Shown: piece after piece, positions 1 to 64,000 of the stretch
Layout: each line of letters opens with the position of its first letter
How positions within the stretch are numbered: position 1 is the first letter of the stretch
Assembly (NCBI GenBank): GCA_028279425.1
Contig: JANQNV010000323.1
Location: 1 to 64,000, forward strand
DNA from: Longimicrobiales bacterium
GTDB lineage: Bacteria; Gemmatimonadota; Gemmatimonadetes; Longimicrobiales; Gaopeijiaceae
Length of the DNA: 64,000 nt
Reading direction: 5' to 3'
Notes under the pieces: generated by a model
The model's database searches: none
What the model was told of the DNA's origin: nothing
The model's input: only the letters and a program-made list of their open reading frames with translations
Position numbers and translations under genes: made by a program

Positions 1-2
1 CG

Positions 3-98
3 CGGCGTAGCGATAGCTACGGCAAGGAGTTCCAACGACGCATCCCGTGGATGCCCCCGCGCACGAACGGCATCAGGACTTGGGCGACACTACACTAG
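3..98 (+). other. possible 3' end of an upstream coding region
   Basis: One forward frame is open from the window edge to a TAG at 96-98 and encodes about 31 residues with a protein-like mix (Tyr, Lys, Trp, Met, Ile). It may be the tail of a gene that starts outside the window. There is too little sequence to identify it, and the other frames are not clearly excluded. Confidence 0.2.
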
Positions 99-123
99 AC
101 TGTGATCCACGGAGAAACCGACG

Positions 124-486
124 ATGACGACGACTACGCGCCCCCTCGCCGAGCTCGAGGCCGAGCTCAACGCCATGATCCAGAACGGCCGGATCCTCGA
201 AGCCTTCGAGGCGTTCTACGCCGACGGCTGCGTGATGCAGGACCAGGGCTTCGAGCCCTGGATCGGCAAGGAGCTCAACCGGGAGCGCGAGAAGGACTTC
301 GTGAGCAAGATCACCGAGTTCCGCGCCGGGGCGATGACCGACGGGGCCGTCGGCGACGGTGTCACCTACTCCACCTGGCACTTCGACTACACCCACGAGG
401 AGTGGGGTGAGGTGAAGTACGACCAGGTCGCCGTCCGGCATTGGCAGGACGGGAAGGTGGTCAGGGAGCGGTTCTACCGCGGATGA
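124..486 (+). CDS. SnoaL-like / NTF2-fold protein
   Basis: This 120-residue protein has the size and pattern of a stand-alone SnoaL-like (NTF2-fold) domain: an N-terminal helix pair around LEAFEAFYADGCVMQD, then alternating strands ending in VAVRHWQDGKVVRERFYRG. The fold is a cone-shaped pocket used by small isomerases, hydrolases and binding proteins, so the substrate cannot be read from sequence. The start is an ATG preceded by GGAG nine bases upstream. It is convergent with cobU and shows no sign of belonging to the cobalamin unit. Confidence 0.8.
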   Translation: MTTTTRPLAELEAELNAMIQNGRILEAFEAFYADGCVMQDQGFEPWIGKELNREREKDFVSKITEFRAGAMTDGAVGDGVTYSTWHFDYTHEEWGEVKYDQVAVRHWQDGKVVRERFYRG

Positions 487-544
487 GTGCGTGCGATCGA
501 GCCCGGATCGGCGACTCCTCCGATCCGGGCCCGGTCGTCGTGGT

Positions 545-1084
545 CTACTCTTCGCCCTTTAGCCACAAGGGCAGCCCGGCCACCACCCAGACGGCCCTCT
601 CGGCCGCCTCGGCGAGTGCCTGATTGGCCCGGCCCTGCACGTCGCGGAACCAGCGCCCCATGGCGTGCGCCGGAACGACGCCCTGGCCCACCTCGTTGGA
701 GACGACGATCAGTTCACCGTCTCTCTCCGCTGCGGCTGCGAGCAACTCCTCCACCCGACGACGTCCCGCATCGTCGGCCTCCGCCTCGGTGGTCGCCTCG
801 GCCACCGGTCGACCCAGCAGCACGGTGAGGCAGTCCAGCACGACGACTCGGTGCCGGGCCGCTTCGAGGGCGGCGCCTGGACGCTGCGATTCCTCCACCG
901 TTTGCCACTCGACCGGGCGTTCCCCCCGATGCCGCTCGATACGCCGTCGCATTTCGTCGTCGTCGCCTGGCGGGTCGGCGGTGGCGATCCAGGTCACGTC
1001 GGTGCCCCCCATCCGGAGCGCCTCGTCGAGGGCCCAGCGGGTCTTCCCGCTTCGGGCTCCGCCGAGCACGAGGGTCAGACGCAC
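545..1084 (-). CDS. cobU: adenosylcobinamide kinase / adenosylcobinamide-phosphate guanylyltransferase
   Basis: CobU phosphorylates adenosylcobinamide and then transfers GMP to it, giving the AdoCbi-GDP substrate of nucleotide-loop assembly. The 179-residue length is typical. The P-loop GGARSGKT is at residues 8-15, followed by the family signatures VTWIATADP, RIERHRGERP, VVLDCLTVLL and a SNEVGQGVVP segment. The start is GTG at 1084, overlapping the end of cobQ by 10 bases. It is the last gene of the minus-strand cobalamin unit, so its expression probably depends on the btuF leader riboswitch, though an internal promoter cannot be excluded. Confidence 0.96.
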   Translation of the reverse strand: MRLTLVLGGARSGKTRWALDEALRMGGTDVTWIATADPPGDDDEMRRRIERHRGERPVEWQTVEESQRPGAALEAARHRVVVLDCLTVLLGRPVAEATTEAEADDAGRRRVEELLAAAAERDGELIVVSNEVGQGVVPAHAMGRWFRDVQGRANQALAEAAERAVWVVAGLPLWLKGEE

Positions 1085-2592
1085 GGCACCTCCACGAAAT
1101 CGAACACCCGTTCAATATCAAGATTGGACTCTACGTGGTCGGCGACGCGATCCAACTCGCGGGCCACCTCATCGCGCCAGGCCGCCGGCGCGTGTTCGGC
1201 CACGCCGAGCGCTCGCAGCCAGCCTCGGCGCACCGTGTCATCGCCGAAGATGCCGTGCAGGTATACGCCCCAGTGGCCACCTCGCCCGCGCCCGGGCGAC
1301 GAATGGCCCAACACCCGACCGTCGCCGGCGTCCACGAGCCACGGCGTGGCCTCCGAGCCACCCCGGGTACGTCCATGGTGAATCTCGTAGCCCTCGAGCT
1401 CGTGGCCGTGGGGCGCCCCTCCCGGCGCTGCACGACCGTCGTGGATCCGGGCGACCGTAAGCCGGGTGTCTTTCGTCGGTGCCATCGCGGTGTCGATGTC
1501 GAGCAGGCCGAGCCCGGCGACGGACCCCTCCTCTTCGACCCCCTCGGGGTCGGCCACGGACCGGCCCATCATCTGGTAGCCTCCACACAGGCCAACGACC
1601 GGGAGCCCGTCGACGGCCCACCCGCGGATCGCGTCGGCCAGACCCACCTCCCGCATCCACCTCAGGTCGGCGGCGGTGTTGCGCGATCCCGGAAGGATGA
1701 GGGCCGTGAGCCCGGAGAGCTCCCGCGGGCGGCGCACCCAGCGTAGCGCCAGCCCGGGCTCACGCCGCAACGGATCGAGGTCGTCGAGGTTGGAGGCCCG
1801 CGGGTATCCCACCACACCGACGCGGACTCGACTTCCTGCCTGCGATTCGCCGGCCAGCGTCGGTCCGCCGTCCTCTTCGGGGAGGAGATGCTGGATCCAG
1901 GGCACCACCCCGACCACGGGCACGCCCGTCTTCGCCTCCAGATCGCGGGGGGCCGGCGCCAGGAGGGCGGGATCGCCGCGAAAGCGGTTGAGGACGAAGC
2001 CCCGGAAGAGGCGACGGTCCGCCTCGTCGAGAAGGGCCCAGGTGCCGTACAGCGAGGCGAAGCTACCGCCCCGATCGATGTCGGAGACGAGCAGCACCGC
2101 GGCGTCGGTCCAACGGGCCACCGACATGTTCACGATGTCGCTGGCGCGAAGGTTGGTCTCAGCGGGGCTCCCCGCCCCCTCGGCGACCACCAGCTCGAAG
2201 CGGTTGCGCAGATCGGCGAGCGCCTCGGTCACCGTCGGCCACAGGAGCTCGCGGCGGCTGCGCCAGGGGCGTTCGGTGGCTTCGGCGTCGTGGCGCCCCA
2301 TGCGCACCACCTCCGACCGGGTATCGGCCATGGGCTTGAGCAGGACGGGATTCATGGCCACCTCGGGTTCCACGCCCGCCGCGATCGCCTGAAGCCATTG
2401 CGCCCGACCGATTTCACCTCCTTCGATCGTCACTGCCGCGTTGTTCGACATGTTCTGGGCCTTGAACGGCGCGACGGCCACTCCCCGGCGATGGGCGATC
2501 CGGCACAGCGCGGCGGTCAGCAGAGACTTGCCCACCCCCGAACCGGTCCCCTGAATCATGAGGACGGGGGCGGGCCGTGGAGCCGAGTTCAT
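1075..2592 (-). CDS. cobQ: cobyric acid synthase (glutamine-hydrolysing amidase)
   Basis: CobQ amidates the b, d, e and g side chains of adenosylcobyrinic acid a,c-diamide using ATP and glutamine. At 505 residues it is full length. The N-terminal dethiobiotin-synthetase-like ATPase begins with the P-loop GTGSGVGKS and FKAQNMSNNA. The C-terminal class I amidotransferase carries the nucleophile motif GLCGGYQMMG and a histidine in GVYLHGIF. The ATG start overlaps the cobT stop as ATGA, indicating translational coupling. Presence of CobQ implies that this organism makes or salvages incompletely amidated corrinoids, not only cobinamide. No corrin-ring genes lie in the window. Confidence 0.97.
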   Translation of the reverse strand: MNSAPRPAPVLMIQGTGSGVGKSLLTAALCRIAHRRGVAVAPFKAQNMSNNAAVTIEGGEIGRAQWLQAIAAGVEPEVAMNPVLLKPMADTRSEVVRMGRHDAEATERPWRSRRELLWPTVTEALADLRNRFELVVAEGAGSPAETNLRASDIVNMSVARWTDAAVLLVSDIDRGGSFASLYGTWALLDEADRRLFRGFVLNRFRGDPALLAPAPRDLEAKTGVPVVGVVPWIQHLLPEEDGGPTLAGESQAGSRVRVGVVGYPRASNLDDLDPLRREPGLALRWVRRPRELSGLTALILPGSRNTAADLRWMREVGLADAIRGWAVDGLPVVGLCGGYQMMGRSVADPEGVEEEGSVAGLGLLDIDTAMAPTKDTRLTVARIHDGRAAPGGAPHGHELEGYEIHHGRTRGGSEATPWLVDAGDGRVLGHSSPGRGRGGHWGVYLHGIFGDDTVRRGWLRALGVAEHAPAAWRDEVARELDRVADHVESNLDIERVFDFVEVPCV

Positions 2593-3710
2593 CCGCCGGC
2601 CCCGGTGGTGGTGGGGCCGCTGGTCGGTCCCCCGCTGGTTGGTCGCCCGCCGGTCTCTCTCCCGGCTGTCGGTCCGGAGACGCCTGCACCCGAGAAGGTG
2701 GCCATCTCACGCAGGATCGCGCCCGCCGCGTCGAGTACGGGCAGGGCGAGTACGGCTCCGGTGCCCTCGCCGAGCCGGAAACCCAGGTCGAGGACGGGGT
2801 CCAGCCCGAGTCCGGCGAGCGCCCGGTCGTGACCGGGCTCCGTGGAGCGGTGCCCGGCGAATAGGTAGTCGCGCACCTGCGGGGCGATGCCCACGGCCAC
2901 CAGAGCCGCCGCCGTCGAAATGAAGCCGTCGACGACCACGGGGACGCCTCGGCCGGCTGCGGCCAGGGTGACGCCCACGAGGCCGGCGATCTCGAGTCCT
3001 CCCACCTCGGCCAGGATGGCGGCCGCGCTGCGCCCGGGCCCCACGCGCTCGACGGCCGCTCGGACCACCGCCCGTTTCGCCTCGAGCGCCGCCCCCTCCA
3101 CCCCGGTACCGGGCCCGACGACCGCGTCGGACGGGCCGGGCGTCAGGAGCGCGGTCAGCGCGGCTGCGGCGGTGGAGTTGCCGATCCCCATCTCCCCGAG
3201 GCAGACGACGTCGCTCGGGTGTGCTTCGACGAGGGCCGCCCCGGCGGCGATGGCCGCATCGCGCCGTACGGCCGTCAGGGCCGCGCCGCTCGCCAGGTCG
3301 GCCGACCCCTGTGCGACACGCCGGTGCAGGACGCCGCGACCCAGCGGGCCGTCGTGCTTCACGCCGAGGTCGGCCACGACCACCTCACAGTCCACCGCAC
3401 GAGCGAATGCACATACGGCGGCGCCCCCCCCGGCGAGATTCCAGCACATCTGGGCCGTGACCTCGGCGGGATAGGCGCTGACGCCGCGGGCCGTTACGCC
3501 GTGGTCGGCGGCGAGCACGAACACGGTTCGTCGCGCGAGCCGGGGCGGCGGGTCGCCCACGATGCGGGCGAGTCGAACCGACACCTCCTCGAGCCGGCCG
3601 AGACTGCCGGGGGGTTTCGTCAGGTCGTCCAGATGCGCCCGCACCGCCGGGGCCTCCGGCCCGGTGGGCCGAGCGATGCGATCGACGAGTCGGTCGATGA
3701 TCGGGCTCAC
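2589..3710 (-). CDS. cobT: nicotinate-nucleotide--dimethylbenzimidazole phosphoribosyltransferase
   Basis: CobT makes alpha-ribazole 5'-phosphate, the lower ligand of cobalamin, from nicotinate mononucleotide and dimethylbenzimidazole or a related base. The 373-residue protein shows family motifs including KPPGSLGRLE near the N-terminus, VCLGEMGIGNSTAAAA in the middle, and DGFISTAAAL and the glycine-rich RLGEGTGAVLA towards the end. The last roughly 28 residues are a low-complexity Gly/Pro/Thr/Ser tail encoded by imperfect short repeats. The tail is not part of the usual fold and may be a recent extension. The start is GTG at 3710, ten bases after the fusion-gene stop. Confidence 0.96.
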   Translation of the reverse strand: MSPIIDRLVDRIARPTGPEAPAVRAHLDDLTKPPGSLGRLEEVSVRLARIVGDPPPRLARRTVFVLAADHGVTARGVSAYPAEVTAQMCWNLAGGGAAVCAFARAVDCEVVVADLGVKHDGPLGRGVLHRRVAQGSADLASGAALTAVRRDAAIAAGAALVEAHPSDVVCLGEMGIGNSTAAAALTALLTPGPSDAVVGPGTGVEGAALEAKRAVVRAAVERVGPGRSAAAILAEVGGLEIAGLVGVTLAAAGRGVPVVVDGFISTAAALVAVGIAPQVRDYLFAGHRSTEPGHDRALAGLGLDPVLDLGFRLGEGTGAVLALPVLDAAGAILREMATFSGAGVSGPTAGRETGGRPTSGGPTSGPTTTGAGG

Positions 3711-3720
3711 CGCGAGCCCC

Positions 3721-6249
3721 TCACAGTTCCAGCCCAGGCTGGGCGCCGATTCCCTGCGTGCGGTAGGGGTGCTTGATCTCGTTCATCTCCGTGACGAGGT
3801 CGGCGAACTCGATGAGTTCGGGGGTGGCTTTCCGGCCGGTGATCACCACGTGCGTGCCGTGGGGTCGGTCGCGGATCACCGGGAGCACCTCGTCGTGCTG
3901 CAGCCATCCGTAGGACAGGGCGTAGGTGAGTTCGTCGAAGATGACGATATCGTAGTCGCCCGAGTGCAAGGTCTCGCGACACCGCTCCCAACACTCCCGC
4001 GCCAGCGCCCGATCCTCTTCGATCCGCTCGCTCAACCAGGTGAAGCCCGCTCCCATCGGGATGATCTCCACCCCGAGCCGTTCGGCAGCGTAGTGCTCCC
4101 CCCGCTTGGATCCTTCGGTCTTGATGAACTGGAGCATGGCGACACTCATGTCGCGCCCCCGTGCGCGCAACAGGATGCCCAGGGCCGCTGTGGTCTTCCC
4201 CTTGCCGTTGCCCGTGTGCACCAAAACGAGCCCCTTTCGCTTCTCCCGGGGCGGGACCGGATACGGACCGGGTGTTCGTTGCTTCGGGACCGGTGCCTTC
4301 GGGTGGCGTGGCTGCTCGTCGGAACGGGCGTATGGGTCGGTCGAGCCGGCACCGGGTGCGTCTTCTGCGGAGGCGACGGGCGTCTCGGTATCCTCGAGGC
4401 CGTCGCTCGGAGAGGTGCGCTCGGCCGAGGCGGGGTCGGTAGTGTCGGGTGCTTCGGGTGTGTTCACGGTGTCATCGTCCAATGTGGGGGGGAGGCGGGT
4501 GTCGACCACGCGCCAGCGGGGCGGGGTGTTCCCATTCGCCTCTAGTGCGACCAACCCGCCGGGCCGCGGGACCCGGTCGTCGGGCGCCGCTTCGGCGTCG
4601 AGAAGGTGCGAGCGTAGGAGGCCCAGTGGTCCCCCATGGGCGACCACCACCAACGAGCTGTTCGGCTCCCGAGCCCTGTCCGTCCACCAGCGGTGAAGGC
4701 GATCCTGGAACTCCGAGAGGCGCTCCCCTCCGGGTGGAGGCGATCCCTCCGGGTCGTCGAGCCAGGCTCGGTAGGGTTCGACGCCGGCTGCCATGAGCTC
4801 CTGATGGGTCCGCAGCTCGAAGGCGCCGAAGTTGTATTCGCGCAGCCGCGCGTCGACGTAGACGACGGCCCCCGAGGCGACACGGGTCGCTGTCTGGAGT
4901 GCTCGCGTGAGGTCGCTGGACCAAACACGGGGAGGCCGCCATGCAGGCTCGCACTCGGGGTCGGGGGGAGCGAGGTCGACCGCGCGCGTGACCCGGGCTT
5001 CGAGGTCCGTCAGTTCGTCGGCAACCCCGGGGGCAAGAGGTAGATCGCTCCAGCCCTGGAAGCGTCGTTCCCGGTTGGCAAGGGTCGGGCCGTGCCGGAC
5101 GAGTACGAGGCCGCGGGGGCCTTCGGCCGGGTGCGGTACTGCGGGATTCTCCCGGTCGACGAGTTCGAGCGAATCGACCGCGGCCAGGAGCTGGGCTCGA
5201 GCCTGGGCCCCGGTTGCCGCGATACGTAGGTGATCCGGGAGCCCGAATGAGCCGGCGTGACGCACGCGAATCCCACGGCCGCGAAGAGCCCGATGGGTCG
5301 GCCCCGCGGCGTCGACACGGGCGAGGACGAACCCGGTTCGGGACGGCAGTACGCCCCACCCCCGCGCCGACAAGGCGAGGGCCAACTCTTCCCTGTCTGA
5401 GGCCAGACTCTGCCAACGCGCGCGGAGGCGTCGCTGTGCGCCTGCCTCGAGCGCGGCCTCGAGCGCGGCCATGGCGCTCGCCGAAACCGCCCATGGAGGA
5501 GCTGTTCGTCGGAGGGCGACCAGAATCGACTCGTCGCCCACGGCCGTAGCGATGCGGAGGCCCGGCACGGCGAGGTCCTTGGTGAAGGAGCGCAGATGTA
5601 GCACGCGTGGGTCGAGCGGTCGATGCGGTGGTGCCAGACGACCCATCGCGAAGGTCCGGTACGACTCGTCCAGAACCAGGAGGGTGCCGGCAGGCAGCCC
5701 ATCGGCCAATCGTTCCACCTGTGCATCGTCGAGCGCCTCGCCGGTGGGATTGTTGGGAGTGCACACGAACACGAGCGTCGGGCTCACGCGGCGGACCGTG
5801 CCGAGCACCGTCTCGAGGTCGAGGCGGAGATCCGGCGCGGTGGGTCGGACTTCGTAGACGGGGGCCCCGCAGAGGCGGGCGGCCCGGGCGTATTCGCCGA
5901 AGGTGGGACCTGCGATGACGACCGGTTTGTCCGGTCCCGCCCAGCACCGAGCGACCCGGTGAATCAGGTCGGCGGCGCCGGGCCCGAGCAAGATTCGCTT
6001 CGGGTCGAGATGCCACGCTTCCGCGAGGCGTCGCCGAGGCCGTCTCGCGTCGGGATCGGCGTAGCTCCCCAGCTCGGCGGTGGCCGCCGCGTCGGCGACG
6101 ACGGGGTCCGGCCCTCCAGGGAGCACATTGGTGCTCAGGTCGAGTATGACCGGCGGGAGTGACCCCTCGGGATCGTCTCCGGGGCCCCCGTGCGGCTCCA
6201 GGGGCACCCGAGCGAGGCAAGGGGCCGGGTTCGGGGGGTGCCAGCTCAT
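3721..6249 (-). CDS. cobD/cobC/cobO: triple fusion: threonine-phosphate decarboxylase (CobD-like) + alpha-ribazole phosphatase (CobC-like) + cob(I)alamin adenosyltransferase (CobO)
   Basis: This 842-residue protein joins three cobalamin enzymes. Residues about 30-365 are a fold-type I PLP enzyme of the HisC/CobD group, with TPNNPTGE (164-171), DESY (194-197) and the Schiff-base lysine in SFTKD (K224). It would decarboxylate threonine phosphate to aminopropanol phosphate. Residues about 378-585 are a histidine phosphatase with LVRHGPT (H386) and AHGG (537-540), expected to dephosphorylate alpha-ribazole phosphate. After a Pro/Glu/Thr/Ser-rich linker (about 586-668), residues 670-842 are a BtuR/CobO adenosyltransferase with P-loop GNGKGKTT (680-687) and FDELTYAL. 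No stop or frame break separates the parts. The ATG overlaps the cbiB stop as ATGA. Confidence 0.95.
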   Translation of the reverse strand: MSWHPPNPAPCLARVPLEPHGGPGDDPEGSLPPVILDLSTNVLPGGPDPVVADAAATAELGSYADPDARRPRRRLAEAWHLDPKRILLGPGAADLIHRVARCWAGPDKPVVIAGPTFGEYARAARLCGAPVYEVRPTAPDLRLDLETVLGTVRRVSPTLVFVCTPNNPTGEALDDAQVERLADGLPAGTLLVLDESYRTFAMGRLAPPHRPLDPRVLHLRSFTKDLAVPGLRIATAVGDESILVALRRTAPPWAVSASAMAALEAALEAGAQRRLRARWQSLASDREELALALSARGWGVLPSRTGFVLARVDAAGPTHRALRGRGIRVRHAGSFGLPDHLRIAATGAQARAQLLAAVDSLELVDRENPAVPHPAEGPRGLVLVRHGPTLANRERRFQGWSDLPLAPGVADELTDLEARVTRAVDLAPPDPECEPAWRPPRVWSSDLTRALQTATRVASGAVVYVDARLREYNFGAFELRTHQELMAAGVEPYRAWLDDPEGSPPPGGERLSEFQDRLHRWWTDRAREPNSSLVVVAHGGPLGLLRSHLLDAEAAPDDRVPRPGGLVALEANGNTPPRWRVVDTRLPPTLDDDTVNTPEAPDTTDPASAERTSPSDGLEDTETPVASAEDAPGAGSTDPYARSDEQPRHPKAPVPKQRTPGPYPVPPREKRKGLVLVHTGNGKGKTTAALGILLRARGRDMSVAMLQFIKTEGSKRGEHYAAERLGVEIIPMGAGFTWLSERIEEDRALARECWERCRETLHSGDYDIVIFDELTYALSYGWLQHDEVLPVIRDRPHGTHVVITGRKATPELIEFADLVTEMNEIKHPYRTQGIGAQPGLEL

Positions 6250-7211
6250 CTCGCCGCCTCACGCGTTTGGCGCCGAATCCGAGCGGCCGTCGCTCGCAGC
6301 GCGGCGCCGCCGAACAGTGCTCCGGCCCCCAACCATGCGGCCCGGCGCACGAGGGCGGCCGCCGAATCGATGTCCTGCGACTCCGGAGGTCTTCCCGCCG
6401 GGTTCAGTATGTAGGTTCCGGGCTTCTCCAGCCGCACGTCCAATGCGAGAGCGAGCGCGGCCATGGGCCAACCGGCGTTGGGGCCGGCCGCCCGCCGGGC
6501 CTGGCCGGGGAGCTGGGCCCAGCGCGGCGCGCCCGGGTCCGGGGACGCCACGCGCAGCAGCATCGCGGTGAGTCGGGCCGGGCCCAGGTTGAGCAGGTCG
6601 TCGGTCCGGGCCGCGACCTTTCCGTACCACTCGAAGGCGGTGGTGCGGTAGCCCACCATTGCGTCGGCCGTGTTCACGACTCGGTAGGCCCACGCCCCGG
6701 GAAGGCCCGCGGTGAGATAGGCGCACACGGGGGCGATCACGGAGTCGCTCAGATTCTCGCCCATCGATTCGATCGCCCCCGAGGCGACGAGCGACGGCGA
6801 AAGTTCGCTCGTGTCTCGGCTCACCAGATCCCAGGCGAGTCTTCGGCGGGCCTCGTCCAGGTGACCCTCGCGCAGTGCTGCCACGACTCCCCGGCCCGCC
6901 TCGAGAAGGGCGTCCAGGGCCAGCGCGGGGTGCAGCAGCAGGCTCTCGGTGAGGGCCGATGGGACTGCGGGCCGTGAACGGCCGTCGCCGTCCACGACAC
7001 GTGCCAGAGCCCGGGCCAGCGCAGCGACTCCGACGGCCACCCCTCCGACCGCCAGCCCGCCCTCCACGAGGGCTCCGATGGCCGAACGAGCGCGCCGGCG
7101 GTCGCGGGTGGCCCCGAGCAGAGAACCGATGCCCGCGACCGGATGTCGTCGGGGCTGTCCGAGCACGACATCCAGAACGAGCGCTGCCCCTACGATCACC
7201 GCCCGCCTCAT
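6246..7211 (-). CDS. cbiB: adenosylcobinamide-phosphate synthase (membrane)
   Basis: CbiB (CobD in aerobic-pathway nomenclature) attaches aminopropanol phosphate or aminopropanol to adenosylcobyric acid. The 321-residue protein is hydrophobic at its N-terminus (VIVGAALVLDVVLG) and carries family motifs HPVAGIG, SMGENLSDSVIAPV and a NTADAMVGYRT stretch. The reading frame is open far upstream, but the ATG at 7211 overlaps the btuD stop as ATGA and gives the family length, so I chose it. Its likely substrate is the product of the decarboxylase domain of the adjacent fusion protein. Confidence 0.95.
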   Translation of the reverse strand: MRRAVIVGAALVLDVVLGQPRRHPVAGIGSLLGATRDRRRARSAIGALVEGGLAVGGVAVGVAALARALARVVDGDGRSRPAVPSALTESLLLHPALALDALLEAGRGVVAALREGHLDEARRRLAWDLVSRDTSELSPSLVASGAIESMGENLSDSVIAPVCAYLTAGLPGAWAYRVVNTADAMVGYRTTAFEWYGKVAARTDDLLNLGPARLTAMLLRVASPDPGAPRWAQLPGQARRAAGPNAGWPMAALALALDVRLEKPGTYILNPAGRPPESQDIDSAAALVRRAAWLGAGALFGGAALRATAARIRRQTREAAR

Positions 7212-8050
7212 CGCGCCTCGGGGCGGAGGGCCAGTGCCTGCGGGGCACCGGTATCGGAGCCGGGGCCGGGATGCGACGCGATCCGCAAGGGCCAGTGGTA
7301 CACGGGCTCCAGCGCGTCGCGGCGAATCACGTCGGCCGGCGCTCCGTGCTTCACCCGCTGGCCCTCGTTCAGCAGGATCACTTCGTGGGCGTAGCGTGAA
7401 GCCAGATTCAAGTCGTGCGTGACCAGGAGCACCGCCAGCCCCTCGCCGCAGAGCTCGACGACCAGCTCGAACACCTGCATGCGGTAGCGAAGGTCGAGAC
7501 CCGCCGTGGGCTCGTCCAGGAGCAGGATCGGCGCCTCCTGAGCCAAGGCCCGTGCGATGCGTACGCGCTGACGTTCCCCGCCGGAGAGGCTGTCGAGCAG
7601 GCGGTCGGCGAACTCCAGGGCTCCGCAGCGCCGGAGGACCCGATCGACCACGCGCCGATCGTCTTCGCCGCTCCGCTGCCACGGACCGAGGTGAGGGTAT
7701 CGACCCATGGCGACGAGGTCGCGCACGTGCACGGGGAACGGCGAGGACTCGGACTGGGGCACCACGGCGATCAGGCGTGCTCGGGCTTGGTCGGTAAACG
7801 TGGTGAGCGCTCGCCCCGCGAGAGACACGCCGCCGGCATCCGGAAGCAGGGCTCCAGAGAGAAGGCGGAGCAGCGTCGACTTCCCCGCGCCGTTCGGCCC
7901 CAGAACCGCGGTGAGGCGTCCGGGTTCGACGCGGACGTCGACGTCTTCGACCGCCGCGCGGGCGGCACCCGGATGTGTGTACCGGAGCCCCTCTCCGGCC
8001 AGGGCATGCGGCGGAGTGTGGCCGGACGATCTCGGCGCCCCGGGGATCAC
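7208..8050 (-). CDS. btuD: vitamin B12 ABC transporter ATP-binding protein
   Basis: This is the ATPase of the corrinoid importer. It has Walker A GPNGAGKST (residues 51-59), Q-loop VVPQSE, signature LSGGERQR, Walker B ILLLDEPT and H-loop VTHDLN, in a 280-residue protein of FecE/BtuD type. The open frame extends much further upstream, but the GTG at 8050 overlaps the btuC stop as GTGA and places the ABC domain at the right distance, so the longer reading is a shadow of btuC. The C-terminal 30 residues after the ABC domain are Pro/Gly/Ala-rich and probably disordered. Confidence 0.94.
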   Translation of the reverse strand: MIPGAPRSSGHTPPHALAGEGLRYTHPGAARAAVEDVDVRVEPGRLTAVLGPNGAGKSTLLRLLSGALLPDAGGVSLAGRALTTFTDQARARLIAVVPQSESSPFPVHVRDLVAMGRYPHLGPWQRSGEDDRRVVDRVLRRCGALEFADRLLDSLSGGERQRVRIARALAQEAPILLLDEPTAGLDLRYRMQVFELVVELCGEGLAVLLVTHDLNLASRYAHEVILLNEGQRVKHGAPADVIRRDALEPVYHWPLRIASHPGPGSDTGAPQALALRPEAR

Positions 8051-9042
8051 GCCGCCCCCCGACGCACGAGCAGCGCCACGAAGAAAGGTACCCCCGCGAT
8101 CGCGGTGACCACCCCCGTGGGCAGTTCCGCTGGTGCGACGACGACCCGCGCGCCGGTGTCGGCCAGAAGCAGGAAGGTGGCCCCGGCGAGGAACGAGGCG
8201 GGGAGGAGCATCCGATGGTCGTTGCCCCAGGCGAGGCGCACCGCGTGCGGAACGATCAGCCCGACGAACCCGATGACCCCGCCAGCTGCCACGGCCGCTG
8301 CCACCATCAGGGAGGCGGCGAGGTAGGCGGTCAGCTTCACGCGGGGCACCGCGGCGCCCAGGTGGAAGGCGACGTCTTCGCCTCGCGAGAGAAGGTTGAA
8401 ACCCCGGGCCAGCGACAACACCGCCACGGCCGACGGCAACAAGAACGCGAGCAGGAGTCCATTGGACTGCCAGTCGGCCCCGGAAAGGTTGCCCATCATC
8501 CAGAACACCGCAGAACGGAAGGACTCCACGTCGGCCAAGGAGAGGAGGAGAAGGATCACCGCGTTGAAAAACGCGCCGGCGATCACTCCGGAGAGGATCA
8601 GGATGCGGGTGTCCATACCGCCCTGCGACGCCCGTCGGGCGATCTGAAGCACCAGCACCATGGCGGCCAGTGCGCCGACGAAGGCCCCGACGGGAAGGGT
8701 CCACGGCATCCGCGTACCCAGACCCGTCACCACGACTCCCACGGCGCCGACCGCTGCTCCCCCGGAAATCCCCAGCACGTACGGCTCGGCGAGTGGGTTG
8801 CGGAGGAGCGCCTGAAAGGTGCATCCGCTCAGCCCCAGAGCACCCCCGATCAGCGCGGCCATGACGGTGCGTGGCAGGCGAAGCTGCAGCAGGATGGCCT
8901 CCGACGCCGGGTCGAGTCCCGTGGTCGCCGCTCGCCACACGTCCAGGGCGCCGAGCCCGGATGCTCCGAACGAAACGGAGACGGCGACGGCCGCCACTCC
9001 CACCCCCACCAGGAGGGTGAGACGGCTGAGGGTGGTGGTCAT
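8047..9042 (-). CDS. btuC: vitamin B12 ABC transporter permease
   Basis: This 331-residue polytopic inner-membrane protein is of the FecCD/BtuC family, with hydrophobic segments spaced along its length. Landmarks are QLRLPRTVMAALIGGALGLSGC, FQALLRNPLAEPYVLGISGGAA, and GVIGFVGLIVPHAVR, the last being the loop expected to contact the ATPase. The ATG at 9042 overlaps the btuF stop as ATGA. The upstream extension of this frame towards 10065 is arginine-rich antisense shadow of btuF and was discarded. Confidence 0.95.
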   Translation of the reverse strand: MTTTLSRLTLLVGVGVAAVAVSVSFGASGLGALDVWRAATTGLDPASEAILLQLRLPRTVMAALIGGALGLSGCTFQALLRNPLAEPYVLGISGGAAVGAVGVVVTGLGTRMPWTLPVGAFVGALAAMVLVLQIARRASQGGMDTRILILSGVIAGAFFNAVILLLLSLADVESFRSAVFWMMGNLSGADWQSNGLLLAFLLPSAVAVLSLARGFNLLSRGEDVAFHLGAAVPRVKLTAYLAASLMVAAAVAAGGVIGFVGLIVPHAVRLAWGNDHRMLLPASFLAGATFLLLADTGARVVVAPAELPTGVVTAIAGVPFFVALLVRRGAA

Positions 9043-9974
9043 TCGGGACCGCGCTTCAGGATGTCGGACCCGTGGAGGAAACGGGCCATCCGGCGGGCCG
9101 CTTCGACTACTCGAGGTCCGGGGCGGTTGAAGAGATCGCCGTCCACCACCAGGTAGCGTCTCTCCTGAATCGCCCGGACGTCTCTCCACCCCACGCCTCG
9201 CAGCCAGGGCGCCTCGACCGAGCCTCCCTCGTGGCGGGCGATCACCACGGCCCGGGGCTGTCGATGCACGATCTCCTCGAGCGAAACCTGGGGCCATGCG
9301 GTGGGTGCGTCGTCGAAGACGTTCCGACCACCGGCCCGTTCGATGACCTCGTCGATGAAGGTGCCGGGGCCGGTCGTCTGAGGCGGGTCGTGCCACACCG
9401 AGTAGTAGACGTCGACCACCGGGCGCCCCGCTACAGCGGCCGCGACCCGATCGAGATCTGCGTCGAGAGAGTCGACGAGGGCCTCCGCCTTTTCGTCCCT
9501 TCCGAGCAGCGTTCCCAGTCGATGTATGTGGCTGCGCAGGTCGGCGATCGTCTCGATGTCGGCGCGATAGACGGGGATCCCCAGCGCCTCGATGCGGTCG
9601 GCGACGCTGCGCTGTCCGACGTCGACGAAGGCCACGACGAGATCCGGACGCATCCGGGCCAGCGCCTCGACATTGGGATTCAGCGTGCCGCCGAGCGCGG
9701 GCAGTTCGGCGAGTTCCGGCTGACGGTCGAAGCGGGTTCGGGCAATCAGCACGGCAGGGTCCAGCGCCGCGATCGTCTCGGTGACGGAAGGAATCACCGA
9801 GAAGACTCGTCGGGCCGGGGCCGCCAGCGCGACGGTTCGACCGGCGTCGTCCGCAACGACGATCGCTGAGACGGCGCCGGAGTCCGCGCTGCCGCACGCG
9901 ACCGGGCATAGGACGAGGCTCACGACGACGAGTCCCCGAACGGCGCACCGCAGGAATGGCATGTGCTCGGACAT
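9039..9974 (-). CDS. btuF: corrinoid-binding lipoprotein / periplasmic binding protein
   Basis: BtuF captures corrinoid in the periplasm for BtuCD. The 311-residue product begins with a signal sequence ending in LVLCPVACGS, a lipobox, so it is probably membrane-anchored. The class III binding-protein fold follows, with RVFSVIPSVTETIAAL at the start, LARMRPDLVVAF in lobe one and GWRDVRAIQERRYLVVDGDLF near the end. I chose the ATG at 9974 because a strong purine tract (GGGAGGGGG) lies about eight bases upstream. An in-frame ATG at 9962 is an alternative. It is the first gene of the unit and sits behind a cobalamin riboswitch. Confidence 0.94.
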   Translation of the reverse strand: MSEHMPFLRCAVRGLVVVSLVLCPVACGSADSGAVSAIVVADDAGRTVALAAPARRVFSVIPSVTETIAALDPAVLIARTRFDRQPELAELPALGGTLNPNVEALARMRPDLVVAFVDVGQRSVADRIEALGIPVYRADIETIADLRSHIHRLGTLLGRDEKAEALVDSLDADLDRVAAAVAGRPVVDVYYSVWHDPPQTTGPGTFIDEVIERAGGRNVFDDAPTAWPQVSLEEIVHRQPRAVVIARHEGGSVEAPWLRGVGWRDVRAIQERRYLVVDGDLFNRPGPRVVEAARRMARFLHGSDILKRGPE

Positions 9975-10011
9975 GCTTCCGACCCCCTCCCTCGAAGGAT
10001 CGTGATGGTCC

Positions 10012-10174
10012 GAGGGGGCCGCGTCTCCTGGCTCGAGGCGACACCGCTCGCCTTCCCGGGGACACGATCTCCCCAGTGGCGTCATCGAGCGGGTCACACC
10101 GGAGGGTCGTCCTCCGGGCCTCCTACAGTGGCGGGGCCGCGCCGGCGTTCGACCGGTCTTCCGTCCGCCCCCTC
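10012..10174 (-). promoter_or_regulatory. cobalamin riboswitch upstream of btuF
   Basis: On the minus strand this holds the cobalamin-riboswitch core in order: GCGCGGCCCCGCCACTGT (ending near 10120), GACGCCACTGGGG (about 10071-10083), CCCCGGGAAGG, and the B12 box GAGCCAGGAGAC (about 10024-10035). Outer helix P1 can form between GAGGGGGC (10174-10167) and GCCCCCTC (10019-10012). The 3' edge lies 37 bases from the btuF start, whose ribosome-binding site follows directly. The 5' third overlaps the last codons and stop of the pduX-like gene. Such elements normally repress uptake and synthesis genes when adenosylcobalamin is bound. Confidence 0.9.
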
Positions 10175-11154
10175 TCTTCTGGCGGCAACATGATCACGTC
10201 CCACGGCGAGGGCAAGACGGGCGACGAGACGATTCCCGTAGCGTGGAGGGTCGCGGCCATCACCTCGACCGGGCGGCCGGCGAGCTGCCAGATACCCCGG
10301 ATCGCAGCCGGGTCCGGCCGTTCCCCCGGCGGGTACATCAGGCTCCAGACCGTACCGGAATGGGCCCTGAGCCAACCCAGGGCCGACGTGGCTTCAGCTG
10401 CGCGTACGATGGGTGGGGGGGCGGGGGGTGCACCCAGGTGTCGTGCAAGCTCCGCACTCGATCGCGCAGCACGGGCCAGCCCCTCGAGATCGCCCAGCCG
10501 GATCGCCGTCGCGCAGAGCTCGAAGGCGCGCCTCCATCCCTCCACAGCCACGGCGGGGAGCCGACGGGGGAGTCGGCGGTTGAAGCGCTGCGTGTCGACC
10601 GCCCCGGGAGGCCGACAGATGACCAGGTCGAGAGAAGGGTGCGGGCCGAGAGGTTCGCGCACGGCTCCCCGCCGATGGTCGAACAGAACGAGACCGGGGA
10701 GTACGGTGCCGTTCGTAGGTTCGACCGACAGGCAGGTTTCGATGGCCACGTCCTCGGGGGACTCCGCCCCCAGGGCCGCGGCGAGCGCGGCAGAGGCGGC
10801 AGCGAGATCGGCTGTACTGCTTCCCATTCCCGCTCCGCGGTGCAGGCGATCGCCACCTACGGCCATCGCGGGCACCGGGCCCGTCCACCCTTCGGCCACC
10901 CGAGCGAGACCCGCCTTCACCTTCCGCCAACTCGGGTGGACTCCGTGGGCGGACGGACTCACCGCGTGCCAGCCGCGGTCCCCCAATGCCGGTGCATGCG
11001 CGGAACTCGGACGCTCGAACGGGCCCCGCTGCGCGACTTCCGACCAGCGCACGCGATTGATCGGAGCGGCCACCTGGAGCCACCGCCCCTTCCAAACGCC
11101 TTGCACGAATTCGCCGGCGCTGGCGGGGACGGACCATCGAAGGGGCTCGCTCAT
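10123..11154 (-). CDS. pduX: GHMP-family kinase, PduX-like L-threonine kinase
   Basis: This 343-residue GHMP kinase has the ATP-binding motif GAGMGSSTADLAAA in its first half and PSWRKVKAG before it. In Salmonella, PduX makes L-threonine phosphate for the aminopropanol arm of cobalamin. The CobD-like decarboxylase encoded next door would use that product, which favours this role over other GHMP functions. The ATG at 11154 (MSEPLRW) aligns with the start of the fold. Its last 17 codons and TAG stop lie inside the btuF riboswitch. The gene is divergent from the btuB leader. Confidence 0.82.
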   Translation of the reverse strand: MSEPLRWSVPASAGEFVQGVWKGRWLQVAAPINRVRWSEVAQRGPFERPSSAHAPALGDRGWHAVSPSAHGVHPSWRKVKAGLARVAEGWTGPVPAMAVGGDRLHRGAGMGSSTADLAAASAALAAALGAESPEDVAIETCLSVEPTNGTVLPGLVLFDHRRGAVREPLGPHPSLDLVICRPPGAVDTQRFNRRLPRRLPAVAVEGWRRAFELCATAIRLGDLEGLARAARSSAELARHLGAPPAPPPIVRAAEATSALGWLRAHSGTVWSLMYPPGERPDPAAIRGIWQLAGRPVEVMAATLHATGIVSSPVLPSPWDVIMLPPEERGRTEDRSNAGAAPPL

Positions 11155-11286
11155 GAAGGCGTCCGGAACGTGCGGATTCTCAGTGGTTGCGGTGGCCGGG
11201 CGGGGCCGACGGACGAGCATCGCCGGCGTGCTCCCACGGGGCAAGAAGGCATCGCACTTGCGCCCACACGCACTCCACCGCTACCT

Positions 11287-11477
11287 GTGCGGCGTCGGAA
11301 AAAAAGACGCAGGGGCACTCGGAAGCCGGTGGAAATCCGGCGCGGCCCAGCCACTGTGACGAGGTGTGCGATTCGATGCGGATCGCACTGCTTCCGCCCT
11401 GGAGCGCCACTGGGACTTCGGTCCTGGGAAGGCCGGCGGAAGGTGCCTCCAGCCAGGAGACCTCTCCTGCGTCGCAC
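11287..11477 (+). promoter_or_regulatory. cobalamin riboswitch upstream of btuB
   Basis: The leader contains a textbook cobalamin aptamer: GGAAGCCGGTGGAAATCCGG (11321-11340), GCGGCCCAGCCACTGTGA, GCGCCACTGGG (11404-11414), CCTGGGAAGG and the B12 box CCAGCCAGGAGACCT (about 11449-11463). Outer helix P1 pairs GTGCGGCG (11287-11294) with CGTCGCAC (11470-11477), with one G-U pair. It is followed by about 100 bases of leader containing further hairpins before btuB. It should lower expression of btuB and the BtuG-like gene when cobalamin is abundant. The transcription start must lie upstream, in the gap divergent from pduX. Confidence 0.95.
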
Positions 11478-11559
11478 GTTCGCTCGACCCCTCTTGGGAG
11501 GGGAACGGCCTGTGCGACAGCAGCCTCGTCGGCTCCTTTCGCGCGCACCCCGTTCTTCT

Positions 11560-11581
11560 CCCCGTCTTGGAGATGACGGGG
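11560..11581 (+). promoter_or_regulatory. hairpin presenting the btuB ribosome-binding site
   Basis: CCCCGTC (11560-11566) pairs perfectly with GACGGGG (11575-11581), closing an eight-base loop TTGGAGAT that contains the only good Shine-Dalgarno sequence (GGAG, 11569-11572). The ATG at 11582 follows the stem directly. This placement favours 11582 over the ATG at 11573, which lies inside the hairpin and directly abuts GGAG. The hairpin may be part of the riboswitch output. Confidence 0.55.
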
Positions 11582-13765
11582 ATGTTTGTATCGACACTGG
11601 ACGGCGCCCGAAGAGGGCGTCTGTCTCCGATCGCAGCTGCGCTTCTTGCCGTAGCTCTGCCGGCCGCCCCGGTCGCCGGACAGGTGACCGGCGAGGTCGT
11701 GGTGGAGGTGCGTTCGGCGGGGGACGACGCGCCCATCGGGAACGTCGAGATCACGGTGGTCGGTGCCCCGGTCGCCCCCGTCTGGACGGGGGCCGACGGG
11801 CGGGCCGTCTTGCGAGCCGTCCCGCCGGGCGACCACCAGATTCGCGTTCGCCATCTCGGGCACACTCCGGCGCGACTCCCGGTGGAGGTGTCCAATGGGC
11901 TCACCTCGCAGCTTCTGTTCCGGCTACACCCGAGGGCCCTCGTCCTCGAGGGGCTCGACGTCACCGTGGAGGGCCTGCCCGAGGGCGCGCAGGCCTTGGT
12001 TGCGTCGACGCTCGGACCCGAGACCCGCACGGTGGTCGATGCCGTGGAGAGCATTCCAGGGATCACCGTCGTGCGCCGGGGTGGACCGGGAAGTGCTGCC
12101 GTCCCCCAAATCCGGGGCTCGTCGGGTGACCAGGTTCTCGTGTTGGTCGATGGGGTGGCCGTCAACTCTCCGCTCACAGGAGAGGCAGACCTCTCGGAGC
12201 TGGATCTCACCAACGTGGAACGGATCGTTGTGGTTCCGGGCGCCCGCGCCGGACGCTACGGCCCCCGCGCCCTCGCCGGTGCCATCCTCATCGAAACGCG
12301 CAGCCCGCGTGCGACGACGGGGCAACTCAGCGTCGAGGCCGGCAGCTTCGGGACCGGTGTGGTCGGCGGTACGGGGGCCCTCACTCTACCCGACGACGAC
12401 CTGACGCTCTCGGTCGGCGGCGAGTGGAATCGGAGCACGGGTGACTTCCGGTATCCTGTGCCCGCGGTGCGGGGTGGTGGGGTCACGACGAGGCTCAACG
12501 CCGACTTCCGTTCTCTCTCCGGCTACCTCCAGGGGCTGTGGGAAGGGCCGGAGGGGCCGACCCTGCGCGTACGTCTTCACAGCCGTGATGCGCAAAGAGG
12601 CAGTCCCGGAACGATCGTGCAGCCATCGGCCACCGGAGTGAACGAACAGGAGCGTTTGGGCGCCCTGCTTCAGGTTGAGGACGGCAATGCCCGTCGAGGA
12701 TGGACCGCGTCGCTCGGCGTGGACCGGCACGACGCCCTGTTCGCCGACCCGGATCCACCCTTCGGACAGGCATATCGGACCGAGACCCGGGTGCGTCAGC
12801 TCGAGGGCCGCGGCGAATGGCACGCCGTGGTCAGGACCGTGGAGGTGGGCTTCGGGGCCGACGGACGATGGCGCGGGCTGGAGGCCAACACGTTGGTGGA
12901 GGGGGCGCCCGACGAGATCGCCGGGGGCGGCGGCTGGCTGCGGGGGGCGTGGCGGACAGCCCTCCCCGCGTCCGCCGCACTCGACGTTTCCGCCACGCTC
13001 CGAGGCGACGTACACGATCTGCTCGACGGCCTCGTCGCCTCACCTTCGGTAACCCTCCTTGCCCATCGGGGGTCGACCACCCTCGAGTTCGTCGTCGGCA
13101 ACTCCATCTCTCCACCCGACGTGTCCGACCTCTTCTTCGAGGAGGGCGTCCTCGTGGAAGCCAACCCGGCCCTCGCGCCGGAGCGGGTCCGAGGCGAGGT
13201 GAGCGTGGAGCTCCGGCAAACCTTCGCGGGGAACGGGTGGGATGCCGGTGTCGGCCTGACGGCGTATCGCGCCGATGTGGAGGGAATGATCCTCTGGTTC
13301 CCGGACTTCCGCTTCGTCTGGAGCCCCGACAACATCGATGTCCGGCGTCGGGGGCTCGAGGCGAGCTTCGACGTGCGGGCCGGCCCTCTCACCTCGCTTC
13401 GCGGTGACCTCGGCCTGACGCGCGTGGAGTACGCCGCTGCCGTTCTGGACGGCCAGGTCGTGTACCGACCCGACCTGACGGCCGACCTGGCGGCCCGAGT
13501 CGATGCCGGTGGCCTCCAGTGGAGCACCCGCTGGCGCTACGTCGGCGCGCGGCGCACCAGCCCTGGCACCACCCTCAACGAACTCCCGGGATACGCCCGC
13601 CTCGACGTGGCCCTTCGCAAGGAGGTGCGATGGGGCGGCGTGCGGGGCTCCGTCGACCTCGCGATCGACAATCTGCTCGACGAGCCCGCCGCGCTCCTGG
13701 TCGACTACCCCCTTCCCGGCCGGGCGCTTTCGCTCCGGCTACGTGCCGGCGTGGCCGGTACCTGA
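11582..13765 (+). CDS. btuB: TonB-dependent outer-membrane receptor, BtuB-type corrinoid transporter
   Basis: A 727-residue outer-membrane receptor. A signal peptide (ending PAAPVAGQ) is followed by a carboxypeptidase-regulatory-like beta-sandwich (about residues 37-105). Next comes the plug, with VDAVESIPGITVVRRGG, the IRGSSGDQVLVLVDGV core and GRYGPRALAGAILIET, then a beta-barrel ending in aromatic-rich strands (GRALSLRLRAGV). Substrate assignment to corrinoids rests on context: it is directly controlled by a cobalamin riboswitch and faces the btuFCD-cob unit. The frame is open upstream through the riboswitch, so the start was placed at the ribosome-binding site. Confidence 0.9.
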   Translation: MFVSTLDGARRGRLSPIAAALLAVALPAAPVAGQVTGEVVVEVRSAGDDAPIGNVEITVVGAPVAPVWTGADGRAVLRAVPPGDHQIRVRHLGHTPARLPVEVSNGLTSQLLFRLHPRALVLEGLDVTVEGLPEGAQALVASTLGPETRTVVDAVESIPGITVVRRGGPGSAAVPQIRGSSGDQVLVLVDGVAVNSPLTGEADLSELDLTNVERIVVVPGARAGRYGPRALAGAILIETRSPRATTGQLSVEAGSFGTGVVGGTGALTLPDDDLTLSVGGEWNRSTGDFRYPVPAVRGGGVTTRLNADFRSLSGYLQGLWEGPEGPTLRVRLHSRDAQRGSPGTIVQPSATGVNEQERLGALLQVEDGNARRGWTASLGVDRHDALFADPDPPFGQAYRTETRVRQLEGRGEWHAVVRTVEVGFGADGRWRGLEANTLVEGAPDEIAGGGGWLRGAWRTALPASAALDVSATLRGDVHDLLDGLVASPSVTLLAHRGSTTLEFVVGNSISPPDVSDLFFEEGVLVEANPALAPERVRGEVSVELRQTFAGNGWDAGVGLTAYRADVEGMILWFPDFRFVWSPDNIDVRRRGLEASFDVRAGPLTSLRGDLGLTRVEYAAAVLDGQVVYRPDLTADLAARVDAGGLQWSTRWRYVGARRTSPGTTLNELPGYARLDVALRKEVRWGGVRGSVDLAIDNLLDEPAALLVDYPLPGRALSLRLRAGVAGT

Positions 13766-13811
13766 CTCCGATCTCTGCAACACGACACCCTTACACGAGA
13801 CGCAAAGGAAG

Positions 13812-14927
13812 ATGACGCTACCTGGGAAGCTCCTCGCCACTCTACCCCTACTCCTCACCATGGTCGTGGCCACGGGCTGCGACGACGACGACCCGACGGC
13901 GCCGAACGTCCAGCGCCCCTTCTTCGAGGGTACGGAGGGCGACGCTCAGATCGGTTTCGTGCTGAACTCGACGGGCAACGCCCTTCGGCTCTTCCAGCTG
14001 GGCGATCCGTCGGTGGTCGAGGAGATCCCGTTGGGAGCCAGTAGCGCTGTGACCCCGATTCGCCTGGCGGCCTCGGTTTCGGACCGCCTCGTCGCGGTCG
14101 GTCTGGGCAACGCAGCGTCCGTAGCCGTCATCGACATCGAGACGCTTCGCATCGATCGCTTCTTTCTCTTCGAGGGGGGGAACGCCTCGGATGCCGCCTT
14201 TACCGGCGATGGACATCTCCTGGTCTCCAACCTCAACGATCACCAGGTCGGACGGGTCTCGCTGGACCAGGCCTCCAACCAGATCGGCAACCTCGTCGAT
14301 GTCACCACCGGACCGGTCAACATCCTGTTGTCCGATGACCGCGCCCTGGTGATCTCCGACAACATCGATGACACCTTCACACCCATCGGCCCGGGGGTCG
14401 TCACCGCACTCGACCCCACCTCGATGCAGATCCAGGGCACGCTCGAGACGGGCGGTAACAACCCCCAGGACGCAGAACTGGGCCCCGACGGGCTGCTCTA
14501 CGTCGTCAACACCGGCGACTATGTCAGTCCCGGGTCGTTGGCCATCATCGACCCCGCCACTCTGACGCTCGTCGAGCTCATCGACGACGCCGGCGTCGGG
14601 CCCGGGTCCATCACGGTCGACGACGACGGGCTGGCCTACATCTCCGGCTTCTTCTCCGGCACGTTGGTCTTCGATACCGGGAGTCGGAGTTGGGTGCGCG
14701 GGCCCGACAACCCGGTCTGCGCCCCGTTGGAGGGAGGCGGTTGTCGTGGGGCTTTCGACGCCTCGGCGGCCGAGGACGGCACCCTCTATCAGGCCTTCTT
14801 CGGCAGCACGAGTCAGGGGCTCTCGCCGTACATTTTCGTGTACGAGCCGGGGACGTTCGCTCTCACCGACAGCATCGCGTCCGGCCAGGGCCCGACGGCG
14901 ATGCGGATCGAGGCGTTCCGGGAGTAG
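13812..14927 (+). CDS. YncE-like beta-propeller lipoprotein, candidate BtuG-type surface corrinoid-binding protein
   Basis: This 371-residue protein has a signal peptide with lipobox VATGC, then four aspartates directly after the lipidated cysteine. The body is a repeated-blade propeller of YncE/surface-layer type, with recurring units such as RLVAVGLGNAASVAVIDIETLRIDR, DGHLLVSNLNDHQVGRVSLD and DGLLYVVNTGDYVSPGSLAIIDPATL. It lies 46 bases after btuB under the same riboswitch, with ribosome-binding site AAAGGAAG. In Bacteroides, BtuG is a propeller lipoprotein that caps BtuB and binds B12 very tightly. Fold, anchoring and genomic position match, but homology has not been tested. It could instead be an unrelated propeller that rides in the operon. 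Confidence 0.72.
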   Translation: MTLPGKLLATLPLLLTMVVATGCDDDDPTAPNVQRPFFEGTEGDAQIGFVLNSTGNALRLFQLGDPSVVEEIPLGASSAVTPIRLAASVSDRLVAVGLGNAASVAVIDIETLRIDRFFLFEGGNASDAAFTGDGHLLVSNLNDHQVGRVSLDQASNQIGNLVDVTTGPVNILLSDDRALVISDNIDDTFTPIGPGVVTALDPTSMQIQGTLETGGNNPQDAELGPDGLLYVVNTGDYVSPGSLAIIDPATLTLVELIDDAGVGPGSITVDDDGLAYISGFFSGTLVFDTGSRSWVRGPDNPVCAPLEGGGCRGAFDASAAEDGTLYQAFFGSTSQGLSPYIFVYEPGTFALTDSIASGQGPTAMRIEAFRE

Positions 14928-14958
14928 CGTCGGCCGTCTTTCCTCTTCATCGGGTGGC

Positions 14959-15342
14959 ATGAGGTACGCACTCCTCGCCGACCTGGTCGTCGCGATCCAC
15001 TTCGCGTTCCTGGTCTTCGTCGTCGGTGGCGCTTTCCTCGTGGTGCGCTGGCCCCGCGCGGCATGGCTCCACGTGCCGTGCGTGCTGTGGGGAGCCTGGA
15101 TCGCGCTGACCGGCGGGGTGTGCCCGCTTACTCCGCTGGAGGTGTCTCTGCACGAACGAGCCGGCGGGGCCGGCTACTCCGGAAGTTTCATCGGGCACTA
15201 TCTGCTCGCCGTACTGTACCCCGACGGCCTGACGCGAAGCGTGCAGACGGTCCTTGGTGCCGGCGCGATCCTGCTCAATGCCGGCCTGTACGGCTGGAGC
15301 TGGCGACGGCGCCGGAGCGTCAGCGAGTCGCTCCAGCGTTGA
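14959..15342 (+). CDS. DUF2784-type small membrane protein
   Basis: A 127-residue integral membrane protein with three to four hydrophobic segments: residues 4-29, 35-48, a central GSFIGHYLLAVLYP region and 104-119. Conserved features of DUF2784 are visible: the N-terminal ADLVVAIHFAFLVFVV helix, WLHVPCVLWGAWIALTGGVCPLTPLE, and an ERAGGAGYSGSFIGHYL motif. No function is known for the family. It follows the BtuG-like gene by 31 bases and could be cotranscribed with it. The next gene has its own promoter beginning within this stop-codon region. Confidence 0.8.
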   Translation: MRYALLADLVVAIHFAFLVFVVGGAFLVVRWPRAAWLHVPCVLWGAWIALTGGVCPLTPLEVSLHERAGGAGYSGSFIGHYLLAVLYPDGLTRSVQTVLGAGAILLNAGLYGWSWRRRRSVSESLQR

Positions 15343-15396
15343 CTTTTAGGCCAGCCTAAATATTTTGGAAGTAGAAGTGTTTAGTCTGGCCTAAAA
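15339..15396 (+). promoter_or_regulatory. promoter with two DtxR/IdeR/MntR-like operator palindromes
   Basis: A sigma70-like promoter can be drawn with -35 TTGACT (15339-15344), a 16-base spacer and -10 TATTTT (15361-15366). Two near-palindromes flank it: TTTTAGGCCAGCCTAAA (15344-15360, inside the spacer) and TTTAGTCTGGCCTAAAA (15380-15396, around the expected transcription start). Both share the half-site TTTAGG/CCTAAA typical of DtxR-family (Fe- or Mn-dependent) operators. The region is strikingly AT-rich against its surroundings. It should control the TonB receptor at 15413 and the genes behind it, with repression when metal is sufficient. Confidence 0.7.
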
Positions 15397-15412
15397 TCGG
15401 ATCGAGGCGTCC

Positions 15413-17653
15413 ATGCCCATTCGAGTCGTCTCCTCCGGCGGGAGGCATCCGTCGTTCTGGGCGGCGCTGTGCGCCGCGCTGGTCCTGTTCCCCGTTTCGC
15501 TCGCGGCCCAGGAGGTCGTGGGTCGCGTCACCTCCGAGGGCGCACCCGTCGGAACGGTGCAGATCATCGCGGGACGACTGGCGAGCCCCTTGGCGGGGGC
15601 CGTGACCAACTCCGAGGGTCGCTTCCGACTCACGGGCCTGCAGGCGGGTGAGGTGACTCTCACCTTCCGAGCTCTGGGCTACGAGACCACGGAGCGGGTG
15701 GTCTCCGTCCCCGCCTCCGGTGCGGTGGAGATCGGCGTCGCGCTCGTGGCCGCGGCGGTCGATATGAATCCGATCATCGTCTCGGCTCGCCTGAGCGAGC
15801 AGCGGGTGCAGGACGCGCCGGTGAAGGTCGAAGTAGTCTCGCCTCGCCTCCTCGAGCGGAATGCGTCGCAGTCCCTCATCGATGCCGTGGGTCGCATCAA
15901 CGGACTCTACGAGCAGGTGGATTGCGGGGTCTGCTACACCAACTCGATTCGCATCAACGGGATGGAGGGTCCCTACACCGCCGTGCTCATCGACGGGATG
16001 CCGATCATGGGGGCCCTGGCCAGTGTGTACGGTCTGAACGGGATCGACCCTCGTATGGTCCAGCAGATCGAGATCCTGAAGGGGCCCCAGTCCACCCTCT
16101 ACGGGACGGAGGCCATGGGAGGGGTGATCAACGTGATCACCAAGGATCCCCGTTTTGCACCCCGCTTCGGGGTCGACGTGAACACGTCCGACCTGGGGCA
16201 GATCAACACTCAGGTCATGTGGGCCCCCAGCAGTGGTAACGTGAGTTCCCTTCTGTCGGCCAACGTGCAGCACAACGATCGTTTCATCGATCGCAACGAC
16301 GACACCTTCTCGGATCTCACCCTCGACACCCGTGCCACCTTCTTCGGCCGCACCGAGTTCTACCGCAACGGGGTGGAGCAGCTCGGGCTCACGGCGAAGG
16401 TGTACTGGGAGGACCGTTTCGGGGGGCTCGACGAGTGGACGTCCGATGATCTGGGGAGCAGCACGATCTACGGTGAGTCGATCGAGACGCGTCGGGCCGA
16501 ATTCATGGCCCGTGGCCGCCTCCCCCTGCCCGACGTCCGCGCTCAGTTGTCGTACACCTACCACGACCAGGACTCCTGGTACGGCGACCTCTTCTACGGC
16601 GCCCGTCAGCACATCGCCTTCGGTCAGGTGGTGTGGGATCCGCCGGAGGGGCGCAGCTTCGACTTCCTGGCCGGGGCGGCGCTGCGCTGGGACGACTACG
16701 ATGACGAGACACCGGCCACGCCCCAGTCCGACACCCGGGTGATCCCCGGCATCTTCGGCGAGGCCACCTGGTTCCCGACGGAGCGAGTCGCCCTCCTGGC
16801 CGGGGCGCGCCTCGATCGCCAGGACGATCACGGGACGATTTTCGCACCCCGGGCGACGCTCAAGTTCGACCCGTGGCGAAACGGGACGCTGCGCGGGAGC
16901 TTCGGGACCGGCTTCCGTATCGTGAATCTCTTCACGGAAGACCACGCGGCGCTGACGGGGGCCCGGCAGGTGGTGATCGCCGAGGGGCTCGACCCCGAGG
17001 AGTCCCGCTCCTTCGCCGCCAACTTGAACCAGGTCTTCGAGTTCGGCGTCAACAATCTGATGCTCGACGTCGATGTGTTCTACACGGAGTTCACCAACCG
17101 CATCATCCCCGACTACGACACCGACCCGAACCAGATCATCTACGCGAATCTGGACGGCACTTCCGTGAGTCGCGGCTTCGCGGTCGCCATCAACCAGAAC
17201 TTCGGCGACGTCCCCTTCCTCTACAACGTGGGATTCACGGTCCAGGACGTGTACGAGGAGAGCGATGTCCGCGAGCGTGAGGCGATCCCCTTCGCAGCGG
17301 ACTACACCGGCACCTGGGGTGCCCAGTACGCCTTCGAGAGTGTTCTCGAAGGGCTGAACGTGGCCTATACCGGGCAGCTGGTGGGGCCGATGCGCCTGCC
17401 GGAGTTCACGGAGCCCGTCCCAAGGCCGACCCGATCCGAGGCCTTCACGCAGCACGACATCCAGTTCAACCTGGCGGCGACGCCCGGGCGGGAGATCTAT
17501 TTCGGCATCGAGAATCTGAACGACTTCCGTCAGCCGTCGCCCCTCATCGATCCGGCCAACCCCTTTGGAGACAACTTCGATACCGCCTACGCCTACGGCC
17601 CGGTGGTCGGACGTCGGTTCTTCGCCGGCGTGCGGCTCACGCGCGGGCGGTAA
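15413..17653 (+). CDS. TonB-dependent receptor with CxxC plug motif, metal-regulated
   Basis: A 746-residue outer-membrane receptor: signal peptide to about residue 33 (VSLAAQ), carboxypeptidase-regulatory domain (34-112), plug (about 125-240) and barrel ending GRRFFAGVRLTRGR. The plug has IDAVGRINGLYEQ, then VDCGVC (C171 and C174), INGMEGPYTAVLIDGMPIMG, VEILKGPQSTLYG-like residues and AMGGVINVIT. A vicinal cysteine pair at this place is uncommon in siderophore receptors and suggests metal binding or redox sensitivity. The upstream promoter carries two DtxR-like boxes, so the cargo is probably an iron or manganese complex; the ligand is not determinable. GAGG eight bases before the ATG supports the start. 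Confidence 0.88.
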   Translation: MPIRVVSSGGRHPSFWAALCAALVLFPVSLAAQEVVGRVTSEGAPVGTVQIIAGRLASPLAGAVTNSEGRFRLTGLQAGEVTLTFRALGYETTERVVSVPASGAVEIGVALVAAAVDMNPIIVSARLSEQRVQDAPVKVEVVSPRLLERNASQSLIDAVGRINGLYEQVDCGVCYTNSIRINGMEGPYTAVLIDGMPIMGALASVYGLNGIDPRMVQQIEILKGPQSTLYGTEAMGGVINVITKDPRFAPRFGVDVNTSDLGQINTQVMWAPSSGNVSSLLSANVQHNDRFIDRNDDTFSDLTLDTRATFFGRTEFYRNGVEQLGLTAKVYWEDRFGGLDEWTSDDLGSSTIYGESIETRRAEFMARGRLPLPDVRAQLSYTYHDQDSWYGDLFYGARQHIAFGQVVWDPPEGRSFDFLAGAALRWDDYDDETPATPQSDTRVIPGIFGEATWFPTERVALLAGARLDRQDDHGTIFAPRATLKFDPWRNGTLRGSFGTGFRIVNLFTEDHAALTGARQVVIAEGLDPEESRSFAANLNQVFEFGVNNLMLDVDVFYTEFTNRIIPDYDTDPNQIIYANLDGTSVSRGFAVAINQNFGDVPFLYNVGFTVQDVYEESDVREREAIPFAADYTGTWGAQYAFESVLEGLNVAYTGQLVGPMRLPEFTEPVPRPTRSEAFTQHDIQFNLAATPGREIYFGIENLNDFRQPSPLIDPANPFGDNFDTAYAYGPVVGRRFFAGVRLTRGR

Positions 17654-17669
17654 GGCGCGGGGTACGGGC

Positions 17670-18272
17670 GTGGACCGAATTTCGCGCCGTATTGCCCTGC
17701 GACGGCTCGTGGTGTGCCTTGCGACGATCGGCGCTGCGTGCGCAGGCAGCGGCGCGCGTGAGGGAGGAGCCACAGGGGGCACCCTGGCCGCGTCGGGTTC
17801 CGGGTCCGCCGTCTTCGACTACGATTGGAGCGTTCAGCGCATCGGAGGAGGCGAGGTGGAGTTGGAGGCGCTGCGCGGCCGACCTCTCGTGGTCAACTTC
17901 TGGGCTTCCTGGTGTCCTCCGTGTATTCGCGAGCTCGGCTCCTTCGAGGCGCTCGCGGAGTCGGTGCGGGAGCAGGGAATCGACGCCACCTTCCTCTTCG
18001 TGTCGCCCGAGTCGCTGGACGTCGCGTCGGCCTTCGTCGTGGACAACGGCTGGGACCTGCCGTTCGCCGTGGAGCTCCGTCGGGCCCCGCCGACGCTGGG
18101 CGACCTCGTGCTGCCCACCACCTTCATCGTCGGCCCCGACGGCGCGGTCGTCGTTCGACACCGCGGCGCCACCGACTGGAACCAACCCGATGTCGTCGAG
18201 CTCCTGGCGTCGCTGGATGGGCGTGGGCGAGCCGAGCCCGGCGTCCCCTCGCCCCGTGAGGCGTCCAGATGA
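17670..18272 (+). CDS. TlpA-like thiol-disulfide lipoprotein
   Basis: This 200-residue thioredoxin-fold protein has an arginine-rich signal peptide with cysteine 24 in a lipobox-like GAAC, a Gly/Ser linker, then a TlpA/ResA-type domain with the active site WASWCPPC (C82 and C85) and the cis-proline region VLPTTFIVGPDG. It would act as a membrane-anchored periplasmic reductant or oxidant. I chose GTG at 17670, 16 bases after the receptor stop, because the longer frame runs antisense-like through the receptor gene. Its stop overlaps the next start as ATGA. Placement suggests it services cysteines of the neighbouring receptor or of a redox-active ligand. Confidence 0.85.
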   Translation: MDRISRRIALRRLVVCLATIGAACAGSGAREGGATGGTLAASGSGSAVFDYDWSVQRIGGGEVELEALRGRPLVVNFWASWCPPCIRELGSFEALAESVREQGIDATFLFVSPESLDVASAFVVDNGWDLPFAVELRRAPPTLGDLVLPTTFIVGPDGAVVVRHRGATDWNQPDVVELLASLDGRGRAEPGVPSPREASR

Positions 18273-18769
18273 CCGGGGTCGGTCGGCCGATTCGAGGCGG
18301 TCGGGCCATTCGGGGCGGGCGGGCGTTGCCCGCTGCGCGCGCGGGGGCTCGGGGTGTGCTTGTGGCGGTTCTCGCGCTCTTCGCCGTGGTCCCTGCCGCG
18401 TCGGCGCAGTGGCTTCCTGCTCGATCCGACGACCCCGTCCGAGTCGAGGCCCGTGCGAGTGCGGAGGGCGTCCGGATCCGCCTGTCCATCGACGAGGGGT
18501 GGTACGTCTACGGTACCGAGGCGGAGGGCCTCGGCCTCCCGCTGCACGTACTACCGGGTCTCGAAGACCGGCGCCTGAGCCTGTCGCTCGAGCAGCCTCC
18601 CGAGATCGTCACGCTCGAGGGACGCCGAGTGCCGATCCATCGGGAGCGGGTCGAGGGGCTCATCGAGATCCCTCCGGGCGGCGTCGATGGCGAGCTGCGT
18701 GTGCGCTGGGCGGCGTGTCGTGGAGATCTCTGCATACCTCGCGTGAGTCGGGTCGCGGTAGGAGCGTAG
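18269..18769 (+). CDS. secreted DsbD N-terminal-domain-like protein
   Basis: A 166-residue protein with a long, arginine/glycine-rich N-region and a signal peptide (VLVAVLALFAVVPAASAQ), then an immunoglobulin-like domain resembling DsbD alpha. It reads VRIRLSIDEGWYVYGTEAEGLGLPLHV early and ends with AACRGDLCIPR, a cysteine pair placed like the active pair of DsbD alpha, though with four residues between instead of five. The membrane and gamma domains of DsbD are absent, so this is a stand-alone domain. It is translationally coupled to the TlpA-like gene (ATGA) and probably its partner. Confidence 0.68.
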   Translation: MTGVGRPIRGGRAIRGGRALPAARAGARGVLVAVLALFAVVPAASAQWLPARSDDPVRVEARASAEGVRIRLSIDEGWYVYGTEAEGLGLPLHVLPGLEDRRLSLSLEQPPEIVTLEGRRVPIHRERVEGLIEIPPGGVDGELRVRWAACRGDLCIPRVSRVAVGA

Positions 18770-18865
18770 CTCGTCGGGCCGGCAGCGCGCACGATACCTT
18801 TTTCCTCGCATTCCGACGTGGGTGATCGCAGTATGAGCGCATCGTCCCTCGCTCTGGAGCGACTC

Positions 18866-20110
18866 ATGCGTCGGCTACCTGTCCTGCCTCTCCTTCTCCT
18901 TCTCTTGGCCTGCGTCGAGGCCGGGCCCGCTCCCGGGACGGGATCCGAAGCGGCGACGCTGGAGAATGGTCGCCTCGAAGAGGTGGTTCGGTTGGGAGGC
19001 CTCGACGGACCGGTCGAGACGACCTTCGGCAACGTACAGTCGATTCGGCCGATCCCGGGCGGAGGCTTCCACGTCGTCGACGGGCAGGTGCCGATCATTC
19101 GGCGCTACTCGGCGGATGGGACGTACCAGGGGGATCTGGGCCGAGGCGGTGAGGGGCCGGGCGAGTACCAGTACGTCATGGGGCTCGCCACTCTGAACGA
19201 TGGTCGGACCGTGGTCATGGACGGGTCGACCATGCGGGCAACCGTCTTCGCGCCTCCGGGAGAGGTGTCCCACACCTTTCCGCTCCAACCCCGCGGAATG
19301 GGCTATCGGAACCGAGCGGACCCGGAAACCGGCGACATCTTCGCCATGCTCTCACCAGAGCAGGGCTTCGTCGAGGGCTCCGACGTATCCGTCGGGGACT
19401 GGGCGAGGATCAGTCTCGACGGGACCGTGGAGCGGCTCCGTGCGATTCCACCCCAGAACCGCGTCGGTCCTCGCTACGTACTGTCCGGTGCCGAAATGGC
19501 CTATCCCTTCTCGATCATGACGCATTCGGTCATGGGGCCCGAGGGCGACTACTGGGAGATGCGCAACGACGCAGATTCCATACTCCACGTGCATCCCGAT
19601 GGCACGGAGTCCTGGATTCGTCTCGAGGGAGAGCGCGTCGAGCTCACGCCGGACGAACTCGAGCAGTGGCAGAACCGGGGTCAGAGCATGTACGAGCGAA
19701 TCGCCGATCAGCCGCGTCCCGCCGGGTACCCGTCTCCTGATCGCTCCGACTACCTCGACGTACCGACCTTGAAGCCCTACGTCCGGAACATGTTCTCCGA
19801 CGTCGAGGGGCGGCTCTGGGTGCTGCGCTACACCGCGCCGATCTATGTGCCGTACTCCGAAGAAGAAGCCGCCGAGCGCGCGGCCAACGGTTGGGCGCCC
19901 CACAACTGGCGCGACGAGCTCTTGTGGGAGGTGTTCGACACCGACGATCGCTTGATTGGAAGGGTGGTGCTCCCGCCGAAGTCGGGGCTCTACGACGCGA
20001 TGGGCGACGACCTCTACGTGCTGTCGCTAGGGGACTACCGGGAGGCCTACGTGAGCCGATACCGCGTCGACTTCGGCGAGGGTGAGAGGCTTCTTGCGTC
20101 GGGTTCCTGA
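18866..20110 (+). CDS. six-bladed beta-propeller lipoprotein
   Basis: The 414-residue protein begins MRRLPVLPLLLLLLAC, a compact lipoprotein signal with cysteine 16. It contains the motif shared by the window's propeller family, LGRGGEGPGEY, at the end of the first blade, and blade repeats such as GGGFHVVDGQVPIIRRYSADG and EGRLWVLRY. The C-terminus (LGDYREAYVSRYRV) matches the family's closing-strand pattern. I used the ATG at 18866 because GGAG lies six bases upstream. Function is unknown; propellers of this kind usually bind ligands or partner proteins. It is separated by 96 bases from the DsbD-like gene. Confidence 0.8.
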   Translation: MRRLPVLPLLLLLLACVEAGPAPGTGSEAATLENGRLEEVVRLGGLDGPVETTFGNVQSIRPIPGGGFHVVDGQVPIIRRYSADGTYQGDLGRGGEGPGEYQYVMGLATLNDGRTVVMDGSTMRATVFAPPGEVSHTFPLQPRGMGYRNRADPETGDIFAMLSPEQGFVEGSDVSVGDWARISLDGTVERLRAIPPQNRVGPRYVLSGAEMAYPFSIMTHSVMGPEGDYWEMRNDADSILHVHPDGTESWIRLEGERVELTPDELEQWQNRGQSMYERIADQPRPAGYPSPDRSDYLDVPTLKPYVRNMFSDVEGRLWVLRYTAPIYVPYSEEEAAERAANGWAPHNWRDELLWEVFDTDDRLIGRVVLPPKSGLYDAMGDDLYVLSLGDYREAYVSRYRVDFGEGERLLASGS

Positions 20111-20188
20111 AACCACCGGGCCCCACCGGCCGCTCCGACCGATCGCCAAGCCGGGAACCGACGCCCTCCGCGGCGGTAGGCATCCGAT

Positions 20189-20602
20189 ATGACGGGCTAT
20201 CGTCCTCTCCGTTCCGCAGTCAGCACCCTCGTCGTGGTCGCTCTGGCCATGGCCGAGTTTTCGATCCTGTGTGCGACGCACCACTCCGCCCTCGACGGCG
20301 TGGCGGGGCCCCATCATGCCGCCCACGCGGAGTCCTCCGTTCATGCAGGGGACATGGGGGGGCATGCGCCGCCGGCTACGATGGCGTCGGAGGGTAACAC
20401 TGACGGGGAGCACCACCCCGATGGCCCGCCGGGCGCCCCCGACTGCATGGACATGACGGCGTGCGTCGCACCTGCGCTGGGGGTCGCACCTCCGCTTCAG
20501 CTGCGGGCGCTGGCGACCGCTGCCCGGCTCACCCCGACTCGGGTCGAATCGACCGGGTCGATCCTCTTCCGCGAGTGGAAGCGACCTCCGAAATCGCTCT
20601 AG
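20189..20602 (+). CDS. secreted histidine/methionine-rich protein, possible copper-binding
   Basis: A 137-residue protein with an N-terminal hydrophobic segment (STLVVVALAMAEFSILC). A central region then holds clustered histidines, with methionines and acidic residues: HHSALDG, HHAAHAES, HAGDMGGHA, EHHPDG and MDMTAC. No known domain is recognisable. The composition is typical of soft-metal binding proteins of the periplasm. The gene sits 77 bases before copA, so a copper-handling role is likely but inferred from composition and position only. Confidence 0.6.
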   Translation: MTGYRPLRSAVSTLVVVALAMAEFSILCATHHSALDGVAGPHHAAHAESSVHAGDMGGHAPPATMASEGNTDGEHHPDGPPGAPDCMDMTACVAPALGVAPPLQLRALATAARLTPTRVESTGSILFREWKRPPKSL

Positions 20603-20679
20603 GAATCGTCGTCCGTCCGCCATCGGCGGCGGTCGACCGGACCTCGTGATCGGCGGTTTCATCTCAGCACACTCGTGTC

Positions 20680-22545
20680 ATGCACAACTCGGATCATCGC
20701 GCTCGCTCGCGGCCCTCGGGCGTGAGCCGCCGCGACTTTCTGCACTTCTCGCTCGGCGCCGCTTCCCTCGTCGGCGCGTCCACGGTGCTTCCCGACTGGC
20801 TCGCAGGTCAGCGAGTTCCGGCTGTCGGTCCAGGGGTGATCGACGGCCGCACTGGACCCGGCGACATCTACGTTCGTGAAGCGAACATCGAAGTCGACGG
20901 ACGCCGACGCCGCGCTGTGACGATGAACGGCACCGTCCCCGGGCCCCTGCTCAGACTGAAGGAGGGAACGGAAGCCGTCGTTCGCGTTCACAACGAGCTT
21001 CGCGAGGAGACCTCACTCCATTGGCACGGTCTGATCGTGCCCAATGCCATGGACGGTGTGCCTGGGCTCAACTTCCCGGGGATCCGGGCGGGCGAGTCGT
21101 TCGAGTATCGCTTCCCGGTGCGCCAGTTCGGCACATACTGGTACCACAGCCACAGCGGCTTCCAGGAGCAGCTCGGTCACTTCGCCCCGATGATCATCGA
21201 TCCGGCGGGTGCCGAGCCCGACCCCGTCGATCGTGAGCACGTGGTGATCCTCTTCGACTGGACCTTCGAGAACCCCTCTCGGATCTACGATCGCCTGAAG
21301 AAGCACCCCGACTACTACAACAACCAGCGGCGCACGATTTCGGATTTCGTATCCGACGTGCGCGAGCAGGGACTGGGTGCGACCCTCTCGGACCGGCTGG
21401 ACTGGGGAGAGATGCGGATGATGGCGTCCGACGTCGCCGACGTCACGGGGGCCACCTACACCTATCTCATGAACGGCCTGGGGCCTGCGTCGAATTGGAC
21501 CGGGCTGTTCGAGGTGGGTGAGCGGGTGAAGCTGCGCCTCATCAACGGATCTGCCGCCACGTTCTTCGATCTCCGGATCCCCGGGCTACCCATGACGGTG
21601 GTGCAGTACGACGGCCAGCTCGTCGCTCCGGTAGAGACGGATGAGATCCGCCTGGGGATCGGGGAGACCTACGACGTCATCGTCGAGCCGAAACAGGCCC
21701 GGGCCTACACGATCTTCGCCGAGGCGATGGACCGCAGCGGCTTCGCCCGTGGCACTCTGGCGCCTCGACCGGGGATGTCGGCCGACATCCCGGCCCGTCG
21801 CGTACGGCCCCTTCTGACCATGGCCGACATGGGGCACGGTGCGCATGCGACGATGCACGGCGCTCACCAGGAGAGCGGTGGCGAAGAGCATGCGGGCCAC
21901 GACATGGGTAGCGGATCCGTCGAAGGCACCGGGGCGGTCGACCCCTCCGGGCGTCCCCCCGGTACACTTCCCGCGCCCGAGACCCACACCGGCGACGAGC
22001 GACACGGTCCCGGCAACGCAGGCGTCGCGACAGAGGCGAGGAGCCGACTTGCCGAGGCGGGGCTGGGGCTCGGCGACGACGGGTGGCGGGTACTTCGCTA
22101 CACGGAGCTCGAAGCACGCGAGCATCGCCACGACTTCCGAGCCCCGGACCGCGAGATCGTCATGCATCTCACGGGCAACATGGAGCGCTACATGTGGTCG
22201 ATGGACGGCGTCCACATGCGCGACGCCGACCCGATCGAACTCACGCTCGGTGAGCGAGTCCGGCTCACGATGATCAACGACACCATGATGAACCATCCCA
22301 TGCACCTGCACGGCATGTGGATGGAGATCGAGAACGGGAAGACGCACATGATTCCCCGGTCGCACACCGTCACAGTGAAGCCGGCGGAGAAGCTGAGTGT
22401 GCTGTTCACGGCCGACGCGGAGGGGCCGTGGGCGTTCCACTGTCACGTGATGTATCACATGAAGGCCGGGATGTTCAGGATCGTGAATGTCACCCGGTCT
22501 TCCACAGCGGAGGTCCCGGATACGCCTGACCGGGGCGTCGAGTGA
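20680..22545 (+). CDS. copA: copper-resistance multicopper oxidase
   Basis: CopA is a periplasmic multicopper oxidase that detoxifies copper. The 621-residue protein has a Tat signal (SRRDFLHF at residues 16-23) for export of the folded enzyme. The copper-site motifs are present: SLHWHGLIVP, TYWYHSHSGFQEQ, HPMHLHGMWMEI near the C-terminus and AFHCHVMYHMKAGM. Before the last cupredoxin domain lies a Met/His-rich insert (MADMGHGAHATMHGAHQ and EEHAGHDMG), as in Pseudomonas CopA. The copB start overlaps its stop as GTGA. Confidence 0.93.
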   Translation: MHNSDHRARSRPSGVSRRDFLHFSLGAASLVGASTVLPDWLAGQRVPAVGPGVIDGRTGPGDIYVREANIEVDGRRRRAVTMNGTVPGPLLRLKEGTEAVVRVHNELREETSLHWHGLIVPNAMDGVPGLNFPGIRAGESFEYRFPVRQFGTYWYHSHSGFQEQLGHFAPMIIDPAGAEPDPVDREHVVILFDWTFENPSRIYDRLKKHPDYYNNQRRTISDFVSDVREQGLGATLSDRLDWGEMRMMASDVADVTGATYTYLMNGLGPASNWTGLFEVGERVKLRLINGSAATFFDLRIPGLPMTVVQYDGQLVAPVETDEIRLGIGETYDVIVEPKQARAYTIFAEAMDRSGFARGTLAPRPGMSADIPARRVRPLLTMADMGHGAHATMHGAHQESGGEEHAGHDMGSGSVEGTGAVDPSGRPPGTLPAPETHTGDERHGPGNAGVATEARSRLAEAGLGLGDDGWRVLRYTELEAREHRHDFRAPDREIVMHLTGNMERYMWSMDGVHMRDADPIELTLGERVRLTMINDTMMNHPMHLHGMWMEIENGKTHMIPRSHTVTVKPAEKLSVLFTADAEGPWAFHCHVMYHMKAGMFRIVNVTRSSTAEVPDTPDRGVE

Positions 22546-23303
22546 GTCGTCGGGCGCGTTACGCCCGACGGGCCGTGGCCTTCCTCGGGGTCGTCCTCGC
22601 CCTCGGGCCATCGGAGGGGCTCGCCCAGCGGGTCGGCGCCGACATGCCGATCATGCGGCCCGAGGTTTTCACGTTCGTCGGCTTCGACGAACTGGAGTAC
22701 TTCGTGACCGGTGATGAGCGGGCGATCGAGTACGACGGCGACCTCTGGATCGGTGGCGATCTTCATCGGGCGTGGTTCCGGTTCCGCGGTGACCAGCTGG
22801 CCGACGCGGGTGTGGGCGACCTCGAGCTGCAGGCCCTCTATTCCCGCGCGGTCGCCTCCTTCTGGAATCTGCAGGGGGGACTGCGGGTCGATGGACGTTA
22901 CGGGGAGGGCTCGACCGAGGCCCGGGCGCAGCTGGCGGTCGGGCTGACCGGCCTGGCACCCTACTGGTTCGAGTTGGAGGCATTCGGCTTCGTCTCGCAA
23001 CGTGGAGATCTATCGGCCCGCCTGGAGGCATCCCACGAGTTCCTCCTCACCCAGCGATGGATCGTCGAGTCGGAGTTCGAGACGTTGCTGAGTGCGCAGG
23101 CCGCTCCGGAGTGGGGTGAGCGCTCGGGCATCACCGATGTCGAACTCGGGGCTCGCATGCGCTACGAGTTCAAGCGCGAGTTCGCGCCCTACCTGGGCTA
23201 CTCGTGGACCCGTCGATTCGGGGGGAGCGTGGAGGCGGTACGGCCGGCGGATGAGCCTGCGAGTCGCGGGGCCGTCGTCCTTGGACTGCACTGGTGGTGG
23301 TAG
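22542..23303 (+). CDS. copB: copper-resistance outer-membrane protein CopB
   Basis: A 253-residue beta-barrel protein of the CopB family, with signal peptide ending GLAQ. The family signature FDELEYFVTGDERAIEYDGDLWIGGD follows, with alternating strands thereafter (LELQALYSRAVASFWNLQGGLRVD, FAPYLGYSWTRRFG). It starts with GTG overlapping the copA stop. The usual methionine-rich N-terminal repeats of proteobacterial CopB are missing; only MPIMRPEVF remains. CopB is thought to sequester or export copper at the outer membrane. Confidence 0.9.
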   Translation: MSRRARYARRAVAFLGVVLALGPSEGLAQRVGADMPIMRPEVFTFVGFDELEYFVTGDERAIEYDGDLWIGGDLHRAWFRFRGDQLADAGVGDLELQALYSRAVASFWNLQGGLRVDGRYGEGSTEARAQLAVGLTGLAPYWFELEAFGFVSQRGDLSARLEASHEFLLTQRWIVESEFETLLSAQAAPEWGERSGITDVELGARMRYEFKREFAPYLGYSWTRRFGGSVEAVRPADEPASRGAVVLGLHWWW

Positions 23304-23362
23304 TGGCGCCCACTGCCTTCAGCTCTCTCCACGGCGGGCCCCGACCGTGACGTCCGACCCCT

Positions 23363-25554
23363 TTAGAAGCTGATCCACACTCCCCCGTTGAATGCTCGGC
23401 CCTCGAGTGGGGCCCACACGTCGGTGATCCATCGGCCATCGGCCGTCCGCGACGATCGCAGCAGCGGGTCGAACCCCGTCTGGCGGGTGTCGAGGACGTT
23501 TTCGGCGTTGAGGAAGACCCGGAAGCGGCCGAGCCGCCTGTCGATCAGGAAGCCGACGATGAAGTGGTTCTCCGACACGTCCCGGAAGGGGTCGTCGTCG
23601 AGTTCCTGTCGGCCGGTGTAGTACGTCTCGAGTCCGATTCTGCCCCAGCCCTCCCTCTCGTAGGCGCCCACGATCCCCACCGAATGGCGTGGTGTCAGGG
23701 GGACCTCGCGTCGACCGCCACCCTCGGATCCGGCTCGGTCGAACGCAGGAAGGCGTGGGAGCCGATCAAACGCCAGGGGCCGGTGCGCAGGGCTGCGAAC
23801 ACCTCGGTGCCCCAGGTTTCGACTGACCCCTGCGGAGCGTTCCGGATCGTGAGGGTACCGTCCGGTTCTCGGACCGTCTGCAACGGATCGTCGATGACCG
23901 AGCCGAAGGCGCTCGCGTTGAACTCGACGGGCCCGAAGGCGCGGCCGACGTCGACCATCGCACTCCGGGCGCGCTCTTCGAGCCAGGCGTCGGGCTCGTT
24001 CAATCGCCCGATGCCCACTGCTTCGACTTCTTCCGTGAAGGGTGTCGGCGCGAAGAAGCCGGTGCCCGCCGAGAGGCGTGTGGTCCACTCCGACACGCGG
24101 GCCAGCGCCGAAACCCGCGGGCTCAAGACGCCGCCGAAACGGCTGTGATCGTCGTATCTCAGACTCGCCGCGACGGTCAGCCATTCGACGAGGTCGACCT
24201 CGTCCTGGGCGAAGATCGCGGGCACCGTGTACTCGAAGTCGAATGCCCCGTACTGGTCGTGCGCATAGGCGTCGTGCTGCAGAGCCACGCCGCGCACCCA
24301 GAGGTGGCGCCCGTCCTGTCCGGAAAGCGCCACCTCGGCGAAGCCCGTGCGATGTTCGTCCTCCTCGCGTCGGTCGCCGAAGCGGTGTTCGTGCCTCTGA
24401 ACCGCCCCGGAGGCCCGGGCCGTCAGGACGCGAGCCGCCGAGAAGACTTTCCGCATGCTCAGTCCGGTGTCGATTCGCCTCGTTTCGAGCGCCTCCGCAT
24501 GGGGTGAACCATCGGGGGCCACCTGTCCGGGCAGCGTCCCGCCCGTGCGGTTTTCCCCCATCCCGCCGACGGTGAAGACTGCCGAACTCCCCTCTCCATC
24601 GTCCCAGAACAGTCGGGGTCGAGCCGAGATGCGTTCGAAGCTCGGAACGTCGGCCCAGGCGTCGTCGTTCACGTCGGTGTAGTCCTGGCGGTGCGCGCTC
24701 GCGAGCAGCGTGTAGCCCCACCGGTCGCCGAGTGCGTCGGCGAGCCAGCCGACCGCGTCGGTCCCATCGAGGGTGGACTGGTTGACGAGCAGTTCTCGGG
24801 CCTCGTCAGGCCGGCGCGAAATGAGATTGACCACGCCGCCCAGTGCCGTCGGCCCGTACAGCGCAGAGGCGGCACCCTTGATGACCTCGACGCGGGCGAG
24901 GTCCATCGGTGGCACCTGCAGAGGTCCCAGGGCCCCGGCCTGTCCTCCATACAGGGGCATGCCATCGGTGAGGATCTGCGTGTAGCGCCCGCGGAGGCCC
25001 TGGATGCGCACGCTGGCGCCGCCCAGCGAGGGAGCGGTGGGTTGCACCCGGAGCCCCGCGGTTTCATTGAGCAGCATGCCGATGTCGCCCGGGGTCATGA
25101 GCAGCTTCTCTTCGATCTCCTCGCGGGAGACCGCTTCGATGCGAATCGGCTCCTCTTCGATGCGCCGCTCGGTGCGACCGGAGGTGACGACGATGCCCTC
25201 GGTTTCGAGCGCCTCCTGCACGAGCTCGATCGTGACGGTGGTATCGGTTGCGGCCTCGAGCACGAAGACGGTTCGGGTCGGGGCGAATCCAATGCGTTCC
25301 GTGCCGATCGACCAGGTCCCCGCCGGCAACCTGAAGCGCGCGAGGCCGTCCGTATCGGTGATGCCGCTCGTAACCCGTGTCCCCGAGGGTTGGTCGACGG
25401 TGACCACGACGCCGTCCACGGGCCCGGACGTACTCGCCGCGCGAATCGTGACCGCGGCCGTGGGGCCCGGCTCCTGACCTTGGAGCGCTCCGGAAGCCAG
25501 TGTGACGAGCACGAGTTGGAGCAGGCAGAGGTGACGCGAGACGCGAGAGTTCAT
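23363..25554 (-). pseudogene. TonB-dependent receptor interrupted by a frameshift
   Basis: Two overlapping frames together encode a full receptor of about 730 residues. Frame one runs from 25554 to a TGA at 23695 and covers signal peptide, carboxypeptidase-like domain, plug (VTSGRTERRIEEEPIRIE, LRGRYTQILTDGMPLYGGQAGALG, ASALYGPTALGGVVNLISRRP) and most of the barrel. The second frame continues with PLTPRHSVGIVGAYEREG to GRAFNGGVWISF, the barrel end, stopping at 23363. One extra base in the run of five C (G on the plus strand, 23698-23702) would rejoin them. It may be a true inactivation or a homopolymer sequencing error. ATGs at 25554 and 25590 are both possible starts. Ligand unknown. Confidence 0.8.
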
Positions 25555-25687
25555 GGAGGGGGGCTCCGGCCCGTTTCGGATTGATCGCATTGCCGTACCT
25601 TCACGCTCGTACTTGTGGCGAGCACACGCCACCTCGAGGCCCGGGCGCCGGTTCCCGCGTCCTCCAGCCAGGTCACGCACGACATCA

Positions 25688-28015
25688 ATGAACGCCATGC
25701 CCAACGGGTTCTTCTCTCCGGTCGAACAACGGTTCGTACACAAGTCGGGGGTCACGGAGACCTCGACGCGGATCCCCTACATCGTCGTCGACAACTTTCC
25801 CGAACTGGGCAAGTTGACCGCCCTGCGTTTCCTGGAGTGGGTGGCCGAACACCCGGAGGGGGTCATCAGCCTCCCCACGGGAAAGACGCCCGAACACTTC
25901 ATCCGGTGGACTCGGCACCTGCTCGACGGTTGGGACTCCGACGAAGGGCGAGCGATCCGCGAGGAGCACGGGCTCGAGGTCGGCAAGAAACCCCGGCTCG
26001 ACCGACTCCACTTCGTGCAGATCGACGAGTTCTATCCCATCCGGTCGTCACAGGCCAACAGCTTTCACCACTACGTATCGGAGTTCTATATCCGGGGCTT
26101 CGGACTCGATCCCGCCCGGGCGATCCTCATCGATTGCGACGAGATCCCCTTGGCCGGGGGGAAGCACTTCTCCGAGGTGTTCCCCGACAGCAGAGTGGAT
26201 CTGTCGTTGCGATACCGTGCGGCTCAGACGGCTATGGAGCGACAACAGCAGGCCTCCATCTTCCTCATCGACGACTGGTGCACGCGGTACGAGCAGAAGA
26301 TCCGGGCCCTCGGAGGGATCGGCTTCTTTCTCGGCGGCATCGGCCCCGATGGGCACATCGCCTTCAACACCCGCGGGTCCGACCACTTCTCCACCACCCG
26401 GCTGACCGAGACGAACTTCGAGACCCAGGCCCAGGCCGCCGGCGACCTCGGGGGGATCGAGGTGTCGAAGAACCGGCTCGTGATCACCATCGGTCTCGAC
26501 ACGATCACCCACAACCGGGAGGCCGTGGCCGTGATCTTCGCGGCCGGTGAAGCGAAGGCCGGGGTGGTGAGGGACGCCCTGGAGTCCGAGCCGTCTGTGT
26601 TGTATCCGGCCACCGTCCTGCAGCGTCTGTCCCGCAGCCGGTTCTACATAACCCGGAGCGCCGGTGCGAAGCTGCACGACAGCCTGGAGGCGTACTACCG
26701 CGATGGCCCATGGACCCACGAGAAGACCGAGCGGGCTGTCATCGACCTCTGCAATCAGATCGAAACGTACGGACCGAACGTGAGCCTCGAAGATCTCGAG
26801 TCCGATCCGTACTGCCGGCTGATCCCCGACGTGTCGCTCGATACGGTGAGGGCGGTGATGGACTCCATCCGAGCGAAGATCGAGCGAGGACTGCGGCTGG
26901 AGGAGGATCAGACCTTCTACCACACCGGACCGCATCACGACGACATCCAACTGGGGCTGCAGCCCCACATCAATCGCACCCTGCGTGGCACGACCAACCG
27001 TTCGCTGTTTTCGGTGTTGACGTCGGGGTTCACCGCTGTGACCAACGGCTTCATCATGCAGACGCTGGCCTCCACTCGTCGCCTTCTCGACGCGGGCCGA
27101 ATCGAAATGGTGGAGTACCCCAACTTCTTCGAGTCGGGGTACCGCCTGAAGTGGGACAAGGACGTGTACCACTTCCTCATGCATGTGGCGTCGGAGAATC
27201 CCGCAGGCCGGGAGCGAGGCCTCTGCCACCGGGTGGTACGCGCGATCGTCGAGATCTGGCAGGTTCAGAGCAAGGTCGAACTCCGGAGCGCCATCGACGA
27301 CATCGTGGCCGAGATCTCGGCGAGCTACGACGGCCAGAAGAACTCGCCCCGGATTCAGAAGCTCAAGGGCATGGTACGCGAGTTCGAGGAGGAACTCGTC
27401 TGGGCCCATTCCGGCGTGCAGGTGAAGAATGTGCGCCACCTTCGGCTCGGCTTCTACACCGGCGACCTGTTCACGGAAGAACCGAGCCGGGCCCGCGACG
27501 TGAGGCCCATCCTCGAGGAGTTCCGGAGGGAGCAGCCCACGGTCATCAGCCTGGCCCTCGACCCTGAGGGGAGTGGCCCTGATACCCACTACAAGGTGCT
27601 CCAGGCCATCGCCGATGCGGTGCGGCTGTGGAGGGAGGAGGCCGACCTCACGCACCTCCGTATCTGGGGATACCGCAACGTCTGGTTTCGATTCGCACCA
27701 AGCGACGCCAATGTGATCGTGCCGGTGAGCCTGAACGCCATGGACGTACTCGACAAGTCGTTCAGCGACTGCTATCTGAGCCAGGTCGAAGCCCCGTTTC
27801 CGAGCTACGAGCACGACGGCAAGTTCAGTACGCTGGCCAAGCGGATCTGGGTCGAGCAACTCCAGACGATCCAGTCACTCCTGGGCAAGGAGTTCTTCTA
27901 CGCCAGCGAAAACGCCCGCATTCGCGCGAGTCACGGGCTCATCTTCTTCAAGGAGATGAACGTCGACGAGTTTCTCAGCCAGGCGCGCGAGTTGGAGAAG
28001 GCGACCGAGGGTTGA
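25688..28015 (+). CDS. glucosamine-6-phosphate deaminase (NagB)-like protein fused to a PIG-L/LmbE deacetylase-like domain
   Basis: A 775-residue soluble protein. Residues about 20-345 are NagB-like: SLPTGKTP (61-68), QIDEFYP (111-117) and the near-canonical GGIGPDGHIAFN (216-227). Residues about 405-700 carry the zinc-deacetylase motif GPHHDDIQLG (414-423), as in PIG-L/LmbE/MshB enzymes. Similar fusions are known, mainly in Bacteroidota. The likely role is amino-sugar metabolism, combining N-deacetylation with deamination/isomerisation, but the order and substrate are unproven. The ATG at 25688 was chosen; 25697 is an alternative. It is divergent from the frameshifted receptor gene and precedes the cytochrome gene by five bases. 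Confidence 0.88.
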   Translation: MNAMPNGFFSPVEQRFVHKSGVTETSTRIPYIVVDNFPELGKLTALRFLEWVAEHPEGVISLPTGKTPEHFIRWTRHLLDGWDSDEGRAIREEHGLEVGKKPRLDRLHFVQIDEFYPIRSSQANSFHHYVSEFYIRGFGLDPARAILIDCDEIPLAGGKHFSEVFPDSRVDLSLRYRAAQTAMERQQQASIFLIDDWCTRYEQKIRALGGIGFFLGGIGPDGHIAFNTRGSDHFSTTRLTETNFETQAQAAGDLGGIEVSKNRLVITIGLDTITHNREAVAVIFAAGEAKAGVVRDALESEPSVLYPATVLQRLSRSRFYITRSAGAKLHDSLEAYYRDGPWTHEKTERAVIDLCNQIETYGPNVSLEDLESDPYCRLIPDVSLDTVRAVMDSIRAKIERGLRLEEDQTFYHTGPHHDDIQLGLQPHINRTLRGTTNRSLFSVLTSGFTAVTNGFIMQTLASTRRLLDAGRIEMVEYPNFFESGYRLKWDKDVYHFLMHVASENPAGRERGLCHRVVRAIVEIWQVQSKVELRSAIDDIVAEISASYDGQKNSPRIQKLKGMVREFEEELVWAHSGVQVKNVRHLRLGFYTGDLFTEEPSRARDVRPILEEFRREQPTVISLALDPEGSGPDTHYKVLQAIADAVRLWREEADLTHLRIWGYRNVWFRFAPSDANVIVPVSLNAMDVLDKSFSDCYLSQVEAPFPSYEHDGKFSTLAKRIWVEQLQTIQSLLGKEFFYASENARIRASHGLIFFKEMNVDEFLSQARELEKATEG

Positions 28016-28020
28016 GTCAC

Positions 28021-28581
28021 ATGGACACCGCCCCCCGCTACGATGTCGTGTCGCGCCTCTTCCACTGGACGGTGGCCGTCCTCGTGCTCGTCACGATCCC
28101 GGTCGGGATCGCGATGACGAGCCTGGGTTTCGCCTCGATCCGCGACGCCCTCTACGTCACCCACAAGAGCCTCGGGGTCGTGATCCTCGTGCTCGTGACG
28201 TTGCGCCTGGTGTGGCGGCTCCTGCGCTCGGCTCCCGCCCTCCCCGAAGCGGTGTCGGTAGGGGAGCGCCGCGCGGCGCGCGTCGGCCACGCGCTGCTCT
28301 ACGGCCTCCTGTTGGCGATGGCCGTCACCGGGTACGCGCGTACCGCTGGGGGCGGCTTTCCCGTGGAGATTCTCGATGCGCTCGGGCTCGGACCCTTCGT
28401 CCCGGAAACGGAATCGGCCGACACCCTCTCCGTGGTGCACGCCTTCGGGGCCTGGCTCACGGTCGCGCTGATCGCCGGCCACGTGGCGATGGTCGTGCGC
28501 ACTCATCTCTGGGGAGGGGCGCGAGTACTTCGGCGGATGTGGCCTCCGATTGGCGGGGGCACCGGAGAGCAGGACGCGTAG
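28021..28581 (+). CDS. cytochrome b561-family membrane protein
   Basis: A 186-residue protein with four hydrophobic helices and histidines in the usual b561 haem positions: RLFHWTVAVLV, THKSLGVVILV, VGHALLYGLLL and VVHAFGAWLTVAL. Family members move electrons between periplasmic or quinol donors and acceptors in the inner membrane. The start lies five bases after the NagB/PIG-L stop, so the two are probably cotranscribed even though no functional link is evident. A short Gly/Asp-rich tail follows the last helix. Confidence 0.9.
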   Translation: MDTAPRYDVVSRLFHWTVAVLVLVTIPVGIAMTSLGFASIRDALYVTHKSLGVVILVLVTLRLVWRLLRSAPALPEAVSVGERRAARVGHALLYGLLLAMAVTGYARTAGGGFPVEILDALGLGPFVPETESADTLSVVHAFGAWLTVALIAGHVAMVVRTHLWGGARVLRRMWPPIGGGTGEQDA

Positions 28582-28605
28582 CAAGTACAAACCTTCAAAG
28601 GAGCA

Positions 28606-28971
28606 ATGATGATCAAACTGATCATGTGTCTACGTCGCCGTGAGGGGATGAGCCGTGACGATTTCACGGACTACTGGCAAAACAGCCACGGCCCGTTCTT
28701 CATGGAGAATGCATCCGTCATGAGGGCCAGGCGGTACGTCCAGTCTCAAACGCTGGATAGTCCACTCAATGCCGGAATGCGCGAGTCGAGAGGTCTGGCA
28801 GAAGAGTTCGACGGTGTGGCTGAAGTCTGGTTCGAAAGCGAAGAGGACCTGATGGCCGCCATGGGTTCGGCAGGTATGGCAGAGCTGGGTCCCAAGCTCG
28901 TGGCAGACGAAAACAACTTCATCGATCACTCGAGATCGTGTGCCTTCATCGTGAAGGAGGTCGAGTTCTAG
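28606..28971 (+). CDS. EthD-domain (dimeric alpha/beta barrel) protein
   Basis: This 121-residue protein matches the EthD fold: MIKLIMCLRRREGMSRDDFTDYWQNSHGPFF at the start, then EVWFESEEDLMAAM in the middle. EthD-like proteins are ferredoxin-like dimers, some linked to ether or aromatic degradation, many of unknown role. A strong ribosome-binding site (AAAGGAG) precedes the ATG. Base composition is visibly lower in GC than the flanking genes, with more A/T-ending codons, suggesting a recent acquisition. It stands between unrelated genes. Confidence 0.88.
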   Translation: MMIKLIMCLRRREGMSRDDFTDYWQNSHGPFFMENASVMRARRYVQSQTLDSPLNAGMRESRGLAEEFDGVAEVWFESEEDLMAAMGSAGMAELGPKLVADENNFIDHSRSCAFIVKEVEF

Positions 28972-29057
28972 CGAGGCTCCCTCGTAGGTGAGCCGCGAAC
29001 AATCCGGACGGCCCGGGTGTCTGCTGATTGTCCCGTCCCCCTCTCGCGCGAACTCGT

Positions 29058-31829
29058 ATGTCCCGCATCCCCCACCTTCGCGCGGTCGCTCTGGCCTCGA
29101 CCGCGCTCGCCCTCTGGGCTGCGCCGTTCGCTGGAGGCGTTCGCGCGCAGGAGTCGGAGGGGGACGCCGGCACGGTTGTCGGTCGCCCGGCACCCGTCGC
29201 GGTGCTCATGCGCTCGAACGGCGACGCGGAGGTCGACATCGACGGGCGTCTCGATGAGGCGGTCTGGGCCGAGGCGCCGGCCCTGACGGGCTTCACGCAG
29301 GGCGAACCCGTCGAAGGTATTCCCGCCGAACACGACACCGACGTCCGCATCGTCTTCACCGAAGACGCCATCCTCGTCGCGGCTCGGATGTGGGACGCCC
29401 GCCCGGAGGAGATCGGCACACAGCTCTACCGCCGCGACGGCTTCGGCGCCGCCGACTGGATCATGGTCGGGTTCGACACCGACCTCGATCGGCGCACGGG
29501 CTACGTCTTCCAGCTCAGCGCCGCCGGTGTGCAGGGCGACGAGTATCTCTTCGACGATCTCGAGTCCGATCGGGCGTGGAACGCCGTCTGGATCTCTGCC
29601 GTACAGCGCGACGAACAGGGGTGGACGGCGGAGCTGCGGATCCCCCTCTCGCAGCTTCGCTACGAGGCGGCGCCGGGGGCACAATCGTGGGGCGTGAACA
29701 TTGCTCGGCGCAGGATCGCGAACAACGAGACCTCCTACTACTCGCTGAGATCGCGCACGCAGGCAGGGGTCGTGAGCCAGTTCGGCCAGCTCGACGGCGT
29801 CGTCCTCGAGCGTCCGGTGCGTCGCATCGAAGCGCGACCCTACATCCTCTCGAGCCTCGAGCGGGCCCCCGCGGAGGCCGGGAATCCCTTCTTCGATGGG
29901 TCGGCGGGAGGGGCGCGCGTCGGGACGGACCTGCGCTTCGGCATCGGGAGTGCCTTCACCCTCGACGCCACCCTGAATCCGGACTTCGGCCAGGTCGAGT
30001 CCGATCCCGCCCAGATCAACCTCTCGGCCTTCGAACTCTTCTTTCCCGAACAACGCCCGTTCTTCGTGCAGGACGCGAATCTACTGGGCTTCGAGCTCTC
30101 TGGTCGCAACAACTCGCTCTTCTATTCGAGGCGGATCGGTCGGCGGCCTTCGGGGGGATCGCTGGCGGGAGCGGACTTCGAGGACGAGCCCACGAACGCC
30201 ACGATCCTCGGTGCGGCCAAGCTCACGGGGCGGACCTCGGGCGGACTCTCCGTGGGCGCCCTCTTCGCGGCCACCGCCGATGAACGCGGGGAGGCGTTCT
30301 TCGCCGACGACCAGAGCTTCGAGAGCTACCCGGTCGAACCTGCGGCCCAGCACGGCGTCGTGCGGGTGCAGCAGGACTTCAATGGGGGGGCATCTCAGGT
30401 CAATGCGATCGTGACTGGGATGCGCCGGGGCCTTCCGGGAGACGGCTCCTTCGATCGACTCCCCTCGAGTGCCTTCAGCGGCGGGGCCGCCTTCGAGCAC
30501 CAGTGGAACGACCGGACCTGGGCGCTTATCGGGCGGGTCGCGGGAAGCAACGTGCGAGGCGACTCGACGGCGATGATTCGCCTCCAGCGGGCGAGCAACC
30601 ACTTCTGGCAACGGCCCGATGCGACGCGAGAGGAGATGGACTCCACGGCCACGTCGATGAGCGGTGCCGAGTGGCGACTCCAGCTCGACAAGCGTCGGGG
30701 ACAGCATTGGACGGGGGGGATCTGGGCCGGGCAGGTGACCCACGGCTTCGAAATCAACGACCTCGGGTTCTCGCGAAACCGTGAGCGGCTCGACCTCGGC
30801 GCCCGAATCCAGTACCGCGAGATCCAACCGGTAGGGCCCATCCAGGAGTACGGCTTCAACCTGTGGAACTTCCACAACTGGAGCCACGAGGCGCTCGACG
30901 ATGCGGGCTCGATCGACTCGTGGCGCCGAGCGTACACGAATGGCCGCGTCAACTTCGGAGCCAACGCCACCTTTCTGAATCAGTGGGGGGTGGAGCTCGA
31001 GTCCCGCTGGGTCGGGACCCGGTACTCCCGTTCCGAGACGCGGGGCGGTCCCGTCATGGTCGACCCTGGCGAGCTCGCGTACCAGCTGCGCTTCAACAGC
31101 GACCGACGCAAGTCGATCAACGTCGAAGGGGGAATGGAATACGTCAGGGGTGACCAGGATTCGGGGAACCGCTTGTCCCTCAACGCGGGTCTGGAGCTTC
31201 GACCGACGCCGGCCGTCGAGATCCAGTTGAACCCCTCGTGGACTCAGGAGCGCGACGCGGCGCAGTACGTGACCCAGACGGGCACCCTCCCCTTCGAGCC
31301 GACCTTCGGGCGCCGCTATCTGTTCGGCGAACTCGAGCGCCGCACGCTCGCGATGGAGACGCGCGTCGACGTCACCTTCAGCCCGACGCTCACCTTCCAG
31401 CTCTTCGCGCAGCCCTTCATCTCGACCGGCGACTACCTGCAGTACCGGCAGCTGGCCGCTCCGGGGAGCTTCGCCTTCGTCGATTTCGAGCCTGGACTCG
31501 CGACCGCGGGGCCCGAGGGCCAGATCGGATGCCTCGGGGGCTCGGTTTGCCGTACGGGAGATGGCCGGCAGCACTTCGACCTCGATTTCGACGGCGTGAC
31601 CGACTGGTCGATCGCCGATCAGGACTTCAACTTCCGCTCGCTGCTGGGCAATGCCGTCCTCCGGTGGGAGTACCGCCCCGGTTCGACGATCTTCTTCGTC
31701 TGGCAGCGTCAGCAGCAGCTCGAGGTCAACATCGGTGACTTCGACGTCGGCCGGGACCTCGACGCCCTTTTCGCGGCCCCCGCCCAGAACGTCTTCATCA
31801 TCAAGTTCGACCTCTGGCTGGGGCTCTGA
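29058..31829 (+). CDS. DUF5916 outer-membrane protein with N-terminal CBM9-like domain
   Basis: The 923-residue protein has a signal peptide (ALWAAPFAGGVRAQ). A carbohydrate-binding family 9-like domain follows, opening with DIDGRLDEAVWAEAPALTGF and containing FTEDAILVAARMWD and ELRIPLSQLRY. Then comes the DUF5916 region with LDATLNPDFGQVESDPAQINLSAFELFFPEQRPFF, its hallmark. The rest is a long series of amphipathic strands ending FIIKFDLWLGL, consistent with a beta-barrel. The family is common in Bacteroidota and Gemmatimonadota and its role is unknown. The ATG at 29058 is preferred over an upstream TTG because it places the signal peptide directly at the N-terminus. Confidence 0.88.
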   Translation: MSRIPHLRAVALASTALALWAAPFAGGVRAQESEGDAGTVVGRPAPVAVLMRSNGDAEVDIDGRLDEAVWAEAPALTGFTQGEPVEGIPAEHDTDVRIVFTEDAILVAARMWDARPEEIGTQLYRRDGFGAADWIMVGFDTDLDRRTGYVFQLSAAGVQGDEYLFDDLESDRAWNAVWISAVQRDEQGWTAELRIPLSQLRYEAAPGAQSWGVNIARRRIANNETSYYSLRSRTQAGVVSQFGQLDGVVLERPVRRIEARPYILSSLERAPAEAGNPFFDGSAGGARVGTDLRFGIGSAFTLDATLNPDFGQVESDPAQINLSAFELFFPEQRPFFVQDANLLGFELSGRNNSLFYSRRIGRRPSGGSLAGADFEDEPTNATILGAAKLTGRTSGGLSVGALFAATADERGEAFFADDQSFESYPVEPAAQHGVVRVQQDFNGGASQVNAIVTGMRRGLPGDGSFDRLPSSAFSGGAAFEHQWNDRTWALIGRVAGSNVRGDSTAMIRLQRASNHFWQRPDATREEMDSTATSMSGAEWRLQLDKRRGQHWTGGIWAGQVTHGFEINDLGFSRNRERLDLGARIQYREIQPVGPIQEYGFNLWNFHNWSHEALDDAGSIDSWRRAYTNGRVNFGANATFLNQWGVELESRWVGTRYSRSETRGGPVMVDPGELAYQLRFNSDRRKSINVEGGMEYVRGDQDSGNRLSLNAGLELRPTPAVEIQLNPSWTQERDAAQYVTQTGTLPFEPTFGRRYLFGELERRTLAMETRVDVTFSPTLTFQLFAQPFISTGDYLQYRQLAAPGSFAFVDFEPGLATAGPEGQIGCLGGSVCRTGDGRQHFDLDFDGVTDWSIADQDFNFRSLLGNAVLRWEYRPGSTIFFVWQRQQQLEVNIGDFDVGRDLDALFAAPAQNVFIIKFDLWLGL

Positions 31830-31884
31830 CCTCTGTCGTATCACGCTTGGTTGCGACGATCGCGGCGCTCACGCGCACGATCAG

Positions 31885-32412
31885 CTACCCCGACAGCCGG
31901 ACGGCAAGGCCCACTTGCAGTTGCGCGATGGCGCCGTAGTCTCGCGCGCCTTCGGTCGGGAGCCCGGCAAAGGTCTCGACGATCAGCCGAGCCATCGGCT
32001 CCAGCCGCTCCCGGAGTTCCCGGCCGTACGAGATCTGCAGATGGATGCCAAAGCCCGTTCCGGGCGCGCTGGACGCTTCGATGAGCCTCAGGTAGCTGGC
32101 CCCAGCGCCGAATCGGAGGCGCCCCGCCAGCGACGCCGGCACGGACCACGTCAGCCCTCCCCGGACCCTCACGAAGTCGTGCGATCGTGTCCGGCGCGCC
32201 GAGCCGCAGGGCGGCATCTCACAGGGCGGCGTGCGAACGATGTACTCGACGCGGTCCGCGGCCTGGTCGACCGAGATCCACGGCGACACGGAGGGCGTCT
32301 CGTCCAGGGTGATGGCTAGACCGAAGCCGCTCGGCCAATCGAAACTGCTGCCTCCGCCGTGGGTGAGGCCCCAGCCGGCATCGACGAGTTGCGCGCGAAG
32401 CTCCGAGCGCAC
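31885..32412 (-). CDS. hypothetical protein, barrel-like
   Basis: A 175-residue frame with alternating hydrophobic and polar residues and several strand-like stretches (RLRFGAGASYLRLIEASS, GFGIHLQISYGRELRE, AIAQLQVGLAVRLSG), ending like a small outer-membrane barrel. No signal peptide is visible, so either the true start has been lost or the gene is a remnant. I do not recognise the family. It follows the AHSA1 gene by 29 bases on the same strand. Confidence 0.45.
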   Translation of the reverse strand: MRSELRAQLVDAGWGLTHGGGSSFDWPSGFGLAITLDETPSVSPWISVDQAADRVEYIVRTPPCEMPPCGSARRTRSHDFVRVRGGLTWSVPASLAGRLRFGAGASYLRLIEASSAPGTGFGIHLQISYGRELRERLEPMARLIVETFAGLPTEGARDYGAIAQLQVGLAVRLSG

Positions 32413-32441
32413 ATCGCTACTTCGCAGCCTATCCTACAGCA

Positions 32442-33284
32442 CTACTCCGTTGCCGGAAAGAGTGCCGCGAGCGTGGATCCGAGGGCGGTGCCGACCGCCT
32501 CGGCCCGGATCCGGGCCTCTCCGTAGAGCGAGATCCAGATGCCGAGGTGCCACGCTGGTCCTGAGCCCTCGAGTTCGACGAATGCCAGACCGTCGCCGTA
32601 GTCCGGGATGGTCGTGGCGAAGTGGCGAGGTGCGCGGTTCAGGAGAACGGCGCCTGCGAGGTCGAGCCCCCCGAGACGAAGCGTGACGGGGGCGTCGGCC
32701 GCGAGGCGGTCGGCGTCGGGCACGGCGAGACCGGCGTCGCCGAACAGCCGGTCCCACACTTCTTCACGTGTGCCCGACACCTCGTGGCGGCGCCAAACGT
32801 TCTCGCGCGGGGCACCCCAGTGATGCTCCACGTAGTGCTTCAGATTCATCAGGAAGTAGGTCCAGCCGCCGTCGACGCCGTCGTAGTAGTCGTCCCACGA
32901 CGCTTCGGGGCCGAACCCGGACTGCACCAGTCGCACGACGGTCCCGCCCTCGGCGGGCTCGAGATGGAAGTCGACCGTCATGCGTCGACCACTTCCGTGA
33001 TCCTCCACCCACCCCAACCGTCGGTGTTCGTCGAAGGCCGCCAGAGGCGCCTCGCCCTCCATTCCCGGTCCGAACGAAAGCCAGATACGGCCCGCGTCTT
33101 CGGTGCCGGTCCCCGGTGTGATCCGCGCATCGAGGGTGAACCAGCGGGCCATCTCCTTGCCGTCCGAGATGGCCTTCCAGACGGTCTCGATCGGTGCGTC
33201 GACCCGAATGGCCTTCTCGAGCGGAGGGCGGGTGTCGGTCGTGGGAGCGTCGGGCCTGGCCTGGGTCGTGTCGTCGGGAGTCAT
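32442..33284 (-). CDS. SRPBCC / AHSA1-type protein
   Basis: A 280-residue protein whose residues about 22-165 match the AHSA1 branch of the START-like SRPBCC fold: IRVDAPIETVWKAISDGKEMARWFT, RMTVDFHLEPAEGGTVVRLVQSGF and WTYFLMNLKHYVEH. The remaining 115 residues look like a second, diverged copy (PVTLRLGGLDLAG to WHLGIWISLYG). The ligand is unknown. It lies seven bases after an ArsR-type regulator, a very common pairing, so it is probably controlled by that protein. Confidence 0.85.
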   Translation of the reverse strand: MTPDDTTQARPDAPTTDTRPPLEKAIRVDAPIETVWKAISDGKEMARWFTLDARITPGTGTEDAGRIWLSFGPGMEGEAPLAAFDEHRRLGWVEDHGSGRRMTVDFHLEPAEGGTVVRLVQSGFGPEASWDDYYDGVDGGWTYFLMNLKHYVEHHWGAPRENVWRRHEVSGTREEVWDRLFGDAGLAVPDADRLAADAPVTLRLGGLDLAGAVLLNRAPRHFATTIPDYGDGLAFVELEGSGPAWHLGIWISLYGEARIRAEAVGTALGSTLAALFPATE

Positions 33285-33291
33285 GGGCGTT

Positions 33292-33903
33292 CTACTCGTC
33301 GGTTGGAATCGTCAGTGGATGCGGAGTCGGCGCGTCGGGATGAACGCCGATCTGGAGGCGGTAGCTTCGCCCGGTGGCCGCTTCGGGGTCGTGGTGTCGA
33401 GCCACCAGGGTCGCGATGGCCTCGGTGAGTTCTTCGGCGAAGCGGTTCTGGGCGGCGGGTGAGCCGAAGCGCACCTCCGACACCAGCGACAGGGTGGCCA
33501 GTCGCTTTCCTGCCTCGTCGGCCTTCTGACGCAGATCGGCCACGGACTCGACCGTATGCATCGCCTGGGCGATGAGATGCAGGCTCGAGAAGCGGTCGGC
33601 GATCTCGGCGGCATTCGATGCCAATAGCCCCAGCGCCTCCGGAACGACCAGATAGCTCCGGGCCGTGGCGCGAACGATCCGCTCCGTGCAGTTGCCTTTG
33701 CGGCGGTCCTCGACGTGCTCCAGCACGCCGGCCTTCTCCAGCTCGCGCACATGGTAGGCCACGCGCTGCCGGGGCAGATCGAGGTCCCGCGCCACGGAGG
33801 CGGCCGAGCCCGGTTCGCGCAGTACGTGAAGGATCCGCGTACGCAGGGGATCGAGGACGGTCCGCGCGGCCTCGGGATCTCGGAGCAGGGCGACGTGATT
33901 CAT
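33292..33903 (-). CDS. ArsR-type winged-helix transcriptional regulator
   Basis: A 203-residue regulator with a winged helix in residues about 15-75: LRTRILHVLREPGSAASVARDLDLPRQRVAYHVRELEKAGVLE contains the helix-turn-helix, and the wing is VEDRRKGNCTERIV. The remaining 125 residues are a helical region with no metal-binding cysteine cluster, so a metal-sensing role is unlikely. It is first in an operon with the AHSA1 gene, and an inverted repeat lies just upstream. Confidence 0.87.
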   Translation of the reverse strand: MNHVALLRDPEAARTVLDPLRTRILHVLREPGSAASVARDLDLPRQRVAYHVRELEKAGVLEHVEDRRKGNCTERIVRATARSYLVVPEALGLLASNAAEIADRFSSLHLIAQAMHTVESVADLRQKADEAGKRLATLSLVSEVRFGSPAAQNRFAEELTEAIATLVARHHDPEAATGRSYRLQIGVHPDAPTPHPLTIPTDE

Positions 33904-33916
33904 GGACGCACGATGC

Positions 33917-33958
33917 TACCGACGTACTCAAGTGTCAAGACAAGCAAAGTTGTCGGTA
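33917..33958 (-). promoter_or_regulatory. inverted repeat and promoter-like sequence upstream of the ArsR-type gene
   Basis: TACCGAC (33917-33923) and GTCGGTA (33952-33958) form a perfect seven-base inverted repeat 28 bases apart. Between them, on the minus strand, is TTGACA (33938-33933), a good -35 element, though no matching -10 is evident. The arrangement, 14 bases before the regulator's ATG, fits autoregulation. It is a suggestion from sequence only. Confidence 0.35.
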
Positions 33959-34053
33959 ACAGAGATGAGCGCCTTCGTGGCTCCGAGGTGTACGTCAGTT
34001 GCGTTTGGGATTCCGGGTCGGCCGGCGAGGGCCGGCGGGGTGTCTCCGGTCGG

Positions 34054-35235
34054 TCAGTCGGGAGTCACGGCCTCGGGCAAACGCCAACGTTGGACGTACT
34101 CCACGTCGAACTCGTCCCGATGTACCGCGAGAAGATCGCTGCCCTGGATATCCAGAAACGTAAGCGAATCGGGAACGCGGAGCCGTGCCTGGAGCCGGCC
34201 ATCGAGGTCGAAGATCAGCCACCGCCGCTCACCTTCGGCGGGTGGCTGGAACTCTCGGACCCAGAGGCGGCCGTCGCGGTCGATGTAGAGCGCGTCGTAT
34301 ACCGGGAAGTATTCGGCGGAGGGGACGTCTGCATACCACCGGCGAAGCTCCGGCTCTCGCTCCCCCGAATCGGTGACGCGACGGTCGACCTCGGCGGCGA
34401 TATCGGATTCGGTGACCGCGACACGATCGGCGGGCCAGGTGACGATGCGGCGCACCCGGCCGCGGCCGTCGTATTCCACCACCTGTGGCTCACCGCCGGA
34501 ACCCATCCATACCGATGCACCTCCGGCGGCGACGATGAGGAGTGGTTCGAACAGCGGTCCCCCAACGAAGCCCTGTCCAGGGGGCCCGATGTGGCCCATG
34601 GGCTGGAACGGCACGACCACCGAGTCACGCCGCGAGCCGTGAAGGGACCAGAAGTCGACGCGCGCATAGACGGTATCGAACCCGACGTCCGGCACGCGGA
34701 ACAGGGGGACGTGCGCGACGGCGACCGAGTCTCCCATCACGCCGGCGAGGCGGGGAGGATTGGGGGACCCCGGCCCAGCCTGGAACGTGCGGCCGAGTTG
34801 AAGGTCGTCGTCGACGACGGTGAATCGCTGCTGGATGAGGTCATAGACCAGGAGGGAGTCGCCGGAGAACTCGACGACGCGGTAGGGAAAGGTGTATTCC
34901 CCGGGCCCTTCGCCCTCGCCACCCTCGGCCGCGAGAAATCCCCCATCGGCGTCGTAGAGGCGTAACTCCTGGGTTCCCGCGTTGAGGATGACCAGGCGTC
35001 CGTCGTCGAGCCGCACCCCGTCTCGGGCTCGGAAGAACTGGTGCTCGGGGGCGCCCTCGAGGGACCCCATCTCGAGCAGGCGCTCCGACAGAACGCTCTC
35101 CCGGACGTCATCGGCCGACACATTCGTGACGATGGAGATGCCCGCGCTGTCGACCGTGGCCATGACGCCGGGCGCGGGTGCGTCGCACCCCGCGAGGATC
35201 GCAGCCGCACCGGTGACGAGCGTGAGGCCCCTCAT
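34054..35235 (-). CDS. six-bladed beta-propeller lipoprotein
   Basis: A 393-residue lipoprotein: the ATG at 35235 gives MRGLTLVTGAAAILAGC, with the lipidated cysteine at 17. It shows all three marks of the window's propeller family: the mature N-terminal motif VDSAGISIVTN, GGEGEGPGEY after the first blade and RDEFDVEYVQRW at the closing strand. Blade repeats include DDGRLVILNAGTQELRLYDADGG and DRDGRLWVREFQPPAE. The start overlaps the stop of the upstream paralogue as ATGA. Role unknown. The longer frame upstream of 35235 is arginine-rich shadow. Confidence 0.85.
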   Translation of the reverse strand: MRGLTLVTGAAAILAGCDAPAPGVMATVDSAGISIVTNVSADDVRESVLSERLLEMGSLEGAPEHQFFRARDGVRLDDGRLVILNAGTQELRLYDADGGFLAAEGGEGEGPGEYTFPYRVVEFSGDSLLVYDLIQQRFTVVDDDLQLGRTFQAGPGSPNPPRLAGVMGDSVAVAHVPLFRVPDVGFDTVYARVDFWSLHGSRRDSVVVPFQPMGHIGPPGQGFVGGPLFEPLLIVAAGGASVWMGSGGEPQVVEYDGRGRVRRIVTWPADRVAVTESDIAAEVDRRVTDSGEREPELRRWYADVPSAEYFPVYDALYIDRDGRLWVREFQPPAEGERRWLIFDLDGRLQARLRVPDSLTFLDIQGSDLLAVHRDEFDVEYVQRWRLPEAVTPD

Positions 35236-36515
35236 TCTGGCTTGGTGAGGCCGACCACCACGACGCCGTTCACGTCCAACTCGTCCAGGCGGGCGACGAG
35301 CGCCCGATCCGAGGCAATGTCGAGGACGGCGATGGCGTCGGGGATCTCGACGATGCCGAGGTCGACTCCCTCGTTCGAGATGACCCGCCATTCGTTGCTG
35401 CGCGAGGGACCCGGGGCGTGCTGTCGCAACCAGACGTTGCCCTCGCGGTCGACCCGCAACTCGTCCCAGTAGGGCAGGGGGCCCTCATGCTGGTCGAGGC
35501 CCTCCTCGAGTTGGGCCAGGCTCTCGGCGATCCTCGCCTCCTCGACACCACGCTCCCGCAGCCCTTCTTCCACCACGGCCGCCGCGTATTCGCGCCACTG
35601 CGGGCTAACCTGCTTCGGGGGCTCGGCCCAGCGCGCGATCTGCCGCACGTCTCCGCGCTCGTCGAACCAGAGAACTTCCGTGCGATCGGCCCTCGCCCAT
35701 GCGAATCCGTCGGGGGTGCCGCCGGCGCCCCCAAGGATCGGGGCGACTCCGGGTACGGCGCCTCGGGGGCCGCCATGCCACATCCGCATCGCGGGTAGCT
35801 GCGCCAACGTGTCGAGGACCTGCGAGCGGAGGTCCATCGCCAGAATTGGACGGGTCTCGAAGATCCACTCCGGACGCTGTTGCGCAGGGCCGCCGAAGGT
35901 CTCGCTGGGCACGAAGAGGAGACGTCCATCGGGCAGCATCGACGATGCCTCGAGTCGGCGGATGCCGTGGGCCGAGTGCGTGCCGAGCACCTCTCCCCTC
36001 GGCGAGAGCCGGGTCACACGCACGTTCCTGCTGTCGTGGACCACGATGGTATCGCCCTGGAGCACCAGGGCGTCGAAGCGCTGGTACTCCGCGGGGCCCT
36101 CGCCGCGACGCCCCCAACGGTCGAGCACGTCGCCGCCGGCTCCGATCCGGTAGATCACCGCCTCCTGGGTGTCGCCGATCAGGATGCCGCCGTCGTCCAG
36201 GAGCCGCCCCGCCTGCGTCCACTGGAAGAACGGGCCGTCTTCGCCCCATCCAATCGAAAGCAGCTCGTCGCCGGCGACCCATCCCGCCGGAGTCGACTCG
36301 AGGTTGGTCACCACGCGGATGCCGGTCGAATCGGTGACCACCACCGACGCTTCTGCGTCGTCACTCGTGCCCGCGCCGCCTCCGCAGGCGGCCAGGAATG
36401 CTGCCACCGCGAGCGCCGCCCACGGCGCCCGTATGGTTGGGCCGGTCCACCGGAGTCGCGCCGACTCCCGTCCGTCGCCGAGCGTTGCGTAGCGGATGTT
36501 CGGTTGGGGGGTCAC
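35232..36515 (-). CDS. six-bladed beta-propeller lipoprotein
   Basis: A 427-residue paralogue. GTG at 36515 overlaps the upstream stop as GTGA and leaves a rather long polar N-region before the lipobox FLAAC, so a start further in is possible but no better codon is evident. It carries TDSTGIRVVTN, GRRGEGPAEYQRF, VDREGNVWLRQH and, at the end, LDELDVNGVVVVGL, a weaker version of the closing-strand motif. Function unknown. Confidence 0.82.
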   Translation of the reverse strand: MTPQPNIRYATLGDGRESARLRWTGPTIRAPWAALAVAAFLAACGGGAGTSDDAEASVVVTDSTGIRVVTNLESTPAGWVAGDELLSIGWGEDGPFFQWTQAGRLLDDGGILIGDTQEAVIYRIGAGGDVLDRWGRRGEGPAEYQRFDALVLQGDTIVVHDSRNVRVTRLSPRGEVLGTHSAHGIRRLEASSMLPDGRLLFVPSETFGGPAQQRPEWIFETRPILAMDLRSQVLDTLAQLPAMRMWHGGPRGAVPGVAPILGGAGGTPDGFAWARADRTEVLWFDERGDVRQIARWAEPPKQVSPQWREYAAAVVEEGLRERGVEEARIAESLAQLEEGLDQHEGPLPYWDELRVDREGNVWLRQHAPGPSRSNEWRVISNEGVDLGIVEIPDAIAVLDIASDRALVARLDELDVNGVVVVGLTKPE

Positions 36516-37834
36516 GGGGGCGGTGGGTCTGCCGGGAGTGCGTCGATTCGGTAGACGCGTACCCGCTCGACCCCGAGGTCGTCGGCCCACACGCCGATGA
36601 CCCGGTCCTGGGTGATCTGGAGGGGTGGATCAAAATACGGATGCGGTCCGCGCTGCACCCGCCCCGGGGGAAGCACGAGTCGGCGAAGGGGCCGTCCATC
36701 CGGGGCGAAGCAGGTCAGGTCGGTCTCGTCGCCCCAGCGCTCCGGATAGCGCTCGGCGCACACATGCCCATTCATGTCGACCGCGAGCGAACGGAGCAGC
36801 GGGATCGAGTCGGGAGGAGGCACCTGGTCGAAGCCGGCGCGCCAAAACGCCTCCACCTCGTCGCTGGCGGGGCCGAAGGTTTCCATCCAGCTTTCGACCC
36901 ATCGCTCGACCCGCTCGTCGGTGGGAGCGAGCCGCGCGTCGTCGATCGCCAGCACCCGCAGCAGCCCAGTCTCCGGGTCGTGGACTTCGATCCGATTGTT
37001 CACGTCGGACGAGAGTACATAGAGGTGATCCCCTCCGGCGGCCACATCGGCCTCGCGCCCGAACGGCCGGAACCCACGCGTCTCGCGCCCGCGATCGCGG
37101 ATGCGCGCCTCCTCCGATCCCGTGGCCGTTCCCAGCGAGCGGAACAGGGTGGCGGAAGGGGAGCCACCCGAGGCCCCGTGTGCTTCGAGCACCCCAAACT
37201 CGACAGCGGCGGCGTGGACTCCCAGGCTCGATGCGTCGGGCCCGTAAAACTGCCAGACGGCGCGGTCGCCGGAGGCGAGGGCCCCGACGAAGTACGGGGA
37301 TACCGAGCCATCGACCTGCCGGGAGTCGAGGAAGCCTCCGTCGGGCGAGAAGCGGCTGAACCGACTCAGGGCCTGGTCGTAGGCCACCACGGAGCCACCC
37401 GAATCGACCGCGATCCGGCTAAGCCCCGCGAACTCCCCCGGCCCCTCTCCCCGACCGCCGCCCGATGCAATGTGGAGCCCGTCGGGACCGAAGAAGCGCA
37501 GCTCCTGAGAGCCCCCGTCGGCCACGACGAGACGTCCGTCGGGAAGGATGGACGCCGCTGAGACGTTCGACAGCTGGAACGCCTCAGGCCCCTCCGCGCT
37601 CCCGACCTCGGCCTCGAGCGTCACCGTGTGGGTGGGTGCATCGAGGGGCTGTGTCACGACCACTTCGATCCCGGCGGAGTCGGTCGCCACCAGGGTCGGT
37701 GCTCTCGATGCGTCGGGCACTGATCCTTCGGCACATCCGAGGCCGAGGGCGGCGATGATGAGGGCGGCGAGGGCAGTCCCGGTCTCGGCGCGGCGGCGCC
37801 TCTGGGATCGGCGTGGCTCGCGGGTTCGACGCAT
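36512..37834 (-). CDS. six-bladed beta-propeller lipoprotein
   Basis: A 440-residue paralogue starting MRRTREPRRSQRRRR, an unusually arginine-rich N-region, then a hydrophobic stretch and lipobox LGLGC. The family motifs are TDSAGIEVVVT, GGRGEGPGEF and ADDLGVERVRVYRI. A blade reads DGRLVVADGGSQELRFFGPDG. It contains a pair of cysteines in the last third (GHVCAERYPERW and DLTCFAPDG) that could form a disulfide. The ATG at 37834 is 23 bases after the plug-protein stop. Confidence 0.84.
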   Translation of the reverse strand: MRRTREPRRSQRRRRAETGTALAALIIAALGLGCAEGSVPDASRAPTLVATDSAGIEVVVTQPLDAPTHTVTLEAEVGSAEGPEAFQLSNVSAASILPDGRLVVADGGSQELRFFGPDGLHIASGGGRGEGPGEFAGLSRIAVDSGGSVVAYDQALSRFSRFSPDGGFLDSRQVDGSVSPYFVGALASGDRAVWQFYGPDASSLGVHAAAVEFGVLEAHGASGGSPSATLFRSLGTATGSEEARIRDRGRETRGFRPFGREADVAAGGDHLYVLSSDVNNRIEVHDPETGLLRVLAIDDARLAPTDERVERWVESWMETFGPASDEVEAFWRAGFDQVPPPDSIPLLRSLAVDMNGHVCAERYPERWGDETDLTCFAPDGRPLRRLVLPPGRVQRGPHPYFDPPLQITQDRVIGVWADDLGVERVRVYRIDALPADPPPP

Positions 37835-37857
37835 CGTGTGGCGGGCCCCTCGAGTAT

Positions 37858-38955
37858 TCAACAGTTCGCCAGTGAGCGCGGCGCGTACTCGGCGGGGATG
37901 AGTGCCTGATTCCTGCGGCCCGTGCGCTTCATGTACTCGCGGGTGTAGAAGCGGATCGTGCGTCCCCGATTGTAGACCTCCACCGAATGAAAGTCGCTCG
38001 GCAGAAACGACGCGAGATAGCTCAATCCGCAGGGCACGGGAAACTCGTCGACGATGACGTTGGGTCGTACGAGCCGCGACCGTGAGACGATGCAGGTCAG
38101 CCCCATGTCGCTCCCCTGGCATGGCTCGAACAACACGTTGGCGTCGTTCTGCAGGAACAGTGCGGCGTCCGGGGCCAGCGACCGTTGGAGCCGACTCTCG
38201 TCGTAGATCCGAGCCGGACCGAAGGCGAAGGCGTTACGTCGCTTGTCGATGCGCTCGACCATCTCCTGGATCCCCGCCATGAGCTCGTCGTCGGGCTCCA
38301 GAACGATGACGATCGGCTCGTCGCTCCCCGACGGTTCGACGGGCACGTACAGCGATTCGTAGCCCAGCTTCTCGGCGAGGATCAGATACTTGCCGGGCTT
38401 CACGCCGTCCACCCGAAAGCCGCCGCGTTCGTCGGCCGCGCGGGCCTGCCGGGCGCCGAACCGGACTTGCGCCCACGGGAGCCCTTCTCCGGTGCGTGCA
38501 TCGAGGACGACGCCCGAGAGGGCCACCTCGTTTCGCCCCACCACGTCGACTCCTTCGATCTCGACGGGACTCGGATACAGGCGAATCGTAATCGGCTCGC
38601 CGTCCTCGACGACGGTGATGGGCACCAGCTGATCATCGTAGCCGAGCCGTGTCAGCCGCAGCACCCAAGCCCCGACCGGGATGTCGGCGAGGGCGAAGCG
38701 CCCCGCCGCATCGGTCGACGTCGAGCGGTCGATGCCGTCGAGCACGATCGAGGTCCCCTCGAGCGGCGCTTCGTTGACCGCATCGATCACCACCCCGCTC
38801 ACGCCGGCCAGGACCGCCTCCGGCTCCTGTGCGAGCGCACCGGTCGGAGTGCCGAGTGCGGCGACGAAAGCGAGGGCGACCACGCCGCAGGCTCGCGGTC
38901 CGAGCCGGCCGCCCGAGGTCGACCCCGGTGTCTGCATCCTCATCGAGCCCCCCAT
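37858..38955 (-). CDS. secreted protein with two carboxypeptidase-regulatory domains and a plug-like C-terminus, no barrel
   Basis: A 365-residue protein with a signal peptide ending GALAQ. Two regulatory-like beta-sandwich repeats follow: SGVVIDAVNEAPLEGTSIVLDG (about 53-130) and SGVVLDARTGEGLPWAQVRFG (about 145-220). The C-terminal 120 residues resemble a TonB-receptor plug (LFLQNDANVLFEP, VIVDEFPVPCGLSYLASFLPSDFHSVEVYNRGRTIRFYTREYM), but the gene stops where a barrel would begin. Four cysteines in this part may form disulfides. Role unknown; it could interact with an outer-membrane partner. It lies nine bases after a propeller gene. Confidence 0.75.
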   Translation of the reverse strand: MGGSMRMQTPGSTSGGRLGPRACGVVALAFVAALGTPTGALAQEPEAVLAGVSGVVIDAVNEAPLEGTSIVLDGIDRSTSTDAAGRFALADIPVGAWVLRLTRLGYDDQLVPITVVEDGEPITIRLYPSPVEIEGVDVVGRNEVALSGVVLDARTGEGLPWAQVRFGARQARAADERGGFRVDGVKPGKYLILAEKLGYESLYVPVEPSGSDEPIVIVLEPDDELMAGIQEMVERIDKRRNAFAFGPARIYDESRLQRSLAPDAALFLQNDANVLFEPCQGSDMGLTCIVSRSRLVRPNVIVDEFPVPCGLSYLASFLPSDFHSVEVYNRGRTIRFYTREYMKRTGRRNQALIPAEYAPRSLANC

Positions 38956-38964
38956 CCAACCCCC

Positions 38965-40218
38965 TCAGCGAAGCCGAATCGAGGCGACCGAAGCGACATC
39001 GAAGTCGTCGAGGACGACGCCCCACACCCTGTCGTCGAAGAACCGGAACGCGCGGAACCGCGGCGGTAGCTCCACCGTCTGCGGGGCTCCGTCGGTCGGG
39101 AGGTGCAGCCAGTCCGAGCGGCCCTCGAGGCCACCGGCTTCGAGGTCGACCGGCTGCAGCCACACCTCGCCCGAGGGCGAGCACCGGAAGTCGACGTACG
39201 TGGGGATATAGGCCGCGAGCTGAGCAGGCGTTCCGCTGAGACCTTGCGCCATTTGTGCGACGAGTCGCGCGCTGTCGGCCGGTTCGAGCGTACCACCCAC
39301 CCTCCCGGTCGCTTCGGCTTGGCTGAGGGGAAACACGGCGCGAGCGAACTGCTCGGGTGTGACGGTGGTCGAGTGCTGGCCGGGCACGTCGATGGGGGTG
39401 ACCTCCGCACCCGACGCGTCGAACCCACGGAGCTGGTGCCGAACGCGATCGTAGACCCTCAAGTGGTCACCACACACGGCCCACAGTCGGCGCCAGAGCG
39501 GGATGCCGCCTTCGGTGGCTTCGAATTCCTCGAAGGGGTCGTCGAGGACGGCGCCGAGATCGAGAAGAAGGGTCGTCTGCCCCGACGCCGGGTCGAAGGC
39601 GAGCAGCTCGGCCTTCAGGATCCGCTCCACCATGTCGAAGAGGCCGGACCGCAGGGAGCCGGTCGAGTGAGGCACGACCAGGTGATCACCCCAGCGCGCC
39701 GTACGGATGATGGAGCTCACGAGGCTCATTCCGCCTTGCACGGTACCGGGCGGGATGCGGTCGCGGGGAAGGGCGACCTCGCTCCAGACCGAGTCCGCCC
39801 CGGCGATCCTTACGAAGCCGTGTCGTCGCGCGTCGAAGGCCCATGCGTCTCCGTCGCGCGCCGCCCCGACGAACCCGGCCGGGGCCTGGAATTCCTCTGG
39901 CCCGCCCCCCTGCGCGCCCCATACCTCCACCTCCGATCCCTCTGCGTCGAACCCGACGAAGTAGGGCGCGGTCGAGTTCATGGCCCACACCCGTCCTTCG
40001 TGGGTCACGTGGAGGTCGACCACCGTCGCCAGCGCCTCCGAGGTCGCGAGCACCTCGAGGGGGCCGGGGCCGACCGACGCCATCGATGACGTTGCAGCGT
40101 TACCGCTCGACGCAGCGTCGGGGCTGCGCTCGCCACACGACTGTGCCGATCCGACGCAGGCGATGGCCGCGAGCCAGGAACAGACATGCGTGGTCCGACG
40201 TAGCTTCGGGTGCATCAC
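38965..40218 (-). CDS. six-bladed beta-propeller lipoprotein
   Basis: A 417-residue protein with signal peptide and lipobox-like SAQSC near residue 28. The first-blade motif is GAQGGGPEEF and the closing strand LDDFDVASVASIRLR; the DSAGI motif is absent. Blades include EGRVWAMNSTAPYFVGFDAEG and SGEVWLQPVDLEAGG. It is the most diverged member of this run. The ATG at 40218 is followed directly by a second in-frame ATG. It precedes the plug-like protein by nine bases. Confidence 0.78.
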   Translation of the reverse strand: MMHPKLRRTTHVCSWLAAIACVGSAQSCGERSPDAASSGNAATSSMASVGPGPLEVLATSEALATVVDLHVTHEGRVWAMNSTAPYFVGFDAEGSEVEVWGAQGGGPEEFQAPAGFVGAARDGDAWAFDARRHGFVRIAGADSVWSEVALPRDRIPPGTVQGGMSLVSSIIRTARWGDHLVVPHSTGSLRSGLFDMVERILKAELLAFDPASGQTTLLLDLGAVLDDPFEEFEATEGGIPLWRRLWAVCGDHLRVYDRVRHQLRGFDASGAEVTPIDVPGQHSTTVTPEQFARAVFPLSQAEATGRVGGTLEPADSARLVAQMAQGLSGTPAQLAAYIPTYVDFRCSPSGEVWLQPVDLEAGGLEGRSDWLHLPTDGAPQTVELPPRFRAFRFFDDRVWGVVLDDFDVASVASIRLR

Positions 40219-40316
40219 GACTCCTCGGACGGGTCAACCCGCGTGAGTCTAACCTACGTGGCGCGTCAGCCGCGAATACACCTCGTCGAAGAAGACGGAG
40301 ACGACCTTCCGAATCG

Positions 40317-40784
40317 TCAGCGGATCCGCTCGTACACGGCGCGGGTCACCCGGGTGATGCGGCCCTCGGCGTCGAAGCGGATGTAGTCGTTGTCGATCCG
40401 ATTGCCGTCGTCCGAGAGGGTGTTGATGATCACCTGCGAGACACGCCCGTTTCGCCGATTCGTGATCCGTGTCGTGCGCTCGTCGACCACCTCCACGGCG
40501 GTCTCGGAGTTCTCCTGACCCTCGACCGTTCGAAAGGCGCCGTCGAAGAGGGTCGTGTAGCCCCACTCGGAGCTGCGTCCCTGCGAATTCGTCGACGCGA
40601 CGGTGATCTTCATGCCGCCGTCGCCCCACGGCTCGTAGGTCATGATGTTGCTGGACGGCGGGGGCGCGTCGGACTGGAGACGCCACTCGCCGAACCGCGA
40701 TTCGCCCTGAGCTTCGGCTGCGGTCGGCGCGAGCGCGACGGTGGCCAGGACGGCGAAGGTGAAGGCCGCGATACGACGTGTCAT
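40317..40784 (-). CDS. secreted hypothetical protein
   Basis: A 155-residue protein with a clear signal peptide (FAVLATVALAPTAAEAQ) and a mature part of short strands: FGEWRLQSDAPPPSSNIMTYEPWGDGGMKITV, TRITNRRNGRVSQVIINTLSDDG and NDYIRFDAEGRITRVTRAVYERI. It resembles small secreted lipocalin-like or META-like proteins, but I do not recognise a family. Its ATG overlaps the stop of the NHL protein as ATGA. Confidence 0.7.
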   Translation of the reverse strand: MTRRIAAFTFAVLATVALAPTAAEAQGESRFGEWRLQSDAPPPSSNIMTYEPWGDGGMKITVASTNSQGRSSEWGYTTLFDGAFRTVEGQENSETAVEVVDERTTRITNRRNGRVSQVIINTLSDDGNRIDNDYIRFDAEGRITRVTRAVYERIR

Positions 40785-41947
40785 GGCGAGGGCTCCTGGG
40801 GACTGCCGAGGTTGAATCTCTGAACGCGTCGGCCCGTCGAGGCTTCACCGACGTAGAGGTTGCCGCGCGAATCGATGCTCATGCCGTGGGGGCGCAGGAA
40901 CTGCCCCAGCTGTCGTCCTCCCCGTCCGAACTCGCCCACGACCTCGAGGTCGGAGCGGCGCAGGATCCAGACCTTGTGGTTGGTGCCGTCGGCCAGGTAG
41001 AGCCACCGCTGCTCGGGGTCGTTGGAGAGCACGGGTACGAACGACGATCCCGAGGCCAGCGTCTCGGGGGCGATGTAGACTTCCCGAACGAAGGTGCCGT
41101 CCTGTTCGAATTCCTGGATGCGGTTGCCGCGTCGGTCGGCGACGTAGATGCGCCCGTCGGCCGACCCTGTGAGGCCGTGCACCGTAGCGAACTGCGGAGG
41201 GGGCCGCTCGGGCGTGCCTCGTCCGCTGAGCACGTCGTCGTCGGGAGCGTCTCCGTAGGCGCCCCAGTGGCGCAGGTATTGCCCCGTCTCCCCGTCGAAC
41301 ACCACCACACGGCGGTTGCGATAGCCGTCCGCCACGAACACCTCGTTGGTCGTCGGATCGACCCAGATGCCGGCGGGCCCGCCCAGATACTCGGTGCTGT
41401 TGCTCCCTTCGGTGACGTCGTAGTCGCCGATGGTCATCACGAGTTCCCCGTCGCGAGTGAACTTCTGCACCCGGTGATGTCGATAGGTGCCGACCCAGAC
41501 GAAGTCGTTGTGGTCGACGAAGATGCCGTGGGGGTTCTGCGGGTAGACCGAGATGTCCTGCGACGGATCGCCCCAACCCTGGACCACATTCCCGTCGGCG
41601 TCGAACTCGATCACCGCGGGGGCAGGGCGACAGCACGAACCGATCGGGGGGTCCTGTACCGCCGACGTCTCTTCGGGCGTGAGCGTCTCCTCGAGGTGGG
41701 TCACCCAGACGTGGTCGCGCGAATCGACGAACACTCCGGTGACCGAGCCGATGATCCACAGGTCGGGCATCTCGTTGGGCCAACCGGGGTCGACGGCGAA
41801 GGTCGGTGCGTCGCTGGTGCCTCCGGCGACCGATGCGTCGGCGTCGAGCGCCGCATCCGATGTGCCGCTGTCGGCACCACAGCCTCCGAGGAGGATCACG
41901 GCGACCCATCCTGTCGCACGCCGTATCTGCCGTCGTCTCGCGGCCAC
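40781..41947 (-). CDS. NHL-repeat lipoprotein (peptidyl-amidating-lyase-like propeller)
   Basis: A 388-residue lipoprotein with GTG start and lipobox LLGGC at residues 19-23. The body has NHL-type repeats: HGIFVDHNDFVWVGTYRHHRVQKFTRDG, GIWVDPTTNEVFVADGYRNRRVVVF, HGLTGSADGRIYVADRRGNRIQEF and HGMSIDSRGNLYVGEASTGRRVQRF. This differs from the GEGPGE family around it. Such propellers occur in amidating lyases and protein scaffolds; catalytic residues cannot be confirmed from the repeats. The next gene starts in its stop. Confidence 0.85.
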   Translation of the reverse strand: MAARRRQIRRATGWVAVILLGGCGADSGTSDAALDADASVAGGTSDAPTFAVDPGWPNEMPDLWIIGSVTGVFVDSRDHVWVTHLEETLTPEETSAVQDPPIGSCCRPAPAVIEFDADGNVVQGWGDPSQDISVYPQNPHGIFVDHNDFVWVGTYRHHRVQKFTRDGELVMTIGDYDVTEGSNSTEYLGGPAGIWVDPTTNEVFVADGYRNRRVVVFDGETGQYLRHWGAYGDAPDDDVLSGRGTPERPPPQFATVHGLTGSADGRIYVADRRGNRIQEFEQDGTFVREVYIAPETLASGSSFVPVLSNDPEQRWLYLADGTNHKVWILRRSDLEVVGEFGRGGRQLGQFLRPHGMSIDSRGNLYVGEASTGRRVQRFNLGSPQEPSP

Positions 41948-42042
41948 TCCGCCTCCTCGCGTCGGTTCGAGTCCGAGCGGGCCAAGGTGGGAAGATGACC
42001 GCCGGCAGGCAATCCGGGGGTGCGCCGCCGGGCGCCAGGTCG

Positions 42043-42402
42043 TCAGCCGATCGCCTCCGAGCCGCGCTGCCCGGTGCGAATGCGAATACAGTCGTGCAGC
42101 TCGAGTACGAAGATCTTGCCGTCGCCGAGATCGCCGGTGTGGTCGGGGCCGGGGGTGCGGGCCGTCTCGACGATCGTCTCGATGACCCGTTCGACGAAGT
42201 CATCGTTCACGGCGATCTCGAACCTCACGCGCTTCAAGAGGTCGATCTCGACGTCGGCGCCGCGGTACTTCTCGTGGTATCCGCGTTCGGCGCCGCAGCC
42301 CAACGCATTCGTGACCGACATGCGGGTGATGTCGGCCAGAAGCAGGGCCTGCTTCACCAGAGGCAGCACCTCGGGCTTCACGTAGGCGATGATCAGTTTC
42401 AT
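42043..42402 (-). CDS. glnK: PII-type nitrogen regulatory protein with atypical T-loop
   Basis: A 119-residue PII protein (MKLIIAYVKPEVLPLVKQAL; C-terminal GDGKIFVLELHDCIRIRTGQRG, the PII signature). It lies 21 bases after amtB in the standard amtB-glnK pairing, so it probably gates the ammonium channel. Numbering matches the E. coli protein without gaps to this point: Tyr46 is kept, but the uridylylation residue Tyr51 is Val, and Gln39, which coordinates Mg-ATP and 2-oxoglutarate, is Glu. Uridylylation at position 51 is therefore impossible. Confidence 0.94.
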   Translation of the reverse strand: MKLIIAYVKPEVLPLVKQALLLADITRMSVTNALGCGAERGYHEKYRGADVEIDLLKRVRFEIAVNDDFVERVIETIVETARTPGPDHTGDLGDGKIFVLELHDCIRIRTGQRGSEAIG

Positions 42403-42423
42403 GTCGTGACTCCGGCGGTGGCT

Positions 42424-43716
42424 TTACTGCGTGGTGAAGAACTGGAATCCGGAATAGGCTTCCATGCCGTGCTCCCCGATGTCGAGGCCGAGGAGCTCCT
42501 CCTCCTTCGACACCCGGAGGCCGACGGTCGCGCGCAGCGCCCACAACCCGACCAATGCGGCGGGGAAGCAGAGTACGGCGGTCGCGATCACACCCTTGAA
42601 CTGCGCCCCGAGGGTGGCCGCGTCCGAGAAGAAGGCGACCGCGAGGGTGCCCCAGATTCCGCACAGCAGATGCACGCTCACGGCCCCGACCGGATCGTCG
42701 AGATGGGCTCGGTCGAGCAGGATCACGCTCGCCACGACCAGAAGGCCTCCCACGAGTCCGATCGCGACGGCGTCGAACGCACTGAACACGTCGGCGCCGG
42801 CGGTGATCGATACGAGCCCGGCGAGCGCTCCGTTCAGCATCATCGAGAGGTCGGGTTTTCCCTGAATCACCCACGACGCCAAGGTCGCGCCGGCGATGCC
42901 TGCGGCGGCGCCCAGCATGGTCGTCATGAAGACCAGCGACACGCCGCCGAACCCGTAGTCGGCGAGTCCCTCACCGCCCGTGGGACTTGCCGAGAGTACC
43001 GAGCCTCCGTTGAAGCCGAACCAGCCGAACCAGAGCAGGAACATGCCGATCGTGGCGAGGGGCATCGAGTGGCCCATGATCGGACGGATCTGCAGTTCGC
43101 CCTCGCGCGTGCGCATGTACTTGCCGATCCGGGGTCCCAGGATGATTGCCCCAGCGAGCGCTCCCCAGCCGCCGACCGAGTGCACGATCGTGGACCCGGC
43201 GAAGTCGTAGAAGCCGGCGGCCTCGAGCGACCCTCCGCCCCACTTCCAGAAGCCGACCAGCGGGTAGATGATCGCGACGTAGAAGGTGGAGAAGACGAGG
43301 AAGGGTCCGATGCGGATGCGCTCGGCCACCGCACCCGACACGATCGTCGCGGCCGTTGCGGCGAACATCGCCTGGAAAACGAAGTCCGACCAATAGGTGT
43401 AGTCGGCGTACTCCGCGGTCATTCCGCCTTCGGGAGGGGCAACGCCGAAGAGGCTGAAGATGCCGCCGAGGCCCTCGAAAGGGAGCCACGCTCCCTCGGC
43501 TACGCCCGGATACATCAGCCCGAAGCCGATGATCGCGTACGTGAGCATCCCGATCGCCACGATCGCCACGTTCTTCGCCAGGATGTTGACCGTATTCTTC
43601 GCGCGCGTCAGCCCCGACTCGATGCAGGCGAAGCCGAGGTGCATCACGAACACCAGAGCCGAGGCGATGAGGATCCAAAGGTTGTTCAGGGCGAAGAGGA
43701 CGGTCTCGCTGGTCAC
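42424..43716 (-). CDS. amtB: ammonium transporter
   Basis: AmtB forms a trimeric ammonium channel. The 430-residue protein has 11 predicted hydrophobic helices and Amt landmarks: the FACIESGLTRAKNTVNIL start, DFAGSTIVHSVGGWGALAGAIILGPR, with the first pore histidine region, and the FNGGSVLSASPTGG segment. The second pore-histidine region is VHLLCGIWGTLAVAFF. Start GTG at 43716. There is no signal peptide-like leader beyond the first helix. The 263-base region upstream, divergent from the CoA-transferase gene, contains no clear sigma54 site. Confidence 0.96.
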   Translation of the reverse strand: MTSETVLFALNNLWILIASALVFVMHLGFACIESGLTRAKNTVNILAKNVAIVAIGMLTYAIIGFGLMYPGVAEGAWLPFEGLGGIFSLFGVAPPEGGMTAEYADYTYWSDFVFQAMFAATAATIVSGAVAERIRIGPFLVFSTFYVAIIYPLVGFWKWGGGSLEAAGFYDFAGSTIVHSVGGWGALAGAIILGPRIGKYMRTREGELQIRPIMGHSMPLATIGMFLLWFGWFGFNGGSVLSASPTGGEGLADYGFGGVSLVFMTTMLGAAAGIAGATLASWVIQGKPDLSMMLNGALAGLVSITAGADVFSAFDAVAIGLVGGLLVVASVILLDRAHLDDPVGAVSVHLLCGIWGTLAVAFFSDAATLGAQFKGVIATAVLCFPAALVGLWALRATVGLRVSKEEELLGLDIGEHGMEAYSGFQFFTTQ

Positions 43717-43979
43717 GAATCAGCCGCGGGTGGGAGGGTAAAGGGGGGCGGCGGCGCACGAAGGGCGGCAACCTACGGGTCGATCCCCGTCGAAGACAGC
43801 CCGGACGTTACGGAGGGGTGATGGATCCGAGACGAAACGGGCTTCCCACCGGCGGGGTGAGTGGGTAGCATCCGGTTTCGAGGTCGGTCGTGGCAGAAAA
43901 TCGGTGAGGGGATCGTGAGCATCGAGAGGTTCGAGAGGGGGACTCGTTTCGTCGTCGCACCTGCACCCGAGGAGGTCGT

Positions 43980-45290
43980 GTGACGCTCCGGAGTCGCAAC
44001 TGGCAGGCAGGTGCGGTGAGTGCCGAAGAGGTCGTCTCGCACATCGGGAGCGGTGAGCGCGTGTTCGTGCATGGGGCCTCGGCCACGCCGACCCCGCTGC
44101 TCGATGCGTTGGCGGCTCGCACCGACCTGGAGGGTGTGCAGCTCTACCACCTGCACCTCGACGGAAACGTCGCCTTCACCGATCCCGCGTGCGAAGGCCG
44201 CGTCTTTTCGAACTCACTCTTCACCGGTGTAGGGCTTCGCAGGCCCATCGCCGAGGGGCGCGCAGACTTCATTCCGGTATTCCTGAGCGACATTCCGCGC
44301 CTCTTCGAGAGCGGTCCCATCCCCCTCGACGTGGCTCTCCTGCAACTGGCCCCTCCCGACCGTCACGGCCACGCCTCGCTGGGGCCCTCGGTCGATGCGG
44401 CCCTCGCCGCTGCCCGGAGCGCCAAGCGGGTCCTTGCCGAGATCAACATCCAGATGCCCCGCACGACGGGGAATTCGGTCATTCCCTTCTCGAAGGTCGA
44501 CGCGTGGATGCGAAGCGATCGTCCGCTCCCGGAGCTTCCGATCCGAGAGGAATCCGAGGTCGAGGCGCGGATCGGAGAGCTCGTCGCCGCCCTGGTCGAA
44601 GACGGCTCCACCCTTCAGATGGGCATAGGGGGGATCCCCGATGCAGCGCTGAGTCGCATGGGCGACAAGGCCGGCCTCGGCATCCACACCGAAATGTTCT
44701 CGGATCGGGTGATCGACCTGATCGAAGGCGGGGTGGTGACGAATGCCCACAAGGAGGTGCATCGTGGGCGCACGGTCACGAGCTTCGTGATGGGGTCGCG
44801 TCGCCTGTACGACTTCGTCGACGACAACCTGATGGTCGAGTTCTATCCCTGTGACCGCACCAACGACACGGCGTTGATCCGGAAGAACCCCAAGGTGGTG
44901 GCCATCAATTCGGCCATCGAGATCGATCTCACGGGGCAGGTCTGCGCCGACTCGATGGGGCATCGCATCTACTCGGGTATCGGCGGGCAGATGGACTTCA
45001 TCCGGGGCGCCGCACTCTCGCCGGGCGGCAAGGGGATCATCGCGCTACCGAGTACGGCGGCGCGCGGCACCGTGTCGCGCATCACGCCCCAGCTCAAGCC
45101 AGGCGCGGGTGTGGTGACCACCCGTGGACACATCCAGTGGGTCGTGACCGAGTACGGAGCGGTGGATCTCCATGGAATGCCGCTCCGGCAGCGTGCCGAG
45201 GCGCTGATCTCCATCGCGCACCCGGATTTCCGCGCCGAGCTGGGGCGCGAATTCCGCGAGGTGCGACATGTGGCGATGAGTCCCGCCTAG
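43980..45290 (+). CDS. acetyl-CoA hydrolase / CoA-transferase family protein
   Basis: A 436-residue family I-type CoA-transferase of the acetyl-CoA hydrolase/4-hydroxybutyrate CoA-transferase group. The N-terminal half has GSGERVFVHGASATPTPLLDAL and DVALLQLAPPDRHGHASLG. The second half has LQMGIGGIPDAAL, the FYPCDRTNDT stretch and GIGGQMDFIRGAALSPGGKGIIALPS. The active-site glutamate is probably in VTEYGAVDLHG. It moves CoA between short-chain acids; acceptor and donor cannot be assigned. GTG start with GAGGAGG five bases upstream. Confidence 0.92.
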   Translation: MTLRSRNWQAGAVSAEEVVSHIGSGERVFVHGASATPTPLLDALAARTDLEGVQLYHLHLDGNVAFTDPACEGRVFSNSLFTGVGLRRPIAEGRADFIPVFLSDIPRLFESGPIPLDVALLQLAPPDRHGHASLGPSVDAALAAARSAKRVLAEINIQMPRTTGNSVIPFSKVDAWMRSDRPLPELPIREESEVEARIGELVAALVEDGSTLQMGIGGIPDAALSRMGDKAGLGIHTEMFSDRVIDLIEGGVVTNAHKEVHRGRTVTSFVMGSRRLYDFVDDNLMVEFYPCDRTNDTALIRKNPKVVAINSAIEIDLTGQVCADSMGHRIYSGIGGQMDFIRGAALSPGGKGIIALPSTAARGTVSRITPQLKPGAGVVTTRGHIQWVVTEYGAVDLHGMPLRQRAEALISIAHPDFRAELGREFREVRHVAMSPA

Positions 45291-45324
45291 GAGCGGCTCG
45301 CCCCATTATTCGGACAGGCTCCTA
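45288..45324. terminator. candidate bidirectional terminator between convergent genes
   Basis: TAGGAGC (45288-45294) and GCTCCTA (45318-45324) form a perfect seven-base inverted repeat 23 bases apart. It spans the whole 31-base gap and includes the TAG stops of both convergent genes. No U-tract follows on either side, so a classical intrinsic terminator is uncertain. Confidence 0.3.
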
Positions 45325-46599
45325 GCTCAGGCTCTTCGTGAGGGTGTCGACCGTCAGCGAATAGCTGCGCATGCCCGAGAGCGCATCGTAGACGATGAGC
45401 CGCGCGCCCCTGTAGCCGAGGCGTTCCGGACTCGCCTCGCTGAACTCCATCAGGCGCTCCGCCAGCGCTCGCTGGGTCCCCGCGGGCACTCCAGCGTCTG
45501 CCTCTTCTTCGAACAGGGCATTGATGGGGATGCTCTGTGGCCGGGACTCCAGCATCGCCATGGTCACGATGCCGACGAGTGCATTGTGCGGGAAGTTGAA
45601 GAGCAGCCCGAGGGGGGAATACCCGTCCCGCCCGGGTTCGAGTGCCGACCACTCCGCCATGAGGGCCGAGCCGTGCGACTCGAGCATCGCGCGGGTTTCG
45701 GCATGCATCGATGCGTACCCTTCCAGAACCGCGGGACACCGCGCACGAAACACCCAGGGATCGGCCGAGAGCGCGAGCAGGAGGGCGCTGCACACCGCGG
45801 TCCGCGACGCGTCTTCGGGCGTCCCCTCGACATAGGCCCGCATCAGCGTGTGGGCCGTATGGAGCAACCACGGGTAGTCGCCGGCGTTGTCGGCCCGCAT
45901 CCGCGACACGTCGCGCTCGTACATGACCCAAAACCCCCATCGGAGGTGCGCGCTCAACACGGCGGCGCTGGCGCGGGCGAAGGTCAGCTGGTGCGCCGTG
46001 TCGAGCCGGCCGATGCGTTCGATGATGCGATCGTACGCCTGCTCTTCGGGGTGGAACTGCGACAGGGCGTAGATGACGAGGGTTTCGGCGTCGCGTACGA
46101 AGACGTGTCCACTACCGCGTTCCCCTTGGAGGGTGGCGAGCAGCTCGGTGACCCGACGCAGATGTGCGTCGGGATCGGCCGTGTCCCACGCGCGCATGGC
46201 CGCGAGCGACAACAGGTGCACGAAGTAGTAGTCGAGCAGGATCGCGAGCGTGACCCGATCGTCGGTCGGACGCGTTTGGGCATCCTCGAAGAAGCCGATC
46301 AACAGTGCGGGGACGATGTCGTCGGTGAAGACGTGCTTCGTGTGGTCCCACGAGTGCAGGACCCGGAAGCCGTCCTGCCAGGTTCGGGCGTCGAGCCGGC
46401 GAACCAGGGCGGCCAAGGGGCCCTTGCGGCCCTCGACGGCGTGCGTGGCCATGACGTGCCGGAGGCGCCGAAGCCGGTCCGGTGTGGCGGCCGACTCCAT
46501 GAGGGAGTCGAGCAGCGTCGCGCGTGCCTCTCCGCCCAGGATGCGCTCGAGGCGATCGGTCAGCTCGTGGACATCGGCGGCGGGATCGGGCGCGGACAC
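45322..46599 (-). CDS. hypothetical protein, predominantly helical
   Basis: A 425-residue soluble-looking protein, mostly helical and rich in Ala, Arg and Leu, with no signal peptide or hydrophobic segments long enough to span a membrane. Notable stretches are VLHSWDHTKHVFTDDIVPALLIGFF, LDYYFVHLLSLAAMRAWD and LRWGFWVMYERDVSRMRADN, with several His/Asp and Trp residues. I do not recognise the family. GTG start. It follows a DinB-family gene by 87 bases and may be last in the sbtA transcription unit. Confidence 0.72.
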   Translation of the reverse strand: MSAPDPAADVHELTDRLERILGGEARATLLDSLMESAATPDRLRRLRHVMATHAVEGRKGPLAALVRRLDARTWQDGFRVLHSWDHTKHVFTDDIVPALLIGFFEDAQTRPTDDRVTLAILLDYYFVHLLSLAAMRAWDTADPDAHLRRVTELLATLQGERGSGHVFVRDAETLVIYALSQFHPEEQAYDRIIERIGRLDTAHQLTFARASAAVLSAHLRWGFWVMYERDVSRMRADNAGDYPWLLHTAHTLMRAYVEGTPEDASRTAVCSALLLALSADPWVFRARCPAVLEGYASMHAETRAMLESHGSALMAEWSALEPGRDGYSPLGLLFNFPHNALVGIVTMAMLESRPQSIPINALFEEEADAGVPAGTQRALAERLMEFSEASPERLGYRGARLIVYDALSGMRSYSLTVDTLTKSLS

Positions 46600-46686
46600 G
46601 GGTGATCGAGGCTCACATCGTCAGGGGGGGAGGTGGGCGCCAATGTCGAGCGCGGGATCGCGGTTGGCAATCGGCTCGTCGCCGCG

Positions 46687-47211
46687 CTACCGCCCCATGA
46701 CCGAGAGGTAGGCCTGCCAGGGCCCGACGGCGCCTCGGTACTGCTTCGCCATCACGCGTGCGATCTGGGCGATGTGGCCGAGATCGTGCGCGACCCAGGT
46801 GGCGAGCAGTTGGGCGAGCGTGACCGTCCCGAGCTCCGGGTGGGTACCCGTGCGGAGCAGATCGCTCGGGTCCAGATCGAGCGACCGGAGCCGCTCGAGG
46901 TTTCGAGCGCGCACCTCGGCGAACCGGTCGAGGAGTTCGCCGAGCGATGCGTCCTGTCGCTCGCGCAGGTGTCGAAAGCGATCGAAGGGCTCGAAGCGGC
47001 GGTCGTCGCCGCTTCGAAGGACGATCTCGACACGAACCATCCAATCGTCTTCTTCGCCGTCGATCAGATGCCCGAGCACGTTGAAGGGGCTCCAAGTGTC
47101 GGGCCCCTCGTCGCCCCGCACCCACGCTGAGGGCAGACCCTGCAGCCACATGCGAAGCAGGCGCGGCGTGCGTTCGAGAACGGCGACGGCGTGTGCGAGA
47201 TCGAAATCCAT
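46687..47211 (-). CDS. DinB-family four-helix protein
   Basis: A 174-residue DinB/YfiT-type protein. Motifs in the fold's order are WSPFNVLGHLIDGEEDDW, with the first metal-ligand histidine, and LLATWVAHDLGHIAQIARVMAKQY, with the second pair. These three histidines fit the DinB metal site. Members act as thiol-dependent S-transferases or metal enzymes; the substrate is unknown. The start lies eight bases after the sbtB stop, so cotranscription with the bicarbonate genes is likely. Confidence 0.88.
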   Translation of the reverse strand: MDFDLAHAVAVLERTPRLLRMWLQGLPSAWVRGDEGPDTWSPFNVLGHLIDGEEDDWMVRVEIVLRSGDDRRFEPFDRFRHLRERQDASLGELLDRFAEVRARNLERLRSLDLDPSDLLRTGTHPELGTVTLAQLLATWVAHDLGHIAQIARVMAKQYRGAVGPWQAYLSVMGR

Positions 47212-47219
47212 GGGTGCCC

Positions 47220-47528
47220 CTAGAACTTCTCGCGGCGGAGCACCGCCACGTCGTCGATGTAGACGATCCCGGCGTAGTGTTCGAAGTAGGTGTCGGCGAC
47301 TTGTTCGGCGATCGCCTCGGCCATCTCGAGACTCCCGACGATCACTTCGATCTTCACCAACGAGAATGCGTTTACCAGCGAGGGCCGGTTCTTGACCCCG
47401 TGGCTCCCCTTCCCGCTGCCTTCGAAGACCGTGTAGCCCTTGGCGCCCGCGGCCTCCACGATCCTCTCGATTTCACGTTCGTTCAGCTTCTCGACCACGA
47501 TCGAGACCTTCTTGGCCATGTAGGTCAT
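47220..47528 (-). CDS. sbtB: PII-like regulator SbtB
   Basis: A 102-residue PII-like protein: KKVSIVVEKLNEREIERIVEAAGAKGYTVFEGSGKGSHG at the start, then VKIEVIVGSLEMAEAIAEQV, as in cyanobacterial SbtB. SbtB binds adenine nucleotides (cAMP, AMP, ADP, ATP, c-di-AMP) and controls SbtA. The C-terminus ends RREKF, so the redox-active cysteine pair of some cyanobacterial SbtB proteins is absent. ATG at 47528 is preceded by GGAGG. It follows sbtA by 28 bases. Confidence 0.88.
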   Translation of the reverse strand: MTYMAKKVSIVVEKLNEREIERIVEAAGAKGYTVFEGSGKGSHGVKNRPSLVNAFSLVKIEVIVGSLEMAEAIAEQVADTYFEHYAGIVYIDDVAVLRREKF

Positions 47529-47556
47529 GGCGTCCTCCACGGTGTTGAGTACGGCG

Positions 47557-48564
47557 TCAGGTGTTGAAGACCAGCTGGGCGAGCGACAGGTACAGGGGAA
47601 TCCCTACCCCGATGGCGATGGGCGTGCCAATCGCGGTGGAAGCTCCGATGTAGGCGGACGGATTCGCGCTGGGGATCCCGGCGCGCAACGTCGGCGGGCC
47701 GGAGATGTCGGAGTTGGAGGCCGCGATCACCGCGAGCAGGACCACCCCGCCGGGACTGAAGCCCGTGGCCAGGTGCAGGAGGTAGCCGGCGCCGAAGGCG
47801 AGGAGGCCGTGCAGAAGCGGCGCGATCAACGCGTAGATCGCATACCAGTGCGCGACCCCGCGCAACTCCGACAGCCGCTGCCAGGCCTCGATGCCGAGTA
47901 CGAGCATGAGAATCGAGAGGAGACCGCGGAACAGCGGATCGTAGAAGGTCTCGAACACCGGCTCGGGATGCGTCACCAGGCCGAGCACGATGCCCAGGAG
48001 CATGGCCGAGATGGCCGAGCCGCGCAGGCTGTCGGCGATGATGTCTCCGTACCCGACCTTCTCCTTGCCCTTCCCCTCGGCGCGCTGACGGTGAACGCCC
48101 GCGAGAACGATCGCGAGGATCAGCGCTGGGATGTCCATGAAGGGGTACAGAGCGGGCACCCACGCCTCGAAGGCGACGCCCTCCTGTTCGAGTACGACGA
48201 GGGCCGCGGCCAGCGTCGAGGCGCTGACGGCTCCAAAGAGCCCCGCAGTGGCGATCCCGTCTTCCATGCGTACTCCCGGCAATCGGGGCAGGGTGAACCG
48301 GCCGATGAGCACGATCAAGCATCCGACCATCGCGGCGGCCAGGACCGGCAAGAGGATCGAGGCAAGTTCGGCCTCCCGGATCTCCATGCCTGCTTCCAGC
48401 CCGATCCGCATCAGCAGCATGAAGACGACGAACTTGTAGATCGCATCGGGAACCTGGAGTCGTGAGCCGAGCGCCGCCACGAGCATGCCGCCGAGCAGGA
48501 AGGCCAGCGTCGGAGACTGGATCTGGCCGGCGAAGGTCGAGAGGAGGTTGTCGAGGAGGGTCAT
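47557..48564 (-). CDS. sbtA: sodium-dependent bicarbonate transporter SbtA
   Basis: A 335-residue inner-membrane protein of the SbtA family with about ten hydrophobic helices: PTLAFLLGGMLVAALGSRL, then IRIGLEAGMEI-like MRIGLEAGMEIREAEL. It also has LFGAVSASTLAAAL, the substrate/sodium-site region, and AVIAASNSDISGPPTLRAGIPSANPSAYIGAS, the second inverted repeat. It imports bicarbonate with Na+. The family is best known from cyanobacteria; here it pairs with sbtB, which strengthens the call. The ATG at 48564 was chosen over a codon at 48594 because the helical core starts just after it. Confidence 0.9.
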   Translation of the reverse strand: MTLLDNLLSTFAGQIQSPTLAFLLGGMLVAALGSRLQVPDAIYKFVVFMLLMRIGLEAGMEIREAELASILLPVLAAAMVGCLIVLIGRFTLPRLPGVRMEDGIATAGLFGAVSASTLAAALVVLEQEGVAFEAWVPALYPFMDIPALILAIVLAGVHRQRAEGKGKEKVGYGDIIADSLRGSAISAMLLGIVLGLVTHPEPVFETFYDPLFRGLLSILMLVLGIEAWQRLSELRGVAHWYAIYALIAPLLHGLLAFGAGYLLHLATGFSPGGVVLLAVIAASNSDISGPPTLRAGIPSANPSAYIGASTAIGTPIAIGVGIPLYLSLAQLVFNT

Positions 48565-48712
48565 GGGCTGCGCGGGGAGGGTGAAAGGACCCACGAAGCT
48601 AGCGGAGCGCCGTCAATAGAAAAATGACAAACTTCGGAACGATTTAATGCATCATGTAGAACGTTCGGGTCGCCCCTTGCGACCGAGGCTCGGGTGCCGG
48701 ATATCAAGCACC

Positions 48713-50626
48713 ATGAGCGTCTTCGCGAAACCCGCCCTCGGGCTGGCGGTGGTCCTGGCCTTCTTCGTGGTCGTAGAACTCGCACTCGGTGTGGTGGGAG
48801 TGGTGCCGGTGAGGGACCGCTCGGACCCCTATGTCGGCTTCGCGGGCTATGCGCCGCTGTTCGTGCCCGCGACCTCGGCGAACGGCGTGCCGGTCTACCG
48901 CACGGCGGCCGCCAAGGCGAACTGGTTCAACCCCCAGGAGTTCACGAGGAAGAAGGCCGCGGGGGCCACGCGGGTCTTCTGCCTGGGTGGGTCGACCACC
49001 TACGGGCGTCCGTACGAGGATCCCACGTCGTTTTGCGGCTGGCTTCGAGCCCTGCTCCCGGTGGCCGATCCGAGTCGCCAATGGGAGGTGGTCAATGCGG
49101 GGGGGATCAGCTACGCCAGCTACCGCATCGTGCGGTTGATGGAAGAACTCGTCGACTACGAGCCCGACCTGTTCATCGTCTACACGGGGCACAACGAGTT
49201 CCTGGAGCGACGCACCTACGGCCGGTTGTTGGATACGCCCGAGCTTCTGCGCGATCTGGGCTCCCTCGCGTCGGGGCTGCGCCTCTATGCCGTGCTCTCC
49301 GACGCGATCTACCCCGAGCGCGACATGCTCGACGAGGAGCTCGATGTCGTTCTGGATCAGTCGGTCGGGCCCGACGACTATCGGCGCGACGATGTGATGC
49401 AGGATGCCGTCCTCACCCACCTCGGCGTCAGCCTTCGCACGATCGAACGGCTCGGCCGGGAGGCGGGGGGCCGAGTCCTGTTCGTGACACCCGCCTCCAA
49501 CGTTCGCGACTTCTCGCCGTTCAAGTCGCAATCGAGCGTCGACCTCGTTCCAGACGAGCGCGCCCGCATCGAGACGCTCAAGGCTGCCATCGACGAACGG
49601 GCGAACGCAGGGGACCACGCCCAGGCACTCGCCCGTGCCGACGAGGGCCTCGCCGTCGACGGACGCGACGCCGACTTGTGGTTTGCGCGCGGGCGCGCCT
49701 TGCTCGAGCTCGCCGACGTGGGGGCCGCCCGAGAGGCACTCCTCACGGCTCGTGACGAGGACATCGCACCGCTGCGGGCTTTGTCTCCGGTTGCCCGCCT
49801 CGTGGTCGAGGTCGCCGAGGAGAGTTCGGCCGGTCTGGTGGACTTCGCGACCATCCTGCAACGTGCTTCGCCCGACGGAATCCCGGGCGACGAGCACTTC
49901 CTCGACCACGTCCACCCCACCATCGCTGCACACCGACTCCTGGCTCTGGCGATCATCGACGAGGTCGTCGAGATGGGTGTTGCGACGAGGGCGGCCAGCT
50001 GGAACGAGTCGGCCGTCGCCGAGGTTACCCGTGGGGTCGAAGGCGGGCTCGACGAAGCGGCACACGCGCGGGCCCTCGCCAACGTCGCTCGGGTCTTGAG
50101 CTGGGCGGGCAAGCAGGATGAGGCGAGAGGAGTCGCGGAACGGGCCACCTCACTGGCTCGGGACCCCCACACCCTCTTCCAGATGGTGACCGTGCTCATG
50201 GCCGACGGCCGCCTCGATGAGGCGGCGCCCTATGCCGCAGAGGCGGCCCGCCTCCTGCCCAACGCCGCTGACGTACGGAAGATGAACGGGATCATCCTTG
50301 CCGAGACCGGTCGGAATGCTGAGGCGATCCGCGAGCTCGAGGCGGCGTCCGAACTCGGTCCCGGCACCGCCGACACCCACTACCACCTGGCCGTCGCATT
50401 GGCGGCCGACGGGCATACGGATCGTGCCCTGGCCGCCTATCGGCGATCGATCGACCTCGAACCGCGCAATGCCGATGCGCTCAACAACGTCGGGACGCTG
50501 CTCGCCCAGCGGGGAGACTACCGTGGGGCGCTGGAGTGGTTCGAGCGCGCTGTCGAGGTCGACCCCTCGCACCCCCATGCTCCGCGAAACCTCGCCCGGG
50601 CGAAAAGCCTCCTGGAGGGCGGGTAG
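48713..50626 (+). CDS. SGNH/GDSL-type hydrolase with TPR repeats
   Basis: A 637-residue protein with an N-terminal membrane anchor (AVVLAFFVVVELALGVVGV). An SGNH-hydrolase-like domain follows (residues about 85-385): FCLGGSTTYG supplies the Ser motif, WEVVNAGGISY and YTGHNEF fit blocks II and III, and FLDHVHPTIAAHRLLA supplies the Asp/His pair. The tail (about 410-635) has TPR units such as ADTHYHLAVALAADGHTDRALAAYRRSIDLEPRN. SGNH enzymes remove acyl groups from polysaccharides and lipids; TPRs suggest a docking partner. AT-rich bases 48617-48655 separate it from sbtA. Confidence 0.82.
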   Translation: MSVFAKPALGLAVVLAFFVVVELALGVVGVVPVRDRSDPYVGFAGYAPLFVPATSANGVPVYRTAAAKANWFNPQEFTRKKAAGATRVFCLGGSTTYGRPYEDPTSFCGWLRALLPVADPSRQWEVVNAGGISYASYRIVRLMEELVDYEPDLFIVYTGHNEFLERRTYGRLLDTPELLRDLGSLASGLRLYAVLSDAIYPERDMLDEELDVVLDQSVGPDDYRRDDVMQDAVLTHLGVSLRTIERLGREAGGRVLFVTPASNVRDFSPFKSQSSVDLVPDERARIETLKAAIDERANAGDHAQALARADEGLAVDGRDADLWFARGRALLELADVGAAREALLTARDEDIAPLRALSPVARLVVEVAEESSAGLVDFATILQRASPDGIPGDEHFLDHVHPTIAAHRLLALAIIDEVVEMGVATRAASWNESAVAEVTRGVEGGLDEAAHARALANVARVLSWAGKQDEARGVAERATSLARDPHTLFQMVTVLMADGRLDEAAPYAAEAARLLPNAADVRKMNGIILAETGRNAEAIRELEAASELGPGTADTHYHLAVALAADGHTDRALAAYRRSIDLEPRNADALNNVGTLLAQRGDYRGALEWFERAVEVDPSHPHAPRNLARAKSLLEGG

Positions 50627-50645
50627 CCCGCCAGGCTCGCCTTGC

Positions 50646-51293
50646 TCAGGAGCCGGCCGATGCAGTGAGGTCACACGGGACGGCGTTCCATGGCGTCGCC
50701 TCTTCGTCGGCCTCCACGAACTCGCCGGTCTCCACCCGTACGACCAGAAACGCCTCGAACGTCCGCCCATCGGGGCTTCGCTGTAGCGTGGCGGTGACGT
50801 GTCGCTCGAGGGCTCCGTCGGAGGGGGACCCCTCGAAGGTGGCGCGGCCGTGCGTGAAGCGGGGGCCGGTGAACCGGGTGCAGGTGGGGTCTACCCCCAG
50901 GCGGGCGCGATGGGCCTCGACGTCGCGTTGCCACTCGCTCCAGAGGGCCACGGTGTCGTACACCTCGGTCCAGCGCTCGACCCCGACGAGGCGGGCGCTG
51001 AGGGGCGGGGGCTCGTCGGTTTCCTTGGGTACGAAGAGGTAGGCGAACTGGTGGTTCCTCACCCACTCGCCGTAGGTGCCGTCCTTCGAGATGTGGAACC
51101 CCGGGCGCGCACTGCGGAGGTCGCCGACCAGCATACCGAGCTGGAGGTCGTCGGCGACGGCGGCGAAGGCTGGATCGGTGATGCGTAGCTCGGGGGCGGG
51201 GCCGCAGCCGGTGAGGAGGGCGCCAGCTACGCCGACCCGACCGAGCCGGAAGACCGGGGCCCAACGGCCCGACCTGGTTGGACGGCAATGCAT
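50646..51293 (-). CDS. hypothetical lipoprotein
   Basis: A 215-residue protein with N-terminal MHCRPTRSGRWAPVFRLGRVGVAGALLTGC, a lipobox at 27-30. The mature domain reads DDLQLGMLVGDLRSARPGF, YLFVPKETDEPPPLSARLVGVERW, and TFEAFLVVRVETGEFVEA. I do not recognise a family. It comes 11 bases after a propeller gene and is the last gene of the second propeller operon. Confidence 0.72.
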   Translation of the reverse strand: MHCRPTRSGRWAPVFRLGRVGVAGALLTGCGPAPELRITDPAFAAVADDLQLGMLVGDLRSARPGFHISKDGTYGEWVRNHQFAYLFVPKETDEPPPLSARLVGVERWTEVYDTVALWSEWQRDVEAHRARLGVDPTCTRFTGPRFTHGRATFEGSPSDGALERHVTATLQRSPDGRTFEAFLVVRVETGEFVEADEEATPWNAVPCDLTASAGS

Positions 51294-51304
51294 GCCTTGG
51301 CGGC

Positions 51305-52459
51305 CTATCTGCCGGCCTGCCGGATTCCGTAGACGCGCACGTACTCGACGTCGTAGTCGTCCCGTTCCACGACGAAGACGGTGTCGTCGCGAACGGCCAT
51401 CGGAGTCATGCGAGGCGGGAGGTGCACTCGACGGATGGGGGCTCCCGTCGTGTCGACCACGACCCAGCGACTTCCCTGTCCGTCGGCGCCGGGAGCGAGA
51501 TCATGTATCCACGCTTGCCCAGAGGGATCGGCGACGACTCCGGCCGTCTCCGGGAGCACGTCCGGTACCGGACGCCCAGCGAGGTCACGCCGGCCGCGCG
51601 CGCGGTCTTCTGGGGCTGCCCCTGCGAGAGCCCGTTCGATCTCAGCGTCCCGGGCGGCGTCCGTGACCGGGCGCCCACCCGGGCGCCAACGGACGGCACG
51701 CAATTCGCCGGTGCCCAGGTGCTGCAGGGTGACCCCGGCGTGTCGAGCCGTCTGTACCCAAAGCCACGGCCCTGCGGCCGCATAGTGGGTGGATAGATCG
51801 AACAGTGACGGCCGCATCGACATCCCCTCGCCCATCGTCCGCATTGCGCCCGTGGCACCGCCGGCAAGACCGAGGCTGTCGAGTTGCTCCCCTGCGGTAT
51901 CGTATACGAATCGATGTTCGTCCAGCTGCCCGACCTCGCCATCTCCGACGCCGCCGTAGCGGGAGTCGACCACAACCAGTCGATGGGGTCCGGATACCGC
52001 TCGCATACGCGCCCCTCGCAGCTCGGGGGTGAGCCGGATGGTGGTCAAGAAGCCGTCTTCGATCGAAAACAGTGACGCGCGTCGCAGGTAGTCGTCCCAG
52101 GCGACCACCGTGTCCTCGGACAACGACCACGCCGCCGAGAGCTGCTGGAATTCGCCCGGCCCGCGACCCGGGCCGCCGAGGGTGGTGACGAGCCCACCGT
52201 CGGCGTCGAAGACCCGTACCTCGTTGGAGCCGGCGTTGGTCGCCACAAGCCGCCCCCCCGCCGTCACATCGACGTGCCACACCCGGAACAAGCTGTGAGA
52301 GGGCTCATCGCCTTCGCCGATCGACAGGGTCGGGGTAGCGGCCGTCGTCCAGATCGGCAGCCCCTCGAGGTCGATCGCGGTTGGGGAGTCCTGGGCGCTC
52401 GACGTGACCGGGCACCCCACCAGCGCGATCATCACCAGGACGAGCGTCGAGCATCTCAT
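51305..52459 (-). CDS. six-bladed beta-propeller lipoprotein
   Basis: A 384-residue paralogue, MRCSTLVLVMIALVGC, cysteine 16 lipidated. Motifs: GGPGRGPGEFQQL, blade repeats LVATNAGSNEVRVFDADGGLV, and a classic closing strand RDDYDVEYVRVYGI. The DSAGI motif is absent; the mature N-terminus starts PVTSSAQDS. The start overlaps the upstream stop as ATGA. Function unknown. Confidence 0.84.
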   Translation of the reverse strand: MRCSTLVLVMIALVGCPVTSSAQDSPTAIDLEGLPIWTTAATPTLSIGEGDEPSHSLFRVWHVDVTAGGRLVATNAGSNEVRVFDADGGLVTTLGGPGRGPGEFQQLSAAWSLSEDTVVAWDDYLRRASLFSIEDGFLTTIRLTPELRGARMRAVSGPHRLVVVDSRYGGVGDGEVGQLDEHRFVYDTAGEQLDSLGLAGGATGAMRTMGEGMSMRPSLFDLSTHYAAAGPWLWVQTARHAGVTLQHLGTGELRAVRWRPGGRPVTDAARDAEIERALAGAAPEDRARGRRDLAGRPVPDVLPETAGVVADPSGQAWIHDLAPGADGQGSRWVVVDTTGAPIRRVHLPPRMTPMAVRDDTVFVVERDDYDVEYVRVYGIRQAGR

Positions 52460-53757
52460 GGTGCGGCCTCCAGTTGGAATCGGACCACGTACGGCACGTC
52501 GAAGTCGTCGATCGCCACGCCCCAGGCCTGGTTTCCCGACACGGCATCCAGTCGGACGAACGCAGGGGTCGTGACCGAACCCCTGAGCCTACCGTCAGCG
52601 CCGAAGACGTCCCACACGATGGGGGCGGTCGGCAGATTCGACAGCCCGCGAAAGAGTGCCCCTCCCTCGACGGTCGCGAAGTCGGGTCCGTCGGCCCGGG
52701 CCACCCAGATGTCCCCTGCGGGACCCGCGAGGATCGCACGAATGGGCGGTACGAAGGGGGGATACGGGAGTCGTCCCCGGACGTCGAGTCGCTCGCCGAG
52801 CCGTTCTGCCTGTTCCCGACGTCGGTCCGGAGACAGTCCGGTCATCGTGTCGATGACACTGATTGCTGCGTCCCGAATGGCGGCGATGGCCTCGGCATCG
52901 ACGGGGATACGCTCGATAGTGCGACGGACGATCCGCTCGAGTCCGTCGGGGCCCATGACCTGCACCTCGTAGTCCCGCGGCGAGGCGATGTACCATCGCC
53001 CGCTGCCATCGAAGGGGGTTTCCGCCATGAAGCGGGTGAAGTGGCCCGAGTCCGCCGTTGACGTTCCCGACTCCGTGCCGTAGACGGAATGGGCGACGCG
53101 AGAGTACACGCGGGGACCCAGCTCGGCGGTGCCCCAGTCGTAGCGATGGACCGTATGGACCCGATCCCGCGCCTCTCCGAACTCGAGGACCCGCGGCTCG
53201 TGCGGGGGTGTGTAGTTGGCTAACCACGAGGCGCCGTCGTGCGCCGTCGGTTGCAGGGTATGGCCGTCGGGCTGCCGCATCGTCAGGCTGGTGACGAAGT
53301 CGCCACCCGTCGTGAATCGAACGACCTTACCGACCCCTTGCCAGTCGATCAGCAGGACCGTGTCGCCCACGACGCGCATGGCGTTCAGCCAGTTCAATTC
53401 GGCCGGCCCCTCACCGCGCGCTCCGAATTCCCGGAGGAAGCGTCCGTCCGGGTCGAACACACGCGCGCTCACGGAGCCTCCATTGGCCACCACGATGTCT
53501 CCGCGCGGCGTCGGCAACACCTTGATCACGTCGGTGAGCAACTCCGGGCCCTCCGTATCGAGGGCTCCGATGCGGAGTTCCTCGGTCAACGTGAAGGCGG
53601 TATCGGGTGCGACTTCGTTTTCCACGATCGTGATTCCCGCGCTGTCACGTACGCTCATGGCGGCAGGTGCCGGGTCGTTCCCCGGTGCGCACGCAGCGGC
53701 GAGGAGCAGCGCGCCTGCCCAGGCGTAGTGACGGCGTTCCGCCCTCGGCCTTCTCAC
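52456..53757 (-). CDS. six-bladed beta-propeller lipoprotein
   Basis: A 433-residue paralogue. GTG at 53757 overlaps the upstream stop (GTGA) and gives VRRPRAERRHYAWAGALLLAAAC with a lipobox, so the longer open frame was dropped. Motifs: RDSAGITIVEN, GARGEGPAEL, and IDDFDVPYVVRFQL at the end. It shows AILAGPAGDIWVARADG in the last blade region. Role unknown. Confidence 0.85.
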   Translation of the reverse strand: MRRPRAERRHYAWAGALLLAAACAPGNDPAPAAMSVRDSAGITIVENEVAPDTAFTLTEELRIGALDTEGPELLTDVIKVLPTPRGDIVVANGGSVSARVFDPDGRFLREFGARGEGPAELNWLNAMRVVGDTVLLIDWQGVGKVVRFTTGGDFVTSLTMRQPDGHTLQPTAHDGASWLANYTPPHEPRVLEFGEARDRVHTVHRYDWGTAELGPRVYSRVAHSVYGTESGTSTADSGHFTRFMAETPFDGSGRWYIASPRDYEVQVMGPDGLERIVRRTIERIPVDAEAIAAIRDAAISVIDTMTGLSPDRRREQAERLGERLDVRGRLPYPPFVPPIRAILAGPAGDIWVARADGPDFATVEGGALFRGLSNLPTAPIVWDVFGADGRLRGSVTTPAFVRLDAVSGNQAWGVAIDDFDVPYVVRFQLEAAP

Positions 53758-54932
53758 CCCGGTCTCCGGATCGTCGCGCGGATGACGACCGAGGTGTCGA
53801 GTTTGCCGCGGGCCGCCCCGGCGATGGCATCCCCGCGAGCAGCGGCCAGGCCGCCGAGGTCGAGAGCGCCCGGCATCGCCATGGACCCGAGCCATCGCCC
53901 CTCGGGGTCGAACACGTCGACCGAATCCGACGGCGTCGACAGCTCGCCGTTCAGATGCGCGAGCACGTGGCCGTCGGGAAGCACGAAGAGCGCGGTGAGG
54001 ATCCGGGGTTTCAGGTCGATGGCCGAGTCCAGGTCGCGGCGGGCGGCGTCGACCACCGCCTGCTCCTCGGGCGTGAACGCGCGGGCTCGGTGGCTGGTTT
54101 CGATGATGCGGAGCGTGTCTCCTGCGGGCGAGCGCTGGACCAGCCGGAGCTCGTCGCTCTCCGCCTCCCAGATCGATCCGTCGGGGCCGAGCGCCCAGAG
54201 TTGGCGCGGGAGGAACGAGCCGAGGGCGGTCTTCGCTTCCTGCGGGAGCGTCACGAACACGACCCCCTCCGGCACGGGCCCCCGGTCGGGCCACGGGAGC
54301 GCGGCCGCCGTGTCGACCGACAGCCCTGCGGTGTCACGTCGAATGAACCAGGTGGTGCGGTCGCGCACGGTGTGATCGAGGAAGGTACCCCGCCCATCGA
54401 ACCACATTGGGAACACGAATCGACTGATGGCCCGACCGCGCGTGGTTTGCACGGTCTTCACGAAGGCTCCGGCCGAGTCGAACACCGTGTAGCGACCGTC
54501 GAAGGCGTTCGACACCCACAGCCGATCCTGACCGTCCCACCCCATCGACACCGGTGAGCTCAGTTCACCGGGACCCTCCCCGGGACCGCCGAGGGTGCGA
54601 ATGAATGCGCCGTCCGGGGCGAAGACCCGCACATCGCTCGACATCGCGTCCATCACGAAGAGCCGGCCGGTCGGGCCGAGGCCGACACCCAGGAGGCCAC
54701 CGAACATCTCGGCTTCGGGCACGTCCACCCCGCCCAGGCGATGGGTTTCGACCATCGACCACGCCTCGCCCTCGTCCCACAGCGGCGTAGGCCCGTTCCG
54801 CACGACGGGTATGCCGTTGACCGTGTCGATCGGTGTCGAAGCCACAGGCGGGATGGAGTCACCCGCGCATCCAACGAGCAGCGTCACCGCACAGACGAGA
54901 CTCGCATGCGCGGACCTATTGCACCTCCTCAT
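53754..54932 (-). CDS. six-bladed beta-propeller lipoprotein
   Basis: A 392-residue paralogue with signal MRRCNRSAHASLVCAVTLLVGC, lipobox at 19-22. Motifs: IDTVNGIPVVRN (a degenerate N-terminal motif), GGPGEGPGEL, blade LGPTGRLFVMDAMSSDVRVFAPDG and QDRLWVSNAFDGRYTVFDSAG. The C-terminal closing motif is lost (TSVVIRATIRR). Its start overlaps the upstream gene by 17 bases. Function unknown. Confidence 0.83.
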   Translation of the reverse strand: MRRCNRSAHASLVCAVTLLVGCAGDSIPPVASTPIDTVNGIPVVRNGPTPLWDEGEAWSMVETHRLGGVDVPEAEMFGGLLGVGLGPTGRLFVMDAMSSDVRVFAPDGAFIRTLGGPGEGPGELSSPVSMGWDGQDRLWVSNAFDGRYTVFDSAGAFVKTVQTTRGRAISRFVFPMWFDGRGTFLDHTVRDRTTWFIRRDTAGLSVDTAAALPWPDRGPVPEGVVFVTLPQEAKTALGSFLPRQLWALGPDGSIWEAESDELRLVQRSPAGDTLRIIETSHRARAFTPEEQAVVDAARRDLDSAIDLKPRILTALFVLPDGHVLAHLNGELSTPSDSVDVFDPEGRWLGSMAMPGALDLGGLAAARGDAIAGAARGKLDTSVVIRATIRRPG

Positions 54933-56118
54933 CCTCCCCTCCCACTCGAAAGACCCCGATCGCCTGCCGATCGAGTTCGTCGTGCATCGCGGCGAGCACG
55001 AGTGACCCTCGGATGTCCAGGATCTGGACCGGTGTCGGGAACTCGATCCGCTTCATTCGCCCATCTTCCGCCCGCACGATGGTGAAACCCCGTGTGGGTT
55101 GTGTGCCCACCTCGTAGTCCTCGAGCCACACGTTGCCCCGGTCGTCGCCGATGATGTCGCGGAATTGGGGCATCGGTCGTGCGGGGTCGAGCTCGATGCG
55201 GGCCATGCTCCGCTCCACGATGCCGGCTAGTGCGGTTTCGCCCAAACCTGGGTTCACTCGTCGTAGGTCGGCGGCCGACCACGCCCTGAATCGCTCGAGA
55301 TCAGCGGATCCGGCGACACGCTCCACCCTTGCCCAGCGCACGATCTGACGGAGCGTGCCGTCATCGTTCAACCAGCGCAGCTCGGGCTCGTCTCCCCACG
55401 CCGTTACCCACCGCCCCGCGGCCGCCGTAGCCCATCCGAATGGGAGGAAGGGGTGGTAGGTCGGACCAGGGAGAGACTGCGCGAGCCTGGATCGCGCGGT
55501 GGTGTCGGCCGTAAGTGTGGCCGGATCGAGGTGGACGAGCGCCTGCATCGTCCAGGGACCTTGAGGCCTGGATCGGAAGGAAGAGGTCGACATCATCAAC
55601 CGGCCCTTCGCGTCGACGCCGCGCAGTCGGAGGGCACCTCCGAGGTCGGGGCGGCCCAGGACGGACACCGACCGCACCACCCCCTCGCGCGACAGCAAGG
55701 TGAGTCGACTGTTCCCGTCGTCGTCGAGCCAGACCGTGGTCGAATCGGCCGCACTCAGACCGATCGGGCGGCGCACCTCCGAGGGGCCCTGGCCGTTCCG
55801 GAGCACAACGCGGAAGTCGCGGTGGGGCTCGACGGCAATGACTTCGCGGCTTCCGTCGTCGGCGACGAAGGCCGTCCCATCCGGGAGCAGGGTGCCGAAG
55901 TCCACGCTGGTAAACCCGTACTCCCCCTCCCCGAAGCCGTGGCTCCGAAGCAACTCGACAGGTTCGAGTGGAGCGTCCGCCAGTCGGCCCGCCAGGGTGA
56001 TGACTCGCACGCCCGCGCTGTCGGACACGACGGCTCCCTCCGCCTCGGGCCGTTCGGCGGCGTCCCCGCAGGCCGCGAGTAGCAGGCCGATCGCGAGGGC
56101 GGCATAGCAGGCTCTCAT
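54916..56118 (-). CDS. six-bladed beta-propeller lipoprotein
   Basis: A 400-residue paralogue. ATG at 56118 (MRACYAALAIGLLLAAC) overlaps the barrel-gene stop as ATGA; upstream extension discarded. Motifs: SDSAGVRVITL, a diverged LRNGQGPSEV, DDRGNVWLEDYE and HDELDRQAIGVFRV. A blade reads PDGTAFVADDGSREVIAVEPHRDF. Role unknown. Confidence 0.84.
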   Translation of the reverse strand: MRACYAALAIGLLLAACGDAAERPEAEGAVVSDSAGVRVITLAGRLADAPLEPVELLRSHGFGEGEYGFTSVDFGTLLPDGTAFVADDGSREVIAVEPHRDFRVVLRNGQGPSEVRRPIGLSAADSTTVWLDDDGNSRLTLLSREGVVRSVSVLGRPDLGGALRLRGVDAKGRLMMSTSSFRSRPQGPWTMQALVHLDPATLTADTTARSRLAQSLPGPTYHPFLPFGWATAAAGRWVTAWGDEPELRWLNDDGTLRQIVRWARVERVAGSADLERFRAWSAADLRRVNPGLGETALAGIVERSMARIELDPARPMPQFRDIIGDDRGNVWLEDYEVGTQPTRGFTIVRAEDGRMKRIEFPTPVQILDIRGSLVLAAMHDELDRQAIGVFRVGGEDEEVQ

Positions 56119-56687
56119 CGGGTGACCTGCCGTTGGAAGCCCAGCCCGACTCCGATCGTGAGCACGCGATCGCCGAGAATCCCCGACGTCGTCTGCGCCC
56201 GAAGCGAAACGAGGGCTGCGTTCCACAACCCGATCGGTCGAGCGAGATCGAGGGCGAGGTGGAGGCTCGTCCCGGTGTCCTCGTAGCCCTCCGCCCACGC
56301 ACCGCCGATTCCGGCGCGCAGCCCCACGGTGTGGGACACGCGCAGGCCGATCTCGGGGGCGAGCATGAGCATCGAGGGAACCCGCTGCGGTGGGGGACCG
56401 ACCCCACCACCGCGGGCTTCGTCGACGATGAAGACGTTGCGAGGCGAGCCGTGACGAAGTTCGTAGGCGCCTCGTACCCCCAGACTGATTCGGGCGAGTT
56501 CGGGGCCGCGGAGGGCGGCCTCGACGCGAAGCCCGTTCCGACTGTCGATCTCGCCTCCGACGGCCCTGGTCATCCCTCCGCCCAGTTCGACCGCCGCACC
56601 GCTCCACTGGGCGGCGGCGGGAGACGACGCCATCGCGGCGACGAGGGCCCCGGTCAGCGAGGCAGATACAACGGCTCGGAGATGCAT
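56115..56687 (-). CDS. small outer-membrane barrel-like protein
   Basis: A 190-residue protein with signal peptide (LVAAMASSPAAAQ) and alternating strands: AAVELGGGMTRAVGGEI, RISLGVRGAYELRHG, EIGLRVSHTVGLRAGIGGAWAEG, VLTIGVGLGFQRQVTR. The C-terminal strand fits an eight-stranded barrel. No specific family is recognised. It heads the second propeller operon and is coupled to the next gene by ATGA. Confidence 0.75.
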   Translation of the reverse strand: MHLRAVVSASLTGALVAAMASSPAAAQWSGAAVELGGGMTRAVGGEIDSRNGLRVEAALRGPELARISLGVRGAYELRHGSPRNVFIVDEARGGGVGPPPQRVPSMLMLAPEIGLRVSHTVGLRAGIGGAWAEGYEDTGTSLHLALDLARPIGLWNAALVSLRAQTTSGILGDRVLTIGVGLGFQRQVTR

Positions 56688-56811
56688 GATGGGCTACCAC
56701 GTGGCCGGAACGATGCGGCTCGAGCCGCGGCCCCACGGATCGACCGCGCGCTCGTGGCTACATTGGGTCACGTCGCAGTGTTTCCGCCAGTGGTGGGTCG
56801 AATGGCGCCGC

Positions 56812-57381
56812 TCAGCGAGGGTGCACCACGAGGCCCAGCAGTAGGCCCGTGTTGCGGCGCCCTATGTCGTCACCGGGATCGTCACCCAGCAGTTCCTGAT
56901 GGTGGATCATCGTGCGCACCGAAACCGAGGACGATGCGCGCAGGTCCAGGCCGACGACGGCGGATACGCTGAAGCGTTGTTCGGTGGCCTCCGACCCGCC
57001 TCCGCCCCACGACGTGATCCCGAACATACCCTGCGCGAAGAGCACCTCACCCCCGTCCGGGTTCCCGCGAACCGTCGCGCCCACGTCGAACGAGGCCGCG
57101 CTCGGCCGACACGACGTTACGTTGCAGGCCACCGCCCGCCGACCGAGATAGCGAAGGGCAATGGCCGACCGGTCCTTCAGGCCGATATCGAGGCCGGCCG
57201 TGTACGCGAGCGTGCTCCCGCTGCCGGTGACGGCGCCTCCGGCGGCGCCGTACAACCCGAACCAACCGTCCTGCTGCGCGGCCACGGGGCGGACCGTCAC
57301 GCCGCATACCACGCCGGCGAGGGCGAGGGCGAGGGCGAGGGCGAGGGCGAGGGCGCCCATCGCGACGTCCCGGACCATCAC
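56812..57381 (-). CDS. small secreted barrel-like protein with repeat-encoded signal peptide
   Basis: A 189-residue protein with signal peptide MMVRDVAMGALALALALALALAG, whose core is an Ala-Leu run encoded by six perfect hexamers. The mature part has strands LYGAAGGAVTGSGSTLAYTAGLDIGL, RYLGRRAVACNVTSCR and GLLLGLVVHPR at the end. One disulfide-capable cysteine pair (ACNVTSC) is present. It is translationally coupled to the kinase-like gene (ATGA) and ends the minus-strand NRPS run. Family unknown. Confidence 0.7.
   Translation of the reverse strand: MMVRDVAMGALALALALALALAGVVCGVTVRPVAAQQDGWFGLYGAAGGAVTGSGSTLAYTAGLDIGLKDRSAIALRYLGRRAVACNVTSCRPSAASFDVGATVRGNPDGGEVLFAQGMFGITSWGGGGSEATEQRFSVSAVVGLDLRASSSVSVRTMIHHQELLGDDPGDDIGRRNTGLLLGLVVHPR
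57319..57354 (+). repeat. hexanucleotide tandem repeat, six units of GAGGGC
   Basis: Six perfect copies of GAGGGC (GCCCTC on the coding strand) lie in the signal-peptide core of the barrel-like gene and encode repeating Ala-Leu. Units of six keep the frame, so changes in number would alter the length of the hydrophobic core. Confidence 0.95.
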
Positions 57382-57902
57382 ACCACCATGGCGGCGATCT
57401 CGTCGGCGCAGTCCTGCGCCGTCCTTCCGCCTGTGTGGACGACCCGCGTATGGGGGCGATCGAGGGGCACGAGGTTCCAGCGGCCCAGGTACTCCTCGAG
57501 GCCCTCCACACTGTTCAGTTTGCGCATCTCGCTGCGGGAGGGCGCGGTGACCCGCTGCCTGAGTTCGTCGACGGGGCAGTCCAGATACACCGGCAGGAAC
57601 TCGGCCCCCTGTACGATGACGTCCCGCTCCAGCGCCTCCACATGGAGGTCGTCGTCGGGAGACGAGTAGCAGTTCGTGAAGACGACGACTCCCGTGCCTT
57701 CGGCGGCCTTCGCGGCGAGAGCCGTGCGGCGAAGGCGATGGGTGAGCGCCCAGAACTCCTCGGTCCCGAAGTCGAAGAGCGCCTTCGCGACGTCGATCGT
57801 CAGGTGGTTGTGGAAGTTCAGGACTCCGTGCCCCTGTTGGAGCAGGCGCGCGATGGTGTACTTCCCCGAGGCGGGCGGGCCGTGAAGAAAGACGAGCTTC
57901 AT
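57378..57902 (-). CDS. P-loop kinase-like protein
   Basis: A 174-residue P-loop NTPase: Walker A GPPASGKYT at residues 8-16, then NFHNHLTIDVAKALF, VVFTNCY in the second strand and a phosphate-handling region VTAPSRSEMRKLNS. This resembles small AAA_18/shikimate-kinase-like proteins that phosphorylate small molecules; the acceptor is unknown. It is ten bases after the cyclotransferase-like gene and lies in the NRPS downstream run. Confidence 0.8.
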   Translation of the reverse strand: MKLVFLHGPPASGKYTIARLLQQGHGVLNFHNHLTIDVAKALFDFGTEEFWALTHRLRRTALAAKAAEGTGVVVFTNCYSSPDDDLHVEALERDVIVQGAEFLPVYLDCPVDELRQRVTAPSRSEMRKLNSVEGLEEYLGRWNLVPLDRPHTRVVHTGGRTAQDCADEIAAMVV

Positions 57903-57912
57903 GGCGCTTACG

Positions 57913-58833
57913 CTACTCGGCGTCGGGATCCATGTCCAACTCCAGCAGGATATCGTCGACGACCCTCTCGGCCCTCCGCTGCCGGGTCTCGGCCCGCTTC
58001 GCCCGCTCGATGGCGTATGCCAGGGAGCGACGCCTTCCTGGCGTGAATCGACTCCACGCCTCGAAGGCCACAGGGCTCGAGGCCAGTGCCTGGCTCAGCT
58101 CCGGTGGGACTTCGACGTGGGTCGGATCCGGGTCGCGGGCCAGTACGAGCGTCAGCCGATCGCCCGCCATGATCCCTGCGTCGCGCAGCCATCCGACCCC
58201 GAAGCGGAGGTAGAGCGATCCGTCGTGGCGCCGATGGAGCTTGCGCGTGAATGCGTGCCCGTTGAGCTCACCCACCACCCGTTCGCTGCCGCTCAAGCCG
58301 AGCGCTTCGACCAGGTCGTCCGGCACGGGTACGTAGTGCATCATGTAGCCAGCGGACACGCCCCGATCGATGCGTAGCTCCGTTCGGGCGAGCCGTGCAT
58401 CCGAGGTAGGAGGGGATTCCTCGGGATCCCCCGCGATTCGTCGCACGTAGGCGGCTGGAAACCCCAGGCTCTCCGCCAGTCTCGACAGTGCGAGGGCGTA
58501 GGCATGACGCGGCTCCACCCCGCACGACTCCCTGGGAAGCACATAACACGTCGAATCGATCGTACGGCCGGAGTCGAGCATCCTGACCTCCACCGCGCGC
58601 GGCTCGTAGTCGCGCACGCTGGGCGCCGAATACAGCTCCGTGCACTCGGCCTCCGTCAGCTCCATCACCACGCCGTAGACGGTGTCCGACGGGCTCGCGA
58701 GTACCGTGGCCCGTTCACCGATCCAGATCCGGTGGCCGTCGAGGGCGGCGTGTCCGAGCAGTCGCGGATCGACCCCCGCCCTTTCCAGCACCCTCGGGTC
58801 CATGAAGAGCCCGTAGAAGAAGACGAGGGGCAT
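57913..58833 (-). CDS. fusion of gamma-glutamylcyclotransferase-like domain with DUF1905 and YdeI/OmdA-like tail
   Basis: A 306-residue protein. Residues 1-150 look like an AIG2/GGCT fold (MPLVFFYGLFMDPRVLE, VYGVVMELTEAECTELY, RAVEVRML). Residues about 160-250 resemble DUF1905 (MMHYVPVPDDLVEALG, VVGELNGHAFTRKLHRRHDG, RFGVGWLRDAGIMAGDRL). The C-terminal 55 residues (LSQALASSPVAFEAWSRFTPGRRRSLAYAI) match the YdeI/OmdA bacteriocin-protection helix bundle. A GGCT domain with these two is unusual. The GGCT catalytic glutamate cannot be assigned with confidence. It starts three bases after the previous gene. Confidence 0.7.
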   Translation of the reverse strand: MPLVFFYGLFMDPRVLERAGVDPRLLGHAALDGHRIWIGERATVLASPSDTVYGVVMELTEAECTELYSAPSVRDYEPRAVEVRMLDSGRTIDSTCYVLPRESCGVEPRHAYALALSRLAESLGFPAAYVRRIAGDPEESPPTSDARLARTELRIDRGVSAGYMMHYVPVPDDLVEALGLSGSERVVGELNGHAFTRKLHRRHDGSLYLRFGVGWLRDAGIMAGDRLTLVLARDPDPTHVEVPPELSQALASSPVAFEAWSRFTPGRRRSLAYAIERAKRAETRQRRAERVVDDILLELDMDPDAE

Positions 58834-58836
58834 GGC

Positions 58837-59715
58837 CTAGTCCGACGTCCCGAACGCTTCCGCACACCACCGGGTGATGCGTGCGATGAGGGCGCGCTGT
58901 TGGGCGGGCTCCTCGAAGGTGTGGTTGGCCTTCGGGAAGAAGTCGACCTCCACTTCGGGGGCCTTGGCGAGGTCGGGGAGCGCCTCCTCGAACTGAGCGC
59001 GGTGGTTGTAGTTCTCCTCGAGGCCAGCCGAGTAGAGGAACAGCAGGCGGGTGCCCCGATCCACGAGCGGAGCCAGCTGCGACGCGAGGTCATCACGAGT
59101 CAGCATCGTTCGCACACCGGCCGCCACCTCGGTGGGCTCGCGGTCGTCGGCCGGGGCGGCCTCGCCACCCGTCACCATGCGCACGAGCGACTCCATCCGT
59201 CGATTCCGGCCGGTGAGGGTGTTCGTCCAGCTCTCCAGGTTGAGCAGTCGGCCGCCGATATCGACCGCCTTGAACTGCCATGTGCGGAGGTCGGCAACGA
59301 GGTCGATGGCCACGAGCCCCGACACGTCGTCGCGACGGCCGGCCGTCGCGAGCGCGTCGCGCGCTCCGGAGCACAGGCCGAGCGTCACGAGGCGGCCGAT
59401 GCCCTGGGCTTCCCGCGCGTAGGTAGCCGCGGCGTCGATGTCGCGGCGCACGATCTGCTCGAGCGGGAGGGCGTCACGAGGCGGCTCCGAGTCGCCGATG
59501 CCCGAAAGATCGAATCGCAGGGAGGGCACCCCGATCGTGGCCAGCGCCCGCGCGAGCCGTACATGGAGGCGCCAGATCCCGGTGTGCGGCACGAGGCCCG
59601 AGTTGAGGATGATCACCGCCGGTACGTCGATCGAGTTGGCGGGATCCCGCGCCTCGGTCCACACTCCCACGAGCGTGCGATGGGGGCCGAACACGACCGC
59701 CTTCTCACGCATCAT
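58837..59715 (-). CDS. alpha/beta-hydrolase with Cys at the nucleophile elbow
   Basis: A 292-residue alpha/beta-hydrolase: VPAVIILNSGLVPHTGIWRLH (oxyanion region), PSLRFDLSGIGDSEPPRDA, and nucleophile elbow LGLCSGARDAL, where the usual serine is cysteine. A late Asp/His pair is plausible in DFFPKANHTFE. It resembles the esterases found beside exosortase or polysaccharide genes, but no exosortase is here. ATG at 59715 overlaps the upstream stop as ATGA. It may act as an off-loading or editing enzyme for the NRPS. Confidence 0.75.
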   Translation of the reverse strand: MMREKAVVFGPHRTLVGVWTEARDPANSIDVPAVIILNSGLVPHTGIWRLHVRLARALATIGVPSLRFDLSGIGDSEPPRDALPLEQIVRRDIDAAATYAREAQGIGRLVTLGLCSGARDALATAGRRDDVSGLVAIDLVADLRTWQFKAVDIGGRLLNLESWTNTLTGRNRRMESLVRMVTGGEAAPADDREPTEVAAGVRTMLTRDDLASQLAPLVDRGTRLLFLYSAGLEENYNHRAQFEEALPDLAKAPEVEVDFFPKANHTFEEPAQQRALIARITRWCAEAFGTSD

Positions 59716-60416
59716 GAGGTGCGGCACCAGTCGACGATGGCCTGGATCGAGGCGGTCGGCACAGGGAGACGACCGACATCGGCCTCCCCCGACCACCAGT
59801 GGTCGGAGTCCTCGCTCGCCACATGGTGGAACTGCGCGGATCGGGAGGCCAGATCGGCGGCCAGAGGGCCGCACGGGTCCGCGGCCGAGCGAGAGCACGC
59901 CAGCAGGGTGCGCGGCGGAACGGCCCACGACGTTGGGCTGCCCGCCGCCCAGCCTTCGGGGAAACACGCGACCAGCTCCGACGAGCCGAGCTCGGCCAGG
60001 AACCCCGAGCGATCGACCACGGGATCCCATAACACGAGGCGATCGGCCCGGCATGCGGCGGCGGCTTCGGCCGCGAGGTCAGCGCCGAGTCGCAGCCCGA
60101 TCAGTCCAACCGAGCGCAACCCGGCCATGTCGCGGAGTTCGTCGACGGCTTCTTCCACTCCGCCGAGCCAATCGCTCCATCGTGCTTCGTCGAGGTCCAA
60201 CGCCGAGTTGCCGGTGCCGAGATGATCGTATCGGAATGCGTGCACCCCCGCTCCGGCCAGTCGCTTGGCGAGCAGGCGAGAAGTGCGATGGGTGAAGTAG
60301 TACTCTCGACCGAGTGTACTACACACCACGAAGCCGCGTCGACCGGCACCGGCGGCAGGCGGCTCGTAGATGCCGAACAGGGTGCGTCGCGACGACCCGA
60401 AATAGAGTGGCATCAT
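59712..60416 (-). CDS. alpha/beta-hydrolase-like protein without a recognisable nucleophile
   Basis: A 234-residue alpha/beta-hydrolase fold: GFVVCSTLGREYYFTHRTSRLLAKRLAGAG, HAFRYDHLGTGNSAL and an elbow reading GLIGLRLGADLA, which has Arg where Ser/Cys/Asp is expected. It may be a non-catalytic partner of the next hydrolase, or use an unusual mechanism. Its stop overlaps the next ATG (ATGA). It starts four bases after the NRPS stop. The sequence resembles exosortase-associated hydrolases. Confidence 0.72.
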   Translation of the reverse strand: MMPLYFGSSRRTLFGIYEPPAAGAGRRGFVVCSTLGREYYFTHRTSRLLAKRLAGAGVHAFRYDHLGTGNSALDLDEARWSDWLGGVEEAVDELRDMAGLRSVGLIGLRLGADLAAEAAAACRADRLVLWDPVVDRSGFLAELGSSELVACFPEGWAAGSPTSWAVPPRTLLACSRSAADPCGPLAADLASRSAQFHHVASEDSDHWWSGEADVGRLPVPTASIQAIVDWCRTS

Positions 60417-60420
60417 CGGG

Positions 60421-63400
60421 TCAGCCCCCGCTGCGATCGAGTTGCTCTGCCAGCTGTCCCAGCGTCTGGAAGAACATCGCTCGAGGATCGATCTCGTGTC
60501 CGGACTCGCGGCGGATCGCGGCGGCCGCCTTCAGTCCCAACAGCGAGTGGCCTCCGAGCTCGTAGAAGTTGTCGCCGCGCCCGATCCCGTCGAGCTCCAG
60601 AAGCGCGCTCCACACGCGGGCGATCAGGAGTTCATGGGGCGTCTGCGGTGGCTCCGGTGACGCCGCCGCCCGCGTCGCAGCGGAGAGGGGGTCGGGGAGA
60701 GCCGCGCGATCGACCTTGCCGTTGGGCGTGAGCGGGAAGGCGTCGAGTTCCACCACGAAACCAGGCACCATGTAGTCGGGGACCCGTGCACGGAGAAAGC
60801 GCCGGATCTCACTTGCCGTCACGTACGCCGCCGGCTCAAGCACGACGTAGGCCACGAGGCGCGCGTCGAGCGTGCCCGTGCCCCGCCCGACGACCACGGA
60901 CTGCTGGATCGCGTCGTGTTCGCCGAGCACGGTTTCGATTTCGCCGAGCTCGATCCGGAACCCGCGAATCTTCACCTGCCGGTCGGTGCGCTCGAGATAC
61001 TCGAGTTCGAGGTCGGCGCCCAGTCGAACGCGGTCGCCGGTGCGATACAGCCGCGCCCCGGGCGTCGTAGCGAACGGGTCGGGCACGAAGCGTTCTGCGG
61101 TGAGCGCGGGCCGGCCGCGATAACCGCGAGCGACGCCCTCGCCACCGATGCACAACTCTCCCGGCACCCCGAGAGGGAGGGGCTGCATGCGGTCGTCGAG
61201 CACGTACAACGTCGTGTTGGCGATCGGACTCCCGATTCGAATCGCATCCGCGTCGGGCGGCACGCGCCAGCAGCTCGACCAGACCGTCGTTTCGGTCGGT
61301 CCGTACATGTTCCACACTTCCGCGCACTCCGCAGCCATCCGGCGCGCCAGTGGGCGCGGCAGAACGTCGCCTCCGACCCAGCTGCGGAGGCGGCCGTCGC
61401 CCACCCAACCCGCGTCGAACAGCATCTGCCAGGTCGCGGGCGTGGCCTGCATCAGCGTGACGTCGCCCCGCTCGAGGTGTGCCCGAAGCCGCTCGCCGGA
61501 CGCCACGTCGTCTTCGCTGGCGATGCGCACGTGCGCACCCACGGTGAGGGGGCCCAGCAGCTCGAGCAGGGAGATGTCGAAGGCGAGCGTCGTAACGGCC
61601 AGCACGGTGTCGCCGCCGGCCAGCCCGGGCCGCTCGACCATTCCAGCCAGGAAGTTCGAGAGGTTGGCGTGCGTCACCTCCACGCCCTTGGGCCGACCGG
61701 TCGAGCCCGACGTGTAGATCACGTAGGCGAGCTGTGCCGGGTCGAGGGTGGTCGGCGGCGGCGTGGCCGGCCGGTCGGCCACTTCGTCGGCCTCGCGATC
61801 CAGGCAGACGGTTCGCACGCCGGCGGGTGCGAACGAGGTCGCCAGGTCGGTGGTGGTCAGGAGCAACGCTGCGCCGGCGTCGTCGACGGTGAAGGTGGAG
61901 CGCTGGATCGGGAAGTCGGGGTCGAGCGGGAGAAATGCGGCGCCGGCCTTGAGCGTCGCGAGCACCGCGATCACGGAATCCACGGAGCGGGGCAGGCGCA
62001 GCGCCACCAGGTCGCCGGGTTCGACCCCGAGGTCGACGAGGTGGTGGGCGAGTCGATTCGCGCGCTCGTCGAGCTCGGCGTACGTGAGCGTGGTTGCCGC
62101 GTCGGAGACCGCCGGGGTGTCGGGTGTTCGACCCGCCTGCACCCCGACGCGGTGGTGCGTCGACGCGCCGTCGACGGGGAGGAACGTCTCGTTCCAGTCC
62201 ACCACGAGTTCGCGGACCTCGTCGCCCTCCATGAGCGGGAGGGCACCGATCGCCTGGTCCGGGTCTCGGGCCGCCGCCGCGAGCAGCACCTCGAAGTGGT
62301 GGTGCATGCGAGCGATGGTGGATGGGTCGAAGAGATCGGCCGCGTACTCCCACAGCCCTTCGAGCCCGTCTCCACCCTCACGGAGGTACAGCGACAGGTC
62401 GAACTTCGAGGTCTCTTGATCCAGCGTCGCCTCCGACACCTCGAGCCCCTCCAGCCGGAGCGGTTCGGGCGGGGCGTCCTCGAGCGAGAAGAGTACCTGA
62501 ACGATGGGATTGCGGCTCAGGTCGCGAGGGGGTTGGAGTTCCTCCACGAGCTTCTCGAAGGGGAGATCCTGTTGACCATGCGCCTCCAGCGTTCGCTCGC
62601 GGACCTCCCGCAGCAGATCGCGAAACGAGCGATCCATGCGGCAGTCGCTCCGGATCGCCAGCGTATTGACGAACATGCCCACGATCGGCTCGAGATCGGT
62701 GCGCGTACGCCCGGCGAAAGGCGTCGCCACAACGACATCGGATTGGCTGGAGTACCGGGCGAGGAGCACGTGGAAGGCCGCCATCAACGCTGTGTAGAGG
62801 GTGGTGCCCTCTCCGCGCGCGACGGCCCGAAGGCGCTCGACGAGCTCACCCCCGAGCGCAGTGCGGACGACGCCTCCGCGGAACGTCTGGATGGCCGGTC
62901 GCGGTCGGTCGGTTGGAAGGTCGAGGGGGGGCGCCCCGTCGAGGGTGCGCCGCCAATACGCCACATGCGTGTCGAGTCGGTCGCCCGTGAGCCGCTCCCG
63001 CTGCCACGCGGCGACGTCGCCGTACCGCAAGGGCAACACGGGCAACGAGATCGACTCTCCGGCCACCTGCGCGTCGTAGAGCCGACCGAGTTCGCGGCGC
63101 AATACGCCCATCGACCATCCGTCCGAGATGCTGTGGTGCATCGCGAGGAGCAGTACGTGGTTCCCTTCTCCGAGCCGGACGAGTCGTGCGCGGAAGAGGG
63201 GTCCCGAGGCCAGCTCGAACGGTTTCCACGCCTCGCCGGCGAGGCGGGCGTGCAACGCCTCTTCGGGCAGGTGGGTGCCGTCGATCACGGCCCAGTCGAG
63301 GGGGCGGTCATCGACGACCTGGACCGGCTCGCCATCGCGCTGCGGGTACGCGGTGCGCAGCACTGCATGGCGTCTGCCGAGGTGACCGAGGGCGGTGTGC

Positions 63401-64000
63401 AGGGCTTCGCTCGACAGCGGGCCGCGGATCCGGAACGCCTCGGCCAGGTTGTACACCGACGAACGGCCGTCCATCTGGTCGAGGATCCAGAGGCGCTCCT
63501 GCGCGAACGACAGGGCGACCGGCGCGTCGTCGGTCAGCTTCGGGATCTCATCGCTCCCCGGGGAGTCGCGCTTCGGCCCGTCGCCGGGTCCCGTGGCGTC
63601 GTCGCCCTCCGTCAGAGCCGCCGCGAGTGTCCGGATCGTGCGGGCCCGGAGGAGCAGCGAGAGCGGTGCCGGCCGGCGCAACGCTCGCTCGAGCGCAGCG
63701 AAGATGCGGGTGGCCTGGAGAGAGGTGCCGCCGAGCTCGAAGAGGTCGGCGTCGAGATCCACGTCGGTGAGCCCGAGCACGTCGCGCCAGATGGCCTCGA
63801 TGACCGACATCGGGTCGGAGTGCGCGTCCGTCCGCGCGACCGCGGTGGCGCCGGTGGGGAGGGGGCGGGTGGCCGCGTGGCGGGGGGGCCTTGCCGGTAG
63901 ATCGCCGAACACCTCACCCAGTCGAGCGTCGGCGTGAGCATCGAGCAGGGCCTCCACCGCAGCTGCCAGATCGGCGAGAACGTCGGTGGCCTCGGTGAAC
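60421..64000 (-). CDS. non-ribosomal peptide synthetase, partial (PCP-C-A-PCP visible)
   Basis: Open from the window edge, so the N-terminus is missing; an in-frame GTG at 63957 is probably internal. Counting from that codon, a carrier domain has DLFELGGTSL (Ser79). A condensation domain (about 145-580) has HHSISDG (274-280), and an adenylation domain (about 600-1090) has YTSGSTGRPKG, MYGPTETT and NGKVD. A second carrier has ELGGHSLLG (Ser1138). By alignment to GrsA, the pocket residues read D-I-L-Q-V-G-M-V-W-K, near the published glycine code. There is no thioesterase, reductase or epimerase after the last carrier. Two hydrolase genes follow in the operon. Confidence 0.93.
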   Translation of the reverse strand, partial: FTEATDVLADLAAAVEALLDAHADARLGEVFGDLPARPPRHAATRPLPTGATAVARTDAHSDPMSVIEAIWRDVLGLTDVDLDADLFELGGTSLQATRIFAALERALRRPAPLSLLLRARTIRTLAAALTEGDDATGPGDGPKRDSPGSDEIPKLTDDAPVALSFAQERLWILDQMDGRSSVYNLAEAFRIRGPLSSEALHTALGHLGRRHAVLRTAYPQRDGEPVQVVDDRPLDWAVIDGTHLPEEALHARLAGEAWKPFELASGPLFRARLVRLGEGNHVLLLAMHHSISDGWSMGVLRRELGRLYDAQVAGESISLPVLPLRYGDVAAWQRERLTGDRLDTHVAYWRRTLDGAPPLDLPTDRPRPAIQTFRGGVVRTALGGELVERLRAVARGEGTTLYTALMAAFHVLLARYSSQSDVVVATPFAGRTRTDLEPIVGMFVNTLAIRSDCRMDRSFRDLLREVRERTLEAHGQQDLPFEKLVEELQPPRDLSRNPIVQVLFSLEDAPPEPLRLEGLEVSEATLDQETSKFDLSLYLREGGDGLEGLWEYAADLFDPSTIARMHHHFEVLLAAAARDPDQAIGALPLMEGDEVRELVVDWNETFLPVDGASTHHRVGVQAGRTPDTPAVSDAATTLTYAELDERANRLAHHLVDLGVEPGDLVALRLPRSVDSVIAVLATLKAGAAFLPLDPDFPIQRSTFTVDDAGAALLLTTTDLATSFAPAGVRTVCLDREADEVADRPATPPPTTLDPAQLAYVIYTSGSTGRPKGVEVTHANLSNFLAGMVERPGLAGGDTVLAVTTLAFDISLLELLGPLTVGAHVRIASEDDVASGERLRAHLERGDVTLMQATPATWQMLFDAGWVGDGRLRSWVGGDVLPRPLARRMAAECAEVWNMYGPTETTVWSSCWRVPPDADAIRIGSPIANTTLYVLDDRMQPLPLGVPGELCIGGEGVARGYRGRPALTAERFVPDPFATTPGARLYRTGDRVRLGADLELEYLERTDRQVKIRGFRIELGEIETVLGEHDAIQQSVVVGRGTGTLDARLVAYVVLEPAAYVTASEIRRFLRARVPDYMVPGFVVELDAFPLTPNGKVDRAALPDPLSAATRAAASPEPPQTPHELLIARVWSALLELDGIGRGDNFYELGGHSLLGLKAAAAIRRESGHEIDPRAMFFQTLGQLAEQLDRSGG

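Follow-up and report, generated by a model that had tools for sequence, protein, structure and literature searches.

A predicted CobD-CobC-CobO fusion in the corrinoid salvage operon of a Longimicrobiales bacterium, probably derived from three adjacent genes

CobD supplies CbiB with aminopropanol phosphate, CobO adenosylates the corrinoid, and CobC takes off a phosphate in the assembly of the nucleotide loop. Known protein fusions involving these enzymes include mycobacterial RNase HI-CobC (MSMEG_4305/Rv2228c), in which the fused CobC domain and its partner work independently, and which its authors ascribe most probably to drift (PMC7466739). For other bacteria, a multienzyme complex of the late steps that includes CbiB, CobS and CobC and is anchored in the membrane has been put forward (PMC8749415).

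The window analyzed here, a 64,000-nucleotide stretch from a draft genome of a Longimicrobiales bacterium (339 contigs totaling 5.4 Mb, with a completeness of 89.8% and a contamination of 5.8%), contains one ORF that combines all three domains (Table 1). An earlier note on this DNA, which gave no strand for 3721-6249, had described a single uninterrupted frame with CobD-, CobC- and CobO-like domains. This is confirmed on the minus strand, while plus-strand reading of the same interval is interrupted by stops. Three Pfam families, Aminotran_1_2 (residues 35-352, E 2e-48), His_Phos_1 (residues 381-556, E 2e-32) and CobA_CobO_BtuR (residues 672-841, E 1e-61), are all found above their curated cut-offs. 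The respective motifs are SFTK with K224, RHG at 385-387 with H386, and P-loop GNGKGKTT at 680-687, with all residue numbers as the note had given them. In GC-rich DNA of this kind, an open frame by itself is little evidence, and chance open frames do occur: in two other genomes (G181 and G365), stop-free frames of 972-1120 aa overlap a domain that is coded in another frame. A chance origin of the fused ORF was nevertheless rejected, because three domains with E-values of about 1e-32 or better share one frame. The coding signal through both junctions favors the ORF's own frame, except in a 24-residue arm of CobO (see below), which scores poorly in all frames once the training set excludes the ORF.

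The ORF belongs to a cobalamin-riboswitch-controlled salvage operon, btuFCD-cbiB-(cobD-cobC-cobO)-cobT-cobQ-cobU. Downstream of it are cobT, cobQ and cobU; upstream are cbiB, btuD, btuC, btuF and a gene for a GHMP-kinase-like protein, followed by a divergent gene for a BtuB-like receptor with a riboswitch of its own. CobS is encoded on another contig of the same genome, and a search of the genome for CbiC found none, which together fits corrinoid salvage. The GHMP-kinase-like protein is also found beside btuF in several relatives and is barely above the Pfam cut-off; it is a candidate L-threonine kinase that might play the role of PduX and supply the substrate of CobD, though PduX identity found no family-level support and no NCBIfam match.

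Table 1. Location of the fused ORF, its parts and its neighbors, and of related features in other genomes (locus handles L precede the coordinates of the latter)
Feature	Coordinates	Strand	Basis or remark
Fused CobD-CobC-CobO ORF	3721..6249	(-)	842 aa, ATG to TGA; Pfam domains
CobD-like PLP domain, residues 1-360 (K224)	5170..6249	(-)	Pfam, NCBIfam, AlphaFold
Linker 1, residues 361-379, former cobD/cobC boundary	5113..5169	(-)	Codon scan, models
CobC-like histidine phosphatase domain, residues 380-583 (R385, H386, E471, H538)	4501..5112	(-)	Pfam, NCBIfam, AlphaFold, alignment
Linker 2, residues 584-671	4237..4500	(-)	Alignment with CobO of relatives
C7 run (G7 on plus strand)	4486..4492	(-)	CobC-CobO continuity depends on the run
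GTGA: GTG595 in CobO frame overlapping next-frame TGA	4464..4467	(-)	Possible remnant of cobC/cobO stop-start overlap
CobO corrinoid adenosyltransferase domain, residues 672-841 (P-loop 680-687)	3727..4236	(-)	Pfam, NCBIfam
cobU	545..1084	(-)	Pfam CobU
cobQ (cobyric acid synthase)	1075..2592	(-)	NCBIfam, above cut-off
cobT	2589..3710	(-)	NCBIfam, above cut-off
ORF holding cbiB	6246..7682	(-)	Domain from about residue 160; true start probably internal
btuF, btuC, btuD transporter genes	7208..10097	(-)	
Cobalamin riboswitch, head of btuF-to-cobU series	10023..10162	(-)	Rfam RF00174, 52.4 bits, cut-off 31.5
GHMP-kinase-like protein	10123-11244	(-)	Pfam
Second cobalamin riboswitch, ahead of BtuB-like receptor gene	11321-11461	(+)	
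CobC-like phosphatase-CobT ORFs, 564-580 aa	L168:4973-6664; L169:7452-9149; L170:8473-10212; L175:6812-8551	(-); (+); (+); (+)	Four class-level relatives, one genus
Second CobC-like phosphatase	L142:1518-2147; L143:6622-7209; L146:10489-11193; L148:10392-10994	(-); (-); (+); (+)	In or near cob clusters
Two CobD-CobC gene pairs	L146:3906-5575; L146:16749-18394		One genome

The best-scoring family of the first domain is TIGR01140, with 195.6 bits against an equivalog cut-off of 290.55, while TIGR01141 (HisC) gives 174.7 bits against 276.55; both cut-offs are missed, and the CobD proteins of operon relatives also fall below that of TIGR01140. The AlphaFold model of the domain (models were built for the CobD and CobC domains, from small alignments of operon relatives) has a mean pLDDT of 90.6, with the final helix ending at residue 360. 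It has fold type I and matches 1lc5/1lc8 at TM 0.80-0.82, and K224, the PLP-binding lysine, is nearly invariant among operon homologs. Structures of both HisC and CobD are matched, with HisC ranked first, and the fold therefore does not discriminate between the two. Most of the nearest matches among solved structures, by sequence and by fold, are HisC, and this, along with the missed TIGR01140 cut-off, would be expected if domain 1 were a histidinol-phosphate aminotransferase. We regard this as very improbable, given the order of the two family scores, the presence of two other genes in this genome that are better candidates for HisC (237 and 235 bits), the position adjoining cbiB, which is conserved in relatives, and the cobalamin riboswitch at the operon. 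The family scores, the genomic HisC candidates and the operon thus favor CobD, and the preference for the decarboxylase voiced in the earlier note is upheld.

The model of the CobC-like domain (mean pLDDT 83.7, with disordered ends) has E. coli and Shigella CobC as its best PDB matches, E. coli CobC 6e4b being the top one. R385, H386 and H538 occupy invariant alignment columns, so that both the RHG motif and the second catalytic His are present. TIGR03162 is the best model, at 104.7 bits, and misses its equivalog cut-off of 162.9, which the ortholog in relative G057 passes with 163.3 bits. The CobO domain scores above both of its cut-offs (PF02572, 208.5 vs 25.7 bits; TIGR00708, 189.8 vs 167.75), and its P-loop aligns with that of Salmonella CobA, 1g5r. 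The segment between these two domains, approximately residues 584-671, has a high content of P, D, T, A and E. Its last 24 residues (648-671, positions 4237-4308) correspond to an arm, HPKAPVPKxRTPGPYPxPP, that is conserved at the N-terminus of CobO from relatives; by this alignment, the long linker is in part ancestral, the arm being CobO's own and no new linker.

The search at the order level found the cluster, whole or in part, in 14 further genomes; in five other species of the same genus that were examined, the cluster is absent. In relatives, cobD, cobC and cobO are separate ORFs: two genomes (G107 and G020) have nearly the whole gene order, and four (G105, G019, G057 and G147) have parts of it. 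In the four whose junctions were inspected (G019, G020, G105 and G107), stop and start codons overlap by 4 bp (ATGA or GTGA) at both junctions, and the genes are in different frames. G069, G073 and G074, where CobD is 53-55% identical and CobO, in G069 and G074, 77-78% identical, lack the cobC that would lie between cobD and cobO; in four class-level relatives (G157, G160, G178 and G241), too, CobO comes after CobD and no CobC match intervenes. Some genomes have additional copies: a second CobC-like phosphatase, besides the one next to CobD, is found in or near four cob clusters and sits just downstream of CobO in three of them (L142, L143 and L146), and in one genome the CobD-CobC gene pair occurs twice, at a distance of about 11 kb.

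The triple fusion was not seen outside the window in 154 order-level, 394 class-level and 395 phylum-level genomes (overlapping sets, which do not amount to an exhaustive architecture search). Among 300 ORFs carrying a CobD, CobC or CobO domain, the window ORF is the only one with more than one of these kinds, and none of 72,556 plasmid records covers 80% of the fused-ORF query. A long match in a Thiobacillus bin (L037) was rejected, as CobO there lies upstream of a distant CobD-like match and there is no fusion. A literature search that covered few subscription journals yielded no paper on this architecture. The triple arrangement, which had been unfamiliar to the author of the earlier note, is thus unseen elsewhere within these searches. 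The note had also stressed that three non-consecutive steps are combined; the domain identities behind this statement hold, but the genes are adjacent in a conserved operon and separate in every relative examined. This adjacency explains the combination of domains without a scaffold near CbiB.

The two joins differ in their robustness. At the CobD-CobC junction, the stretch of about 55 codons from 330 to 385 has no ATG, GTG or TTG and no stops in any frame, and the start codon is gone at the site where cobC of relatives begins. Any one-base deletion or C insertion at codons 346-384 creates no stop ahead of the CobC domain, the next stop being at codon 412 or 592. With the boundary codons wholly lost and no tested indel restoring them, this join cannot be one sequencing slip; a single indel as its origin was rejected, since no tested one-base change restores a separate cobD. 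The cobD/cobC boundary is completely lost, and the join is secure.

The CobC-CobO join, on the other hand, is fragile and provisional, as it depends on one homopolymer base. In the model, residue 583 or thereabouts is the last of the CobC fold, the C7 run follows directly after the last CobC strand, and GTGA lies 18 bases further. When one C is removed from C7, cobC terminates after 594 residues at a TGA that overlaps GTG in the CobO frame, the arrangement seen in all four inspected relatives. One base thus suffices to separate cobC from cobO, and it is conceivable, though on balance unlikely, that only CobD and CobC are fused, that CobO starts separately from GTG595, and that the second join is a one-base indel in C7 arising from sequencing, assembly or strain-level variation. 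Against this, other runs of 7-8 bases in the window keep phase within coding frames, including C8 of the intact cobT, and in this DNA, chance alone would give about 0.6 in-frame RTGA per 62 codons, so that the GTGA may be a remnant of the cobC/cobO overlap or, alternatively, a matter of chance. Our judgement, which is not a computed value, is that the triple ORF is rather likely to be real in this genome; that CobC and CobO are joined in the cell, we infer.

The explanation that we consider best, and probably correct, is that three neighboring genes of a riboswitch-controlled corrinoid salvage operon were fused in this lineage, with each domain working as it does when separate. Ancestral cobD, cobC and cobO would have been adjacent with translational overlaps, and loss of the boundaries would have produced one ORF. 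The first domain is predicted to decarboxylate L-threonine phosphate to aminopropanol phosphate for CbiB, the second to dephosphorylate alpha-ribazole-5'-phosphate or adenosylcobalamin-5'-phosphate, and the third to adenosylate corrinoids; the domains would be independent, held together by two flexible linkers, one of about 19 and one of about 88 residues. This explanation is favored because relatives keep the same order of separate genes with overlaps at both junctions, because neither start nor stop remains across CobD-CobC, and because the active-site motifs are kept, the domain models are confident, and riboswitches and salvage profile are in agreement; the mycobacterial protein gives a precedent for a fusion with an independent CobC domain (PMC7466739). 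Counting against it are reliance on one draft genome, the single C7 base at the second join, and CobD and CobC scores below the NCBIfam equivalog cut-offs. The earlier note had suggested a scaffold channeling the precursors of both arms to CbiB. The position of cbiB as the next gene upstream and the late-step complex proposed in other bacteria (PMC8749415) would suit selection for such a role, but the fusion is kept in no relative, some near relatives have CobD and CobO with no CobC between them, and adjacency of the genes already accounts for the fusion; a selected scaffold is not needed to explain it and seems highly unlikely. An ordinary local gene fusion, of the drift type, of working enzymes on flexible linkers is most likely.

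Taken together, the ORF can be expected, with reasonable though incomplete assurance, to encode a genuine single polypeptide with predicted CobD, CobC and CobO activities, formed in one lineage by the joining of neighboring genes and so far known from one genome. If real in the cell, it would add an architecture that unites three known B12 enzymes, and would clearly illustrate how genes with ATGA overlaps became one protein while relatives still have them unfused. The fusion could offer a natural way to test the multienzyme complex proposed for the late steps of the B12 pathway; the pathway itself is unchanged.

The known systems resemble this protein to different degrees. RNase HI-CobC has a CobC domain tied by a variable linker to another enzyme, as here, but the partner is RNase HI, there are two domains, and the fusion is conserved across Actinomycetales. 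Bifunctional CobBC (NCBIfam NF053748) has a CobD/HisC-like domain, there named CobC, fused to another B12 enzyme; this partner, however, is CobB and N-terminal, and the window ORF scores 133 bits against a cut-off of 950. Four class-level relatives (G181, G244, G307 and G365) have a CobC-like domain joined to the next cob gene, although it is a different CobC paralog and the partner is CobT. As this fusion combines consecutive steps and recurs in four genomes, it may perhaps be the better one to study. Two tandem CobO genes lie upstream of the CobC-CobT ORF in L168, L169, L170 and L175. The order-level relatives G105, G107, G019 and G020 share domains, domain order and neighbors with the window operon, and differ from it in having three genes with 4-bp overlaps where the window has one ORF.
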